The notes below the pieces were generated by a model. It was not told the DNA's origin and searched no databases. It worked only from the letters and a program-made list of their open reading frames with translations. DNA of 64,000 nucleotides from Denitromonas iodatirespirans (GTDB lineage Bacteria; Pseudomonadota; Gammaproteobacteria; Burkholderiales; Rhodocyclaceae), in NCBI RefSeq assembly GCF_018524365.1, contig NZ_JAEKFT010000020.1, positions 1 through 64,000 of the forward strand. The letters run 5' to 3'. Positions 1-64,000 of this stretch are shown here, piece by piece (position 1 is the stretch's first letter; each line of letters opens with the position of its first letter). A program made the position numbers and the translations under genes.

Positions 1-1
1 G

Positions 2-88
2 CTCGAACCGATCGGGTATATCCCGCCTGCAGAAGCTGAGGCAAACTACTACAGGCAACTCGCCAGCGAGGCCGCCATCCCGGCCTGA
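2..88 (+). pseudogene. 3' end of an IS3-family transposase (OrfB), cut by the window edge
   Basis: The first 87 bases are open in one frame and encode the C-terminal 28 residues of an IS3-type transposase. The tail reads IPPAEAEANYYRQL, a typical ending of OrfB (rve integrase domain) in this family, followed by TGA. Only the tail is inside the window, so it is unknown whether the transposase is intact. The sequence right after the stop looks like the right terminal repeat of the same element. Confidence 0.75.
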
Positions 89-127
89 CTTAAACCAAAC
101 GGCCTCCACCGAACCCGGGGCGATTCA
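89..127 (+). mobile_element. Right end of the IS3-family insertion sequence
   Basis: Directly after the transposase stop comes a GC-rich stretch ending in GGGGCGATTCA at about 127. IS3 elements end in CA, with the terminal inverted repeat close behind orfB. The left end lies outside the window, so the terminal repeat and any target duplication cannot be confirmed. Confidence 0.6.
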
Positions 128-200
128 CACTGTATCCTCCCGCGCTACGAGACCCGAACGGCTGGTTCGGCCGACCAGTTACCACTCAATCAGGGTGAAA

Positions 201-239
201 AAAGATAAAGCCCGGTGTTACCCACCGGGCTTTATCTTT
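201..239 (-). terminator. Rho-independent terminator downstream of glmS
   Basis: A perfect 17-bp inverted repeat (201-217 and 223-239) around a 5-nt loop is preceded on the + strand by a run of A, which gives a U-tract when read from the minus strand. It lies about 120 bp past the glmS stop, so it most likely ends the glmU-glmS transcript. The rest of 128-357 shows no gene. Confidence 0.85.
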
Positions 240-357
240 CTTTATCTACTGCGAGTTTCTTGCAAGGCCCTCGTGGCGCGTCTCAGCCTACAACCAGCAG
301 ACCACTCCGACGGACTTGATTCCCTGAGAACAAAAACATCGAACAATGTAGAACGAA

Positions 358-2187
358 TTACTCCACCGTTACGCTCTTGGCGAGGTTACGTGGCTTGTCT
401 ACGTCCGTTCCCTTGACCAGCGCCGCATGGTAGGACAGCAACTGCAGCGGGATGACGTGCAGCACCGGGGAGAGCATGCCGTAGTGTTCGGGCATGTGGA
501 GGATGTGCACGCCTTCGGATTCTTCGATGGCGCTGCCGGCGTCGGCGAACACGTAGAGCTCGCCGCCGCGGGCGCGCACTTCCTGCAGGTTGGACTTGAG
601 CTTTTCGAGCAGTTCGTCGGCCGGGGCGACGGCGATCACCGGCATGTCCTTGTCCACCAGGGCCAGCGGGCCGTGTTTGAGTTCGCCAGCGGCGTAGGAC
701 TCGGCGTGGATGTAGGAGATTTCCTTGAGTTTGAGTGCGCCTTCCATGGCGATCGGCCAGTGGCGGCCGCGGCCGAGGAAGAGGGCATGCTGTTTGCCGG
801 CGAAGCGCTGGGCCCAGCGTTCGATCTGCGGTTCGAGTTCGAGCACTTTGCCGATGGCGACTGGCAGGTGGCGCAGGGCGGTGAGGTAGCGCTGTTCGTC
901 GTCGCTGGTGAGCCGGTCGTTGAGCTTGGCCAGCGCGAGGGTGAGCATGGCCAGCGCAGCGAGTTGGGTAGTGAAGGCCTTGGTGGAGGCGACGCCGATC
1001 TCGGGGCCGGCGCGAGTCACGAAGCGCAGCGCGGTTTCTCGCACGATGGCCGATTCGGGCACGTTGCAGATGGCCAGCGTCTTGCTCATACCGAGGCTCT
1101 TGGCGTGCTTGAGCGCGGCGAGGGTATCGGCGGTTTCGCCGGACTGGGAAATGACGACCACCAGGGTGTCGGGGTCGGGCACCGATTCGCGGTAGCGGTA
1201 TTCGCTGGCGATTTCGACCACGCAGGGGATGCCGGCGATGGATTCGAGCCAGTAGCGCGCCACCAGGCCGGCATGGAAGCTGGTGCCGCAGGCGATGATG
1301 AGCACCCGGCGGGTGGCGCCGAGCACTTCGCCGGCATGGGCGCCGAACACCTGCGGGGAGATGACGTTGCCGCCGGCGATGGTTTCGAGCGTGTTGGCGA
1401 TGGCCTGGGGCTGCTCGAAGATTTCCTTCTGCATGTAGTGGCGGTAGGTGCCCAGTTCGACCGCGTCGGCCGACAGCGCGGACACATGCACCGGCCGCTC
1501 GACCGGACTGCCGTCGGGGCGCACGATGCGGTAGCCGTCGAGCTTGAGCTCGGCGACGTCGCCGTCTTCGAGATACACCACCTTGCGCGTCACCTGCAGC
1601 AGCGCGGAGGTGTCGGAGGCGGCGTACATGCCGTCCTCGCCCACCCCGAGCAGCAAGGGCGAACCGCGACGCGCGACCACGAGGCGGAAGGGGTCGGCCT
1701 CGGTGACCACCCCGATGGCGTAGGCGCCTTCGAGTTCGTTGGCGGCCAGGCGCACGGCTTCGGGCAGTTCGAGGCCGGTGCCGAGCTTGTCGGTGACCAG
1801 GTGGGCGATGGCTTCGGTGTCGGTGTCGGAGGTGAACACGTAGCCCTTGGCCGTCAGCTCGCTCTTGATGCGCTCGAAGTTTTCGATGATGCCGTTGTGC
1901 ACCACGGCGAGACCGCCGGAGACATGCGGATGGGCATTGCGCTCGGTGGGCTCGCCATGCGTGGCCCAGCGGGTGTGGGCGATGCCGATGTTGGCGCTCA
2001 GATGCCGGTTGTCGGCGATCACCGCCAGTTCGGCGACACGGCCGGCCGAGCGGGCGCGGACCAACTCGCCTTCGTGCAGCACGGCCAGACCGGCCGAGTC
2101 GTAGCCCCGGTATTCGAGCTTGCGCAGCCCTTCGAGCAGCACGGGGACGACGTTCTGGGTCGAGATTGCGGTAACGATGCCACACAT
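358..2187 (-). CDS. glmS: Glutamine--fructose-6-phosphate aminotransferase (isomerizing)
   Basis: This cytosolic enzyme makes glucosamine-6-phosphate from fructose-6-phosphate and glutamine, the entry step to UDP-GlcNAc for peptidoglycan, LPS and exopolysaccharide. The protein is 609 aa, the same length as the E. coli enzyme. It begins MCGIV, so Cys2 is the N-terminal nucleophile of the class II glutamine amidotransferase domain (about 2-220). Two SIS sugar-isomerase domains follow; the first carries SQSGETADT. The C-terminus keeps the family ending [11 protein letters not shown]. An AGGAGA ribosome site sits 8 nt before the ATG. It follows glmU by 42 bp on the same strand, so the two UDP-GlcNAc genes are probably one operon. 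Confidence 0.97.
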
Positions 2188-2229
2188 GGCGCTTCTCCTG
2201 AGGCCGGCGGTGGTCGCCGGCGCGGCTTT

Positions 2230-3591
2230 CTATTTGGGGGTTTTGACCGGGCGCTTCCAGCCCGGAATCGTCATTTGCCGGGCGCGCGAGACGGTGAGCT
2301 GCTCGGCCGGCGCATCCTTGGTGAGCGTGGTGCCGGCACCGAGCGTGGCGCCACGGCCCACGCGCACCGGCGCCACCAGCTGGGTGTCGGAGCCGATGAA
2401 CACGTCGTCTTCGATGGTGGTGCGGTATTTGTTGGCGCCATCGTAATTGCAGGTGATGGTGCCGGCGCCGACATTGACCCGCTGGCCGACGTCCGCGTCG
2501 CCCACATAGGCGAGGTGATTGGCCTTGGAGTGGTCGGCGATGCGGCTGTTCTTGACCTCGACGAAGTTGCCCAGGTGCACGTCCTCACCCAGCTCGGTAC
2601 CGGGCCGGGTGCGGGCGTAGGGGCCGATCACGCAGGCGGCGCCCATGGTGGTGTCTTCGATATGGGAGAAGGGCAAGATGCGGGTGCCAGCGCCGATGCG
2701 GGCGTTGCGGATCACGCAGTGGGCGCCGATGTGCACGCCTTCGCCCAGCGTCACTGTGCCTTCGAACACGCAGTTCACATCGATGCGCACGTCGCGTTCG
2801 CAGCTGAGCTCGCCGCGCACGTCGATGCGCGCCGGGTCGGTCAGGGTCACGCCGGCATCGAGCAGGCGCTCGGCGCAGGCGCGCTGGTAGCGGCGCTCCA
2901 GGTCAGCCAGCTGGCGGCGGTTGTTGACGCCGAGGGTTTCATCGACGGTGTCCGGCTGGGTGGCCACGACCGGCACGTCGGCGGCCACCGCCATGGCGAT
3001 GATGTCGGTGAGGTAGTACTCGCCCTGGGCGTTGTCGTTGCCGAGCCGGCCGAGCCATTCGCGCAGCCGCGCGGTGGGCGCGGCGAGAATGCCGGTGTTG
3101 ACCTCGCGCACGGCGCGCTCGGCCTCGGTGGCGTCCTTGTGCTCGACGATGCGCAGCACCTTGCCGGCAGCGTCGCGCACGATGCGGCCGTAGCCGGTCG
3201 GGTCGTCCATCTCGACGGTGAGCAGGCCGAGGCGGTCGCGGTCGGCAGCGGCCAGCAAGCGGCGCAGCGTGGCCTCGCCGATCAGCGGCACGTCGCCGTA
3301 GAGCACCAGCGTGACACGGTCGTCGTCGAGATGCGGCAGCGCCTGCTGCACTGCATGACCGGTGCCCAGTTGTGGCGTCTGCAGCGCCCAGGCCAGATCG
3401 GGCGCCGCCATGGCGTCGCGGACCACCTCGCCGCCGTGGCCGTACACCACGCAGATTTTCGCCGCGCCAAGCGTGCGCGCCGTGCCCAGCACATGGGCCA
3501 GCATCGGCCGGCCAGCCAGCGGTTGCAGCACTTTGGGCAAGGCCGAGCGCATCCGGGTACCCTGACCTGCAGCGAGAACCACGACTTGCAT
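2230..3591 (-). CDS. glmU: Bifunctional GlmU: GlcN-1-P acetyltransferase / GlcNAc-1-P uridylyltransferase
   Basis: This enzyme makes UDP-GlcNAc from glucosamine-1-phosphate, acetyl-CoA and UTP. The 453-residue protein has the expected two halves. The N-terminal nucleotidyltransferase domain carries [11 protein letters not shown] near residue 6. A left-handed beta-helix made of imperfect hexapeptide repeats fills the C-terminal half and includes the family segment [16 protein letters not shown] ribosome site precedes the ATG. It is the first gene of the glmU-glmS pair and diverges from maoC-pta across a 196-bp promoter region. Confidence 0.97.
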
Positions 3592-3689
3592 GACAACTCC
3601 ATTTTTTCGGGATTTGCGGCGGATTCTAGCACGCAGCCGTCTACGCTTCCGTGAGCGGTGTCTCGCTCATGGCCGACAACACGGCTCGA

Positions 3690-3737
3690 ACATTTTGCAA
3701 TGCACCAAAGTATTGATCGTGGTCTACATTTTGCAAT
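3690..3737. promoter_or_regulatory. Pair of identical 12-bp direct repeats between glmU and maoC-pta
   Basis: ACATTTTGCAAT occurs at 3690-3701 and again at 3726-3737, start-to-start spacing 36 bp. The pair sits in the only gap between the divergent glmU and maoC-pta genes. Two exact copies in 196 bp suggest an operator for a dimeric regulator, but I cannot name the regulator. Confidence 0.4.
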
Positions 3738-3787
3738 AGCGTGACGACTAGAATGAGTTTGCTGCAACGCACATAGGAATCTCAGCC

Positions 3788-5200
3788 ATGCAACGGGCCG
3801 TCCACCAGTACATCGAGAACCGCACCTACGACGAAATCGCCATCGGCGACCAGGCGCGCCTCGTCCGCACCCTCAAACCCAACGACATCCATCTGTTCGC
3901 CGCGATGTCGGGCGACGTCAATCCCACCCATGTCGATCCGGAATTCGCCCGATCGAGCCAGTTTCGCGAGGTGGTGGGCCACAGCATGTGGGGCAGCACA
4001 CTGTTCTCCACCATTCTGGGCACCGAGTTCCCCGGCCCGGGCACGGTGTACATCACCCAGTCGCTCAAGTTCTGGCGCCCGGTGGGCATTGCCGACACGC
4101 TGGAGGTGACCGTCACCTGCCGCGAAAAATACGATCACAACTCGCACATCGTGTTCGACTGCGTGGCGATCAACCAGGACGGGCTGAAGGTGATCGACGG
4201 CACCGCCGAGGTGCTGGCGCCGACCGAGAAGATCAAGCGCCCGCGCGTGAGCCTGCCGGAGGTGACCATCTCCGACAAGGAGTTGCGCTACCAGCACCTG
4301 CTGTCGCTCACCACCGGCCTGAGCGCGGTGCCGACGGCGGTGGTCCACCCCTGCGACGCCTCGTCGCTGGGCGGACCGCTGCAGGCGGCCGAAGAGGGGC
4401 TGATCATCCCGATCCTGGTCGGCCCGGAAGCGAAGATCCGTTCGGTCGCTGAAGAAGAAGGCTTCGACCTGACCGGCCTTCGCATCGTCGACGTACCCCA
4501 TAGCCACGCTGCGGCCGAAGCCGCCGTGGCGATGGCGCGCAAGGGCGAGGTCGAGGTGCTGATGAAGGGCTCGCTGCATACCGACGAGCTGATGAGCGCG
4601 GTGGTCAGCCGCACCCATGGCCTGCGCACCGCGCGCCGCATCAGCCATGTGTTCATCGCCGAGGTGCCGACCTATCCGCATCCGCTGCTGATCACCGATG
4701 CGGCCATCAACATCGAGCCGACGCTCGAAGAGAAGGTGGACATCGTCCAGAACGCCATCGATCTGGCGCAGATCATGGGCATCGTCGAGCCCAAGGTGGC
4801 GATCCTGTCGGCCGTCGAAACCGTCACTTCCAAGTTGCGCTCGACCATCGACGCGGCCGCCCTGTGCAAGATGGCCGACCGCGGCCAGATCAAGGGCGGC
4901 ATCCTTGACGGCCCGCTGGCCTTCGACAACGCCATCTCGCTGCTGGCCGCCAAAACCAAGGGCATCAATTCCGCCGTGGCAGGCAACGCCGATATCCTGG
5001 TGGTGCCGGACCTGGAATCGGGCAACATGGTGGCCAAACAGCTCGAATATCTGGCCGATGCGGTGCTGGCCGGCGTGGTGGTCGGCACCCGCGTACCGAT
5101 CGTGCTGACCAGCCGCGCAGATACCGCCGAGGCGCGCGCCGCCTCCTGCGCCATCGCCCAACTCATGGCCCATCATCGCCGCGCGGTGGTGCCGCAATGA
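3788..5200 (+). CDS. MaoC-like dehydratase / phosphate acetyl(butyryl)transferase fusion
   Basis: This 470-residue protein has two parts. Residues about 8-150 are a hot-dog-fold MaoC domain, seen in FAAMSGDVNPTHVD and in VVGHSMWGSTLFS. Residues about 155-470 are a PTA/PTB domain of the shorter phosphate butyryltransferase type. The family is annotated as bifunctional enoyl-CoA hydratase/phosphate acetyltransferase. It would exchange CoA for phosphate on acetyl- or butyryl-CoA, feeding the acetate kinase encoded next. An AGGA site precedes the ATG, and its stop overlaps ackA in ATGA. The natural acyl chain length is not settled by sequence. A link to polyhydroxybutyrate turnover is possible but is inference. 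Confidence 0.9.
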   Translation: MQRAVHQYIENRTYDEIAIGDQARLVRTLKPNDIHLFAAMSGDVNPTHVDPEFARSSQFREVVGHSMWGSTLFSTILGTEFPGPGTVYITQSLKFWRPVGIADTLEVTVTCREKYDHNSHIVFDCVAINQDGLKVIDGTAEVLAPTEKIKRPRVSLPEVTISDKELRYQHLLSLTTGLSAVPTAVVHPCDASSLGGPLQAAEEGLIIPILVGPEAKIRSVAEEEGFDLTGLRIVDVPHSHAAAEAAVAMARKGEVEVLMKGSLHTDELMSAVVSRTHGLRTARRISHVFIAEVPTYPHPLLITDAAINIEPTLEEKVDIVQNAIDLAQIMGIVEPKVAILSAVETVTSKLRSTIDAAALCKMADRGQIKGGILDGPLAFDNAISLLAAKTKGINSAVAGNADILVVPDLESGNMVAKQLEYLADAVLAGVVVGTRVPIVLTSRADTAEARAASCAIAQLMAHHRRAVVPQ

Positions 5201-6390
5201 AGGCGCTGTGGGTGCTCAATGCCGGCTCATCGAGCCTGAAGTTCGCCCTCTATCCGGTCGAGCCGGGCCTGGCGGATACGCCGGCGCTGGCCGGGCAGAT
5301 CGAAGCCATCGGCTCACAACCGCGCCTGCATGCGCGCGCGGCGGCGGGCGAGCGCTTCGAGGCCGACGTGCCCCAACCCGCCGACGATGACCAGGACGCC
5401 CACCACCAGAGCGCGCTGGATTTCCTGCTCGACTGGATGAAAACGCACACCCCGCGGCTCGACCTGATCGGCGTCGGCCACCGGGTGGTGCACGGCGGCG
5501 CCAAACACAGCGCCCCGCTGCTGCTCGACGACACGCTGGTCGATGCGCTCGCCGAGTTCGAACCACTCGCCCCGCTGCATCAGCCCCACAACCTGCGCGC
5601 CGTGCGCGCGGTGGCCCGCCTGATGCCGCAGTTGCCGCAAGTGGCCTGCTTCGACACCGCCTTCCACCGCAGCCAGCCGCCGCTCGCCCAGCGCTTCGCC
5701 CTGCCCCGCGCGCTGCATGACGAAGGGGTGCGGCGCTACGGCTTCCATGGCCTGTCGTATGAATACATCGCCCGGCAACTGCCCCAAGCGATCGGCGCCG
5801 AACGTGCCCGCGGCGCGGTAATCGTCGCTCACCTGGGCAACGGCGCCAGCATGTGCGCGCTGCGCGATGGCCAGAGCGTGGCCTCCAGCATGGGTTTCAC
5901 CGCCATCGACGGCCTGATGATGGGCACCCGCAGCGGCAGTCTCGACCCCGGCGTGCTGCTGTATCTGATGGACCGCAAGCACATGGACTCGGCAGCGCTG
6001 AGCCGCCTGCTGTACAAGGAGTCGGGGCTGCTCGGCGTGTCCGGCATCAGTGCCGACATGCGCGACCTGCTCGCCTCGCCCGCGCCCGAAGCGCGCGAGG
6101 CGGTCGAGCTGTTCTGCTACCGCGCCGCCCGCGAACTGGGGTCGCTGGCCGCGGCCGCCGGCGGCTGCGATGCGCTGGTATTCACCGGCGGCATCGGCGA
6201 ACACGCCGCCGCCGTGCGCGAAGGCATCGTCACCCGCTCGGCCTGGCTCGGCCTCGCCCTGGACGCCGAAGCCAACACCGCGCACGCCGAGCGCATCGAC
6301 CGCGCCGGCAGCCCGGTCGCGATCGCCGTAGTGCCGACCAACGAGGAGTGGATGATCGCGCGCCACGCGCTCGACATGATCGGCGCCTGA
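5197..6390 (+). CDS. ackA: Acetate kinase
   Basis: The product converts acetyl phosphate and ADP to acetate and ATP, or the reverse. It is 397 aa, within the usual length for the family. It starts MKALWVLNAGSSSLKFALYP, the conserved beta-strand and phosphate loop of the ASKHA fold, and carries VGHRVVHGG, FDTAFH, YGFHGLS and FTGGIGEH in order. Its ATG overlaps the stop of the upstream phosphotransacetylase by 4 nt, so the pair is translationally coupled. Some relatives act on propionate or butyrate, so substrate range is open. Confidence 0.95.
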   Translation: MKALWVLNAGSSSLKFALYPVEPGLADTPALAGQIEAIGSQPRLHARAAAGERFEADVPQPADDDQDAHHQSALDFLLDWMKTHTPRLDLIGVGHRVVHGGAKHSAPLLLDDTLVDALAEFEPLAPLHQPHNLRAVRAVARLMPQLPQVACFDTAFHRSQPPLAQRFALPRALHDEGVRRYGFHGLSYEYIARQLPQAIGAERARGAVIVAHLGNGASMCALRDGQSVASSMGFTAIDGLMMGTRSGSLDPGVLLYLMDRKHMDSAALSRLLYKESGLLGVSGISADMRDLLASPAPEAREAVELFCYRAARELGSLAAAAGGCDALVFTGGIGEHAAAVREGIVTRSAWLGLALDAEANTAHAERIDRAGSPVAIAVVPTNEEWMIARHALDMIGA

Positions 6391-6408
6391 CCCGGCATCA
6401 CGGACGTC

Positions 6409-6539
6409 CGTAGCCCGGATGCAGCGCAGCGGAATCCGGGAGCACCGGCCCGATCGGGCACGCCGGTCCGCATCGAAAAACCGTGCCAGACCGCCACGCC
6501 CACCCCGGATTCCGGCCTTCGGCCTGCATCCGGGCTACG
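6409..6539. repeat. Imperfect inverted repeat with GTAGCCCGG arms (REP-like)
   Basis: The left arm (6409-6440) begins CGTAGCCCGGATGCAG and is mirrored by 6504-6539, ending GCATCCGGGCTACG. This is a REP-like palindromic element of the kind scattered through proteobacterial intergenic DNA. It lies between the convergent ackA and gltD genes. Confidence 0.65.
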
Positions 6540-6577
6540 CACCGCGACAGCTTGCCGCAAGGACGTGCGGGCAGCCC

Positions 6578-6612
6578 AAAAACAAAGGCGGCCGAAGCCG
6601 CCTTTGTTTTTT
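6578..6612. terminator. Bidirectional terminator between ackA and gltD
   Basis: A perfect 15-bp stem (6578-6592 with 6597-6611, loop CGAA) is flanked by A-rich and T-rich runs, so it can stop transcripts from both sides. It lies close beside the outer copy of the duplicated gltD end, which suggests that copy marks the original gltD end. Confidence 0.85.
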
Positions 6613-6628
6613 CCCTTGCGCGCGCAGC

Positions 6629-6697
6629 TTAGCGCGGCAGCTCGGACGTTCCCATCAGGAACTGGTCGACTTCGCGAGCGGCCTGGCGAGCTTCGCG
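6629..6697 (-). pseudogene. Duplicate of the last 23 codons of gltD (including stop)
   Basis: This 69-bp stretch matches the true gltD end (6764-6832) with 4 mismatches at an offset of 135 bp. It would encode [12 protein letters not shown] through to ELPR and a stop. No start or upstream gltD sequence accompanies it. Between the copies, 6736-6757 is a further gltD fragment in inverted orientation. The whole interval 6391-6763 holds no intact gene. Confidence 0.85.
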
Positions 6698-6763
6698 CTA
6701 CGCGCCCCGCAGGGCGCGTTACAACATTCCCCGCCGTGGGCGGTCCGCGAAGGTCGCGACGGT

Positions 6764-8230
<1,467 letters not shown>

Positions 8231-8231
8231 C

Positions 8232-12902
<4,671 letters not shown>

Positions 12903-12980
12903 ACATTTTCCTCGACACTTCGTGCCTGCCCGCACTCGGCGTCTACCGGAGCGGACGGCAACGCGATTGCGGCAGGCGTC

Positions 12981-13008
12981 AAAAAAGCCGGTCGCTTGCG
13001 CACCGGCT
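12981..13008 (-). terminator. Terminator after dgt, just upstream of gltB
   Basis: On the minus strand AGCCGGT, a 9-nt loop and ACCGGCT are followed by a run of T. It lies about 110 bp beyond the dgt stop and about 80 bp before the gltB start. It therefore probably separates the pil-aro-dgt train from gltBD, leaving a short space for the gltB promoter. Confidence 0.75.
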
Positions 13009-13118
13009 CTGCACGACGCACAAGGCGCCGTTACGAACACACTTGGCGGACTCTCGAATATACAGCCGCTTTCCCGGCCCTTCAAGTGTTTTTTGCAGTG
13101 CGCAAAAGCCCCGAATGC

Positions 13119-14237
13119 TCAGTGAATTTCGCCCACGGCGAACAGCCGGCGGTGCTCCTTCATGGCGTAGCGGTCGGTCATCCCGGCGATGTAGTCGGCG
13201 ATCGCGCGCGGCGTGTCGGTATCGGCGCGGCGCTGGTACTGCGGGGGCAGCAGGCGCGGGTCGGAGAGGAAGGCACCGAACAGGTCGGTGATGATGCGGC
13301 GCGCCTTGTCGGTCATGCGCAGGACCTGATAGTGGTGGTAGAGATTCTCGCGCAGGAAGGCTTTCAGGCGGTTCAGGTCTGGCCGCAACTCGTCGGAATA
13401 GGCCACCAGACGGGGGGCTTGGTGCACATCGTCCAGCGTACGCACCTGCGCCGCGTCGATGTTGTGGCGCGTGCGGTCGATCAGATCCACCGCCATCAGG
13501 TTGATCATCCGACGAATGGTTTCGTGGATCAGCCGGCGCCCCTGCAGACCGGGGTAACGGGCTTCGACGTCACGGCGCTGGTTGGCGAAGATGGCGACCT
13601 CGTCGAGTTGCTCCAGGGTGATCAGGCCGGAACGCAAACCGTCGTCGATATCGTGATTGTTGTAGGCGATTTCATCAGCCAGGTTGGCCAGCTGCGCCTC
13701 GAGGCTGGGCTGCGTACCATCGAGGAAGCGCTGGCCAAGTGCCCCGAGCGCCGACGCGTTCTCGCGCGAGCAGTGCTTGAGGATGCCTTCGCGCGTTTCG
13801 TAGGCAAGGTTCAGGCCATCGAAATCGGCATAGTGCTCTTCGAGCAGATCCACCGTACGCAGCGACTGCAGGTTGTGCTCGAAGCCGCCGTAGGCCTTCA
13901 TGCAGGCATTGAGGGCTGTCTGGCCGGCGTGACCGAAGGGCGTGTGGCCGAGGTCGTGCGCCAGGGCGATGGCCTCGGCCAGATCCTCATTCAGCGCCAG
14001 GGCCCGGGCGATGGTGCGGGTGATCTGCGCGACCTCGATGCTGTGTGTCAGCCGAGTACGAAACAGGTCGCCTTCATGATTGACGAAAACCTGCGTCTTG
14101 TACTCAAGGCGCCGGAAGGCGGTGGAGTGAATGATGCGGTCACGGTCGCGCTGGAACTCGCCCCGGGCGGTGGGCGGTGGCTCCGGATGGTGCCGACCGC
14201 GGGAATTCGCTTCGCTGACCGCGTAGGTCGCCAGCAT
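13119..14237 (-). CDS. dgt: Deoxyguanosinetriphosphate triphosphohydrolase-like protein
   Basis: This HD-superfamily dNTPase would hydrolyse deoxynucleoside triphosphates to the nucleoside and triphosphate. The 372-residue product carries the metal-binding pattern as [11 protein letters not shown] and [14 protein letters not shown], with [18 protein letters not shown] near the N-terminus as in type 2 dGTPase-like proteins. It is shorter than the E. coli Dgt type, so substrate preference is uncertain. Its ATG overlaps the aroB stop by one base, placing it last in the pil-aro train. Confidence 0.92.
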
Positions 14238-15325
14238 CAGGACGGCTCGCAGCAGGCGTCGATCGCCGCGGCAATCTCGACAGCAGGCAGATCGGCGAAG
14301 ATCTCGGCGTCGCCGATGTCACGTAGCAACACCAAGCGCAGGCGCCCAGCATCAACCTTTTTGTCGTGCGCCATCAATTCAAGGTAGCGCGCCGCGCCCA
14401 GTTTCGGCCCCCGAACCGGCAAGCCTGTGCGCCCGATCAGCGCCACCGTCCGTTCATATTGGCGCGCACTTAGCCAGCCCAACCGGTTCGACAGGCAGGC
14501 GGCCATCACCATGCCCGCCGCCACCGCCTCGCCGTGCAACCATACGCCGAAGCCCATGCCGGCTTCGATGGCATGGCCGAAGGTATGTCCGAGATTAAGC
14601 AACGCCCGAACCCCCCGCTCGGTTTCGTCTTCCGAGACGATCCGGGCCTTGTTGGCGCAGGAGCGCTCGATCGCCTCGCCCAGCGCCTGAGGCTCGCGCG
14701 CCAGCAAGCGCTCGATGTTTGTCTCGATCCAGTCGAAAAAGGCGGGATCGCGGATCAAGCCATACTTGATGACCTCCGCCAGCCCGGCCTTGAGTTCGCG
14801 GTCCGGTAGTGTAGTGAGCGTGGAGGTATCCGCCAGCACCAACCGAGGCTGATGAAAGGCGCCGATCATGTTCTTGCCGAGCGGGTGGTTGATCGCGGTC
14901 TTGCCCCCCACTGACGAATCCACCTGCGACAACAAGGTGGTCGGGATCTGGATGAAGGGGATGCCGCGCTGATAGGTGGCCGCGGCAAACCCGGCCATGT
15001 CGCCCACCACGCCGCCACCCAGCGCGATCAGCGTCGTGCTGCGGTCGAAATGCCCCGCCAGCAGGCCATCGAAAATCGTATTGAGCGTCTGCCAGTTCTT
15101 GTGGGCCTCTCCGTCCGGCAGGATCACGCTATCGCACGCAACATCCACGCTGCGCAGCGCCGCTTCGAGTCGCCCCAGATAGAGCGGCGCGACCACGTCA
15201 TTGGTCACGATGGCTACCCGCGGCGTCTTGAGGGCCGCCAAAATCGCATCGGTACGATCCAGCACGCCCTCGCCGATCAGGATCGGATAGCTACGGTCTC
15301 CCAGGGCAACCGTCAGTTTTCGCAT
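14237..15325 (-). CDS. aroB: 3-dehydroquinate synthase
   Basis: The enzyme performs the second shikimate-pathway step, cyclising DAHP to 3-dehydroquinate with NAD+ and a metal. The 362-aa sequence shows [20 protein letters not shown] in the nucleotide-binding region, [12 protein letters not shown] for metal binding, and a basic [10 protein letters not shown] segment near the C-terminus. It overlaps aroK upstream by 13 bases and dgt downstream by one. The aroK-aroB order behind pilQ is the common proteobacterial arrangement. Confidence 0.96.
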
Positions 15326-15879
15326 GTGTGTTCCAGTGCCTTCTCGATCTTTCGAAGCATCGATTTTGCGCTACCCCGGCCACCGGGGACAACCACGTGT
15401 GCCACGGAACGATAGAGCGGGTCGCGCTCGCGGTACAAGGCCTCTATCCGCCCTCGCGGATCTTCGACCTGCAGCAACGGACGATTCCGGTCGTGGCGAG
15501 TGCGCTCCCACAGCACGGCGGGCGGCACGTCGAGATAGATGACGGTACAGCGCTCGCGCAGCACCGTCCGGTTCTCTTCGGCCAGCACCACGCCACCGCC
15601 GGTAGCCAGAACGAGATCCGTTTGTTGGGTCAGGTCGTCGATGACTTGCGATTCACGCCGGCGAAAACCGGCCTCGCCCTCGACATCGAAGATGACAGGC
15701 ACCGACACGCCTGTTCGCGCGCAGATTTCATGGTCGCTATCAACAAAACGACGGTGCAAGCGCCGAGCCAACTCGCGCCCCACCGTCGTCTTTCCTGCGC
15801 CCATCATCCCCACCAGCACAATGCACGGGGCACGACGCACGCGAGAAGTGTCGGCCTTTGCCGCGCCAGCCGACACCAT
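15313..15879 (-). CDS. aroK: Shikimate kinase
   Basis: The product phosphorylates shikimate with ATP. The 188-residue protein has a Walker A loop ([11 protein letters not shown]) near residue 24, the shikimate-binding segment [11 protein letters not shown], the arginine-containing FRRRES, ATGGGVV as in the family, and the lid region RNRPLL. It lies only 4 bp downstream of pilQ. It is therefore probably transcribed from the pilM promoter as well as any internal one. Confidence 0.95.
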
Positions 15880-15883
15880 GGGC

Positions 15884-18028
15884 TTACCGCAGCGACAACG
15901 CTTGCGTCACGATGCGCGGTGTGATGAAAACCAGCAATTCCTTGCGATTGGACACTTGCTGAGTGTTACGGAAGAGGGCGCCAACGACCGGGATTTCGCC
16001 CAAGAACGGCACGCGCTCTACCTGCTTGCTCTCTTCCTCTTCGTACACACCACCGATCACCACGGTGCCGCCGTTTTCGACCATCACTTCGGTCTTCACA
16101 TGTTTGGTGTCGATCGCTACACCTCCCGGAACCGTCGCGCCCGGCTTGTCCTTGTTCACATCCACGAACAGCTGGACACGACCGTCCGGCGTGATGTTCG
16201 GACGCACTTTCAGTGACAGCACGGCCTTGCGGAACTGGACGCTGGTCGCCCCAGAACTGGTCGCCGACTGATAGGGAATCTCTGTCCCCTGCTCCATGAT
16301 CGCTTCGACTTGATTGGCCGTCAGCACTCGGGGGCTGGAGACCACACGCCCCCGGTTGTCGACCTCAAGTGCGCTCAACTCGAGATTAAGGAAACGCGTG
16401 GCAGCGCTGTTGAACAGTATCAGCGACAACTGGGCCGGCGTTCCAGTCGAGGGCGATGCAGGAAGATTGACACCCAAGCTATCGTTGATGAAGTCCGGTG
16501 TATCCGCCACTTGCCCGGTATGGAATCCGGTATCGGTAATGCCGCCTCCGATAACCGCGCGGGACCCCCCAGGACCGCCGAAAGGCTTGCCCGGCATGTG
16601 AATCCCCATCCGCACTCCCAGGTCACGTGCAAAGCCTTTGTCAGCCTCCACAATCCGCGCCTCGATTAATACCTGCCGCGGCGGAATGTCGATTTCCTGG
16701 ATCAAGCGGCGCAAATCGTCCAGGCGCGTCCCCACATCGGTCACGAACACCTTGTTGCTGCGCTCATCGACGATCACACTGCCGCGTTTGGATAGGACCG
16801 TCTGGTTCTTGTCCTTGAGGAAATCGAAAATCTCCTTCGCCTTGTGATAGTTGATCTGGAAACTCTCCGTTCTCAGGGGCTCCAAGTCACCGATCTGCGC
16901 AAGTGCTTCGAGCTCGAGCTTTTCGCGCGCAGCCAACTCGTCACGTGGTGCGATCCAGATCACGTTGCCATGCTTGCGCATGTCCAGGCCCTTGGACTGA
17001 AGAATGATGTCGAGCGCCTGATCCCAAGGCACGTCCTTGAGGCGGAGCGTCAGGCTGCCCTGCACCGTGTCGCTGGTGATGATATTGAAATCGGTGAAGT
17101 CAGCAATCACCTGCAATACCGAGCGCACATCGATGTTCTGGAAGTTCAGCGACAGCTTGTCACCCTGGTACTTGCCCCGCGCCCCCTGAACCAGTTGCTT
17201 CGGATCCTCGACCACACGCTTGATCTCGACCACGAACTGATTGTCACTCTGATAGGCGTTATGCTCCCACAAGCCGTTGGGTTTGATCAGCAGGCGGGTG
17301 TTTGCCCCTTGCGGCTGCGCAACGAACTCGGTGACCGGCGTCGCGAAATCGGTGACATCCGATTTGCGGCGCAGGTTCTCGGGCAAGGTCGTCTTGAGAA
17401 AATCGATAGCCAGCGCATCGCCCTGCTGGCGAATGTCGATGCCGGTATCCGGGTCGCTCAGCTCGACGATGATTCGCCCCTCTCCCTCGGTGCCGCGACG
17501 GAAGTTGATATCGCGAACAAACTTGCCATCGGCCGCGGCGGCTTTTCCACCGGTTTCCGCAAAGCTGGCGAACGGACGATCGTTCGGGCGTAGCTCGGAC
17601 GGCTCGCGGCGCACCGGAGAGAGCGCGATGATCACGTTCTGGCCTTCGACCGTCGTGTCGTAGGGCGTCATCTTGATCAGGTTCAGCACCAGACGCGTAC
17701 GGTCTCCGACCTGAACGATATTCGCGCTTCGCAGATCCCCTTCGTCGATGGCCTGCAGGCTCCGACCCAGTTCATTGCCGGTCCCCGGAAAATCAAACGC
17801 GATGCGGGCGGGGTTGGCCACGCTGAAACTCGCCGGCGGCTGCGCCAGCGGTGCTTTCAGGCGCAGCTTCACATAGATGCTCGCGCCTTGGCGGGACACG
17901 TCCATCGCCTCGATCGCGTTGTCCGGCATGGCAGCCTCGGTCGTCGCGGCCTGGGCCATCACCGGCGACGTAGCTTGCGCCATCCACAATCCGGCAGCCA
18001 CCAGAAAGTAACCCATATTGAACTTCAT
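15884..18028 (-). CDS. pilQ: Type IV pilus secretin PilQ
   Basis: This outer-membrane secretin forms the gated pore through which type IV pili pass. The 714-aa precursor has a signal peptide ending near VMAQA. Two AMIN-type peptidoglycan-binding regions follow (about 40-140 and 170-260), then an STN/N0 segment with LSLNFQNIDVRSVLQVIADF, an N1 domain, and a C-terminal secretin domain with PPRQVLIEARIVEAD and a late VPFLGEIPVVGALFR. It overlaps pilP by 4 nt and ends the pilMNOPQ block. Confidence 0.96.
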   Translation of the reverse strand: MKFNMGYFLVAAGLWMAQATSPVMAQAATTEAAMPDNAIEAMDVSRQGASIYVKLRLKAPLAQPPASFSVANPARIAFDFPGTGNELGRSLQAIDEGDLRSANIVQVGDRTRLVLNLIKMTPYDTTVEGQNVIIALSPVRREPSELRPNDRPFASFAETGGKAAAADGKFVRDINFRRGTEGEGRIIVELSDPDTGIDIRQQGDALAIDFLKTTLPENLRRKSDVTDFATPVTEFVAQPQGANTRLLIKPNGLWEHNAYQSDNQFVVEIKRVVEDPKQLVQGARGKYQGDKLSLNFQNIDVRSVLQVIADFTDFNIITSDTVQGSLTLRLKDVPWDQALDIILQSKGLDMRKHGNVIWIAPRDELAAREKLELEALAQIGDLEPLRTESFQINYHKAKEIFDFLKDKNQTVLSKRGSVIVDERSNKVFVTDVGTRLDDLRRLIQEIDIPPRQVLIEARIVEADKGFARDLGVRMGIHMPGKPFGGPGGSRAVIGGGITDTGFHTGQVADTPDFINDSLGVNLPASPSTGTPAQLSLILFNSAATRFLNLELSALEVDNRGRVVSSPRVLTANQVEAIMEQGTEIPYQSATSSGATSVQFRKAVLSLKVRPNITPDGRVQLFVDVNKDKPGATVPGGVAIDTKHVKTEVMVENGGTVVIGGVYEEEESKQVERVPFLGEIPVVGALFRNTQQVSNRKELLVFITPRIVTQALSLR

Positions 18029-18540
18029 TGCGTCGTCTCCTGCTGCTCTTGCAAGTACAGCGCACTCGTTCTTTCGACCCAGTCGCCGTTCAGATCTTCT
18101 ACCAGCTCGGTCAGCTTGACTTCCGACTCCGAAACACTGGTCACAACGCCAAAATTCTGGCCCATGTAGTTCCCCGCGCGCACTTGATAAATGCTGCCCC
18201 CCGCGTCGATCAGCGCATGTGCCTTACCTTGTTTCATGAGCACGCCGACCATCTTCAGCGACTCGAGCGGATACGACTCGAGCGGTTCGCGCTGGCGGTT
18301 GATGTCCGGCGCCCGCCCACCCGCCACGACGACCCGCGCAGCAACGAACTTGTCCGAATCGAACGGGTTCATTTGGGAGAAGGCGTCGTAATCGACCACC
18401 GAGAAAGGCTTGATTTCCGGCAAAGGCTTGACCTGCCCCTTCATACCGGCTTCCTGCTGGGCCATCCATGCCCGCAGATCGTCCTGCTCGGCACTACAGG
18501 CCGAGAGGACCAGGGGAATCAGGAATATCCACTTTTTCAT
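18025..18540 (-). CDS. pilP: Type IV pilus assembly lipoprotein PilP
   Basis: PilP is an inner-membrane lipoprotein that links the PilMNO platform to the PilQ secretin. The 171-residue product begins MKKWIFLIPLVLSAC, with a lipobox LSAC at residues 12-15. A proline-rich linker (VKPLPEIKPFSV) leads to a beta domain with LESLKMVGVLMKQGKAHALI and VRAGNYMGQNFG, typical of PilP. It follows pilO after 7 bp and overlaps pilQ. Confidence 0.94.
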   Translation of the reverse strand: MKKWIFLIPLVLSACSAEQDDLRAWMAQQEAGMKGQVKPLPEIKPFSVVDYDAFSQMNPFDSDKFVAARVVVAGGRAPDINRQREPLESYPLESLKMVGVLMKQGKAHALIDAGGSIYQVRAGNYMGQNFGVVTSVSESEVKLTELVEDLNGDWVERTSALYLQEQQETTQ

Positions 18541-18547
18541 GGGGCCC

Positions 18548-19228
18548 TCACCTCGGCTTCTTGGCTTGCGCCGCGGCTTGTTGTTGCTGCGCCAGTTCCT
18601 CTTCGTCGAGGTAACGATAGGTCACCGCCGTCGCATCCATTTTCAATGGCTCGCCAGGTTTCGGGCGCTCGATAGACAGGTTGTTGAGCGTCACGATGCG
18701 CGGCATTTTTGCCACATCGCCGGCGAACGCGCCGAGATCGTGATACTGGCCGACAAGCCGGACCGCGATCGGCATTTCGGCATAGAACTCCTTGATCACA
18801 TCGCTCCCCGGCTTGAACAGTTCGAATTGCAGGCCGCGACCGAGGCCCGCCTGGTTGATGTCGGCGAGCAGAGAGTCCATTTCGGCACGATTGGGCAATT
18901 GCCGGAGCAAGGCCCCGAACTGCCGATCGATCTCCGCCAGTTGCGCGAGGTGCTCATCCAGATTGACCGACTGGCGCTTTTTGCTGACCCAATCGGCACG
19001 CAGGGTGACCTCTTCAGCTTCACGCTGCTGCAGCGTGTCCATCTGGTCCTGCCAGAAGAACCACCAGGCGCCGGCAATTGTCGCAGCCAGAATGGCCACC
19101 AGGAACACGACCCGTGGCGCCAGCGGCCAAACGCCGGGATCATTGGGGTCGAGCCCCCGGAAATCGTCGGCAAGCCGGCTCAGATCGATCGACGGCTGGC
19201 GTCGGGATGCAGGTGTCGAAGCCTTCAT
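18548..19228 (-). CDS. pilO: Type IV pilus inner-membrane protein PilO
   Basis: PilO pairs with PilN in the inner-membrane alignment complex. The 226-aa protein has a short cytoplasmic N-terminus and one membrane helix around residues 40-60. A periplasmic coiled coil (REAEEVTLRADWVSKKRQ and following) leads to a ferredoxin-like domain with YHDLGAFAGDVAKMPRIV. The tail is rich in glutamine and alanine. It overlaps pilN by 4 nt. Confidence 0.94.
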   Translation of the reverse strand: MKASTPASRRQPSIDLSRLADDFRGLDPNDPGVWPLAPRVVFLVAILAATIAGAWWFFWQDQMDTLQQREAEEVTLRADWVSKKRQSVNLDEHLAQLAEIDRQFGALLRQLPNRAEMDSLLADINQAGLGRGLQFELFKPGSDVIKEFYAEMPIAVRLVGQYHDLGAFAGDVAKMPRIVTLNNLSIERPKPGEPLKMDATAVTYRYLDEEELAQQQQAAAQAKKPR

Positions 19229-19821
19229 TTCACCGCACCTCCTGCCGCGGCGACCTTCTCCGCGTCCTTGGGCCGTTCAAGGTTGATATCGAGCGTAAAT
19301 TCGCTCACCCGGCGGTCGTCCATCTCTTTTAGCGTCGCCGCCTTGATCTCGACCAGCGTCGGCTGAGCGAGGTATTCGGAACCTTCGAGATTGCGCATCA
19401 GGGTCGACACCCGGGCATTGGACTGCGCATAGCCGCTCAGGGTCACCTTCAACCCGTTCTGTTTGATCGCGCGCAGGAAGATCCCCTCGGGCGTCTGGCG
19501 CACCAATTCGTTCAGCAGATGGACCGTTTCCGCCCGGTGCCCCTGCAAGGACTCGATCACCTGCTTGCGTGCCAGCAGCGAATCGATCTGGCTGCGCAAG
19601 CGTTTGATTTCGGCAATATCCTTGTCGAGCTTGGCGATTTCGGTCTTCAGGAAGTTGTTTTTGCTTTCCTGCGCGTCGATGAAGCCGCCGATGATGGTAC
19701 TGACCAACACCCCGACAAGCGCCCCGAGCACGACCATTGCCCCCGCGAGCAGATAGAACTGCTGGCGCCGCTGACGGCGCTTTTCTTCACGGTGGGGCAG
19801 CAGGTTGATTCGAATCATCAA
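19225..19821 (-). CDS. pilN: Type IV pilus inner-membrane protein PilN
   Basis: The 198-residue protein starts MIRINLLPHREEKR, the cytoplasmic PilN motif that docks onto PilM, and then has one membrane helix at about 22-45. A coiled coil and a periplasmic ferredoxin-like fold follow (LKVTLSGYAQSNARVSTLM). It overlaps both pilM and pilO by 4 nt, so the block is tightly coupled. The penultimate methionine (MMIRINLL) gives two possible starts one codon apart. Confidence 0.94.
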   Translation of the reverse strand: MMIRINLLPHREEKRRQRRQQFYLLAGAMVVLGALVGVLVSTIIGGFIDAQESKNNFLKTEIAKLDKDIAEIKRLRSQIDSLLARKQVIESLQGHRAETVHLLNELVRQTPEGIFLRAIKQNGLKVTLSGYAQSNARVSTLMRNLEGSEYLAQPTLVEIKAATLKEMDDRRVSEFTLDINLERPKDAEKVAAAGGAVK

Positions 19822-20891
19822 TCAAACCTCCGCAAAGCCAAGCCGCACGCCACCAGCAGTGAAGGCGCGTCCGCCATCAGATTCTTGGGGCGAACCTTGG
19901 ACGACAACTGCATCTTGGTAAAGGGATTGGCCACGACGGTATCGACCTGCGTGCGCCCACCGACCACTTCGGCCAGCCCGGAGATCACCGCACAGCCACC
20001 GGCCAGGACGATGTGATCCACCTGATTGAACTGGGTGGAGGTGAAGAAAAACTGCAACGCACGAGAGACTTCAAGCGCCAGGCTGTCCATGAACGGACGC
20101 AGCAACTCGCTGGTGTAGTTTTCCGGCAGGCTGCCCGAGCGCTTGGCGGCCTCGGCCTCCTCGGCGCTCATGCCGTAGTGCCGGGCAATATCCTGAGTGA
20201 GCTGATGACCGCCAAACGCCTGCTCGCGGGTGTAGATCTGGATGCCGTCGCGCAGCACGGTGACATTGAGCTGGCTGGCACCGATGTCGACCAGGGCGAT
20301 GATCGCCCCCTTGCCCTTGTTCGGCAGCTGCTGGCAGACGAACTCGAATGCCGACTGCGCCGCGAACGACTCCACATCCATGATCACCGCTTTCAGACCG
20401 GCAGCCTCGGCGGCGGCCACCCGATCCTCGACCTTTTCCTTGCGCGAGGCGGCAATCAGCACATCGAGTTCGCCAGGCACATCGTGCGACTCGTCGAGCA
20501 CCTGAAAATCCAGGTTGACCTCATCGAGCGCAAACGGAATGTACTGATTGGCTTCGCTCTCGACCTGTACTTCCATTTCCTGCTCGCGCAGGCCGTCAGG
20601 CAAGAGGATCTTCTTGGTGATGACGGCGGAGGCCGGCAAAGCCATGGCAACCTGCTTGACGCCGGCCCCCATGCGTCGCAATGCGCGCTTGATGGTCTCG
20701 GCCACGGCTTCGAGATTGGCGATATTCCCGTCCGTGACAGCATCACGAGGCAGGGACTCGACCGCATAGCGCTCTATTCGAATCCCCTCCTTGAGGCCGC
20801 CGGAAAGCTCAACGAGCTTGACCGCCGAGGAGGAAATGTCGAGCCCCACAAGTGGGCGCGCCTTCGGGTTAAAAACCGACAAGTTGATCAC
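19818..20891 (-). CDS. pilM: Type IV pilus assembly ATPase-like protein PilM
   Basis: PilM is a cytoplasmic actin-fold (ASKHA) protein that binds ATP and the N-terminus of PilN. The 357-aa protein has LVGLDISSSAVKLVEL for phosphate binding at its start, ALVDIGASQLNVTVL mid-protein, and the adenosine loop VLAGGCAVISGLAEVV near residue 290. It starts with GTG, with AAGGA about 8 nt upstream. It is the first gene of the pil-aro-dgt train and has a recognisable promoter. Confidence 0.95.
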   Translation of the reverse strand: MINLSVFNPKARPLVGLDISSSAVKLVELSGGLKEGIRIERYAVESLPRDAVTDGNIANLEAVAETIKRALRRMGAGVKQVAMALPASAVITKKILLPDGLREQEMEVQVESEANQYIPFALDEVNLDFQVLDESHDVPGELDVLIAASRKEKVEDRVAAAEAAGLKAVIMDVESFAAQSAFEFVCQQLPNKGKGAIIALVDIGASQLNVTVLRDGIQIYTREQAFGGHQLTQDIARHYGMSAEEAEAAKRSGSLPENYTSELLRPFMDSLALEVSRALQFFFTSTQFNQVDHIVLAGGCAVISGLAEVVGGRTQVDTVVANPFTKMQLSSKVRPKNLMADAPSLLVACGLALRRFD

Positions 20892-20913
20892 AAAGAAAAT
20901 CCTTAAATTTCTT

Positions 20914-20931
20914 CATGTTAGGCGCAACATG
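20914..20931. promoter_or_regulatory. Perfect 6+6 dyad in the pilM leader
   Basis: CATGTT, a 6-nt spacer and AACATG form a perfect palindrome between the predicted pilM promoter and its start codon. It could be an operator or part of a leader hairpin. I cannot assign a regulator. Confidence 0.35.
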
Positions 20932-20946
20932 TAAAAAACTGCTTCA

Positions 20947-20975
20947 ATGCTAGCAACAACGATGGCATGTGTAAA
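20947..20975 (-). promoter_or_regulatory. Sigma-70 promoter for pilM
   Basis: Read on the minus strand, TTTACA and TAGCAT are separated by exactly 17 bp, a close match to the -35/-10 consensus. It is about 55 bp upstream of the pilM GTG and faces the mrcA promoter. Confidence 0.65.
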
Positions 20976-20998
20976 CAATCGCTTTCGGGGCGCATTCA

Positions 20999-21028
20999 TT
21001 GGAGCCACTGCGCCAGCGCCCGTATAAT
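20999..21028 (+). promoter_or_regulatory. Sigma-70 promoter for mrcA
   Basis: A perfect TATAAT at 21023-21028 has TTGGAG 18 bp upstream. The mrcA start is 32 bp beyond the -10 box, giving a short leader. Confidence 0.7.
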
Positions 21029-21060
21029 CGCCCGACTCATCTACTGGACTCTTACGACGC

Positions 21061-23523
21061 ATGCGCTGGGTTCTTTACCCGTTTTTTGCTCTGATCGGAC
21101 TGGCGGTCATGGGCTTTGCCACGCTGGCGGCCGTCGCGGCCTTCGCCTGGCCCAAGCTGCCCTCCCTCGACATCCTCACCGACTACCGCCCCAAGATTCC
21201 GCTGCGGATCTACACGTCGGACGGCCACCTGATCGGCGAGTACGGCGAGGAACGCCGTTCGTTCGTGGGCATTGCCGACGTGCCGGACGTGCTCAAGCAC
21301 GCCATCCTGGCGGCCGAAGACGAGCGCTTCTACGAGCACCCCGGCGTCGACATCCAGGGTATCGCTCGCGCGGCCGTCGCCAACGTGGTGTCGGGCGGCA
21401 AGCGCCAGGGCGCATCGACCATCACCATGCAGGTCGCGCGCAATTTCTTCCTCACGCGGGAGAAGACCCTGACGCGCAAGCTCTACGAGATCCTGCTGTC
21501 GTTCAAGATCGAACAGAATCTCAGCAAGGATCAGATCCTCGAGCTCTATGTCAATCAGATCTATCTCGGACGCCGCGCCTACGGTTTCTCGGCAGCGGCA
21601 CGTACCTACTATGGCAAGAAGCTGTCGGAACTGACGGTCGGCGAAGCGGCCATGCTGGCCGGTTTGCCCAAGGCCCCGTCGGCCTACAACCCGGTGGCCA
21701 ATCCGAGTCGCGCCCAGTTGCGCCAGCACTATGTGCTGCGCCGCATGCGCGAACTCGACATGATCGATGACGCCACGCTAACTGCCGCCCGGGCCGAACC
21801 GATCCGCACCGTCACCGGCGACCGCAACGAAGCGGCCTCCTTCCATGCCGACTATGTCGCGGAAATGGCCCGGCAGATTGCCGTCGAGCAATTTGAAGAC
21901 AAGGCCTACGAACTGGGCATCCGCATCATCACCACGGTCTCCTACAAGGAGCAGGAAGCGGCCTATCAGGCGCTGCGCGACGGCTTGCAGGCCTACGACC
22001 TTCGCCACGGCTACCGCGGCCCGGAGCAATACATCGAACTGCCGCCGGCCGGCGATCTGCGCAACGAAGCCATGGAGACGGCGCTCGGCGACGTGCCCGA
22101 CTATGGCGACATGCTCGCCGCCATCGTCACCCAGGCCAACCCGAAATCGGTGACGGTCTACCGCAACGGCAAGAGCCTCACGATCGCCGACAAGGGGCTG
22201 CGCTTCGCCGCCCCCATGCTCAGCGAAAAGGCGCCGGCCGCCAAGCGCATTCGCCCCGGCGCGATCGTCCGCATCCGCGAAGACAAAAAAGACGGCTGGC
22301 AGCTCACGCAACTGCCCGATGTCGAAGGCGCACTGATCGCCATCGACGCCTCCACCGGTGCCGTGCGGGCACTGGTGGGCGGTTTCGACTTCTTCCGCAA
22401 CAAGTTCAACCATGCCACCCAGGCCCTGCGTCAGCCGGGCTCGGGCTTCAAACCGTTCATCTACTCGGCCGCCCTCGAACGCACCTACAGCCCCGGCACC
22501 TATGTCGAAGACGAACCGCTCTACTTCCCGGCCGGCATCACCGGCAGCCAGGACTGGGAGCCGGCCAACTACGATCACAAATACGAAGGACCGATGACGC
22601 TGCGTCGGGCGCTGGCCAAGTCCAAGAACATGGTCTCGATCCGGCTGCTCCAGTCGATCAGCCCGACCTATGCGCAGGACTACATCAGCCGCTTCGGCTT
22701 TCCGCCGCAGAACCACCCCGCCTATCTCACCATGGCGCTCGGTGCCGGCGCGGCCACTCCGTGGCAAATGGCCACCGGCTACGCCGTATTCGCCAACGGC
22801 GGCTATCGCGTGCAGCCCTACATCATCAAGGAAATTCTCGACGACAACGGCAAGACCCTGGCACGCGTCGACCCACCCGTCGCCGGCAGCACCGCCGCCC
22901 GAGTGATCGACGAGCGCAACGCCTTCGTCATGAACTCCATGCTGCAGGATGTCGTGCGCGCCGGCACGGCCACGCGCGCCCTCAAGCTCAAGCGCAGCGA
23001 CCTGGCAGGCAAGACTGGCACCACCAACGACTATGTCGACGCCTGGTTCTGCGGCTACAACCCCGACATCGTGGCCATCTCCTGGGTTGGCTTCGACCAG
23101 CCGAAAAACCTCGGCCGCGGCGAGACCGGTGGCGCCACGGCCCTGCCGATCTGGATCGACTACATGAAGGTCGCCCTGGAAGGCCGCCCCGAAGCCAAGC
23201 TGCCGCAGCCGGGGCGGTTGAACTACATCAGCGCGCGGCCCGATATCGACCCCGACTGGGTGTATGCCGAAAACGAACCGCCGATCCCGCCCGAACGCCC
23301 CGAGATGCTGCTCGAAGACGGCACGACCGCGATGGAGGCGCCTGGCGAAGCCATTCCGGCCTTCCCCGCCGAGCTGTTCGGCAACAACACACGGAGCGCA
23401 CCGGCACCGATCGCGCCCCTGCCGCGGACCCAGCCGCCAGCCCCGGTCGAAGACCTGCGCCCGACGCCGGCGCCCGGCATCGAGCGCCGGCCCAGTTCGA
23501 TCAGCGCCATGCCGCAGCGCTGA
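21061..23523 (+). CDS. mrcA: Penicillin-binding protein 1A
   Basis: This bifunctional class A PBP polymerises glycan strands and cross-links peptides in the periplasm. The 820-residue protein has an N-terminal membrane anchor (about 5-27). The GT51 transglycosylase domain carries EDERFYEHPGVDIQG and GASTITMQVARNFFL. An OB-like insert follows (about 325-420). The transpeptidase domain contains the SKNMVSIRLL segment and KTGTTNDYVDAWFCGY. The tail is proline- and alanine-rich. Position opposite pilM is common in proteobacteria. A TATAAT promoter lies just upstream. Confidence 0.96.
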   Translation: MRWVLYPFFALIGLAVMGFATLAAVAAFAWPKLPSLDILTDYRPKIPLRIYTSDGHLIGEYGEERRSFVGIADVPDVLKHAILAAEDERFYEHPGVDIQGIARAAVANVVSGGKRQGASTITMQVARNFFLTREKTLTRKLYEILLSFKIEQNLSKDQILELYVNQIYLGRRAYGFSAAARTYYGKKLSELTVGEAAMLAGLPKAPSAYNPVANPSRAQLRQHYVLRRMRELDMIDDATLTAARAEPIRTVTGDRNEAASFHADYVAEMARQIAVEQFEDKAYELGIRIITTVSYKEQEAAYQALRDGLQAYDLRHGYRGPEQYIELPPAGDLRNEAMETALGDVPDYGDMLAAIVTQANPKSVTVYRNGKSLTIADKGLRFAAPMLSEKAPAAKRIRPGAIVRIREDKKDGWQLTQLPDVEGALIAIDASTGAVRALVGGFDFFRNKFNHATQALRQPGSGFKPFIYSAALERTYSPGTYVEDEPLYFPAGITGSQDWEPANYDHKYEGPMTLRRALAKSKNMVSIRLLQSISPTYAQDYISRFGFPPQNHPAYLTMALGAGAATPWQMATGYAVFANGGYRVQPYIIKEILDDNGKTLARVDPPVAGSTAARVIDERNAFVMNSMLQDVVRAGTATRALKLKRSDLAGKTGTTNDYVDAWFCGYNPDIVAISWVGFDQPKNLGRGETGGATALPIWIDYMKVALEGRPEAKLPQPGRLNYISARPDIDPDWVYAENEPPIPPERPEMLLEDGTTAMEAPGEAIPAFPAELFGNNTRSAPAPIAPLPRTQPPAPVEDLRPTPAPGIERRPSSISAMPQR

Positions 23524-23533
23524 CCGGCACAAT

Positions 23534-23562
23534 CTGCGGGGCGCCGCGATGGCGCCCCGCAG
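23534..23562. terminator. Shared hairpin between convergent mrcA and cyaY
   Basis: A perfect 12-bp GC-rich stem (23534-23545 with 23551-23562, 5-nt loop) fills the 41-bp gap between the two stop codons. It has no T-run, so intrinsic termination is probable but not certain. Confidence 0.5.
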
Positions 23563-23564
23563 GC

Positions 23565-23891
23565 TCACTCGGCGGGTGTCACCGTCACAGCCCGCCCGCC
23601 CTGATCGCTGACCACCCGCGACAGCACGATATAAAGCGCCTCGCCACCGCGCGTATCGCGCCACTGGCCATCCTCGAGGCGAAAATGAAATCCGCCGCTG
23701 CGCGCCGCCAACCAGATCTCCCGCGCCGCCACGTGCCGGTTGATCACCAGCTTGCTGTCATCCTCGAAGCTCACCTCGAGCACGCCGCCGGGCTGAACCT
23801 CCACCTCGAGCTCTGCACCGCAGGCTTCCAGCGCGTATTCGATCCGCTCCAGCTCACGCTCGGCCACTGCCACAAACGTCGACTCATCCAT
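23565..23891 (-). CDS. cyaY: Frataxin-like iron-binding protein CyaY
   Basis: CyaY is a small acidic iron-binding protein that modulates Fe-S cluster assembly by the IscS machinery. I chose the ATG at 23891 (108 aa, the usual family length), which has AAAGGGG at ribosome-site distance. The frame remains open 37 codons further up, but that part is basic and unlike frataxin. Features seen: an acidic first helix (MDESTFVAVAERELERIE), central strands with LEVSFEDDSKLVINRH, and IWLAARSGGFHFRLEDG as in other CyaY proteins. It is divergent from lptM. Confidence 0.93.
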   Translation of the reverse strand: MDESTFVAVAERELERIEYALEACGAELEVEVQPGGVLEVSFEDDSKLVINRHVAAREIWLAARSGGFHFRLEDGQWRDTRGGEALYIVLSRVVSDQGGRAVTVTPAE

Positions 23892-23937
23892 GACCCATCC
23901 CCTTTCTGCTACGATTTTGCTTTTTTTCCGGCCCACC

Positions 23938-24084
23938 ATGACGATCCGACGCGCCGTCCTGTTTCTTGCCCTGCCCTTCGTGCTGGCAGCCTGTGGCATC
24001 AAGGGGGATCTCTACCTTCCGGAACGCCCCGCGGCTACCGCTGCGGATAGTACCAAACCCCAACCGGCCCGCTCCGCACAATGA
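23938..24084 (+). CDS. lptM: Small lipoprotein LptM (YifL-type)
   Basis: This 48-residue lipoprotein starts MTIRRAVLFLALPF and has the lipobox LAAC followed by GIKGDLYLPE, the signature of the LptM/YifL family that stabilises the LptD-LptE LPS translocon in enterobacteria. An ATG 16 codons upstream is in frame but would spoil the signal peptide. It overlaps lysA by 4 nt, the usual neighbourhood of this family (cyaY, lptM, lysA). Confidence 0.88.
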   Translation: MTIRRAVLFLALPFVLAACGIKGDLYLPERPAATAADSTKPQPARSAQ

Positions 24085-25340
24085 CCGCCTACCCCATGCC
24101 CACCCTCGCGGGCGACACCGCCCTGCAGGTCGAATCCGTCCCGCTGACCGCCATTGCCGAACAATTCGGCACGCCCACCTACGTATACTCCCGTGCCGCG
24201 CTGACGCAAGCCTTTCAGGCCTACCAGCACGCCCTGGCCGGGCGCCGGGCCAGCATCTGCTACGCCGTCAAGGCCAACGCCAACCTCGGCATCCTCAACA
24301 CCTTCGCCCGACTCGGCGCCGGCTTCGACATCGTGTCGGGCGGTGAACTGCAGCGCGTGATCGCGGCGGGCGGCGATGCGGCCAAGGTGGTCTTTTCCGG
24401 CGTCGGCAAGAACGCCGATGAGATGCGCCAGGCGCTGGAGGCCGGCATCCGTTGCTTCAATGTCGAGTCGGCCGCCGAACTCGAGCGGCTCGCCGCCGTC
24501 GCTGCCGACTGCGGCAAGGTCGCGCCCATCGCCTTCCGGGTCAATCCGGATGTCGACCCCAAGACGCACCCCTATATTTCCACGGGGCTGAAGAACAACA
24601 AGTTCGGTGTCGCCTTCGACGATGCCCTGGCCCTCTACCGCAGGGCCGCGACGCTGCCGAGCATCGCCATCAAGGGCATCGCCTCGCACATCGGCTCCCA
24701 ACTGCTCGACCCGGCCCCCGCCGGCGAAGCCGCCGAGCGCGTCCTGTCGCTGGTCAAACAGCTGGCCGACGAAGGCATCACGCTGGCGCACATCGACATC
24801 GGCGGCGGCATGGGCATCCGCTATTCGGACGAAACACCGCCCTGCGCCGACGACTACCTCGCGCCGGTGCTCAAGGCCCTGGCCGGCCGCACGGAAGAGA
24901 TCCTGCTCGAACCCGGCCGCTCGTTGGTCGGCAATGCCGGCCTGCTGCTGACCCGTATCGAATACCTCAAGCCGGGTCAGGAAAAGCACTTCGCCATCGT
25001 CGATGCGGCCATGAACGACCTCGCCCGACCGGCGCTCTACGACGCCTACCACCAGGTCGTACCGGTGATCGCCCGCGACCTGCCGGCGCAAACCTACGAC
25101 GTGGTCGGCCCGATCTGCGAAAGCGGCGACTTCCTCGCGCGCAACCGTGCGCTCAAAGTGGCCGATGGCGATCTGCTCGCCATCCTCTCCGCCGGCGCCT
25201 ACGGCATGACCATGGCGAGCAACTACAACACCCGCGCCCGCGCGGCCGAAGTGATGGTCGACGGCGACCGCTGCCATCTCATCCGCGAACGCGAAACCAT
25301 TGCAGACCTGTTCGCGCTGGAGCACCGCCTACCGGACTGA
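24081..25340 (+). CDS. lysA: Diaminopimelate decarboxylase
   Basis: The enzyme decarboxylates meso-diaminopimelate to L-lysine using PLP. The 419-aa protein has the PLP lysine in CYAVKANANLGIL near residue 61, the phosphate-binding glycine run IDIGGGMGIRY, the LEPGRSLVGNAG segment, and GPICESGDFLARNR with the catalytic cysteine. It is coupled to lptM by a 4-nt overlap and is followed by a strong terminator. Confidence 0.96.
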   Translation: MTAYPMPTLAGDTALQVESVPLTAIAEQFGTPTYVYSRAALTQAFQAYQHALAGRRASICYAVKANANLGILNTFARLGAGFDIVSGGELQRVIAAGGDAAKVVFSGVGKNADEMRQALEAGIRCFNVESAAELERLAAVAADCGKVAPIAFRVNPDVDPKTHPYISTGLKNNKFGVAFDDALALYRRAATLPSIAIKGIASHIGSQLLDPAPAGEAAERVLSLVKQLADEGITLAHIDIGGGMGIRYSDETPPCADDYLAPVLKALAGRTEEILLEPGRSLVGNAGLLLTRIEYLKPGQEKHFAIVDAAMNDLARPALYDAYHQVVPVIARDLPAQTYDVVGPICESGDFLARNRALKVADGDLLAILSAGAYGMTMASNYNTRARAAEVMVDGDRCHLIRERETIADLFALEHRLPD

Positions 25341-25355
25341 CCCGCGCAAGGCATG

Positions 25356-25396
25356 AAAAAGGGCGCCGGATCCCATCGATCCGGCGCCCTTTTTTT
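25356..25396. terminator. Bidirectional terminator between lysA and the PEP-CTERM gene
   Basis: AAAAAGGGCGCCGGAT and its complement flank a short loop and end in a run of T on both strands. It lies in the 92-bp gap between convergent stop codons. Confidence 0.88.
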
Positions 25397-25432
25397 GATG
25401 TGCCGGCCGGGTTTTCTCCGGCCGGTATCGCG

Positions 25433-26182
25433 TCAGCGCTGCCCGGTGCGGCGCCGCGCGATCACCGACACCATCCCCAGACCCGCCAGCAGCATCGCGT
25501 AGCCCGACGGCTCGGGTACTGGGGCCGCCATGGCGAACCCGGTCAGGTCCGGCGCCATCGCCGACGTATCGCCTGAACTCAGCTTCGTCCACTGGCCTAC
25601 ATCCGCCACCGCGGCAGCATGCGCCGCAACGCTCGAGACGAGCGAGCGATCCCCGCCGAATTCGGCGAATTTGACCGTGCCGCTGAGCATCACCGCCTGC
25701 CCCTCCAAGCCCGAGCCCGCCAGTTCATCGGCAAAACCCGAGCCATAGCCGATCGCGGCCAGCGGGATGACACCACCAGCCCCATCGTCCTGGTAGAGAT
25801 ACACACTCTCGTTGGTCTGGCTCAACGCGAAACCGCCACTGCGACTCACCGCTCCGTGCGAGACAGCGATATTCGCCGCCGAATCGACCGCCGAAAAGCG
25901 CACCACAGTGCCGGCCGACACGGCACTGCCCAGTGTCCACGAGAGCACGCCCTCGCCGGACGTGAAAGCGCCGCCGGCGCCGAGCATGCTGCCGTTCCAT
26001 TCATTGTCGGTGACGAACAGCTGCGTCCCGGCCGTGAGATCGACGAAAGACGCCAGCGCAAAGCCGTCCTCGTCGGCGTTGATCGCCACAAACGCCAGAT
26101 CCCCCGCCACCGGTGCGGCAGCTGCCGGAAGCGCCACTACCGACAGCCCCACGAGCGCCGCCACAGTCCATGTCATTTTCAT
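25433..26182 (-). CDS. PEP-CTERM sorting-domain protein with an N-terminal 'FVTDNEW' type domain
   Basis: This is a 249-residue exported protein. It has a signal peptide (about 1-22, ending AAAAP) and a beta-rich body that opens GDLAFVAINADEDGFALASF and continues LFVTDNEWNGS, a pattern shared with other secreted PEP-CTERM proteins. The C-terminus is a full PEP-CTERM signal: VPEPSGYAMLLAGLG, a hydrophobic segment, then ARRRTGQR. It should be cut near the PEP motif by the exosortase encoded at 43661-44542. GAGG precedes the ATG. The molecular role of the body is unknown. Confidence 0.85.
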   Translation of the reverse strand: MKMTWTVAALVGLSVVALPAAAAPVAGDLAFVAINADEDGFALASFVDLTAGTQLFVTDNEWNGSMLGAGGAFTSGEGVLSWTLGSAVSAGTVVRFSAVDSAANIAVSHGAVSRSGGFALSQTNESVYLYQDDGAGGVIPLAAIGYGSGFADELAGSGLEGQAVMLSGTVKFAEFGGDRSLVSSVAAHAAAVADVGQWTKLSSGDTSAMAPDLTGFAMAAPVPEPSGYAMLLAGLGMVSVIARRRTGQR

Positions 26183-26324
26183 TTTTATTGCCTCTTGATG
26201 ATGTGGAGACGAGACCGCACATCACGACAATGACATATGCAAACAGTCTTTATGTGAACGCTCCGGACTCGCCACCTCCGGGGTGGCGAGAACCACGCTC
26301 GGGCGGGGGTAGGCAGGTAAAATC

Positions 26325-26681
26325 TCAGTCGGCCGACGGGGCCGACGCGTCGCGGCGGGCGGCGTCGGTGAGCACGAGAAAGGCGTGGCCGAGCGCTTTC
26401 CAGGCGCTACCGCCATGCGAGTGGATGCCGATGGAGGCGCTTTCGGCCATGGTCTGCAACATCAGCACGGCCAAGGCGAACAGTTCGCCCTTGGCCTTGA
26501 GTTTGGGATCGGGGTCGCGAACCAGGGCCTCGACATGCGCCGGCGAACTGGCCAGCGCCTCGCGGGCCAGCGCCATCACCTCGGCCGTGTTGTGCCAGTC
26601 GATGCCGAGCACGATGCCGCGCACTTCGATCTCGCGCTCGAGGGCGGCCGTGTCTTCGCGGTAATTCTCAAAGCCGCTCAT
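26325..26681 (-). CDS. Hypothetical protein, 118 aa
   Basis: I do not recognise a domain. The product is soluble, probably all-helical and mildly acidic, with no signal peptide or membrane segment. It starts MSGFENYREDTAALERE and contains two stretches that look like long amphipathic helices (TAEVMALAREALASSPAHVE and ELFALAVLMLQTMAESASIG). It lies between a PEP-CTERM gene and rfbD on the same strand, with normal GC and codon use for the region, so it is likely real. A link to either neighbour is not shown. Confidence 0.7.
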   Translation of the reverse strand: MSGFENYREDTAALEREIEVRGIVLGIDWHNTAEVMALAREALASSPAHVEALVRDPDPKLKAKGELFALAVLMLQTMAESASIGIHSHGGSAWKALGHAFLVLTDAARRDASAPSAD

Positions 26682-26744
26682 GCGCCATCCTGCCTGTCAT
26701 CGACCGTACACCATGCGGCGGGCCCACGGGGTGCCGCCACATGC

Positions 26745-27641
26745 TCATGGCGCGGGGCGGTCTTCGAGGCAGCGCAGCAGCGCGTCGCGCCAGTGGGGCA
26801 TGACGATGCCGGTGGCGTCGGCCAGCCGCGTGCCGTCGAGGCGCGAGTTTTGGGGGCGGGCGGCAGGGGTCGGATAGTCGTGCGTGGCGATGGCATCGAT
26901 CTGGCGCACTTTCCACGGATGCTCGGGCCAGCGCTGTGCAGCGACACGGCGGATTTCTTCGGCGAAGCCATGCCAGGTCGTCTCGCCGGCCGCGCTGAGG
27001 TTGAAGGTCTGCTGCACCGGGTCGCCGGCGTCGCGCGCCTGCCGTGCCCAGCAGATCAAGCTGCTGGTCGCGTCGGCGATGTTGCGTGCCCAGGTGGGAG
27101 CGCCATGCTGGTCGCCCACCACGCGCAGGGCCTCTCGCTCGGCGAACAGGCGCAGCATGGTGGCGACGAAGTTGTGCCCGCGCGCGGCATACACCCAGGT
27201 GGTGCGCAGGATCAGGTGATCGCAGCCCGAGGTAGCGATCGCCTGCTCGCCGGCGAGCTTGGTGGCGCCGTAGACATTGAGCGGCGCGGTGCTGTCGGCT
27301 TCGGTGTAGGGGGCGTCCTTGCTGCCATCGAACACATAGTCGGTCGAGTAGTGCACTAGCAAGGCGCCGATCCCACGCGCCGTGCCAGCCAGCGCGCCGA
27401 CCGCCTCGGCGTTGATGCGATGGGCCAGTTCGGGCTCGCTCTCGGCCTTGTCCACCGCGGTGTAGGCGGCGGCATTGACGATCACGTCCGGCGCGTAGCC
27501 GGCCACCACGGCGGCGGCCGCTTGGGGGTCGGCCAGATCGCAGGCGGCGCGGTCGAGTGCCACCACCTCGCCGAGCGGCATCAGGCTGCGTGCCAGCTCC
27601 CAGCCCACTTGCCCGGTCGCCCCAGTCACCAGCAGTCTCAT
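26745..27641 (-). CDS. rfbD: dTDP-4-dehydrorhamnose reductase
   Basis: This is the last step of dTDP-L-rhamnose synthesis, NAD(P)H reduction of the 4-keto sugar. I use the ATG at 27641 (298 aa), which puts the Rossmann motif MRLLVTGATGQVGWEL at the very start; the open frame above it has no family sequence. Other features are YSTDYVFDGSKDAPYTE (catalytic Tyr region), YGATKLAGE and RTTWVYAARGHNF. It overlaps rfbC by 4 nt and ends the rfbBACD operon. Confidence 0.95.
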   Translation of the reverse strand: MRLLVTGATGQVGWELARSLMPLGEVVALDRAACDLADPQAAAAVVAGYAPDVIVNAAAYTAVDKAESEPELAHRINAEAVGALAGTARGIGALLVHYSTDYVFDGSKDAPYTEADSTAPLNVYGATKLAGEQAIATSGCDHLILRTTWVYAARGHNFVATMLRLFAEREALRVVGDQHGAPTWARNIADATSSLICWARQARDAGDPVQQTFNLSAAGETTWHGFAEEIRRVAAQRWPEHPWKVRQIDAIATHDYPTPAARPQNSRLDGTRLADATGIVMPHWRDALLRCLEDRPAP

Positions 27642-28183
27642 GCGAACACCTCGGCATCCTTGAGCGGCACGCCGGCCTGATCCTTGCCCGACAGCAAGGG
27701 GTTGCCCTGCAGCGGCCAGTCGATGCCGATGGCCGGGTCGTTCCACAGGACGCAGCGCTCATGCTCAGGCGCGTAGTAGTCGGTGGTTTTGTAGAGGAAG
27801 TCGGCACTGGCCGAGAGCACCAGGAAGCCGTGCGCAAAGCCCGGCGGCACCCATAGCTGGCGATGGTTGTCTTCGGTCAGCTCGACGCCTACCCACTGGC
27901 CGAAGCGCGGGGAGCTGCGGCGCACATCGACCGCCACATCGAACACCGCGCCGCGCACCACACGCACCAGCTTTCCTTGCGGTTGCTGGATCTGGTAGTG
28001 CAGACCGCGCAACACCCCGTGCTGGCTGCGCGAGTGGTTGTCCTGCACGAAGGGCAGGTCCACGCCAGTGGCCTCTGCAAAGGCCTTGGCATTGAAACTT
28101 TCGAGGAAGAAACCCCGTGAGTCGCCGAACACTTTCGGCTCGAGGATCTTCACTTCGGGCAAATCGGTCGCACTCACCTGCAT
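27638..28183 (-). CDS. rfbC: dTDP-4-dehydrorhamnose 3,5-epimerase
   Basis: This cupin-fold epimerase inverts C3 and C5 of the dTDP-4-keto-6-deoxyglucose ring. The start at 28183 gives 181 aa, standard for RmlC. It shows FGDSRGFFLESFN, QDNHSRSQHGVLRGLHYQ (catalytic His region), and WVPPGFAHGFLVLS. Its ATG overlaps the rfbA stop by one base and its own stop overlaps rfbD by four. Confidence 0.96.
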   Translation of the reverse strand: MQVSATDLPEVKILEPKVFGDSRGFFLESFNAKAFAEATGVDLPFVQDNHSRSQHGVLRGLHYQIQQPQGKLVRVVRGAVFDVAVDVRRSSPRFGQWVGVELTEDNHRQLWVPPGFAHGFLVLSASADFLYKTTDYYAPEHERCVLWNDPAIGIDWPLQGNPLLSGKDQAGVPLKDAEVFA

Positions 28184-29088
28184 CAGAACACCCTGTCTTC
28201 GAGAAGTCGCTTGAGATACTGACCATAACCGTTCTTGGCCAGCGGTGCCGCCAGCGCCGCGAGTTGCTCGCCGCTGATCCAGCCTTTGCGCCAGGCGATC
28301 TCTTCCGGGCAACCCACCTTGAGGCCTTGCCGCTTTTCCAGCGTCTGGATGAACATGCCAGCCTCCAGCAGACTCTCGTGGGTGCCGGTGTCGAGCCAGG
28401 CATGACCACGGCCCATCACCTGCACGTCGAGCGCGCCCCAGTCGAGATACTGGCGGTTCACGTCCGTGATCTCCAGTTCGCCACGCGGGCTGGGTTTGAG
28501 CTCGCGCGCCACGTCGACCACCCGCTCGTCGTAGAAATACAGGCCGGTGACGGCATAGCGGCTCTTGGGCCTGGCGGGCTTTTCTTCAAGGCTCACCGCG
28601 CGGCCGTCGGCATCGAACTCGACCACGCCGTAGCGCTCCGGGTCGAGCACCGGGTAGGCAAACACGCTGGCGCCGGCAGCACTGGTGCTGGCCGAGGACA
28701 GCCCCTTGGCAAAGTCGTGGCCGTAGAACAGGTTGTCGCCCAGCACCAGTGCGCTCGGCCCGCCACCGATGAAATCCGCACCGATGATGAAGGCCTGCGC
28801 CAGCCCGTCGGGGCTTGCCTGCACGGCGTACTGCAGATTCAACCCCCAGCGCGCACCGTCGCCCAGCAGTTGCTCGAAGCGCGGGGTATCTTGCGGAGTC
28901 GAGATGATCAGGATGTCGCGAATGCCCGCCAGCATCAGCGTGCTCAGCGGGTAGTAGATCATCGGCTTGTCGTAGACCGGCAGCAGTTGCTTGGAGACGG
29001 CCAGCGTGGCCGGATGCAGGCGGGTGCCCGAGCCTCCCGCGAGGATGATGCCCTTGCGCGGGCGGGTTGCAGCTTGCGTCATCGTCAT
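28183..29088 (-). CDS. rfbA: Glucose-1-phosphate thymidylyltransferase
   Basis: RmlA couples glucose-1-phosphate with dTTP to give dTDP-glucose. The 301-aa protein has the nucleotide loop [16 protein letters not shown] near residue 13, followed by [20 protein letters not shown] and a sugar-binding segment [16 protein letters not shown] precedes the ATG, and a 4-nt gap separates it from rfbB. Confidence 0.96.
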
Positions 29089-29092
29089 GTCC

Positions 29093-30154
29093 TTAGCTTT
29101 GTTCGGCGTAGTGTTTGCTCACCCATTCCCGGTAGGCGCCGCTTTGCACATTGGCGATCCAGGTGGGGTTGTCGAGATACCACTGCACCGTCTTGCGAAT
29201 GCCGGTCTCGAAGCTCTCGGCCGGCCGCCAGCCCAGCTCGCGTTCGATCTTGCGGGCGTCGATGGCGTAGCGGCGGTCATGGCCGGGGCGGTCGGTCACG
29301 TAGGTGAGCAGGCGCTCATACGGCCCGGCTTCGGACGGGCGCAGCTCGTCGAGAATGGCGCAGATGGTCTTGACGATGGTGATGTTGGGCATCTCGTTCC
29401 AGCCGCCCACGTTGTAGGTCTCGCCCAGCCGGCCATGGGCCAGCACGGTGCGGATCGCGCTGCAGTGGTCGGTCACGTACAGCCAGTCGCGCACGTTCAT
29501 GCCGTCGCCGTAGATGGGCAGCGCCTTGCCGGCCAGGGCGTTGACGATCATCAGCGGGATCAGCTTTTCGGGAAACTGGTAGGGCCCGTAGTTGTTCGAG
29601 CAGTTGGTGGTGAGCACCGGCAGGCCGTAGGTGTGGTGCCAGGCACGCACCAGGTGGTCGCTCGCCGCCTTGCTCGCCGAGTAGGGGCTGTTGGGCTCGT
29701 AGGGGTGGGTTTCGGTAAAGGCCGGCGCGTCGGGGGCCAGCGAGCCATACACCTCGTCGGTGCTCACATGCAGGAAGCGGAAGCCCGCCTTGGCCGGCTC
29801 GGCCATGTCCCCCCAATAGGCACGCACCGCCTCCAGCAGCGTGAAGGTGCCCTCCACATTGGTGCGCACGAACTCGGCGGGGCCGTGAATGGACCGGTCC
29901 ACATGGCTCTCGGCCGCGAAATGCACGATCGCCCGCGGCCGGTGCTCATGCAGCAAGGCATCGACCAACCCGCGGTCGCAGATGTCGCCCTGCACGAACA
30001 CATGGCGCGCATCGCCCTGCAGCGACTGCAAGGTTTCGAGATTGCCGGCATAGGTGAGCCGGTCGAGGTTCACCACCGGCTCGCCGCTCTCGGCCAGCCA
30101 GTCGAGCACAAAATTTGCGCCGATGAAGCCGGCGCCGCCTGTTACGAGAATCAC
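29093..30154 (-). CDS. rfbB: dTDP-glucose 4,6-dehydratase
   Basis: This SDR enzyme converts dTDP-glucose to dTDP-4-keto-6-deoxyglucose. The 353-residue protein starts with the NAD motif [16 protein letters not shown] and has [11 protein letters not shown], the catalytic [16 protein letters not shown] and [14 protein letters not shown]. The start codon is GTG, with GAGGG 8 nt before it. It is first in rfbBACD, next to an exopolysaccharide locus that probably uses the rhamnose. Confidence 0.96.
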
Positions 30155-30212
30155 ATTCCATCCCTCATAAAACCTGCATGTCCTGCAGCACTGCGCGGCG
30201 TGTGACGCCGAT

Positions 30213-30348
30213 GGCGGAAGCGCCTGCAGCCTATCCGCCCTACATTTTCAACGGGCGCCGTAGCCCGGGCGAGCGAAGCGACCCCGGGAACAACGCCTCC
30301 TGGCGCTACCGCCCCGGCGTCGGGCCTGCAGCCCTCAGCACGGGCTAC
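30213..30348. repeat. Cluster of GTAGGGCGG / GTAGCCCGG palindromic repeats
   Basis: The 254-bp gap between rfbB and the nuclease holds two REP-like units. 30213-30243 ends TATCCGCCCTAC. About 30260-30348 opens GTAGCCCGGGCGAGCGAAGCG and closes CGGGCTAC. No gene was seen in 30155-30408. Confidence 0.55.
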
Positions 30349-30408
30349 CCGTGCAGCGCCTATCCGCGCTACGCCAAGGCCACGAGTGTATCGCGCCGCA
30401 CCGCCCCC

Positions 30409-31818
30409 TCATCCATTCGACACCGCCACCGCCCCGCCCGTCTCGCGCACCAAGCGCTCGGCCAGCGAACGGCGGGCGTCATCATCGCCGTGAATCAGGC
30501 GAACCTCCGAGGGCAGATGCCGCATGCGCGTCACAAAACGCACCAGCCCATCCTGATCGGCATGCGCCGAATAGCCCGACAGCGTATGCACCCCGGCGCG
30601 GATCTCGATACGCTCGCCATCCAGGTCCACATAGCCGCCGCGCGGCCCGTAGGCCTGGATCGCCGCACTCGGCGTGCCGCGCGCCTGGTAGCCGACGAAC
30701 ACCACATCATGCCGCGCGTCGTGCAGCATCGCCTTGAGGTAATTGACCACCCGGCCACCCGCGCACATGCCGCTGGCCGCGATCACGATCGCCGGCTCGC
30801 CACTGCGCGCCAGGCGCCGCACATTGGCCTCGTGCGCCTTGTGATCATCGATGGCCACCAACTGCTCGAACGACAACGGCTTGCGCCCCGCCCTCACCCG
30901 GCGCTGCGCCTCGGCATCCCAGAACGGCTGCAACTCGCGATACAGCTGCGTAAAGCGCCCCGCGAGCGGCGAATCCAGGTAGATGCGCAGCTTCTCCCAG
31001 CGCTCAGCATGACGCCCCGGCCGCACGCGCTGGCGATGCAGGATGTCTTCGAACTCATACAACAGCTCTTGCGTGCGCCCGATGCTGAACGCCGGCACGA
31101 TCACCGTCCCGCCATTGCCCAACGCCCGCTCCACCGCGGCCTGCAACCGTTTGCGACGGATGGCGCGCCCCTCATGATTTCGGTCGCCATAGGTGCTCTC
31201 GAGCACCACCACATCCGCCCGGTACGGCGACTTGGGCGCCGGCAGCAGCGGCGCATACGGCGCACCCAGGTCCCCCGAAAACACCACCCGCCGCACCGGC
31301 TGCCCCGGCCGGCTCAGCTCGCACTCCACATAGGCCGAGCCCAGAATATGCCCCGCCCGCTGCAACCGGATACGGCAGCGCCCCTGCGGGCCGTCGGCCA
31401 CCGTCTGCCAGGTCTTCCACGGCACAGGGCGAATGCGCGACTCCACCAACTGCAAGTAACGCTCCACCACCCGCCTGTCGCGGCTCACCGACAGCGCAAA
31501 CGCATCGGCCAGCACCACCGGCAACAACTTGGCCGACGGCTCGCTGCAATAGATCGGCCCCTTGAACCCCGCCGCCAGCAACCACGGAATGCGCCCCACA
31601 TGGTCAATATGCACATGCGTGGCCACCAAGGCCTGCACCCCGACCAGATCGAAGCCGATCTCCAGCGCATCCGCCCCACCCCGCCCGTCCGGCGACGTCT
31701 CCGCCCCCTGAAACAAGCCGCAGTCGATCAACAGGCTGCGCGCATTGTCGATGAACAACTGGTGGCAGGAGCCGGTCACGCCATGGAAGGCACCGTGGTG
31801 GGTGATGTTCACGGACAT
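30409..31818 (-). CDS. MBL-fold beta-CASP ribonuclease/exonuclease
   Basis: The 469-aa protein is a metallo-beta-lactamase-fold nuclease of the beta-CASP group, related to RNA 3'-processing enzymes. The metal site is THVHIDHVGRIPW (HxHxDH, residues about 66-72), followed by QRAGHILGSAYVE and VVFSGDLGAPYAPLL. The beta-CASP insert begins near TVIVPAFSIGRTQELLYEF. The end carries SGMCAGGRVVNYLKAML and LSGYSAHADQDGLV. It would act on RNA in the cytoplasm. It is a single gene between rfb and eps, with no shown link to polysaccharide synthesis. Confidence 0.88.
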   Translation of the reverse strand: MSVNITHHGAFHGVTGSCHQLFIDNARSLLIDCGLFQGAETSPDGRGGADALEIGFDLVGVQALVATHVHIDHVGRIPWLLAAGFKGPIYCSEPSAKLLPVVLADAFALSVSRDRRVVERYLQLVESRIRPVPWKTWQTVADGPQGRCRIRLQRAGHILGSAYVECELSRPGQPVRRVVFSGDLGAPYAPLLPAPKSPYRADVVVLESTYGDRNHEGRAIRRKRLQAAVERALGNGGTVIVPAFSIGRTQELLYEFEDILHRQRVRPGRHAERWEKLRIYLDSPLAGRFTQLYRELQPFWDAEAQRRVRAGRKPLSFEQLVAIDDHKAHEANVRRLARSGEPAIVIAASGMCAGGRVVNYLKAMLHDARHDVVFVGYQARGTPSAAIQAYGPRGGYVDLDGERIEIRAGVHTLSGYSAHADQDGLVRFVTRMRHLPSEVRLIHGDDDARRSLAERLVRETGGAVAVSNG

Positions 31819-31967
31819 ATCATCAACAAATTATTCCAATCGCATTTTAACGTGTACAGACTCGACAGCCAACACCGAAATGGCCAGCACCCAAATCAGA
31901 ATCAACTCTGGGCCGTACATGCCAAATCGTAGAACACGATTTTTTCGTACAGATGTCGGTGGCCGCC

Positions 31968-32819
31968 TCACGGCCGGGGCTGACCAGTGCTTTGCAATCG
32001 ACTAACAGCACTCACATCAGGCGGCGTCAACAATGGAACGCGGTATTTCCGTGAAAAAAGACGGAGACTCTTTAGATGCATGCGTCCCGCCCAGCTAAAC
32101 GGGCCTGCGGCACTTGAGCGCTGATGGTCGTGAACCAGTCGGGCATTAGGTACACAAACGACTCGCGACCCAGCACCCCACATACGGGCACAAAGCTCCA
32201 CGTCCTCCATGTATAAAAAGTAGCCTTCGTCCATACGCCCGACACGCTCAAACAAATCCCGACGGACGACGAAACCAGTCCCCATGACCCAATCGGCGTC
32301 AAATGGGGTTTCGCTGTCCCAAGCAGTGAGCATCATATGATCTTCAATTCGGCGCTTCAAAGGCCAGTAACGGCCAATAGGCAAACGACGCCCAAGGATA
32401 TCCAGAATGCTGTAAAAACGCCGCGCAGAAAACTGCCGCTTTCCGTCTGGATACACGAGATCTAGCCCCACCAGCCCAACATCCGAGCATTGGTCGAGTA
32501 TCTCCAGGGCTAGACATATACTCTGATCGACAAAGTACGTATCCGGATTCAAGACCAGCAGGTACTCGCATCGCGCGGCTGCTGCACCGATGTTTACCCC
32601 CGCTGAAAAACCAGCGTTGCGGTTGGAGCAGATCACCTTCACACCTTCAAGCTCTCGACTCAATCGAGCACCCGAACCATCTGGCGATGCGTTGTCCACC
32701 ACAATAATATCGGCCCTATTCGCCACGCCAAACCGAGCAATTGACTCCACACACTTGTGCGTCAGCTCTGGAGTGTTGTAATTGACGATGACGGCGCTAA
32801 CTCTTCCCGTGCTACTCAT
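31968..32819 (-). CDS. Glycosyltransferase family 2 (rhamnosyltransferase-like)
   Basis: This 283-aa GT-A enzyme is expected to add one sugar to the lipid-linked repeat unit at the cytoplasmic face. It has VSAVIVNYNTPELTHKC, VVDNASPDGSG, the DxD-type NPDTYFVDQ and the acceptor region DADWVMGTGFVVRRDLFE with GYFLYMEDVELCAR. This set resembles bacterial rhamnosyl and N-acetylglucosaminyl transferases. It overlaps the GT4 gene upstream by 4 nt and is the last gene of the locus. GC content is lower than in the flanking housekeeping genes. Confidence 0.88.
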   Translation of the reverse strand: MSSTGRVSAVIVNYNTPELTHKCVESIARFGVANRADIIVVDNASPDGSGARLSRELEGVKVICSNRNAGFSAGVNIGAAAARCEYLLVLNPDTYFVDQSICLALEILDQCSDVGLVGLDLVYPDGKRQFSARRFYSILDILGRRLPIGRYWPLKRRIEDHMMLTAWDSETPFDADWVMGTGFVVRRDLFERVGRMDEGYFLYMEDVELCARMWGAGSRVVCVPNARLVHDHQRSSAAGPFSWAGRMHLKSLRLFSRKYRVPLLTPPDVSAVSRLQSTGQPRP

Positions 32820-33940
32820 TCAGCTTGCACTCCAGCCCCAAATGGGGCGCCTCCAATCAATCGACATGCCTCAAGAGCGGGTTCAACCGCCAACAAACCC
32901 TGCTCAAGCGCATTTACTGCCTGCCCCCAGGTAAAGCGCCGCAAACGATCACCTGCTACAGCCATGCGCCCAGCCACCTCCGAATCGGTCTGTATGGCCT
33001 CTAATGCCTCCGCCCAACTTGACGGGTCGCCAAGCCGCACGAAAAAAGCAGCGTCACCCAACACCTCTCGATGCACCGGTATGTCCGACGCGATCACGGG
33101 GCTCCCGCAGGCCAGGGCCTCAAGCGGTGGAATTCCGAATCCTTCCCACTTCGATGGGTAAACCAAAGCACTGCAGCCTTGATACAACCGAATCAAATCC
33201 GCTCGCGAAAGGTAGTCCGTGAACTCCACGCGACCACGGAGACCCAGCGCTGCTACCTTTTTCTCAAGGGCGGCCCTGTACTCACCACCGCAAGATGTCA
33301 CCACCAAGCGGAAGCGTTTAGACCAATGGTTGGCCACGTCGAGCACCTCATCGACGTTCTTGTGTGAATATCGAGCGCCAACCATCAACAAGTACGGCTC
33401 GACCGCTCTCGCCTCTGGATCTGGAGAAAATGCGCTCGCATCCACGCCATTTGGGACCACATAAATGTTCTCTAACGGAAAACCATAAGTTGAGGCAACA
33501 TCCTGTCGCGTGGTCTCCGAAACGGTAAATACGGCTCGGCATTTTTTGAGTAACCGAGGGAGACCGAAGCGGAAGAAAAGATACTGCGGCCGGTGCTGAG
33601 ACGGGAAGCGAAGGCAAATCAGATCATGAATCGTAATAATCTGATCGCCCTGGGCCGGCAGGCCATGATGCGTTGGTGAATACACTAGGCGATTATCGCC
33701 AAAGTCTATTGATCGCATCCACAGTTGCCGACGTATTGCTGCGAGCTTTCCGCCACCGATCGCGACAGATGCCGGCGCTTTGAGCAACACGTCCCCTGGC
33801 GGCATGGCGCCGCCGCCAGCTATCAGACAAGTCCGGAAGCGCCTCGCGATACCGTTGGTGCAGTTCTCCGAATAGACCCCCAGCCCCGTAGGCTGCGGGC
33901 CGAGCATTGACAGGTTGAGCACCAGTTCCACTAATCGCAC
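32816..33940 (-). CDS. Glycosyltransferase family 4
   Basis: This GT-B enzyme of about 374 aa likely adds a hexose or deoxyhexose to the repeat unit. The C-terminal half has the classical donor site: LLMVGARYSHKNVDEVLD, VYPSKWEGFGIPPLEALACG with the EX7E glutamates, and SDIPVHREVLGDAA. The N-terminus reads LVLNLSMLGPQPTGLGVYS as in family members. I prefer the GTG at 33940. A TTG at 33961 is also in frame and would add seven residues. It is coupled to the GT2 downstream. Confidence 0.87.
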   Translation of the reverse strand: MRLVELVLNLSMLGPQPTGLGVYSENCTNGIARRFRTCLIAGGGAMPPGDVLLKAPASVAIGGGKLAAIRRQLWMRSIDFGDNRLVYSPTHHGLPAQGDQIITIHDLICLRFPSQHRPQYLFFRFGLPRLLKKCRAVFTVSETTRQDVASTYGFPLENIYVVPNGVDASAFSPDPEARAVEPYLLMVGARYSHKNVDEVLDVANHWSKRFRLVVTSCGGEYRAALEKKVAALGLRGRVEFTDYLSRADLIRLYQGCSALVYPSKWEGFGIPPLEALACGSPVIASDIPVHREVLGDAAFFVRLGDPSSWAEALEAIQTDSEVAGRMAVAGDRLRRFTWGQAVNALEQGLLAVEPALEACRLIGGAPFGAGVQAE

Positions 33941-33964
33941 TCCGAAAATCTTGCTGCACAAACA

Positions 33965-36739
33965 CTAGTCATTGGCGAGAAACTCAATCGACTCAACTGA
34001 AAAGGCATGGCGCTGCCCTCTTTGGCCGCCATAGCCCCCCCAACCCAACATCAGTTCCTTCACGTTCTCGAGATCAAGCTGGCCGTTGTCATCTCGGGCC
34101 CAAGGAGCCGGCCGCGCCAGATTAAAAAGGCCGGTCAGGGTATCCCCATTGCCGCGGCCCTTCGTTAGATCGACCAGCCATATTCCGCCACTGCGCTCGA
34201 CAAGCTGCAAAAGCAGCGGCGTCGGAGGCGGGCTCATGCCGGTAACATGACTGACCGTAGTTCGCAACCCTCTCGCCGAACTCAGACGCTCGCCACGCAC
34301 AGCAGTGGCCGGGAACACCCAAGTTTCACCGCTTTTACGCACACGGCTAACGATCTTCACAGGCGGGCAATCGTGCCCGCCAGAAGGCAGTCCATCGACC
34401 GCCAGATCGACATTCCGGGAGGCTCGCCCTACCCACACGGGACACTCGCCGACAGGAGAAACAGACAGATACGGCGCGCGTACCGCAGCGGCGTCAGGAA
34501 TGAGCGCCACGCGGACCACATCGGACCAAGACCCCCGCACAGCCGTGGCCGAAATATAGCTTTCACCGACCTTTGAAAGCGCACTCCTGAAACGGCAGTT
34601 AAACTCCGCGCCCCCTTCTGAAATCCGATCCACCGAGATTTCAGAACGAGAATCAAGGGTCAAACCTGGGCCACTAGAACAGAGCACCTTTGCGGAATTT
34701 GTACCACCTCCGTTGTCGGAAAAAAGCCGTCCCGTAATCTCAACCACATCGCCATCCCCGACCTCCACCGCAATCCGGTTCTTCTGGCCAGGATCGGGGG
34801 CCACGCCGGCCACCAAAACCTTTGCGCTGATCCTCAACTGCGGCAGGGCTTGCCGACGCGTCATTGGCAAGGCAACAGTGCTTGCCGCGGGAGGGAGTGC
34901 AGATATCCCAGTCATGAGGATGGGCGAATCCGGATGCCGTCGCGACCACTCACCGTCAACTGGCCTTCCGAAAACATCGGTCGCCGCAATTGAACTGCCG
35001 AATCGCGCAGGGTCATCTCCACCCCACATCACCGCAACATAGTCACCAGCACCCCGTCGAAAGTAGACGATCCGACCCTTGCCCCGCGCCTCGACGCCCG
35101 CTAGCACTGCGCCGGCGAGATGCCTGCTCAGCAAACCAAGGGCGAAATAGGCCGGACGTGGAGAGAAGTCCTCACGGATCACCCCCCATGTATGCAGTTC
35201 CGCCTCTACAAGCTCGCGCCAGAAAAAAAAGAAGACCCGCTCATAACCCGCGGCGACCCCCCTGACATAGGTCTTGGCGAGGTAGTCGGCCTGCGCCAAC
35301 TCCGCTGCACGCCAGCCACCCCCACCATCTCGCCGCAAGGAATAGCCAATTTCAGTCAACCACCCAGGGCGCTCCGCCACGCCACCGCCCACTTCGATCC
35401 CGCGGACATGATCAGCATAAAACCGACCGAACTCTCCCGCGTCTCCATAGAAATGCTGATTGCGCACATCGAAAAACGGGCCCACGCCGTTGCGGTATGT
35501 TTCCTCGAAGAACCGCCCCGGCTTACCCGCTGCCGCGCCGATCAGAACGCGAATTGCCGGATCCACCGACCTCACTCCGGCACTGAAAGCCTTGAGCCCG
35601 CTCGCGTACTGAAACGGATAGCCGGCAAAGAAATTGCTGTTCTGCTCGTTCCAGTACTCCACGCTCCGCGCCAACCGCCCCAAGCCGGCCGCGTAAGCAC
35701 GCCCAAACTCAAAAGCAGCCGCATCATCCCGCGGAGGCAGACGATCCGCCGGGCCCGACGCCTTACCCCGAGCCCACGGCGGTGAGTCGTGAAACACCTG
35801 TACAACATCCAGCCCTGCCCCTGTTGCAACCGATGCCACCTCCGCATGAACACCCCAATCCGTCTTCCCCCGAGCCGGTTGCGTTCGGGTCCAGCTCAAA
35901 CGGTCGCGCAATGAACCCACGCCAGCGAGCCGCATCATCGCCACTGATCGTTCGACCATCGCGGGGGGCCCGCCGTACCAGCTCAACGCCGCATCCATGC
36001 CAAAGCGAGGCTCGTTCGGCACATCGCCCGGCGGTAACACCGCCACGGCGCCGGAAACCGCAGCGGCCCGGCCTCCGGCAGAATCGACGTGGAGACGGGC
36101 ATCGTAGTAACCCGGCGGGAGCACCCCAAAATCCAGCACCAGCGGCGACTCTGGGCGATAAGAGCCGGTCTGGACATCCACCGTCTCACCATCCACATCG
36201 AACAACTCCAACCGCACACGCCCTTCAACAGACGACGGAACAAGTTTGACCGACCACTTGGCCGAGCGCCCGTCGGTAATGACGCCATTCCCGGCCGCGC
36301 TCAGCGTCGCCACAACCCCACGCACCACCTGCAGGCCGCCAATCTCCCACCGGCCGTCAGCCTCCAACATCGTGCTTTCAGTCGCCGCCGCAACCCTTAC
36401 CTGTGTCGCCCCCGCGGGAACGGGTATGGACACATCGAGCACCGCCCCAGAAAAGATCCCCAGCCACGGCCCCTGACGCGCTCGCCAAAGCCGGCGCCCA
36501 CGTTGATCGTAGAACACTGCATCTACATACCCACGGGCGCGCACCAAGGAGGACGCGAGCACGCCCGACAAATGGAGCGCGCGCTCATCCTCAATGGCGC
36601 ACACCTGCCAACGAGATTCCGACACGCCCTTCGGCCTGGCCTCTGTGAACAGCGCCTCAGGCGTCGCGCAGCGCAGTGCCACCACCGGCCCCGCCATCAG
36701 CAACGCACAAAAGAGAAACAGCACGCGAACAAAACTCAT
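33965..36739 (-). CDS. Secreted TIM-barrel glycoside-hydrolase-like protein of the EPS locus
   Basis: With the ATG at 36739 this is 924 aa and starts with a signal peptide (MSFVRVLFLFCALLMAGPVVA). That start overlaps the stop of the upstream GT2 by one base; the 43 upstream codons are not protein-like. A beta-sandwich precedes a (beta/alpha)8 domain (about 240-560) similar to clan A hydrolases such as GH39, GH42 or GH5. Candidate catalytic acids are Glu365 in EYWNEQNSNFF and Glu463 in GWLTEIGYS, 98 residues apart. Further beta-rich domains fill the C-terminal half. It probably trims or remodels the polymer in the periplasm or outside. The exact family is not assigned. Confidence 0.75.
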   Translation of the reverse strand: MSFVRVLFLFCALLMAGPVVALRCATPEALFTEARPKGVSESRWQVCAIEDERALHLSGVLASSLVRARGYVDAVFYDQRGRRLWRARQGPWLGIFSGAVLDVSIPVPAGATQVRVAAATESTMLEADGRWEIGGLQVVRGVVATLSAAGNGVITDGRSAKWSVKLVPSSVEGRVRLELFDVDGETVDVQTGSYRPESPLVLDFGVLPPGYYDARLHVDSAGGRAAAVSGAVAVLPPGDVPNEPRFGMDAALSWYGGPPAMVERSVAMMRLAGVGSLRDRLSWTRTQPARGKTDWGVHAEVASVATGAGLDVVQVFHDSPPWARGKASGPADRLPPRDDAAAFEFGRAYAAGLGRLARSVEYWNEQNSNFFAGYPFQYASGLKAFSAGVRSVDPAIRVLIGAAAGKPGRFFEETYRNGVGPFFDVRNQHFYGDAGEFGRFYADHVRGIEVGGGVAERPGWLTEIGYSLRRDGGGGWRAAELAQADYLAKTYVRGVAAGYERVFFFFWRELVEAELHTWGVIREDFSPRPAYFALGLLSRHLAGAVLAGVEARGKGRIVYFRRGAGDYVAVMWGGDDPARFGSSIAATDVFGRPVDGEWSRRHPDSPILMTGISALPPAASTVALPMTRRQALPQLRISAKVLVAGVAPDPGQKNRIAVEVGDGDVVEITGRLFSDNGGGTNSAKVLCSSGPGLTLDSRSEISVDRISEGGAEFNCRFRSALSKVGESYISATAVRGSWSDVVRVALIPDAAAVRAPYLSVSPVGECPVWVGRASRNVDLAVDGLPSGGHDCPPVKIVSRVRKSGETWVFPATAVRGERLSSARGLRTTVSHVTGMSPPPTPLLLQLVERSGGIWLVDLTKGRGNGDTLTGLFNLARPAPWARDDNGQLDLENVKELMLGWGGYGGQRGQRHAFSVESIEFLAND

Positions 36740-37749
36740 CAGCCCGGCGCCGACCGACGCAGTCCAATAAGAACAGAAAGCATCATCCAGGCGCGCGACC
36801 ACTGCCCCTGAGCCACCCGGCGCACCACCTGCAGCAACGAAAAAAGATAGACCGTCGGCAACGCCCACCGGAAGAACTTGCGGGTGACCACCAACCTGTT
36901 TCGGAGCGCGTAATACTCGGCCAGCGCGCTACGCCTTGCGCTAGTGCCTGAACCCAGCACCGCCCCTTCCTTGTGATAGACGACGGACTCGGGTGCATAC
37001 CCAAGACGAAAACCACAGCGTCGACCGCGCTCCGCCCAATCGATTTCCTCATAGTAGAGAAAATAGTCTTCACTCATCAGTCCAACACGGTCCAGAAACG
37101 AGCGCGTCACCAGCATTGACGCGCCGGACACGTACCGCATCTCCCGCTCAACCGACTCCCTATCAACCACGCGAGGCCACAGCGTCCCATTACCAATTTC
37201 GCGCACCGCCCCGGTCATCGGAACGTACACCGCGCCGCCCTGCGCCTGAACCGTTCTCCTGTCATGCGCGTAGACCAGCGTACTCCCACAAATTCCGACC
37301 ATTGGATCTTGAGTCACTCGTTCAACCAAGCGAAGCAAGCTATCGGGCGCCACCTCGGTGTCGTTATTCAGAAACCAGACAAAATCGGTGTCAACATCGC
37401 TGCGGGCATGCCGATACGCAAGGTTGTTACCACCAGCAAAACCCAAGTTAGCGACAGCAGCCACAAAAGTGACTCGAATCGCTGACAATTCGCCGCGACA
37501 AACTGAATAATAATCAAAAATTCGACTTCCATCTGTCGCTGCTACACTCCTAACTCGTTCCGAGTACCTCTCTGAAAGAAAGGCTCGAAGTCTGTCGACG
37601 GAATCGTCTGGAGAGCCGTTATCACAAACAACGGCATACCAATCCTCATTAGCAAGACGTTCCAAACTTGCAAGACAAGCGCACGTATCGGCTGCCCTTT
37701 TCCAGTTCACTAGAATTATCTTGCAAACCATCCCAGTCTCACATTCCAT
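36739..37749 (-). CDS. Glycosyltransferase family 2
   Basis: The 336-aa enzyme has CKIILVNWKRAADTCACL, VVCDNGSPDDS, the FLNNDTEVAPDSL donor motif and MRYVSGASMLVTRSFLDRVG with YFLYYEEIDWAERGR. These are features of polysaccharide GT2 enzymes with rhamnosyl- or glucosyl-type activity. A hydrophobic stretch near residues 295-310 may attach it to the membrane. An in-frame ATG six codons downstream is an equally possible start. It lies 42 bp below the polymerase gene and is coupled to the secreted hydrolase. Confidence 0.87.
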   Translation of the reverse strand: MECETGMVCKIILVNWKRAADTCACLASLERLANEDWYAVVCDNGSPDDSVDRLRAFLSERYSERVRSVAATDGSRIFDYYSVCRGELSAIRVTFVAAVANLGFAGGNNLAYRHARSDVDTDFVWFLNNDTEVAPDSLLRLVERVTQDPMVGICGSTLVYAHDRRTVQAQGGAVYVPMTGAVREIGNGTLWPRVVDRESVEREMRYVSGASMLVTRSFLDRVGLMSEDYFLYYEEIDWAERGRRCGFRLGYAPESVVYHKEGAVLGSGTSARRSALAEYYALRNRLVVTRKFFRWALPTVYLFSLLQVVRRVAQGQWSRAWMMLSVLIGLRRSAPG

Positions 37750-37791
37750 TGCTCAAGCACAAATAGCGCTCTCATTCTTAAAATCTTAAGT

Positions 37792-39369
37792 TTAGGCCAT
37801 CAGAGCGGGCTTGGATGTTGCCGGCGGCCGGTTAAACTCATCTCGACTGCCAGATATTCGCGCCACAGTCAAACCCATCAAAGAAAACAAAATATAGTTA
37901 TTGTCATGGAGCGACAAAACCAACTTGAAAATCAGCATCGAAAGAACGGCAGCACCTACAACAAACCAGAACAGCCAATAATCAGAGCCGCCTACAAATG
38001 CCAATCGAAACGCCCCAAAAACAATCGACACGGACATGGCAAAGAAAAGCATGACTGCAAAAAATCCAGAGTCAACCATGTATGAAATATAAAGACTGTC
38101 GACTGTATAGTTCGATACTCCTGTGCCGGATGGAGTCCCCACCAGATCGGCAGCCATACCTACGCCATAGCCGAGAATGGGGGAATCCATAGTTTTCGCC
38201 ACCCCCCTCTCAAGCATGATAGCTCTAGCAGAATTACTGGCGGAGTACGCCTTCTCACCGAAGGCATAGTCATACACAAGCATCGCCGTAAAGCTCAGCG
38301 CTGTACAAATAGCAATTAGAGCGAAGCACCAACCGACGCTGGCAGTTAGCGACAATCGTTTCCGGAAGATCGCGTTTGCGAGTGGCGCGACCACCAACAG
38401 CGATGCGACAACAGCGACGGCGCCGTACCCTGCCCTTGACCCGGCAAAGATCACCATAGCAATACCCATAACCCCAAACACCGCGCCCCCAAACCAACGA
38501 AAAAGGCTCTTCTTCCATTGAGAAGCTATAAAAATTGACGCTCCCGCACCAACAGAAGCGAATTCAGCAAATGTTAGCGGGTGCCCAAAAGTACTCTGCA
38601 CTCGATATGACCCGCCTCTCGCCTTTTCGCTCAGCGCCCATTGAACATATGCGTTGGACGGGTCCACGAACGAAGAAAATACATTTCGCCCAATGTAAAA
38701 CTCAACAATCGCAACAAAAAAACAAACCACAAATCCAACAGAAACAATCTTCATAAATAGCTTTGAGAGGCGCCAATCGCTGCCGAGGATCACCCCCAAA
38801 AGAACAGCAATGACGTGAACAACCATTTCGTTTACCAACTGATAGGCACTTGATGCAACGTTTTCTGAGCCAGCGGCAGACACTGTTCGAAACAATACAA
38901 ACAGCATAAGAAAGATCCAAAATACACGGTGCGACCGCATTGACCAACCGACTTCTGCGCGAAACCAGCGCGAGGCTACCGCCCCCCAAAGAACCATGGC
39001 AACAAAAAGCACCCCTGCAATCCTTTGCACGTTGATTGACGGCAACCCGGGAAGCCAAACAGCGACGTAACGTGGCCAGACGATGCTTGATATGATATAG
39101 AGCAGGCAAGAAAGGATGGCTAGCCGTCTAAATTTCGACTCAGCCTGGTCTCTTCCAATATATGCAGCGAAGAATATGCACGCCACAAATCCGAGAGGAA
39201 CAATTAGGATTTGAAAAAACCCCATGGAAATCAAAACCGCAGACACAACAGCAAGAACGACGAACGATAGGATTACAAAAAAATTCACAACCTTCCCCCC
39301 GACAAACGGGCTCCTCACTGCTTCCCAGTCACCACCGCGAACAGACGGGCGCGACATCATCGACGGCAT
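37792..39369 (-). CDS. Wzy-like polysaccharide polymerase (O-antigen ligase family)
   Basis: This 525-residue inner-membrane protein has about 12 hydrophobic segments and one large periplasmic loop (about 375-435) with SNSARAIMLERGVAKTM and PILGYGVG, the pattern of O-antigen ligase/polymerase proteins (Wzy_C type). In a Wzx/Wzy-type locus it would join repeat units on the periplasmic side. The gene is the most AT-rich of the locus, a usual sign of exchanged polymerase genes. Polymerase rather than ligase is inferred from context. Confidence 0.82.
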   Translation of the reverse strand: MPSMMSRPSVRGGDWEAVRSPFVGGKVVNFFVILSFVVLAVVSAVLISMGFFQILIVPLGFVACIFFAAYIGRDQAESKFRRLAILSCLLYIISSIVWPRYVAVWLPGLPSINVQRIAGVLFVAMVLWGAVASRWFRAEVGWSMRSHRVFWIFLMLFVLFRTVSAAGSENVASSAYQLVNEMVVHVIAVLLGVILGSDWRLSKLFMKIVSVGFVVCFFVAIVEFYIGRNVFSSFVDPSNAYVQWALSEKARGGSYRVQSTFGHPLTFAEFASVGAGASIFIASQWKKSLFRWFGGAVFGVMGIAMVIFAGSRAGYGAVAVVASLLVVAPLANAIFRKRLSLTASVGWCFALIAICTALSFTAMLVYDYAFGEKAYSASNSARAIMLERGVAKTMDSPILGYGVGMAADLVGTPSGTGVSNYTVDSLYISYMVDSGFFAVMLFFAMSVSIVFGAFRLAFVGGSDYWLFWFVVGAAVLSMLIFKLVLSLHDNNYILFSLMGLTVARISGSRDEFNRPPATSKPALMA

Positions 39370-39391
39370 TGGCGCTTCGACGCAGCAAGAT

Positions 39392-41632
39392 CTACGCCGA
39401 AAACTGAACCATCACCTCTTCAAGCGGCTTCCTCGTCGACTCTGCAACAGCCAGCTCTTCCGGCAATGCACCAACCGCCAGCAGCATGATGACCGTTTCG
39501 CTCTGCGGCATTTTCAGGAAACGCTTGAGTTCCATATCTCGCCGATACTCCATGCTCCAGTTCAGGCAGCACGATCCCAGCCCGAGGGAGTGCAGCGCGT
39601 AGATCAGCGACATGGCAAACAAACCACCGTCAATCCAGGATTGATATCTCTCACCAGGGGATTGAAAGTTGCATAGATCGGAGGTAACCACGATCACCTT
39701 ATTGACCTGCTCGGCAAAACCGCGCGCACCTTTTTGGATATCGAGAACCCGGGCTATGTCCTCGGAGCCCGAGACAATCCACGCGCGCCCGGATTGCCGG
39801 TTGCACACCGCCGGCGTCTTTTGCGCGCGACGCACCGCTTCTTCGATCAGAGCCATCGGCACGTCAACCGGTGCGAACTGGCGGATACTGTAGCGTTTCA
39901 TAAAAAAGTCGGCACCCACGCCGGCCACCGCCGCCTCGATTTCGTGACGTGGGAGTGCCTTCACGCCACCGCCGGAGGGTAGGGGACCGAGTGCGTTGGT
40001 ATAAGCCTGCTCAAACGCGGCCACGCGGCTTTCGAGCGCCGGCTTTTCAACACCCTGCTGACGATTGAAGTCGAGATAGGCGTGCAATGCGTTGAGCGGC
40101 ACGCTCAGGTGTGCGGCGGGGCCATACTTGTCGAGGTAGCGCGAGAGATGATCCAGTAGCGTGTCGATGGCGGCGACGCCAAAGCCGGGCCTGGGATTGT
40201 GGAGCGACAGGCCTTTTTCGATGCTGTGGTAGTGAATCGTGATGAGTGCGCGCAGTTTTTCTTCGGAATCACCGCGAAATACTGACGACGAAAACCGCGA
40301 GTACCGCCAAAAATCGTATCCGCTATTCACCAGCAACAACGCTAGCCGTTTAACGACTTTCGCGGCTTCCGCGACGGGGTGCGGCAGCACAGCCCGCAGC
40401 AGGCGCTTGGCGCCGGACTCGTCGGTCACGGAGGAAATAGCATGTGCCCCCCCTCGTGCCCCAGGCAGGAGTGTGCTGAGTTGATCCGTGTAAGTTTCGA
40501 GTTTGGTGCGAGCTACGCGATTTCCGGCCTCGACTTCGACAAAAAGGTCGCTGCGACGCTCAAATGCTTCGATAAACATGTTCAGTGCGGCCGGGGTGTC
40601 GAGAGCGAGGCAATCAATCACATGACGATAGTCGAGCGAATTGAACAAGCCATTGAATTTTCGGCTATAGGCCATTGGCAAGACAGGAACACCGACCGAG
40701 AACGCCGCAATACACGCATGCATACGGGCGCCGGTAAAAAAATCCATGCCGGCAATGAAGCTCTTAGCTTCGCTTGGTGACTGAAAGCGCGGTGCAAGCC
40801 GGAGTGCGGGATAGCGCTGAATCAGACCTTGGCTGGCGCGAAGATCGTCCTCGGTTTCAGAGGCATCGGAAATAACGTGGGGGACAAGGTATACGTCAAC
40901 ACCGGGCTGAGCGAGCAGGTATTCGCAGACGCCGTCGATCAAGGCGCGATAGTCGACGGTGAGCTTGAACTCGTTGCTTCCACTATACCCGCCGTTATAG
41001 AGCAGACCGGAAACGTTGAGCCCGACGTTGACGGGCCCACCTTCGGGCCGCACAGGGCGGACGAACGGCAAAGCGAACGCGACATCAATGACTTCAGCAG
41101 ATTTTCCACGGTAACGGCTATTTTGCAGAACGTCCATGGACAGGTGGTCTCGTGCGTAGATACGACTCGCGGCACGCATGGCGACCGAGCCAAGAAACTT
41201 CCCGAAAGATGACTTGAATGGACCGATGGTCTGGGGCGAAAGCACCAGGGGCTTTCGAAACAGTCGAACCAGCAACTTGGCAAACACCTGAATCGCCAGC
41301 CGTTTGTTGCCATAGATATCGGAAAAGCTGTCGCCTTCGCCAATATCAAAAACAATATCGCAGTGACGCAATAGCGAAATTGCCTCGAAATGGCCAGATT
41401 TGAACGCTCGCAAGGCAAATTCAGCCGTTCCGACAACGTCGAAACTCTCGACAGAATATGGCGTACCGCCACGCGTCCCGATCACAACAAAGCGGGTGGA
41501 GAGGCCTCGGCGGCGTGCCGCTTCGGAAATCACGGCCATCTGCCCCAAGGTTAACGCGCCAACGCCAAGGTTGTCGGACGATATCGAATGCCACAACAAT
41601 CCAACAGTTAGTGTTTTTACCGGTTCAGTCAT
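39392..41632 (-). CDS. Polysaccharide pyruvyltransferase fused to a nitroreductase-family domain
   Basis: This 746-aa protein joins two enzymes. Residues about 8-380 are a polysaccharide pyruvyltransferase of the CsaB type, with SISSDNLGVGALTLGQM, VFDIGEGDSFSDIYGNKR, PLVLSPQTIGPF and TGARMHACIAAFSVGVPVLP. A linker with NSGYDFWRYSRFSS and IHYHSIEKGLSLHNPRPGFG follows (about 435-555). Residues about 570-746 are an FMN-type nitroreductase domain: MKRYSIRQFAPVDVP, KTPAVCNRQSGRAW, and LHSLGLGSCCLNW. The frame is uninterrupted. The ATG at 41632 is used, with GTG one codon above. The first domain should add a pyruvate ketal to a sugar. The redox substrate of the second is unknown. Confidence 0.88.
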   Translation of the reverse strand: MTEPVKTLTVGLLWHSISSDNLGVGALTLGQMAVISEAARRRGLSTRFVVIGTRGGTPYSVESFDVVGTAEFALRAFKSGHFEAISLLRHCDIVFDIGEGDSFSDIYGNKRLAIQVFAKLLVRLFRKPLVLSPQTIGPFKSSFGKFLGSVAMRAASRIYARDHLSMDVLQNSRYRGKSAEVIDVAFALPFVRPVRPEGGPVNVGLNVSGLLYNGGYSGSNEFKLTVDYRALIDGVCEYLLAQPGVDVYLVPHVISDASETEDDLRASQGLIQRYPALRLAPRFQSPSEAKSFIAGMDFFTGARMHACIAAFSVGVPVLPMAYSRKFNGLFNSLDYRHVIDCLALDTPAALNMFIEAFERRSDLFVEVEAGNRVARTKLETYTDQLSTLLPGARGGAHAISSVTDESGAKRLLRAVLPHPVAEAAKVVKRLALLLVNSGYDFWRYSRFSSSVFRGDSEEKLRALITIHYHSIEKGLSLHNPRPGFGVAAIDTLLDHLSRYLDKYGPAAHLSVPLNALHAYLDFNRQQGVEKPALESRVAAFEQAYTNALGPLPSGGGVKALPRHEIEAAVAGVGADFFMKRYSIRQFAPVDVPMALIEEAVRRAQKTPAVCNRQSGRAWIVSGSEDIARVLDIQKGARGFAEQVNKVIVVTSDLCNFQSPGERYQSWIDGGLFAMSLIYALHSLGLGSCCLNWSMEYRRDMELKRFLKMPQSETVIMLLAVGALPEELAVAESTRKPLEEVMVQFSA

Positions 41633-41638
41633 CACAAC

Positions 41639-42973
41639 TCAGCTTTTCAACTTCAAAATAAGTGTTGCCGCCAAGATTGACGCAAAAACTGCAACACCAA
41701 GACTCGGCCGTGTACGCACCCCTTGACGTTCCACCCACACCCAAAAGCCGATTGAGAGAAACGCATAAGCAACGGAAATGGCCAGAATCATGCCAGTCAA
41801 ACCAAACGCTTCTACAAAAGGAAACGCAGAGGCCACCATCAATGCCAATGCGACCAGAAAAAGCTTGGCACGTACGGTCTGCCCACCAAGGGCGGTCACA
41901 GTAATTCCCTGAGACGCCGCAATGAAACGTATCAACACAAGCAAGCCAAACCAAGGCATAAGGGCACCGACATCTTGAAGGCTGGGCTCAGGGTAGATCC
42001 ACGCTTGTCCTTCGGCGCCAATGACGAACACTCCGCACACCGCAAAAGCAATAGCAAGCGTCGACCAGTAGAGATTGCGCGCGAGCAGTCCGAACTCCAC
42101 AGGATCCTCAGCGGCCCGGGCCATCCGGGGTAGGAAGATGCCGGCAAAGATAGAGGGGAGCAATGAGGCGCCTTGATAAAACCTTGCACCCGCTTGGTAC
42201 ACGCCCACGCTTTCATAGCCGAGCAGAATAGCTAGAAGCACTGTGTCCAGATTTGCAAATGCGGTCGCCACTCCAACATCGAGACCGTATGCGCCCCCCC
42301 CCCGCATCACCGGCCACACGGCTCCAAACCTGACATCAACTTTGATGCTTCCAGGTACGTGGCGTCGGAACTCGACCACAGTGGCCAATAGGTGCACGAT
42401 GCGGCCGAGAACCATCGCAGCGGCGACACCGGTTCCCTCTGCGCCAAACAAGACGGCGGCGAGAGCCAAGCCAAAATAGGCAACATTGCCTTCAAGCGTA
42501 ACGCTAGCTTCTTTGCCGTAATGCCCCAGCGCGCGAAAGCAGGCCATCAGAAAATCGCTGTACGACATCAACGTCGCAGCCAGCAACAGCAACCCTAGCG
42601 TTGCGGCCCCGTCAGCCCGGAGCCCCGTCACCAAGGCGAATATGCCCGCGAAAATCCACGCAAACATTGTTAGCCACAGCTTAGTTGCAAAATAAACGCC
42701 CATTCGCTGCCGCGTAGTGTCCGGGTCGCGGCCTATTTCTCGGAGAATTTGCTGGGAAAATCCGTATTCGCAAACCTGGACAAGCAGTCCGGCGACGGCA
42801 AAGAAGTACATAAACTCGCCGAAACGCCCTGCGCCCCATTCTCGCGCAATGAGTACGAACAAGACGAATCCGGTCAACAGCCGGATCAGTGTCGACATCC
42901 CCAACACTGTGAATTGCTTGATCAAGCGCGGCCCCGTGTGCCCTTGCCGCGGTGTATCAGTCGAGCTTGGCAC
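41639..42973 (-). CDS. Wzx-like oligosaccharide flippase
   Basis: The 444-aa protein is all membrane helices (about 12) and belongs to the MATE/MVF-type polysaccharide export group. It would flip the undecaprenyl-linked repeat unit to the periplasm. Seen are LIKQFTVLGMSTLIRLLTGF, IAREWGAGRFGEFMYF and YQAGARFYQGASLLPSIF, which fit flippases of O-antigen and EPS loci. The GTG at 42973 gives a 17-bp overlap with epsI and has no clear ribosome site. Met26 is an alternative start. Confidence 0.85.
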   Translation of the reverse strand: MPSSTDTPRQGHTGPRLIKQFTVLGMSTLIRLLTGFVLFVLIAREWGAGRFGEFMYFFAVAGLLVQVCEYGFSQQILREIGRDPDTTRQRMGVYFATKLWLTMFAWIFAGIFALVTGLRADGAATLGLLLLAATLMSYSDFLMACFRALGHYGKEASVTLEGNVAYFGLALAAVLFGAEGTGVAAAMVLGRIVHLLATVVEFRRHVPGSIKVDVRFGAVWPVMRGGGAYGLDVGVATAFANLDTVLLAILLGYESVGVYQAGARFYQGASLLPSIFAGIFLPRMARAAEDPVEFGLLARNLYWSTLAIAFAVCGVFVIGAEGQAWIYPEPSLQDVGALMPWFGLLVLIRFIAASQGITVTALGGQTVRAKLFLVALALMVASAFPFVEAFGLTGMILAISVAYAFLSIGFWVWVERQGVRTRPSLGVAVFASILAATLILKLKS

Positions 42974-43664
42974 GATCGCCGATCAATACCGCACGGTAGC
43001 GCGGTTCAAGTGCGAGCAGGAGCGCGTTTACGAAATCGTCCTGAAGCCGATACGAGCTCTCGTTGTCCGCGTTGATTTCCGAAACACGAAACAGAATGCC
43101 GTCAGGAATCGTCCCCTGAATCCCGTAGCCAATACGCGCCAAATTCTGTTCGACAGCACCGCGCACCAACTCATCGCCCAAGCGAATCCAGTAGGTAACT
43201 GGCTCGACACGAGAGCCGAGCTGAGTCAACACTCGCATCACCGGCAGTGGCCGGGCTTCAAATACGATTTCATCTTTGCGCCGCTCCACAACAAGAAAAC
43301 CTTGCGCGGGGTAGCAAACCTCGGGCTTATGTATCTGATTGTCACGAGACTGGTCTTCGCCATAGGCGAGAGACAGCATGATTCGGCGCCCTTCTGGACC
43401 GACATAGGTCCGCGCCAAGGTTTGGCTGTAGATGCGGTTGATCAGTTGGTCTTGCTGAGGGTTGACCACACTAGCGACTCGGGACGGATCAACACGCCAC
43501 TCTCCAAAACGCGCGGGGATTATTTCAGCAAGATCCATCTGGCCCATTTGGTCGACCTGCCGCGTACGCGGGGTAATTGCCGCGGAAAGCGCAACCATTG
43601 CGAGCATGAGGAGTGCGGCAAGAATGGCGTTTTTGAGGCCCCGGCGAGTACGAGCGATAGTCAT
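42957..43664 (-). CDS. epsI: Exosortase-associated protein EpsI, B type
   Basis: EpsI proteins accompany exosortases and are thought to assist EPS export or exosortase action in the inner membrane and periplasm. The 235-residue product has an N-terminal anchor (about 10-30) and then the family features IPARFGEWR, a Y-G-E-D segment (LSLAYGEDQSRDNQIHKPEV) and CYPAQGF. It overlaps xrtB by 4 nt, the usual xrtB-epsI pairing. Confidence 0.92.
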   Translation of the reverse strand: MTIARTRRGLKNAILAALLMLAMVALSAAITPRTRQVDQMGQMDLAEIIPARFGEWRVDPSRVASVVNPQQDQLINRIYSQTLARTYVGPEGRRIMLSLAYGEDQSRDNQIHKPEVCYPAQGFLVVERRKDEIVFEARPLPVMRVLTQLGSRVEPVTYWIRLGDELVRGAVEQNLARIGYGIQGTIPDGILFRVSEINADNESSYRLQDDFVNALLLALEPRYRAVLIGDRAKLD

Positions 43665-44542
43665 GCGGCGGCCCGTCCTTTGACGCCGATACGCAACACA
43701 GAATCGGCGGCGATGATGAGCAGCAAGGCACTGACAAAGAGCGCCATGCCAGAGAAACCGTGCAAGAACCCCTGCCCTGCTTCGTCGCCGAGATGGTAGG
43801 TAATGAGCGTGAGCACCATGACGCGGATGACGTTGGCGGTGAAGCTGATGGGGACGATGAGGATGGCGAGCGTGATGTTGCGCAGTACCGAGGCGTGGCG
43901 CACCACGTTGAGGTAAAGCAGGCCGAGGGCTTCGAGCGTAAACAGGGTATGCAGGCCGGCGCAGGCGTCGGCCACGAGCAGTTGGTATTGACCGATCTGC
44001 AGCATGACGCCGGTGCGGGCGATGGGATAGCCGGCGGCGTAGAGGACTTGCTCGGCCACGTAGCTAACGGCCATTTTCATGGGGGCGGTGAGCGTATCGA
44101 CGACGACGCCGGGCAGCGGAATCATGAAGAGCATGAAGAACAGCGCGAACCACATGAGGCGCACCGCTGCAGGGCCACGCAGGAGCAGGAGCAGGCCGGC
44201 GATCATCCACACGAGCGAGCCGACTTCAAAGATGAGGATGCCCTGCGAGCGGCCGAGGGCGTAGAACAGGCCGGCGACGATCATCACGGGCCAGGCCAGT
44301 GCCGGCCTGGCGCCGCTGGCGGGCATGCTTGCCAGTGCCTGCCATTTGCGCGACACCAGCCACACCGACAGCCCGAGCACGATGGGACCGTGCGCCTGCT
44401 CGTCGGTCGACCAGATGGTACGGAACAGGTCGACGAAGCTGGGCACATACATGATCGCCAGCCCGAGGGCGACGATCAGCCAGGGGGCGAGGTCGGCGCG
44501 GCCAGGGGCTTGGGCGGTGGGGCTTGAGGCGGTGACAGTCAT
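43661..44542 (-). CDS. xrtB: Exosortase B (PEP-CTERM transpeptidase/processing enzyme)
   Basis: This polytopic inner-membrane enzyme (293 aa from the ATG at 44542) cleaves PEP-CTERM proteins. The presumed catalytic triad of the family is visible: Cys194 in VADACAGLHTLF, Arg240 in TANVIRVMVLT and His261 in GFLHGFSGM. About eight membrane helices are present. An in-frame GTG four codons upstream is an alternative start; neither has a clear ribosome site. Substrates are likely the proteins at 25433-26182, 49129-49665 and 59403-60284. Placement between epsG and epsI marks the B-type system. Confidence 0.94.
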   Translation of the reverse strand: MTVTASSPTAQAPGRADLAPWLIVALGLAIMYVPSFVDLFRTIWSTDEQAHGPIVLGLSVWLVSRKWQALASMPASGARPALAWPVMIVAGLFYALGRSQGILIFEVGSLVWMIAGLLLLLRGPAAVRLMWFALFFMLFMIPLPGVVVDTLTAPMKMAVSYVAEQVLYAAGYPIARTGVMLQIGQYQLLVADACAGLHTLFTLEALGLLYLNVVRHASVLRNITLAILIVPISFTANVIRVMVLTLITYHLGDEAGQGFLHGFSGMALFVSALLLIIAADSVLRIGVKGRAAA

Positions 44543-44580
44543 GGCGTTGGGCACATCTGGCAGTGGTGATGCTGCCGAGG

Positions 44581-45477
44581 CTAGCGCTCGTTCATGACAA
44601 CGCCCACCACCGTGGCGCTGGCTTGCCGGAGCATGTCGGTATAGCTGCGCAGCAGGCTGAGGCGGCTGGCGTTGCGCTGGGCGACGACGAGGGCGCCACT
44701 GGCACGCACGGCGATGGTCTGGCCGTCGGCAAACAGGCTGCCGGCGGGGGTGTCGATGAGGATGACGTCGAATTCGTTGGCGAGTTGGCCGAGCAGCTGG
44801 GCGAACACCGGGCGGGCGAGCAGCTCTTGCGGGTTGGGCGGCACGGTGCCGGCGGGCAGCACGGAGAGGTCACGCAGGGCGGGCACGCGCTGGATGATGT
44901 CGGGGCCGCCGCGGCCGGAGAGGAAGGCGGAGAGGCCGGCGCGGTTGTCGACACCGAAGAGCAGATGCTGGCGCGGATGGCGCAGGTCGGCGTCGATGAC
45001 GAGGGTGCGCTCGCCGAGCTGGGAGAAGACGACGCCGAGGTTGGCGGTGATCCAGGAGCGGCCTTCCTGCCGGCCGGGGCTGGTGACGGCGAGGGTTTTT
45101 TGTTCGGCGCTGGTGTCGAACCAGCGCAGCATGAGTTGGCTGCGCAGGGCGCGGAGCGCTTCGACCTGCGGCGAGAACGGCTGGTAGGCAGCCACCACCG
45201 AGGCGTGGACGGTGCTTTGCCCGGCGGTGAGGTAGGGGTAGTCGAACTGGCGCAGCAGGGCTTGTTCGATGTCGGCGTCGGTGATGAGGCCGAGCTGTTT
45301 GGCGGCATCGCCGAAGCGGAGGTTTTGCTCGCGTTGCAGGCGCAGCACGCGCTCGGCGTCTTCGGCCTTGAGTTTGCCGGCATCGATCAGCAGCGCGCCA
45401 ATGGAGCGATCGGCTTCGGGGCGGATGTCTGCAATGGCGTCGGTGGCGTTGTCGACGACGCGGTGGAGTGTAGTCAT
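44581..45477 (-). CDS. epsG: EpsG, chain-length determinant tyrosine-kinase-type ATPase
   Basis: The 298-aa cytoplasmic protein has an N-terminal MshEN-like segment (LLIDAGKLKAEDAERVLRL) followed by a P-loop domain. The loop reads SPGRQEGRS, with arginine where BY-kinases usually have lysine. Walker A' is LVIDADLRHP and Walker B VILIDTPAG. No tyrosine cluster is present at the C-terminus, which ends VVGVVMNER. It should work with EpsF in chain-length control. The start at 45477 is used because the upstream extension is not conserved-looking. Confidence 0.92.
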   Translation of the reverse strand: MTTLHRVVDNATDAIADIRPEADRSIGALLIDAGKLKAEDAERVLRLQREQNLRFGDAAKQLGLITDADIEQALLRQFDYPYLTAGQSTVHASVVAAYQPFSPQVEALRALRSQLMLRWFDTSAEQKTLAVTSPGRQEGRSWITANLGVVFSQLGERTLVIDADLRHPRQHLLFGVDNRAGLSAFLSGRGGPDIIQRVPALRDLSVLPAGTVPPNPQELLARPVFAQLLGQLANEFDVILIDTPAGSLFADGQTIAVRASGALVVAQRNASRLSLLRSYTDMLRQASATVVGVVMNER

Positions 45478-45581
45478 GGTCAGTGGGCTCCGGCGTGCGG
45501 GGCGAATGCGGGGGTTTGGTTGCCGGCGGCACGAGCCGGGCAAGCCTTAGGCTGATGGGCCATGTGCGCATGCGGGCGGCG

Positions 45582-45611
45582 CGGCGGACGCGCTGCGCCT
45601 ATCCGCCCTAC
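45582..45611. repeat. GTAGGGCGG-type repeat between epsF and epsG
   Basis: The 154-bp gap between epsF and epsG contains a single REP-like unit ending TATCCGCCCTAC, similar to units at 30213-30243 and 61878-61964. It is the only sizeable gap inside the epsD-epsI run, so it may mark a point of transcript processing. Confidence 0.5.
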
Positions 45612-45631
45612 GGGGAAGGGGCTGTGCGTAC

Positions 45632-47005
45632 TCATGCGGCGGCGGGGCGGAACGCGCCGCTTTTTCCGGTGGCGGGGATGGTACCGAGCAGGGGCACACC
45701 GTCGAGCAGGGCGAGGTCTTCGGCGCCACGCACGCGCTGGTCCATCAGCTCGAGCAACAGGGCCGCGCCAACACCGAGCAGCAGGCCGAGGAAGACGGCG
45801 AGTGCGGTGTTGAGCAGCACTTTGGGGCTGGAGTGCTTGAGCGGGGCGATAGCGGGCGAGAGGACGACCACATTGGTCTGCTGGGTCTGGCTCTCGAGGC
45901 TGGTCTGCGCCAGGCGCTGAGTGACGAGATCGTAGGCGCGCTGGGCGTTTTCGACGTCGCGCTGGAGCACGGCGATCTGGTCGCGCTCGGCCTTGAGGTC
46001 GAGAATCTTCTGCTTCTGGGCATCGAGCGCGGCTTCGATTTCGGAGACACGTTGCACGTTGACCCGGTTGGTGGTGCCCAGCGAGCTGACCACCCGTCGG
46101 GTTTCGGTGGCAAGGCGCTCGCGCAGGCTGGCGATCTCGGCGTCGGCCCGCGCCAACTCGGGGTGGTTGGCGCCGAGGCGGCCGGCCATCTGGGTGCGGT
46201 TGGCTTCCTGACGCGAGAGATCGGACTTGAGGCTCTGGATCAGGCCGTTCTGCATCACTTCGGGCAGGCTGTCGGCGCTGGCCCCTTGCGCTTGGCGCGA
46301 GCGGCTGTCGACACGCTGCGCCTGGGCCATCGACAGCTGCGTGGAGAGCTCGGCCAGGCGGGCCGTTTCGACATCCAGCCGTTCGTCGGTGGCGATGATG
46401 CCGCGCGCTTGCTGGTAGTCGGAGAGCTTCTTCTGGGCGGTTTCGAGGTCGGCGCGCAGGCTGTTGGTCTGGCCGTCGAACCACTTGGCGTACTGGCGAG
46501 CGGGCTCGACCTTGAGTTCGAGGCTGACATCGATATAGGCCTGGGCAAAGGCGTTGGCCACGCCGGCGGCAAAGCCGGGGTCGGCGCCCTGGTAGGCAAT
46601 GGTGATGACATTGCTCTCGCGAGAGGGTTTGACGTCGAGCTGCTTCTTGAGCAGCTCGGCCAGCCACACCTTGATGCTGCCTTCGCCGTCGGTCTCTTCG
46701 CGCCACTGCTCCTGCACGGCGGGTGCCTGGTCCATCTTGAGCAGGCTGACAACACGCTGCGCCACGCGGTCGGACAGGATGATGTCGACCTGGGTGGCCA
46801 TGTAGCCGGGGATCATCTGTGCCGGCAGCAGGCCGCCGAGCAGCGGGTCGGCGCTCTTGGCGTCGACCACCAGCGCAGTTTCGGCGGTGTATTGCTTGGG
46901 CAGGATCAGGCTGACGGCGATCGTGGTGCCGACCACCACCAGCAAGGTGCCGAGCACGATCCAGAACCGGGCGCGGAGAATGAGCAGAAATTGCTGAAAC
47001 GACAT
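45632..47005 (-). CDS. epsF: EpsF, Wzz/polysaccharide co-polymerase chain-length determinant
   Basis: The 457-aa inner-membrane protein has a helix at about 14-34 (FWIVLGTLLVVVGTTIAVSL), a long periplasmic Wzz and coiled-coil part, and a second helix at about 402-425. It sets polymer length and links to EpsG and the EpsE export channel. The ATG at 47005 opens MSFQQFLLILRARFW, the family start; the 52 codons above are not protein-like. The cytoplasmic tail ends in DGVPLLGTIPATGKS. It is 16 bp after epsE. Confidence 0.93.
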   Translation of the reverse strand: MSFQQFLLILRARFWIVLGTLLVVVGTTIAVSLILPKQYTAETALVVDAKSADPLLGGLLPAQMIPGYMATQVDIILSDRVAQRVVSLLKMDQAPAVQEQWREETDGEGSIKVWLAELLKKQLDVKPSRESNVITIAYQGADPGFAAGVANAFAQAYIDVSLELKVEPARQYAKWFDGQTNSLRADLETAQKKLSDYQQARGIIATDERLDVETARLAELSTQLSMAQAQRVDSRSRQAQGASADSLPEVMQNGLIQSLKSDLSRQEANRTQMAGRLGANHPELARADAEIASLRERLATETRRVVSSLGTTNRVNVQRVSEIEAALDAQKQKILDLKAERDQIAVLQRDVENAQRAYDLVTQRLAQTSLESQTQQTNVVVLSPAIAPLKHSSPKVLLNTALAVFLGLLLGVGAALLLELMDQRVRGAEDLALLDGVPLLGTIPATGKSGAFRPAAA

Positions 47006-47021
47006 ATGAACGACCCCGGGC

Positions 47022-47828
47022 CTAGAACAGGCTTTCCTTGACGAAAATGACATCGTTGGGCGCCAGCTCCTGGTCGAGCTGCGGTTCGATGACTTGCTGC
47101 TTGCCGTCTTCAGCCCGGCGGTGAATCTGCATGCCGCGGGTGGTGCCGCGGATGGTGACACCTCCGCCGGTGGCCAGCCCCTGCATGACAGTCATGCCGC
47201 GCTCAAGGCGGAAGGCGCCCGGGCGGTTCACTTCGCCATAGATGTAGAAGGTGGGCGCACGGTGCACATAGATGACATCCCCACCGGAGACGATCACATC
47301 CTTGGCCAGATCGCCTTTCATGAACAGCGCGGGCACGTCGATCTGGGTGCGCTCGATCTTGCCTTTGCGCACACCAATCAGTACCAGCTCGTCGGCGCCG
47401 GTGGCAGCAATGCCGCCGGCCATGGCGAGCATGTCGGACAGGCGCATGTTGAAGGTTTCGAGCGGATAGCGACCCGGCCGGTTGACCTGACCGAGCACGG
47501 CCACTTGGTTGCCGCGGATCTGCAGCGGCAGGATGCCGATCTGCGGTTGCAGCACGAAACCGCCGCTACGCAGCTGTTCGGCAATGCGCGATTCGGCCGC
47601 CGGCACGGTGAGCCCGCCGACATCGACATTGCCCACCAGCGGAAAGGTGATGGCGCCGTTTTCGGAGACCCGGGCTTCAGTGGTGAGGTCGGGGTTCTGG
47701 AAGACGGTGATGCGGATGATGTCACCGGGGCCGAGCACGTATTCTGCGTCGGCGGCTTGAGCGCTGCCGAGCGCGCCGACGAACATCAGCAGACACAGCA
47801 GCGATTTGAATAGGTGGCGAATGGGCAT
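47022..47828 (-). CDS. epsE: EpsE, outer-membrane polysaccharide export protein (Wza family)
   Basis: This 268-aa precursor has a signal peptide (MPIRHLFKSLLCLLMF, ending AQA). A Poly_export domain follows (YVLGPGDIIRITVFQNPDL), then SLBB repeats (VAVLGQVNRPGRYPLE and FYIYGEVNRPGAFRLE). It would form or dock to the export channel for EPS. It lacks the lipoprotein cysteine found in some Wza proteins. The start at 47828 is chosen for the signal peptide. Confidence 0.93.
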   Translation of the reverse strand: MPIRHLFKSLLCLLMFVGALGSAQAADAEYVLGPGDIIRITVFQNPDLTTEARVSENGAITFPLVGNVDVGGLTVPAAESRIAEQLRSGGFVLQPQIGILPLQIRGNQVAVLGQVNRPGRYPLETFNMRLSDMLAMAGGIAATGADELVLIGVRKGKIERTQIDVPALFMKGDLAKDVIVSGGDVIYVHRAPTFYIYGEVNRPGAFRLERGMTVMQGLATGGGVTIRGTTRGMQIHRRAEDGKQQVIEPQLDQELAPNDVIFVKESLF

Positions 47829-47877
47829 GGGCAAGGTGGGTCGGTTTGTCAATCGAGAGCGAATGGGTGCAGGCGGC

Positions 47878-48885
47878 TCACTTGAGGCCCGACACCCCTT
47901 TTTCGAGCGCCTGGGCGCTGAGGGCGTCGGTGCTTGCGGCTGTGGGCACGGCCATGGCTGGCGCCTCGGACACCGGGGCGGCGGCATTGTCCAGCAGCGC
48001 AGGAGTGTCGCCAGCGTCGGCCGAGGCGCCTGCCTCGGGGGCGGTGAACTTGCCCATGTATTCGATCTGCGCCACGTCGCGCAGGCGCTTGAGCTCGTTG
48101 CGCGCCATGTCGGCCTTGGTACGGTTGAGCAAAAAGCGCTCGATGAACGGGGTGGCAGCGGCGAGGTCGAGCGGCTGCTCGCGCGAGGCCGCCAGGTAGA
48201 TCACCAGCACACCCTTGGGCGTCGTCACCAGACCGATCTGGCCGTCCTTCATGCCGGCAAAGCGCGGCAAGGTTTCGAGCGGCAGCTGTTCGGCCGCACG
48301 CACGCCGCCACCTACCTGGAACGGCAGGTTGTGCTCGCGCAACCACGCGACGACCTCATTGAGGTTGCCGGCGGCACTCACGGCATCGCGCAGAGCGCCG
48401 GCCTGCTCGGGCGACACGCTGATGTTGAGCTCTTGCAGGGTGTAGATGCGGCGCTGGGCAAACAGCGCCGGGTGTTCGTCATAGAACGCCTTGATCGCCT
48501 CGGGCGCCGGCGCTTCGGCCGTGGTGGCGAACTGCTCCATGTAGCTGCGCGAGAGGATTTCACGGCGGGCCGCCTCGATCGCCTGCATGACTTGCGGATT
48601 GCGGTCGAGCTTTTTGTCGATGGCGCGCTGGACCAGCAACTCTTGGTCGATCAGGCGCTCCAGCACGCGAGAGCTGGCCATGTCGACCTGCTCGGGCTTG
48701 AGGTTGGGGGTGCGGGCGAGGACGTTGTTGATCTGATGGACGGAGATTTCGTCCGAATTCACGCGGGCGGCAACCTGGGTGGCGGGTTTGGCATCGTCCG
48801 AGCCACCGCAACCGGCCATCGCGAGCACGCCGGCAACCAATACAACCGCGCCAACTGCGCGACTTCCGAGCTTTTGAAACGCCAT
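47878..48885 (-). CDS. epsD: EpsD, peptidyl-prolyl isomerase-like lipoprotein
   Basis: EpsD is a SurA/PpiD-like periplasmic factor of XrtB loci. The 335-residue product starts MAFQKLGSRAVGAVVLVAG and has the lipobox AMAGC, so it is predicted as a lipoprotein. A SurA-N-like helical part (about 45-140) includes VNSDEISVHQINNVLART, and a parvulin-like PPIase region follows (about 145-250). The tail is rich in alanine and proline and is probably disordered. It is the first gene of the long eps transcript. The 243-bp gap above it holds no gene. Confidence 0.91.
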   Translation of the reverse strand: MAFQKLGSRAVGAVVLVAGVLAMAGCGGSDDAKPATQVAARVNSDEISVHQINNVLARTPNLKPEQVDMASSRVLERLIDQELLVQRAIDKKLDRNPQVMQAIEAARREILSRSYMEQFATTAEAPAPEAIKAFYDEHPALFAQRRIYTLQELNISVSPEQAGALRDAVSAAGNLNEVVAWLREHNLPFQVGGGVRAAEQLPLETLPRFAGMKDGQIGLVTTPKGVLVIYLAASREQPLDLAAATPFIERFLLNRTKADMARNELKRLRDVAQIEYMGKFTAPEAGASADAGDTPALLDNAAAPVSEAPAMAVPTAASTDALSAQALEKGVSGLK

Positions 48886-49080
48886 GAATCCAACTCCGTT
48901 CAGGCCCACGCGCCTTGCCGGCACCCGCGCCAATCAGTGGATGGGAAGGCTCGCGAACGTCATGACATCCGCGATGTGCAGTGCATCAATATATGCCGGG
49001 ATTGTTACACAAAAACACGGCGACCCATCAGACCGTAACATCTGCATAACATCTCATTTGCATTCATCGGCGCCAGAACG

Positions 49081-49112
49081 AGCCTCGGGCCCGGCAAGCC
49101 GGGCCCGAGGCT
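49081..49112. terminator. Strong GC-rich hairpin downstream of the FxDxF PEP-CTERM gene
   Basis: A perfect 15-bp stem (49081-49095 with 49098-49112) lies 17 bp past the stop of the gene at 49129. The T-run follows on the + strand only, so as a minus-strand terminator it is unusual; it may instead stabilise the mRNA 3' end. Confidence 0.5.
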
Positions 49113-49128
49113 TTTCAACGGCGCCGGC

Positions 49129-49665
49129 TCAGCGACCGGCGCGACGGCGCGCGATCAGGCCGATCAGGCCAAGACCGGCCAACAGCATGCCGTATTGCTC
49201 GGGTTCGGGCACCGGCGAGACGGTGGCGGACCAGGCGTATTTGCCGCCGGTCACGCCCATGGTGGCACCACTCACCTGGAAGAAATAGCTGCCAGCGGCC
49301 AATTGGAAGCTGCCGCTCGGCTGCTCACCCGTCCCGAAGTTGCTGATCAGGCTGTCGACACCCGAATCGAAGCTGCCGACGACACCGGCATCAGACCACA
49401 GGCCGGCCATCAGGCCGCCGATGTCGAAGCCTTCGCCACCACCGGGGAAGGCGTAGGAATAGACGATGTCGGCCACCCCCAGGCCACCGGAAACAGGCTG
49501 ACTCAGGGTGAAGAAGAAACGATCGACAAAGGAGGTGCCGGGCAGCGCGATATGCTCTTGCACGCCGCTGGCCGAACCGGACGACAAATCGATGACCGTA
49601 TTGGCGGCCATGGCGGGCGCCGCCAGAGCGCTGCACACGGCCAGCACCAAAAATTTGATATTCAT
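49129..49665 (-). CDS. FxDxF family PEP-CTERM protein
   Basis: This 178-residue exported protein has a signal peptide (MNIKFLVLAVCSALAAPAMA). Residues about 46-50 read FVDRF, followed by FFTLSQPVSG, matching the FxDxF family. The end is VPEPEQYGMLLAGLG, a hydrophobic segment and ARRRAGR, the complete PEP-CTERM signal. The gene lies directly upstream of the eps operon on the same strand. It has a GGAGTGA ribosome site and a sigma-54-type promoter. It is probably a cell-surface or matrix protein processed by XrtB. Confidence 0.9.
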   Translation of the reverse strand: MNIKFLVLAVCSALAAPAMAANTVIDLSSGSASGVQEHIALPGTSFVDRFFFTLSQPVSGGLGVADIVYSYAFPGGGEGFDIGGLMAGLWSDAGVVGSFDSGVDSLISNFGTGEQPSGSFQLAAGSYFFQVSGATMGVTGGKYAWSATVSPVPEPEQYGMLLAGLGLIGLIARRRAGR

Positions 49666-50014
49666 GCTTCACTCCAAAGCAATAGGAATTTCGATCGCAT
49701 AAGCAAATAGGATGCCCGGCAAATTTTCACCCGAGACCATCTAGCCGAAACCCATTACAGCATCAACACGTTGCAGTCTTTTTACCGGCCGGCGACGGGG
49801 CCACCGTTGGCAGCAGTGTCAACTTCGCCGACACGCGCCGGCCGCATATACCATTCGACTAGCCGACATTCGGCGCACATGATGCACATATGTCATATGC
49901 CAAGCAAGCGCACAATTGAGCGCAGCACGCCCTGGGAAGACTTTTGCTCACTGACTGACGGCATCGGACTGATGCAATGCAACCACCCGGCCGCCCCGGC
50001 TCGCGCACCGGCGC
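49666..50014. other. 349-bp intergenic region upstream of the FxDxF PEP-CTERM gene
   Basis: This gap holds no gene. It contains the sigma-54 promoter candidate at 49702-49717 and, further up, the paired motif CATATGTCATATG at 49887-49899. The distance of the paired motif from the promoter (about 180 bp) would suit an enhancer-type activator site, though this is inference. Confidence 0.5.
49702..49717 (-). promoter_or_regulatory. Sigma-54 (RpoN) promoter candidate for the FxDxF PEP-CTERM gene
   Basis: On the minus strand the sequence GGGCATCCTATTTGCT has GG and GC exactly 10 bp apart, with GGCA at -24 and TTGCT at -12, close to the TGGCAC-N5-TTGCW consensus. The start codon lies about 38 bp downstream of the GC. 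PEP-CTERM genes under PrsK/PrsR-RpoN control are known from Zoogloea-type systems. Confidence 0.6.
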
Positions 50015-51265
50015 TCAGAACTGATACTGCGCCGACAGCATGCCAACGTTGGCGGTGTATCCGCCGGTAGCGCCCTCGCTCGTGCGCCGATAACGGCTCA
50101 AGGACACGCCGAGGTGCAACGGGTCGATGGGCGAGTAGTTGAGGCCCAGGGTGTAGGTGCGGGTAATGTCGCCATCGCTTGAGGCGCTGCCGGGGAGCAG
50201 ACCCGGGTCGCCGCGGAAGTCGCGCTCGCGCCATTCGGCTGTCGCTTGCACCAGCACCCGGGCGGACACGGCCCAGCTGGGCGAGATGGAGGCGGCGCGC
50301 GTGACCACGAAGTTGTCGAAGAGGTCGTCGCGCGCACCGATCTCGCGCCGCACGGTGGCCTTCAGCGCCAGCTTGCCGGTGGGGGTCCAGTCGTAGGTGA
50401 GGCGGCCGGTGGGGCCGGAAAAGTCGCGATTGGTGAGGTTGGGATGCTGGCGGCGCGTGAAACCGGCATAGCCGGAGAGCCGGCTGTGGCCGGTGAGCTG
50501 CCAGCGACCGCTCAGTTGCACGTCGGTTTGCTCGAAACCGTCGTCGGACAACACATTGGCCTGCCGGTTGGGATAGGTGCCGTCGGTAAAACGGCCGACC
50601 AACGCAATCTGGTTGCCAGAGCGCGGCCGGTAGGTGAGCCGCAGCTCGGGGCGCAGCGCTTCATAGTCGCTGGCTTGCGAGGCGGCATCGCTGTAGGTGG
50701 CGGTGAAGCGCTCGATGCCGGCGCCGACGGACCAGTCGGGATGCCACCAGAAGTCGCCGCTGAACTGCGTCGAGCGGCTGGTGACGATGCTGCTGCGGCT
50801 ACCGCCGACGTCGGCCAGATCACGCGCGGTCTGCGTCTGGTCAAAGCTCAGCCGGCCGCTGAGCCGGCGGCCGAGCGCCCAGTCCCACCGCAGCTCGCCG
50901 CCCTGGGTGTCATAGTTGAGCGAGTCGAAACGCTCGAAGCCGATGCGCGCAAAGTCGGCCGAGGCGCGCAGGCGCTGGCGGCTGTACTGGCGGTCGAAGG
51001 CGGCGCGGAACGAGGTGACGCTGATGCGATCGCCGGGCGATTGGCCAAAGGGACGCACCCCCGGCGCAACCCGATAGACATTGTCATCGAACTGGAACAC
51101 CTGCGAGGCCGACAGCATGAAGGTGTCGTCGGCACCGATGGCCTGAGCCGGCGGCACACCGAGTCCGGCGAGGACGAAGGCGAACGCCAGCGTGCGTCGC
51201 CAGTCGGAAGGCGTCGATCCGACGAGCGGCCGACCGGCAACAAGAGGGCGACTAGGTGGTGTCAC
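50015..51265 (-). CDS. epsL: EpsL, exosortase-B-associated outer-membrane beta-barrel protein
   Basis: This is a predicted outer-membrane barrel of XrtB loci, thought to help EPS leave the cell. From the GTG at 51265 it is 416 aa, and another in-frame GTG at 51337 would give 440. The nearer start has a GGGG-type ribosome site. A signal peptide (TLAFAFVLAGLGVPPAQA) is followed by FQFDDNVYRVAP and then many alternating beta strands. The last residue is phenylalanine (LSAQYQF), typical of barrels inserted by BAM. It is divergent from epsB. Confidence 0.87.
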   Translation of the reverse strand: MTPPSRPLVAGRPLVGSTPSDWRRTLAFAFVLAGLGVPPAQAIGADDTFMLSASQVFQFDDNVYRVAPGVRPFGQSPGDRISVTSFRAAFDRQYSRQRLRASADFARIGFERFDSLNYDTQGGELRWDWALGRRLSGRLSFDQTQTARDLADVGGSRSSIVTSRSTQFSGDFWWHPDWSVGAGIERFTATYSDAASQASDYEALRPELRLTYRPRSGNQIALVGRFTDGTYPNRQANVLSDDGFEQTDVQLSGRWQLTGHSRLSGYAGFTRRQHPNLTNRDFSGPTGRLTYDWTPTGKLALKATVRREIGARDDLFDNFVVTRAASISPSWAVSARVLVQATAEWRERDFRGDPGLLPGSASSDGDITRTYTLGLNYSPIDPLHLGVSLSRYRRTSEGATGGYTANVGMLSAQYQF

Positions 51266-51462
51266 AAAAACCCCAAAAAAGACAATGACATGTCGCGTCG
51301 TGCAGCAAGGAGCGATGCGCTCCACGGCCTGGTGCACCGCGCGGCTGGCCGCCTATTAAGCCACATGCTTCGCGTCGGAATCATTAAACAATGTACCTAA
51401 ACGTCACATTTCGAGCATATGATATGCGCTTGTTGCCTTGCACAAATAACTGCACCTGACCG

Positions 51463-52857
51463 ATGCTTGCCAGCCTTGAAAAGTCCAGCCTGCGCCATCG
51501 TAGCGGAATCTCGTTCTCCAGCACGATCGAGACTTTCCTCGATCCCGCGGTGGCCATCGCCTCCTTGTTTTTGGTTGCGCTCGCCCATGGCGAACGCATC
51601 GACGCGCCGTATGTCATTGTTGCGCTGATCGTTTTTTCGCTGATGTTCCCCGGCACGCTCTTCTTGCACGAGCGTTTCCGGCGCATGTTGCGCAAGACCG
51701 TCGTCAACTGGCTGATCGTGGCGGCCATCCTGGTGGTGTTCGGGCGGGCCAGTGGGTATATCGACGTCTTTCCGGAGTCCGTCGTCCAGATCTGGCTGGG
51801 GCTGACCCCGCTGGCGCTGGTCGCCGCACACTCGGTGGCCCGCTGGGCCGTTCCGGGCATTCTGGCGATGGAAGGTTACACCCGCACGGCGGTGATCGCC
51901 GGGTGCAACGAAACCGGCGTGCGCCTGGCGGCCAACTTCGCCGACAACCGCTACATTGGCGTGCGTTTCCTGGGCTACTTCGACGACCGCGCCCGCGACC
52001 GCCTCGACGGCATCGGCGACGCGCCACTGCTGGGCAGCCTGCAACAGCTGGCCGACTTCGTGAAGCACCACCATGTCGACCACATCTACCTGGCCCTGCC
52101 GATGGCCAGCCAGCCACGCATTCTCAAGGTGCTCGACACCATCAAGGACACCACCGCCTCGGTGTTCTTCGTGCCCGACATCTTCGTCACCGACCTCATC
52201 CAGGGGCAGGTGGACCATGTCGGCGGCATGCCCGTGGTGGCGGTGTGCGAGACTCCCTTCACCGGTTTCAGCGGGTTGGTCAAGCGCGCCTCCGACATGC
52301 TGCTGTCGATGCTGATTCTGGTGCTGATCTCGCCGGTGCTGGCGGCCGTGGCGATTGGCGTCAAGCGCTCGTCGCCCGGTCCGATCATCTTCAAACAGCG
52401 CCGCTACGGCCTCGACGGCAAGGAGATCGTGGTCTACAAGTTCCGCTCGATGAGCACATGCGACGACGGCGCGGTGGTCAAGCAGGCCTCGAAAAACGAC
52501 CAGCGCATCACGCCCTTCGGCGCCTTCATCCGCCGCACCTCGCTCGACGAATTGCCGCAGTTCATCAACGTGTTGCAGGGGCGCATGAGCATCGTCGGCC
52601 CCCGCCCCCACGCCGTGGCGCACAACGAGACCTACCGCAAGCTGATCAAAGGCTACATGGTGCGCCACAAGGTCAAGCCGGGCATCACCGGCTGGGCCCA
52701 GGTCAATGGCTACCGCGGCGAGACCGACACCGTCGACAAGATGGAAAAGCGCATCGAATACGACCTGGAATACCTGCGCAACTGGTCGCTCGGCATGGAT
52801 CTGTGGATCATCGTCAAGACCGTGGTGCTGGTCTTCCGTGATCGGCATGCGTACTGA
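51463..52857 (+). CDS. epsB: EpsB, undecaprenyl-phosphate sugar-phosphotransferase
   Basis: This polyprenyl-phosphate hexose-1-phosphate transferase (464 aa, WbaP/WcaJ class) starts the EPS repeat unit on the membrane lipid. Four N-terminal helices (about 25-135) and a CoA-binding-like Rossmann region (TAVIAGCNETGVRLAANF) precede the catalytic domain with FKQRRYGLDGKEIVVYKF, TSLDELPQFINVLQG, MSIVGPRPHAV and VKPGITGWAQVNGYRGETD. It reads away from the rest of the locus. The last 11 nt overlap the transglycosylase start. Confidence 0.93.
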   Translation: MLASLEKSSLRHRSGISFSSTIETFLDPAVAIASLFLVALAHGERIDAPYVIVALIVFSLMFPGTLFLHERFRRMLRKTVVNWLIVAAILVVFGRASGYIDVFPESVVQIWLGLTPLALVAAHSVARWAVPGILAMEGYTRTAVIAGCNETGVRLAANFADNRYIGVRFLGYFDDRARDRLDGIGDAPLLGSLQQLADFVKHHHVDHIYLALPMASQPRILKVLDTIKDTTASVFFVPDIFVTDLIQGQVDHVGGMPVVAVCETPFTGFSGLVKRASDMLLSMLILVLISPVLAAVAIGVKRSSPGPIIFKQRRYGLDGKEIVVYKFRSMSTCDDGAVVKQASKNDQRITPFGAFIRRTSLDELPQFINVLQGRMSIVGPRPHAVAHNETYRKLIKGYMVRHKVKPGITGWAQVNGYRGETDTVDKMEKRIEYDLEYLRNWSLGMDLWIIVKTVVLVFRDRHAY

Positions 52858-53632
52858 GTACCCCCAGGGCAGGGCTTCGCCCAGCCCGCCCCCCGAGGGG
52901 GTCAAGGAAACTTGGGGCGGCCCGGCGTTTCCTTGGGAGTACCCCCAGGGCAGGGCTTCGCCCAGCCCGCCCCCCGAGGGGGTCAAGGAAACTTGGGGCG
53001 GCCCGGCGTTTCCTTGGGAGCGCCGCGCCCGCCAGCTGGGCGCGCTGCTCGTCCTGCTGATGGCCGGCAGTGCGCCGGCCGACAGCCCGGACGCCCGCTA
53101 TCGGCTCAACACACCAACAGCGGCCTACCGCGTACAACCCCGCGACGCGTGGCATCTGCCGGCCGCCGGAACGCACAACCCGGCCATCGCCACCCGCCCC
53201 CATGCACAGCGCATCGCCGACGCCGCCCGCGCGGCCGGCATCGACCCCGAGCTGCTGCATGCCGTGGTCAAGATCGAGTCCGGCTACGATGCCGCGGCCG
53301 TCTCGCCCAAGGGCGCACGGGGGCTGGCGCAGGTGATGCCGGCCACCGCCGAGCGCTTCGGCCATGACGGGCTGGACGCCGGCGCGCGCTACCTGCGCCA
53401 TCTGATCGACCGTTTCGGCGGCGACCTGCCCCTTGCCCTGGCTGCCTACAACGCCGGCCCCGGCGCGGTCGAACGCCATGGCGGCATGCCGCCCTATGCC
53501 GAAACCCAGGCCTACGTACCACGCGTGCTCGCCGAGTACGCTGCCCTACGCGCCGAGCGCCGTCGCCTGCCGACCCGCTGGCAGCAAGGTGGCGCCTGGC
53601 GCGACGGCGGGCCGGAGAAATCGGGCTCCTGA
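52847..53632 (+). CDS. Lytic transglycosylase with an in-frame repeat-derived N-terminal extension
   Basis: The C-terminal part is an SLT-type lytic transglycosylase: VKIESGYDAAAVSPKG (catalytic Glu), ARGLAQVMPATAERFG and LALAAYNAGPGAVERHGG. The only ATG in frame ahead of the signal peptide (RQLGALLVLLMAGSAPA) is at 52847, overlapping the epsB stop. Between this ATG and the signal peptide lie two 27-codon copies of an 81-bp repeat. Without them the start would read MRTERRARQLGALL, a normal signal peptide; with them it is 261 aa and export may be impaired. It would cleave peptidoglycan in the periplasm. Confidence 0.75.
   Translation: MRTEYPQGRASPSPPPEGVKETWGGPAFPWEYPQGRASPSPPPEGVKETWGGPAFPWERRARQLGALLVLLMAGSAPADSPDARYRLNTPTAAYRVQPRDAWHLPAAGTHNPAIATRPHAQRIADAARAAGIDPELLHAVVKIESGYDAAAVSPKGARGLAQVMPATAERFGHDGLDAGARYLRHLIDRFGGDLPLALAAYNAGPGAVERHGGMPPYAETQAYVPRVLAEYAALRAERRRLPTRWQQGGAWRDGGPEKSGS
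52856..53017 (+). repeat. Tandem duplication, 2 x 81 bp
   Basis: Two 81-bp copies (52856-52936 and 52937-53017) are identical by eye. Each holds internal palindromes, including GGGCAGGGCTTCGCCCAGCC and CCCCCCGAGGGGG. The unit length is divisible by three and open in the transglycosylase frame. It resembles dispersed betaproteobacterial intergenic repeats. Confidence 0.95.
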
Positions 53633-53784
53633 TCGGCTGAGCGGCCATGGCAACTTGGCCGCAAACCCGGAATAATGACGCCATCACAAGACGACGCTGC
53701 GGCCCCCGCCCACGGCCGGCCCCCTTCGGTGCCGCCCTGACGCCCGCCAGCGGCGCACGCACTGCCACGGAGAAACGCATTTCC

Positions 53785-55302
53785 ATGCTTCATGCTTTTG
53801 TCGCCCCCCGCTCGCTGGCCCGCCGGGCCCTGCTCGCGGTGGCGCTGATGGCGCTCGCCCTGCCGGGCGCCCAGGCCGCCGGGTTTCCCAAAGATCTGCG
53901 CTTGGCGCTGCAGGCCATCCAGGTCCCGCTCGATTCCGTCGGCATCTGGGTCGCACCGGTCGATACCGGCAAACCGACGCTCAGCCACAACCCCGACAAC
54001 CCGATGAACCCCGCCTCGGTCATGAAGCTGGTGACCACCTTCGCCACGCTCGACCGCCTCGGCCCGGCCTACTACTGGACCACCCGGCTGGCCACCGACG
54101 GCGAGATCCACGGCAACACGCTCGAGGGCAACGTCTATCTGGTCGGTGGTGGCGACCCGGTATTCACCCATGCCGATCTGTGGAAGCTGTTCCGCCAGCT
54201 GCGCACGCTCGGCATCGCGCAGGTCAAGGGCAACATCGTGCTCGACGACACGGCCCTGCGTCTGCCCCGGCACGATCCGGAACGCTTCGACGGCCAGCCG
54301 CTGCGCCCCTACAACGCCGGGCCCAGCGGCTTGATGATCAGCTTCAACGCGCTGCGCCTGACCTTCGTCCCTGAGCCGGAGGTCCCGGCGCCGGTGGTGG
54401 TCCAGCAGGTCGCGTCCCTGAGCGCCGCGCCGCCCGCCCCCGCCGCACCCCGTCCGCCACGCGTGTTGCTCGATCCGCCGCTGGCCGGTTTCACCCTCGA
54501 CGCCGCCTTGACCTCGACGCCCGGCCGCTGCGCGGCGCGCTGGTACAAAGCGCTCGACGCAATACCCGAGCCCGCGGCGCAGGGCGAGCGCCTGAGCCTC
54601 ACCGGCCAGTGGCGCGACGACTGCGGCGTCAAGGACTGGTTCGTCTCGCCGTTTTCGCCCGAGCGCTTCGCCGAAGCCGTGGTCGACGGCCTGTGGCGCG
54701 AGATGGGCGGCAAGCTGAACGGCCGGGTGCTGCACGGCGACACCCCGCGCCAGGCCAACACCCTGTTCGTGCACACCTCCCGGCCGCTGGCCGACGTGGT
54801 GCGCGACATGAACAAGTGGTCCAACAACGTGATCGCCCGCCAACTGCTGGCCACGCTCGGCGCCAGCGACCACGACGCCCCCGACATGGTGCAGGGTGGC
54901 GCCCACCTGGCCCGCCTGCAGCTGGCCGCCGCCGGCATCGACACCACCGGCTTCGAGATCGAAAACGGCTCAGGCCTGTCGCGCACCGCCCGCATCACCC
55001 CGCGCGCCCTCGGGCAGCTGCTGCAACAGGCGTGGGAGCGTCCCTTCATGCCCGAGTTCATGGGCTCGATGGCGGTGGCCGGCATCGACGGCACGGCGCG
55101 CCGCCGCCTGCGCGACAGCGGCGCGCGCGGCACGGCCCACATCAAGACCGGCACCCTCAACAACGTGCGCGCCATGGCCGGTTACGTGATCGACCGCAAG
55201 GGGCGGCGCCACGCGGTGGCGATGATGGTCAATCATCCCAATGCAGCGGCCAGCGCCGAGGCGCAGGACGTTCTGCTCGAATGGGTGTGGGAAGGGCATT
55301 GA
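53785..55302 (+). CDS. dacB: D-alanyl-D-alanine carboxypeptidase/endopeptidase (PBP4 type)
   Basis: This is a low-molecular-mass class C PBP that trims D-Ala and cuts peptide cross-links. The ATG at 53785 gives 505 aa with a clean signal peptide (LLAVALMALALPGAQA). Active-site motifs are in order: SxxK in NPASVMKLVTTFATL, SxN in MNKWSNNVIARQLL, and KTG in AHIKTGTLNNVRAMAGY. A large insert between the first two motifs is normal for the PBP4 group. It lies 152 bp after the transglycosylase, both acting on murein. Confidence 0.94.
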   Translation: MLHAFVAPRSLARRALLAVALMALALPGAQAAGFPKDLRLALQAIQVPLDSVGIWVAPVDTGKPTLSHNPDNPMNPASVMKLVTTFATLDRLGPAYYWTTRLATDGEIHGNTLEGNVYLVGGGDPVFTHADLWKLFRQLRTLGIAQVKGNIVLDDTALRLPRHDPERFDGQPLRPYNAGPSGLMISFNALRLTFVPEPEVPAPVVVQQVASLSAAPPAPAAPRPPRVLLDPPLAGFTLDAALTSTPGRCAARWYKALDAIPEPAAQGERLSLTGQWRDDCGVKDWFVSPFSPERFAEAVVDGLWREMGGKLNGRVLHGDTPRQANTLFVHTSRPLADVVRDMNKWSNNVIARQLLATLGASDHDAPDMVQGGAHLARLQLAAAGIDTTGFEIENGSGLSRTARITPRALGQLLQQAWERPFMPEFMGSMAVAGIDGTARRRLRDSGARGTAHIKTGTLNNVRAMAGYVIDRKGRRHAVAMMVNHPNAAASAEAQDVLLEWVWEGH

Positions 55303-55345
55303 GCCCTGGGTCGGCGGATGCGCCTGCAGCGTAGCCGCCCCGCCC

Positions 55346-56653
55346 CTACCAATAGCGCATCGCCCCCCGAAACAACCCAGCCAGATCGGCCTCGCTCACC
55401 GCCTTGGGCGCATTCTTGACCAGCCGCTGCTGTGCCCACGCGCCCTCGGCCAGCGACACCACATCGTCCGCCCCATAGCCCACGCCGCCGACACCGTTGG
55501 GAATGCCGGTCGCCTGCATCAGGGCGATCAACCGCTGCGCGACGATCTCGCCGGCATCGGCCAGGCTCGCGCCGGCCACATCCGCCCCCAGCCAGCGCGC
55601 CGCGTCCAGATGGCGCTCGGGGCAGGCGTCGGCGGTAAAGCGGAACACCGCCGGCGCATTGACGATCACCGACATGCCATGCGGCACCATCGGCTCGTCC
55701 TGCGGATAGCCATGGGAGCAGAAGTCGCGCACCTGCCCGGCCACCGCGTAGGACATGCCATGCGGCAGATGCACGCCGGCGTTGCCGAAGGCGATGCCTG
55801 CCAGGGTGGCGGCGAACATCATGCCGTCGCGCGCCTCGTGGTCGTCGGCGCTTTGCACCGCGCGTTCGAGGAACCGCCCGGTCATCTGCAGCGCCTTCTC
55901 GCAGCCGATGTCGCTCCAGGGGTTGGCGCCCTGGCTCATCGGCCGCAGCGAGGGGCGATCGGCCGGGGTGCGTCGGGTGTAGGGCAGCGCGGTGAAGGAT
56001 TCGAGCGCATGCGAGAGCACGTCGAAGCCCGAGGCGGCCACCACGGCGGCCGGCAGGGTGTAGGTGGTGGTCGGGTCGATCAGCGCCAGGTTCGGGCGCA
56101 GCCGCTTGGAGACGATGCCGGTCTTCACCCGCCTCTCGATGAAATCGAAGATGGCGATGCCGGTGCACTCGGAGCCGGTACCGCTGGTGGTCGGGCAGGC
56201 GATGTGTGGTTTGAGCGGGCCGGGCACGGCCTTGGCGGCGCCGATCGGCGCATTCACATAGTCGGTGAGCGGCGCCGGATAGCTGCTGTAGAGATTGGCC
56301 GCCTTGCAGGTATCGATGACCGATCCGCCGCCGACCGACACGAAGCCGTCGAATTTGCCCTCGCGGGCAAAGCGCGCCGCCTCGAGAAAGCTGCCGTCGG
56401 TGGGCTCGACCTTGACCGCGTCGTACACCACCACCTCCAGCCCCGCGGCCTGCAGCGAGCGCTTGACGATGGCCACCGGCTCGAGCGCGGCCAGGCGTTC
56501 ATCGGTAAACAACGCCACCCGCCGCATGCCCAGACTCTGGGCATGATCGCCCGCCTCCACTAGGCAACCGGCGCCGTAGGTGATGGCCGACATATCGACG
56601 GCAAAGGCGGCGTCGCCCCCCGCCTGATGTCCGTAGTAGTGACAGCACGCCAT
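55346..56653 (-). CDS. Iron-containing alcohol dehydrogenase, hydroxyacid-oxoacid transhydrogenase type
   Basis: The 435-aa protein belongs to the Fe-dependent ADH superfamily. It has [17 protein letters not shown] for NAD(P) binding, [18 protein letters not shown], a segment [20 protein letters not shown] with metal-binding histidines, and [16 protein letters not shown]. The opening [20 protein letters not shown] and overall length match the ADHFE1-like transhydrogenases, which exchange 4-hydroxybutyrate and 2-oxoglutarate. This assignment is by resemblance. Alternatives are 4-hydroxybutyrate or another medium-chain alcohol dehydrogenase. It is a single gene convergent with dacB. Confidence 0.82.
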
Positions 56654-57187
56654 GGAACATCTCCTCCGGTGGTCCCCGTCGGATGCGGGGTGATGCGCTC
56701 AAGGATGCGTCGCGGACCGGGACATGGCAAGCCTTGCGGCATCGGCGCCTCTGCCCGCCCGCGCAATCGCTGGATTCCGTTGGGGGCTTGCCTTCGGAGG
56801 AGGTCCGTTGGCCGGGTCTCGCCCCGGCAGGCGGCAACAGCAGTGCAGGTTTTTGTAGGGCGGGTTTCAACCCGCCCTACGCAGCCCCCAAGCGGGCGAT
56901 GGCGAAGCCGAGCCCGAGCCCCCTCCCCCTTCTGTGCCGCCGAACGGAGAACGGGGACGGCGGGAATTGTCGTGTCGCTGTTTGAGCCCGCAGGGCGAGT
57001 TCGCGACACGACCCGCCGGCGCCGGGCGTAGAGAGGGCACCGGCGAAGCCGGCGGCACAGCGGGGCGCGTTTTCTTGGTTACTTCTTTGTCGCGTGACAA
57101 AGAAGTAACTCGCCCGCCGGGGCGAGACCCGGCCAACGGCCCTCCGCCGAAGGCAACTGACCGCGCGCCAGGCGGCGCCCCGCCACC
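56654..57187. repeat. Complex intergenic element with nested palindromes, no gene
   Basis: This 534-bp gap is filled by repeats. An outer inverted pair of about 46 bp lies at 56789-56834 and 57111-57158. Inside are a perfect 12-bp hairpin (56855-56866 with 56869-56880) and a perfect 14-bp hairpin (57078-57091 with 57096-57109) built on GTTACTTCTTTGTC. Open frames across it are by-products of GC-rich sequence. I read it as a dispersed non-coding repeat element, possibly transcribed. Confidence 0.65.
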
Positions 57188-57604
57188 TCAATCCACCGGC
57201 ATCGGCACCCGATTGGACAGGTTGATCCAACCGCGCACCACCCGGTACAGCACCCACAGCCCGGCCACGGCGATGATGCCGAAGAAGATGGGGAGGCCGA
57301 TGATGGTGACGGCCATCAGCCAGGCGATACCGAACCACAGCAGGGCGAACCAGAAGGTGCGGATCTGCCAGCGATAGTGGCTGTCCAGCCAGGTGCCGCG
57401 CACCGCGTCGCGCTTCACGTAGTTGAGGATCACGGCGACGATCGACGGCAGGCCGGAGACGAAGCTGCCGACGATGGTGGCCGAGGTGGCGACGCCCGAG
57501 AACAGGGCAATGGCGTGCAGGCCGTAGATGATGTGCGCGAGGGTGATGAGCCCTTCGCGCGGCACGTCAACAACGATGGGCGAGGACGAATCATAGCGGG
57601 CCAT
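57188..57604 (-). CDS. Small multi-pass membrane protein (DUF4870-like)
   Basis: The ATG at 57604, preceded by AGGAG, gives 138 aa. The protein has a short polar N-terminus and about four hydrophobic segments, with LITLAHIIYGLHAIALFSG, ILNYVKRDAVRGTWLDSHY and WQIRTFWFALLWFGIAW in order. This layout matches the DUF4870/Tic20-like group of small membrane proteins. The function is unknown. It lies 103 bp below ubiD on the same strand, but no functional link is evident. Confidence 0.78.
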   Translation of the reverse strand: MARYDSSSPIVVDVPREGLITLAHIIYGLHAIALFSGVATSATIVGSFVSGLPSIVAVILNYVKRDAVRGTWLDSHYRWQIRTFWFALLWFGIAWLMAVTIIGLPIFFGIIAVAGLWVLYRVVRGWINLSNRVPMPVD

Positions 57605-57707
57605 GGGGGCTCCTGTTATTCGAGATGTCACCCGTTGGAGGCGACGACCTGTGCATAGTTCGGGGTTTGCCGGTCCAGATCAAGTCGCCGACACGCTTTG
57701 CCATGAT

Positions 57708-59189
57708 CTACAGACCGAGCCGATCCCACAATGCATCCACCCGCGCCTTGACCGCCGCGTCCATGACGATCGGCCGGCCCCACTCACGGTGCGTCTCGCC
57801 CGGCCACTTGTTGGTGGCGTCGAGGCCCATCTTGGAGCCGAGGCCGGACTCGGGGCTGGCGAAATCGAGGTAGTCAATCGGGGTGTTGTCGACCAGCACG
57901 GTGTCGCGCGTGGCGTCGATGCGGGTGGTCATGGCCCAGATCACCTCTTTCCAGTCACGGGTGTCCACATCATCGTCCACCACGATGATGAACTTGGTGT
58001 ACATGAACTGGCGCAGAAAGCTCCAGATGCCGAACATCACGCGCTTGGCATGGCCGGGGTAGGCCTTCTTGATGCTGACCACCGCCAACCGGTAGGAGCA
58101 GCCCTCGGGCGGCAGGTAGAAGTCGACGATCTCCGGAAACTGCCGCTGCAGCAGCGGCACGAAGACCTCGTTGAGCGCCACGCCGAGCATGGCCGGTTCG
58201 TCGGGCGGCTTGCCGGTGTAGGTGCTGTGGTAGATCGGCTCGCGGCGCATCGTGATGCGCTCGATGGTGAACACCGGGAACGGCGCCTGCTCGTTGTAGT
58301 AGCCGGTGTGGTCGCCATAGGGGCCTTCGAGCGCGGTCTCGCCGGGGTGGATCACGCCTTCGAGCACGATCTCCGCCGAGGCGGGCACCTGCAGGTCCGA
58401 GCCCTTGCACTTGACCAGCTCGGTCTTGCTGCCGCGCAGCAGGCCGGCGAACTGGTATTCGGAGAGCGAATCGGGCACCGGCGTCACCGCGCCGAGGATG
58501 GTGGCCGGGTCGCAGCCGAGCACCACCGCCACCGGGAAGGGCTCGCCGGGGTGCGCCTTCTGGTGATCGCGAAAATCCAGCGCGCCGCCGCGGTGCGCCA
58601 GCCAGCGCATGATCACCTTGTTCGGCCCGATCACCTGCTGGCGGTAGATGCCCAGGTTCTGCCGTTTCTGGTTCGGCCCGCGGGTCACCACCAGCCCCCA
58701 GGTGATCAGCGGCGCGGCATCGCCCGGCCAGCAGTGCTGGATCGGCAGGCGCGCCAGATCGACCGCGTCGCCCGTCCATTCCACCTCCTGGCAGGGCGCC
58801 GAGCGCACCTCCTTGGGCGACATGTTGAGCACCTGGCGGAACATCGGCAGCTTCTCCCAGGCATCGCGCAGGCCCTTGGGCGGCTCGGGCTCCTTGAGGA
58901 AAGCGAGCAGCCGGCCGACCTCGCGCAGCTGGGTCGTCCAGTCGCCCTCCACGCCCATGCCCAGCGCGACGCGCTCGGGGGTGCCGAACAGATTGGCCAG
59001 CACCGGCATGGCCTGCGGCACACCGCGGGTGGTCGGCTTTTCGAAGAGCAGTGCCGGCCCGCCGGCGCGCAGCACGCGGTCTGCGATTTCGGTCATTTCC
59101 AGATGCGTATCCACCGGCACGGTGATCCGCTTGAGTTCGCCGCGCGCCTCGAGCTGGTCGATGAAGTCGCGCAGATCCTTGTAACGCAT
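57708..59189 (-). CDS. ubiD: 4-hydroxy-3-polyprenylbenzoate decarboxylase UbiD
   Basis: This prenylated-FMN-dependent enzyme removes the carboxyl group during ubiquinone synthesis. The 493-residue protein starts [20 protein letters not shown] and has [14 protein letters not shown], the [14 protein letters not shown] segment, [20 protein letters not shown], and EVPFDYVEG-like [18 protein letters not shown]. Cofactor and metal ligands should lie in the [16 protein letters not shown] to [10 protein letters not shown] stretch. Length matches the E. coli enzyme. ubiA and ubiC lie about 1.2 kb away. Confidence 0.96.
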
Positions 59190-59402
59190 GAGCTCGTTCC
59201 GATTGAAGGCTGAGGCGGATTATAGGCGCTCGGCGCGATGCCGACGCGCCGCACACCGGCGCCCCGCCGGCCCGCGTCCGGCCCGCCGCCTTACGCGCGG
59301 ATACAACTGTTCGTCGGCCACACCCTTTCCCGAGTCGATGTTTTCTGCCACGCTTACGTCCAACGTCATACGCCAAAACCATACTCCCTCGAGAGGCACT
59401 CC

Positions 59403-60284
59403 ATGCGCAGAACCCTGCTGGCCGCCACCGCCCTGGCCCTCGCCGCAAGCTCGGCACAGGCCATCACCATCGAATTCGACTACACCTACGACACCGGCAA
59501 CTTCTTCACCGGCGCCCACCGGTCGGTGCTGGACGCCGTGGCCACCGAGTTCGGCGGCCGGCTGACCGACTCGCTGGCCGCCATCACGGTCGGTGGCGTC
59601 AACCGCTTCCAGCCCGAAGTCGGCCTGATCACTGGCGAGAGTTCGACGCTCGCGCCCAGCCAGTCGATCCCCGAAGACACGCTGCGCATCTTCGTCGGCG
59701 CCCGCCCCCTCGCCGGCAATACGCTCGGCGCCGGCGGCAACGGCTATTCCGCCGCGGGCACGAACAGCTTCCTGACGAGCATCCAGAATCGCGGCCAGGC
59801 CTTGCCGCAGGGCGTCGACTACGGCCCCTTCGGCGGCGCCATGGTGTTCGACTCCGGCGCCGCCTGGTATCTGGACGACGACATCACCACCGTCGAGGCC
59901 TTTTCCAGTTTCGACTTCTATTCGGTGGTCATCCACGAACTGGGCCATGTGCTCGGCGTCGGCACCTCGGCGCCCTGGACCAACCAGCGCAACGGGCTGA
60001 GCTTTACCGGCGACGCCGCCATGGCGAGCTACGGCGGGCCGGTGCCGCTCGACGACGCGGGCCACCTGCTCAAGAGCATCGACTCGACCTTCATGGGCTC
60101 GCTGCAGGAACCGGCGCTCACCCCGTCGATCACCGCCGGTCAGCGTAAGTACTTCACCGACCTGGACTGGGCCCTGCTCAGCGATGTGGGCTGGCAAGTG
60201 GCGGCAATCCCCGAGCCCGAAACCTGGGCCATGATGCTGGCCGGCCTCGGCCTGCTCGGCTGGCGCCTGCGCCGGCGCGCCTGA
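59403..60284 (+). CDS. PEP-CTERM protein with leishmanolysin-like metalloprotease domain
   Basis: From the ATG at 59403 (GAGAGG upstream) this is 293 aa with a signal peptide ending SAQA. The zinc motif is HELGHVLGVGTSAPW (His178, Glu179, His182). The usual third histidine of metzincins at +10 is Thr188; His221 in DDAGHLLKS, ten residues before the methionine in DSTFMGSL (Met231), is a better candidate, as in leishmanolysin-type enzymes. The end is IPEPETWAMMLAGLGLLGW and then RLRRRA, a full PEP-CTERM signal. It is likely a surface-processed protease and XrtB substrate. A strong terminator follows. Confidence 0.82.
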   Translation: MRRTLLAATALALAASSAQAITIEFDYTYDTGNFFTGAHRSVLDAVATEFGGRLTDSLAAITVGGVNRFQPEVGLITGESSTLAPSQSIPEDTLRIFVGARPLAGNTLGAGGNGYSAAGTNSFLTSIQNRGQALPQGVDYGPFGGAMVFDSGAAWYLDDDITTVEAFSSFDFYSVVIHELGHVLGVGTSAPWTNQRNGLSFTGDAAMASYGGPVPLDDAGHLLKSIDSTFMGSLQEPALTPSITAGQRKYFTDLDWALLSDVGWQVAAIPEPETWAMMLAGLGLLGWRLRRRA

Positions 60285-60300
60285 CCCGGCGCCACACGAC

Positions 60301-60330
60301 AAAAAGGCCACCCGTTGCGGTGGCCTTTTT
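60301..60330. terminator. Bidirectional terminator between the PEP-CTERM protease and ubiA
   Basis: A perfect 12-bp stem (60301-60312 with 60319-60330) has an A-run on one side and a T-run on the other. It separates convergent genes and can stop both. Confidence 0.88.
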
Positions 60331-60352
60331 TGTGGCATCGGCAAAGCGGGGC

Positions 60353-61225
60353 TCAGCCCATCGGCGTGATCCAGTAGTCGAGCACCAGGCCGGTAAAAAT
60401 CGCGAAGCCGATCCAGTTGTTGTGCAAGAAGGCGCGGAAGCAGCGGTCGCGATCGCGGTCGCGGATCAGGGTGTAGTGATAGCCCGTGATCGCCGCCGCC
60501 GCGACCAGGCCCAGCGCGTAGAACACACCGCGCCCCATGGCCACGCCGACCCCGGCCATCAGGGCGAGAAAGAGGCCGTAGCAGAGCATCACCGCCAGCA
60601 CGTCGAAGCGACCGAAGGTGATGGCCGAGGTCTTGATGCCGATCTTCAGATCGTCGGGGCGGTCGACCATGGCGTATTCGGTGTCGTAGGCCATGGCCCA
60701 GAACACGTTCGCCACCAGCATCACCCAGGCCACCGGCGGCACGGTGTACTGGATGGCGGCAAAGGCCATCGGGATGCCGAAGCCGAAGGCCACGCCGAGG
60801 TAGGCCTGCGGAATCGACAGAAAGCGCTTGGTGAAGGGATAGCTGGCCGCCAGGAACAGCGCCGGCACCGACAACCAGCGCACCAGCGGATGCAGCGGCA
60901 GGATCAGTGCGAAGGCGGCCAGCGCCAGACCGCCGGCCAGCAGCAAGGCCTCGGTAGTCCCGATCTGGCCGGTCGCCAGCGGGCGGTGGCGGGTGCGCTC
61001 GACATGGCCGTCGAAATCGCGGTCGGCATAGTCGTTGATGACGCAGCCGGCCGAGCGCATCAGCACCGTGCCGAGCACGAAGATCCACACGACGAAGCCC
61101 GACGGATGGCCCATGCCGGCGAACCACACGCCCCACAGCGTCGGCCACATCAGCAGCAGGATGCCGATCGGCTTGTCCAGCCGCATCAGCCGCTCGTAGA
61201 TTCGCAGGCGCTCGGAAAGGGTCAT
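60353..61225 (-). CDS. ubiA: 4-hydroxybenzoate polyprenyltransferase
   Basis: This integral membrane prenyltransferase attaches the polyprenyl tail to 4-hydroxybenzoate for ubiquinone. The ATG at 61225 gives 290 aa, the family length. Signature sequences are [19 protein letters not shown] (first Asp-rich motif) and [17 protein letters not shown] (second motif), in about eight membrane helices. It overlaps ubiC by 4 nt. The upstream part of the open frame is an off-frame reading of ubiC. Confidence 0.95.
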
Positions 61226-61794
61226 GGGGCAAGCGTCAGAATGGTTGGCAGAAACACCTCGCTCACCAGCAAGGCGCGCCCGCGCAGGCGGAACAGCGAA
61301 CGGCGGGCCCACAGGCTGGCCGGCAGGCGAAGCTGGCCGCTGATCAGGTGCATGGCGCGATGATAGCGCGCATCGCGCACATCGAGCCGTGTGCAGCGCA
61401 AGGGCTGGCGGACGATGCGCGGATCGGAGAACAGCGCCGCGCCCAGCGGCCGGCTGCCGATGCCGTGGAACAGGCGCCACGCGCCGCGCAGGTTGTGCCG
61501 CGGCAGCACCGAGCGCGCATACACCACCGGTACCCCGTCGGCCAGCAGCAGCACCTCGCGCAGCCAGGCACGGGCACCGGGGCGCAGGCCGAGCAGCTCG
61601 GCCTCGTCCGGATGCGGGCGCATCGGCGCCTGGCGCACCACCCGCACCTCGAAGCGTTCGCAGCGCGCCCGGATGCGAGCCGTGAGCGAGCCCGGATCGA
61701 GCAGCCATGGCCGCAGGCGCGGGCGCACCGTGGCCCGCGGCGGATGCGCGAGCCAGTCGTCACGGGTCGGGCGGGTGCGGAGGATCTGGGTCAT
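61222..61794 (-). CDS. ubiC: Chorismate lyase
   Basis: UbiC splits chorismate into 4-hydroxybenzoate and pyruvate, the substrate-supplying step for UbiA. The 190-aa protein has [16 protein letters not shown] near residue 30, [20 protein letters not shown] (mid-protein) and [20 protein letters not shown], and ends with [19 protein letters not shown]. It is translationally coupled to ubiA. Confidence 0.93.
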
Positions 61795-61877
61795 GGGGGT
61801 GCGGCGCGCATCTTACCGCGTTCGCGGGGGCGAGGCATTGATGCGGGCATGGCTTCGCCCAGGCGTCCCGACACGTT

Positions 61878-61964
61878 GTAGGGCGGAAAAGCGTAGCGCC
61901 TTCCGCCGACCCGCATGGCTCAAGCGCTCGAGGTGGCGGAAGGCGCGACGCTTCTCCGCCCTAC
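61878..61964. repeat. REP-like palindrome overlapping the recG stop codon
   Basis: Two 30-bp arms (61878-61907 and 61935-61964) are inverted copies with 2 mismatches. The arms open GTAGGGCGGAAAAGCG and close TCTCCGCCCTAC. The recG stop at 61961-61963 lies within the right arm. The rest of the 166-bp gap to ubiC is empty. Confidence 0.85.
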
Positions 61965-64000
61965 GCACGCAACAGGCTTTCGCGGCCGGCGACCCAGCGC
62001 TGCATGATCGCCTCGGCCAGCGGTGCCTGTTCGCGCAAGAGGGCTTCGGCGAGGTCGCGCGCCTGCTCGACGAGATCGCCGTCGTTTTCGAGGTCGGCGT
62101 AGCGCAAGAGCGGCACACCGCTTTGCCGGGCACCGACGAACTCACCCGGCCCACGGATGCGCAGGTCCTCGCGGGCGATCATGAAGCCGTCGGTGTGTTC
62201 GTAGATCACCTTCAGCCGCGCCCGCGCCGTCTCCGACAAGGCGTTGCCGAACAACAGGATGCACACCGACTCGGCCGTGCCGCGCCCGACCCGGCCGCGC
62301 AGCTGGTGCAGCTGGGCCAGGCCGAAGCGCTCGGCATGCTCGATGATCATCAGGCTGGCGTTGGGCACGTCCACCCCCACCTCGATGACCGTGGTGGCCA
62401 CCAGCAGATGCAGCTCGCTGGCGGCGAAGGCGGCCATGGTGGCGCGCTTCTCCTCGGCCTTCAGGCGGCCATGCACCAACCCGACCTTCAGCTCGGGCAA
62501 CTGCTCGCTGAGCCGGGCGTGGGTGTCGATGGCGGTCTGCAGGTCGAGCGCCTCGGACTCTTCGACCAGCGGGCACACCCAGTAGGCTTGACGCCCCTCG
62601 GCGCAGGCATCGCGCACTCGGCCGAGGACTTCGTCGCGGCGCGCGTCCGACACCAGCTTGGTGAGGATCGGGGTGCGCCCCGGCGGCAACTCGTCGAGCA
62701 CCGACACGTCGAGGTCGGCGTAGTAGCTCATGGCCAGGGTGCGCGGGATCGGCGTGGCCGACATCATCAACATGTGCGGGCTGGCCGCGCCGCCCTTCTC
62801 GCGCAGCGCCAGGCGCTGGCGCACGCCGAAGCGGTGCTGCTCGTCGACCACCGCCAGGCCGAGTCGCGGCAAGGCCACCGGATCTTCGATCAGCGCATGG
62901 GTGCCCACTGCCAGCATCGATTCGCCGCTCATCAGCCGGGCAATCGCCGCTTCGCGCTGCTTCTTGGTGAGGCTGCCGGCGATCCATTCCACCGCCACCC
63001 CCAGCGGCGCCAGCCAGGCCGAGAGCTTGAGATAGTGCTGCTCGGCAAGGATTTCCGTGGGCGCCATCAGCGCCGCCTGCCAGCCGGCCTCGACCGCGCG
63101 CAGCATGGCCAGCGCGGCGACGATGGTCTTGCCGCTGCCCACGTCGCCCTGCAGCAGGCGCTGCATCGGGTGGGCCTCGGCCAGATCGGCGCAGATCTGG
63201 GTATCGGCGCGCTGCTGGGCGCCGGTGAGCGCAAACGGCAGGCCGGCCAGCAAGGCGCTGCGCAGCCCGTCGTCACCGCGCAGCGGCGGCGCGGTGCGGG
63301 CGCGGCGGGCGGCATGGGCTTTGCGCAGCGACAGCTGCTGCACCAGCAATTCTTCGAACTTGATGCGCTGCCAGGCGGGGTGACGATGCTCGACCAGCGC
63401 CGCGGCGTCTGCCTCGGGCGGCGGCAGATGCAGCAGGCGCACCGCCTCGGGCAGGGGCATTAGCCGCAGCATGCGGCGCACCGCCTCGGGCAGCAGCTCC
63501 TCCAGGCGATGGCTGTCGAGCGCCCGGCCGATGAGTTTGCGCAGCGCGCTCTGCGCCAGACCGGCGGTGGTCGGGTAGATCGGCGTGAGCGCCGTGGGCA
63601 GCGCCTCGCCCTCGCCCACCGTGCGGATGCGCGGGTGGATCATCTCGGCGCCGAAGATGCCGGTGCGCGCCTCGCCGAACAGGCGCACCCGCTGGCCGAC
63701 GGTGAGCTGCTTTTGTTGCTGGGGGTAGAAATGCAGCAGGCGCACGGTGAGGCTGCCGGTGGCGTCCTGCACCTGGGCCACCAGTTGGCGGCGCCCGCGG
63801 ATGCGCACCTCGCAATCGGTCACCACGCCCTCGACCTGCAGCGGCGCCCCGCCGCGCAATTCGGCGATACCGACGCAGACGGTTTCGTCCTCGTAGCGCA
63901 GCGGCAAGTGGAGGACCAGATCCTGCGGGCCGCGGATGTCGAGCTTGGCCAGGCGGCCGGCCAGCTGCGGGCCGACGCCGGGCCAGCCGGCCCGCGGTGC
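61961..64000 (-). CDS. recG: ATP-dependent DNA helicase RecG (N-terminus beyond the window)
   Basis: RecG reverses stalled replication forks and processes recombination intermediates. About 680 residues are visible and the frame continues past 64000. In order there is an OB-type wedge domain (QVEGVVTDCEVRIRGRRQL), helicase motif I (LLQGDVGSGKTIVAALAML), motif Ia (MAPTEILAEQH), motif II (DEQHRFGV), motif III (MSATPIPRTLAM), TTVIEVGVDVPNA and QLRGRVGRG. The stop codon TAG is provided by the arm of a REP-like palindrome. Confidence 0.96.
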   Translation of the reverse strand, partial: APRAGWPGVGPQLAGRLAKLDIRGPQDLVLHLPLRYEDETVCVGIAELRGGAPLQVEGVVTDCEVRIRGRRQLVAQVQDATGSLTVRLLHFYPQQQKQLTVGQRVRLFGEARTGIFGAEMIHPRIRTVGEGEALPTALTPIYPTTAGLAQSALRKLIGRALDSHRLEELLPEAVRRMLRLMPLPEAVRLLHLPPPEADAAALVEHRHPAWQRIKFEELLVQQLSLRKAHAARRARTAPPLRGDDGLRSALLAGLPFALTGAQQRADTQICADLAEAHPMQRLLQGDVGSGKTIVAALAMLRAVEAGWQAALMAPTEILAEQHYLKLSAWLAPLGVAVEWIAGSLTKKQREAAIARLMSGESMLAVGTHALIEDPVALPRLGLAVVDEQHRFGVRQRLALREKGGAASPHMLMMSATPIPRTLAMSYYADLDVSVLDELPPGRTPILTKLVSDARRDEVLGRVRDACAEGRQAYWVCPLVEESEALDLQTAIDTHARLSEQLPELKVGLVHGRLKAEEKRATMAAFAASELHLLVATTVIEVGVDVPNASLMIIEHAERFGLAQLHQLRGRVGRGTAESVCILLFGNALSETARARLKVIYEHTDGFMIAREDLRIRGPGEFVGARQSGVPLLRYADLENDGDLVEQARDLAEALLREQAPLAEAIMQRWVAGRESLLRA

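Follow-up and report, generated by a model that had tools for sequence, protein, structure and literature searches.

Domain content and genomic context of the open reading frame

An open reading frame of Denitromonas iodatirespirans that carries a polysaccharide pyruvyltransferase (PPT, PF04230) followed by a nitroreductase-type flavoprotein (NTR, PF00881) raises the questions of what a flavoprotein would do beside a pyruvyltransferase in an exopolysaccharide (EPS) locus and whether the two are one gene or two. The DNA analysed, hereafter the window, comprised 64 kb (forward-strand positions 1-64,000) of contig NZ_JAEKFT010000020.1 in assembly GCF_018524365.1. The complete frame (39392-41635, minus strand) begins with a GTG start and runs for 747 codons with zero internal stops as assembled. 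An initial annotation had placed both domains in this frame, which the Pfam search confirmed with each above its cut-off: PF04230 scored 106.8 bits against 25.3 (E 2.5e-30, residues 80-324) and PF00881 scored 53.6 bits against 23.5 (E 4e-14) in two stretches, the best covering residues 635-722. No other domain was found in the frame by Pfam at E up to 0.01, and the motifs quoted earlier were found in its translation. A search of genome contigs with the single window protein found no relatives.

Genes identified by Pfam search on the same strand included a Wzx-type flippase directly upstream (41639-42973), a Wzy_C or O-antigen-ligase-type gene downstream (37792-39369) and a family 2 glycosyltransferase in the same locus (36739-37749). 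Exosortase B (XrtB) was located at 43661-44554, also on the minus strand, accompanied by an EpsI gene (42957-43664).

Features of the two halves

The PPT half was delimited by Pfam, alignment and model to about residues 1-395 (40451-41635, minus strand). Its model had a mean pLDDT of 88.3 and its predicted fold was read as GT-B-type from structure matches. Within it, a profile alignment placed an Arg-Met-His stretch at residues 304-306 (40718-40726, minus strand) opposite RLHAHI of Pvg1, a yeast pyruvyltransferase of solved structure, in a weak local match, and R304 and H306 were invariant among the 25 PPT rows of alignment A5, most of which were 15-45% identical to the window PPT. The Arg and His of this stretch are presumably the catalytic residues. 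The window PPT thus resembles described PF04230 enzymes (CsaB, WcaK and Pvg1) in scoring above the Pfam cut-off, in its Arg-x-His aligned with Pvg1, in the likely use of phosphoenolpyruvate (PEP) as donor and in its EPS-locus position beside Wzx, but differs from them in being joined, or in its relatives paired, to a flavoprotein.

The NTR half, counted from a possible internal GTG, comprises residues 403-747 (39392-40429, minus strand; Pfam, alignment and model) and was modelled with a pLDDT of 95.3. Matches of the model to PDB structures ranged in Foldseek E from 3.8e-10 to 3e10; the best of them aligned about 170-230 columns of 339 residues, mainly outside the helical N-terminal domain, and the matches included enzymes of dehalogenation and C-C oxidation, with FMN present in several matched structures. 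The helical domain itself (39941-40411, minus strand; alignment and model) had been described as a long linker containing YHSIEKGLSL, a description that gave way once free-standing relatives were seen to have the same part: it is the NTR's own N-terminal domain. It carries an HxxEK motif (His470, Glu473 and Lys474; 40214-40228, minus strand) that was invariant across 50 aligned NTRs and was present in 102/102 NTR reading frames by a text match at any position, counting the window and two duplicate contigs, although its conservation in the surveyed loci is partly due to selection since one of the two scan patterns contains HxxEK. In the RxSxR stretch (residues 581-585; 39881-39895, minus strand), which we take to be the FMN phosphate site of nitroreductases, both Arg were invariant and the Ser occurred in at least 90% of the alignment, while PAVCNRQ (residues 608-614; 39794-39814, minus strand) opens a conserved PSVCNRQS stretch. 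The invariant Arg pair and the FMN-holding structure matches make FMN binding by the NTR half plausible. Conserved family residues were kept in both halves.

The junction between the halves

Each half matched full-length free-standing relatives, in agreement with the earlier proposal that two whole genes had been joined, though the joint may reflect homopolymer length. The true joint spans only about 10 residues (roughly 394-403) and connects the last PPT helix (361-395) to the first NTR helix (from about 410). Inside it lies a run of seven C on the plus strand (G on the coding strand; 40447-40453). The 64 kb window has three G/C runs of this length or longer, and this one falls exactly at the joint. 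When one base was removed, a PPT frame of 402 amino acids resulted whose TGA overlapped the in-frame GTG by 4 bp, and the same exact overlap was present in 4/18 listed unfused pairs in which PPT precedes NTR. No second fusion was found among the reading frames of 134 loci and the window, both profiles matching the window frame only. In L076, L063 and L065 the NTR frames were long but contained only nitroreductase domains, and in L067 and L101 the PPT frames, also long, did not share a reading frame with the NTR; these were rejected as fusions.

The cell may therefore contain two genes overlapping by 4 bp, with a one-base error of homopolymer length or a recent slip in the run, a reading whose chances we place a little short of even. 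The position of the run, the overlap recovered by dropping a base and the single occurrence of a frame matched by both profiles are all consistent with it. The frame is nevertheless open as assembled, the internal GTG has no obvious ribosome site at a normal distance when judged by eye, and a homopolymer slip is itself a possible origin of gene fusions. The frame may thus reflect either a true fusion or a one-base difference in length at the run, and no further fusion was seen in the 134 loci. The functional pairing of PPT and NTR holds whether the window genes are fused or separate.

Association of the NTR subfamily with pyruvyltransferases

The NTR subfamily, which spans about 12 phyla by our reading of the records, is a near-constant partner of PPT. 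A PPT was present in 76/80 loci of the best 80 of 211 NTR relatives examined and in 4/4 further loci. Pooled NTR loci, leaving out L089 and L129, which duplicate the contigs of L059 and L061, contained a PPT in 107/111 and Wzx in 89/111. The PPT was adjacent on the same strand in 78/111; other adjacent genes were Wzx (56), GT4 (10) and GT2 (4). Some direct neighbours were scored as non-adjacent because the distance (700 bp) was measured between matched parts, partial matches included. Surveyed loci were 3.2 to 20.1 kb long and some were cut by contig ends. Since Wzx was also adjacent in about half of the loci, the closeness of NTR and PPT partly reflects ordinary packing of EPS loci.

Four of the 80 NTR loci were without PPT, two on uncut stretches (L121 and L156) and two cut by contig ends (L084 and L151). 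The plasmid records numbered 49, of which 24 were from Rhizobium, and the regions opened there were H1, an adjacent PPT-NTR pair, and H15, a stand-alone NTR. The stand-alone rhizobial member of the subfamily (L202), with 37% identity to the window NTR, differed from it in that the 14 annotated features surrounding it included neither a PPT nor any EPS gene, and in having Tyr in place of the Lys of HxxEK. These PPT-less loci and the stand-alone rhizobial member show that NTRs of the subfamily do not always accompany a PPT.

NTR was rare across genomes, for example 16/325 and 6/369 in two scans. In a control of 28 loci around random PF04230 proteins, NTR was present in two (L214 and L223, both already in the NTR survey) and an FrhB/FdhB-type flavoprotein (FrhB) in none, so that 26/28 differed from the window in having neither; L217, whose NTR match was weak (26.9 bits), was scored as being without. 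The PPT profile missed 4/28 of the control proteins, all of which were recovered by PF04230. Neither NTR nor FrhB was found in the annotated E. coli colanic acid wcaK cluster.

FrhB-type flavoproteins as alternative partners

FrhB (PF04422 and PF04432) was nearby in 13/17 PPT relatives without NTR compared with 1/111 NTR loci (Fisher p 1.5e-13); the count of FrhB as the next gene takes in L042, where PPT and FrhB converge. Like NTR, these proteins occur beside PPTs related to that of the window, including its nearest relative, the sister sequence L042 with 67% identity; unlike NTR, they belong to other Pfam families, and the seven that were inspected have CxxCxxC close to the N-terminus. In 4/17 of the PPT relatives (L052 being on a short contig) neither NTR nor FrhB was detected, and no PF04432 match was found in the genome of the window. 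The partner label required 7 changes on a PPT tree of 86 rows built by FastTree only, with long-branch warnings and with rows under 200 amino acids and the near-copies L197, L199 and L201 omitted. Within E. coli, O150 had PPT and NTR, while O69 and an IAI1-type locus had PPT and FrhB. One E. coli DNA search matched nothing but a PPT fragment, which lay in an island rich in transposases, and two others gave no match. NTR and FrhB rarely co-occur and seem to replace one another beside PPT. The partnership with NTR and the presence of FrhB in most NTR-less PPT relatives strengthened the earlier hint of an undescribed sugar or ketal modification.

A candidate route to lactyl ethers

The window protein probably serves an exopolysaccharide pathway by forming a lactyl ether in two steps. 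The PPT half would move enolpyruvyl from PEP onto one hydroxyl of a lipid-linked repeat-unit sugar. In excerpts of PMC6030368, CsaB exchanges protons with PEP and acts on a lipid-linked disaccharide; PEP use and a lipid-linked glycan are thus shown for CsaB, while for the window PPT a halt at the enolpyruvyl ether is proposed. An FMN-bound NTR half would then give hydride to the exposed C=CH2, yielding a 1-carboxyethyl (lactyl) ether and no pyruvate ketal, and the adjoining Wzx would flip the completed unit. At other loci the two activities would lie on separate, usually neighbouring genes, an FrhB-type flavoprotein replacing NTR in some lineages; the fusion, if real, would hold a labile enolpyruvyl intermediate near its reductase.

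The proposed route resembles UDP-MurNAc synthesis, in which enolpyruvyl comes from PEP and MurB then carries out the flavin reduction to a lactyl ether. An exocyclic vinyl group is likewise reduced by BciB, a member of the FrhB/FdhB type. The MurA step is an enolpyruvyl transfer from PEP (excerpts of PMC6801904), but MurA acts on a nucleotide sugar, unlike the lipid-linked glycan proposed here, and no MurA or MurB domain was found in the window frame by Pfam at E up to 0.01. Another chemical precedent is the C-terminal NTR domain of FbiB, which according to excerpts of PMC6450877 reduces the enolpyruvyl of dehydro-F420-0 to (S)-lactyl with FMNH2. It belongs to the NTR superfamily, forms half of a two-domain enzyme and performs the proposed enolpyruvyl to lactyl reduction. 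FbiB is, however, joined to a glutamyl ligase, a domain that Pfam did not find in the window frame, and its sequence similarity is weak, the NTR profile matching FbiB chains at E 8.8e-4 as the last of 50 matches.

Partial texts report lactic-acid ethers on bacterial surface sugars of Klebsiella K22, Nostoc (nosturonic acid) and Salinivibrio (Man4Lac), the K22 lactyl ether being reported in a title cited by PMC3857182. Excerpts of PMC4616057 state that Klebsiella K8, K22, K37 and K66 have PPT genes but no pyruvate, and that 79 Klebsiella loci include two nitroreductases and one F420 hydrogenase, their K types not being given. The K37 cps equals the K22 cps except for an acetyltransferase (excerpts of PMC3857182). 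A lactyl-ether gene was not named in the portions available of the LL004, K. oxytoca, Proteus/Klebsiella, K22-phage and Psychrobacter papers, and our literature search found no account of lactyl-ether synthesis outside peptidoglycan.

A different division of labour would have the PPT make an ordinary ketal and the NTR modify another part of the same repeat unit, the genes clustering since the polymer needs both. Described PF04230 enzymes do form ketals (excerpts of PMC6801904 and PMC6030368), the PDB matches show NTR-family proteins to be chemically versatile, EPS loci are gene-dense, as the frequent Wzx neighbours illustrate, and adjacency alone fits action on the PPT product or elsewhere in the unit. 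This arrangement is unlikely, however, as the NTR-linked PPTs are as diverse as the A5 identities indicate, which ties NTR to PPT as such and not to one polymer, as NTR and FrhB are seldom together and seem mutually replacing, and as random PPT loci mostly have neither flavoprotein. The initial annotation had also suggested that the fusion ties the pathway to redox state. Flavoproteins can sense redox state, and on this view the NTR half would adjust pyruvylation to cellular state. However, the FrhB that takes the place of NTR comes from another Pfam family, an exchange better explained by a reaction in common than by a common sensor. The NTR also retains the invariant residues typical of its enzyme family with no additional domain by Pfam. 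No support was found for redox sensing as the main function and we regard it as very improbable.

Implications

The closeness of both enzymes in many bacteria suggests an undescribed microbial route to lactic-acid ethers on surface sugars. In its general form, to which we give slightly better than even chances, this would be a second, widespread lactyl (muramic-acid-like) ether route outside peptidoglycan, in which, across roughly a dozen phyla, a PF04230 enolpyruvyl transferase and an interchangeable flavin reductase, either the HxxEK-type NTR or the FrhB type, act on lipid-linked repeat units, the window encoding the two as a single bifunctional polypeptide. With a gene pair that is conserved and whose chemical logic is plain, the origin of lactyl ethers outside peptidoglycan would become testable. 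If the proposal is true, the default ketal-forming annotation of the NTR- and FrhB-linked group of pyruvyltransferases would be put in question, and polysaccharide chemists could forecast lactyl ethers from genomes.

The PPT-NTR reading frame and its locus

A polysaccharide pyruvyltransferase (PPT) and a nitroreductase-type flavoprotein (NTR) had been annotated in one frame, and a Pfam search of this 747-codon ORF (39392-41635, minus strand, GTG start) placed both families above the cut-off, PF04230 at residues 80-324 (E 2.5e-30) and PF00881 with E 4e-14. The ORF was the only PF04230 match in the 5.18 Mb draft genome (201 contigs). The surrounding genes form an exopolysaccharide cluster: the ORF is immediately preceded by a Wzx flippase gene (41639-42973) and followed by a Wzy_C-type and a glycosyltransferase gene, and exosortase B and EpsI are encoded there too. 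The cluster also includes a 967-aa frame (33965-36868) whose one match, to glycosyl hydrolase 42, was weak and below cut-off. G+C within 39395-41635 was 0.55 in the PPT half and 0.59 in the NTR half, both lower than the window mean of 0.64, as is common in exchanged polysaccharide genes. A further protein of the genome (G000:C137:56066-57208, in an 868-aa frame) had two partial nitroreductase matches.

Each half was covered by free-standing relatives in a homologue search with the window's protein. The closest free-standing PPT matches fell inside query residues 2-423, mostly ending near 390-399, and the nearest, at locus L042 of another genome, had 66-67% identity to the window PPT. Free-standing NTR matches fell inside residues 404-746 and included the YHSIEKGLSL region, which is therefore part of the NTR gene's own N-terminal domain; the long linker proposed for this stretch was rejected.

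The His, Glu and Lys of an HxxEK motif, both Arg of RxSxR and the P, V, C, N and R of PSVCNRQ were invariant in a 50-row NTR alignment, and a text search for HxxEK was positive in 102 of 102 NTR ORFs. Structures matched by the AlphaFold model of the NTR half (mean pLDDT 95.3) were FMN nitroreductases, iodotyrosine deiodinases and a cyclodipeptide C-C oxidase. TM-scores were about 0.43 when scaled to the query and reached 0.85 for the target, which leaves some 160 helical residues at the N-terminus outside the matched structures. Matches of the PPT-half model (pLDDT 88.3) to UDP-GlcNAc 2-epimerases and glycosyltransferases point to a GT-B-type fold. Arg304 and His306 of this half were invariant (25-row alignment), and the PPT profile aligned their stretch with RLHAHI of yeast Pvg1 (E 0.0013), the only PDB sequence it matched at E up to 0.01.

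The joint between the halves

The initial annotation took the ORF for a merger of two whole genes. The frame is open with both domains present, and its joint spans only about ten residues in the models (PPT helix ending at 395, NTR helix beginning near 410). In this joint lies a run of seven C on the plus strand (40447-40453); the 64 kb window has three G/C runs of at least seven, this one included. If the run were one base shorter, the PPT would have 402 residues and end in a TGA that overlaps an in-frame GTG by 4 bp; an overlap of exactly this length occurred in 4 of the 18 PPT>NTR pairs listed as unfused. If the run were one base longer, the PPT would stop after 428 residues. Of all ORFs in the window and in 134 loci, the window's ORF alone was matched by both profiles, and in the loci examined the relatives have separate genes. 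The annotation is partly confirmed, the fusion being uncertain at this homopolymer; to two genes read as one through a difference in its length we give slightly less than an even chance. The argument from PPT/NTR pairing is independent of whether the fusion is true.

PPT-NTR partnership across genomes

Scanning genomes with the NTR alignment gave 211 relatives, and the best 80 of these, from about twelve phyla by record titles and including one archaeon, were surveyed. A PPT was present in 76 of the 80 loci; it was not found in L084 and L151 (cut or short contigs) or in L121 and L156 (full stretches). After removal of two duplicate contigs the pooled set comprised 111 NTR loci, 107 with a PPT, which was adjacent on the same strand in 78 (60 NTR>PPT, 18 PPT>NTR). 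By the same adjacency measure Wzx was a neighbour in 56 loci, GT4 in 10 and GT2 in 4, their presence being 89, 83 and 70, respectively. Ten PPT matches, mostly low-scoring, were all PF04230 above cut-off when rechecked. In four further NTR loci a PPT was again present each time: in two it was the same-strand neighbour of the NTR, in one Wzx lay between them, and in one the PPT was on the opposite strand. The pairing is real and widespread.

PPT and NTR are separated by Wzx alone in L104, L108, L118 and L127 (Bacillota), L099 (a planctomycete) and L086 (a cyanobacterium), a gene content like the window's. Wzx is often a third member of the set, and also sits between the two in L241; it may act selectively on the modified repeat unit.

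As a control, 120 genomes of the window's phylum were searched; PF04230 matched in 24, and 28 loci were fetched, representing the 29 matches other than the window's. NTR was present in 2 of these loci, FrhB, a flavoprotein of another type (PF04422 and PF04432), in none and neither in 26. In E. coli, the annotated colanic-acid gene cluster that includes WcaK had neither. Most PPTs seen therefore work without such a neighbour, and NTR marks a subset.

Exchange of NTR for FrhB

At L042 the PPT is adjoined by an FrhB-type flavoprotein and Wzx rather than NTR. Homologue searches with the window's protein gave 17 PPT loci without NTR, of which 13 had FrhB (the next gene in nine) and four had none detected, versus 1 of 111 NTR loci (Fisher p 1.5e-13). 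A flavoprotein neighbour was likewise more frequent for these window-like PPTs (13/17) than for random PPTs (2/28, p 2.7e-6). Nine of nine FrhB ORFs checked matched both PF04422 and PF04432, and seven of seven inspected carried CxxCxxC near the N-terminus. PF04432 had no match in the window's genome. Among 86 PPTs, FastTree placed the window beside L042 (99, starred), and at least seven changes of partner label (NTR or FrhB) are needed on the tree. The one NTR locus with FrhB, L157 (Ancylobacter koreensis, 3542-4720), has the full FrhB gene directly after the PPT and may be an intermediate stage in the exchange of partners.

The same exchange is seen in E. coli, where flippase annotations and one strain name supply the O150 and O69 labels: the O150 O-antigen locus reads rfbBDAC-NTR-wzx-PPT, and the O69 locus has FrhB in NTR's place beside a PPT related at the DNA level. 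An IAI1-type locus reads wzx-FrhB-PPT, and the O150 NTR occurred in 8 of 5,426 E. coli genomes. In E. coli 2017.04.03CC (L166) a PPT that looks degraded lies, together with glycosyltransferases and an EpsG-type gene, in a transposase-rich island; the island adjoins intZ in the eut region, at a distance from the usual O-antigen site.

If NTR and FrhB catalyse one and the same redox step together with the PPT, such repeated exchange between two flavoprotein families would be expected. BciB, an FrhB relative, reportedly reduces a vinyl group.

Proposed pathway

The disaccharide on which CsaB acts is lipid-linked, and the enzyme uses PEP and exchanges its protons (PMC6030368). If a CsaB-like PPT were to release or hold an enolpyruvyl ether rather than close a ketal, flavin hydride would convert that ether to a lactyl (1-carboxyethyl) ether. 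Reduction of this kind is described for the C-terminal NTR domain of FbiB, of the same superfamily as the window NTR, in which FMNH2 reduces the enolpyruvyl of dehydro-F420-0 to (S)-lactyl (PMC6450877). The NTR profile reached FbiB chains weakly (E 8.8e-4), so FbiB is a precedent for the chemistry and not a claim of family membership.

Known polysaccharides contain such ethers. Klebsiella K22 contains 4-O-[(S)-1-carboxyethyl]-glucuronic acid, according to a reference title in PMC3857182, and the K37 cps equals that of K22 apart from an acetyltransferase, the capsules differing only in acetylation (PMC3857182). In a set of 79 Klebsiella cps loci, four pyruvate-free types (K8, K22, K37 and K66) are reported to have pyruvyltransferase genes, and the loci as a whole include two nitroreductase genes and one F420-hydrogenase gene (PMC4616057). 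Cyanobacteria were well represented among the best 80 of 211 NTR loci; nosturonic acid of Nostoc commune is 3-O-[(R)-1-carboxyethyl]-glucuronic acid (PMC6017307) and Cyanospira has 4-O-(1-carboxyethyl)mannose (PMC8466920), both from strains other than those searched here. Among the matches listed, no openly licensed paper was found that connects lactyl ethers with either of the two flavoprotein genes, nitroreductase or FrhB.

A stand-alone NTR subfamily member on Rhizobium leguminosarum pRL9b4 (L202, 5926-6933) has ABC transporter and racemase genes as neighbours and HxxEY, Tyr replacing the Lys of HxxEK; no EPS gene was seen near it. A search of plasmid records matched 49, of which 24 were Rhizobium, pRL9b4 being the one of these that was examined. 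The stand-alone rhizobial NTR, the four of 80 loci without PPT and the frequent Wzx adjacency count against the lactyl-ether reading. Its main rival, in which the PPT forms an ordinary ketal and the NTR performs an independent redox step, seems unlikely to us. The lactyl-ether pathway is the best explanation of the PPT/NTR pair and is probable, if by no great measure.
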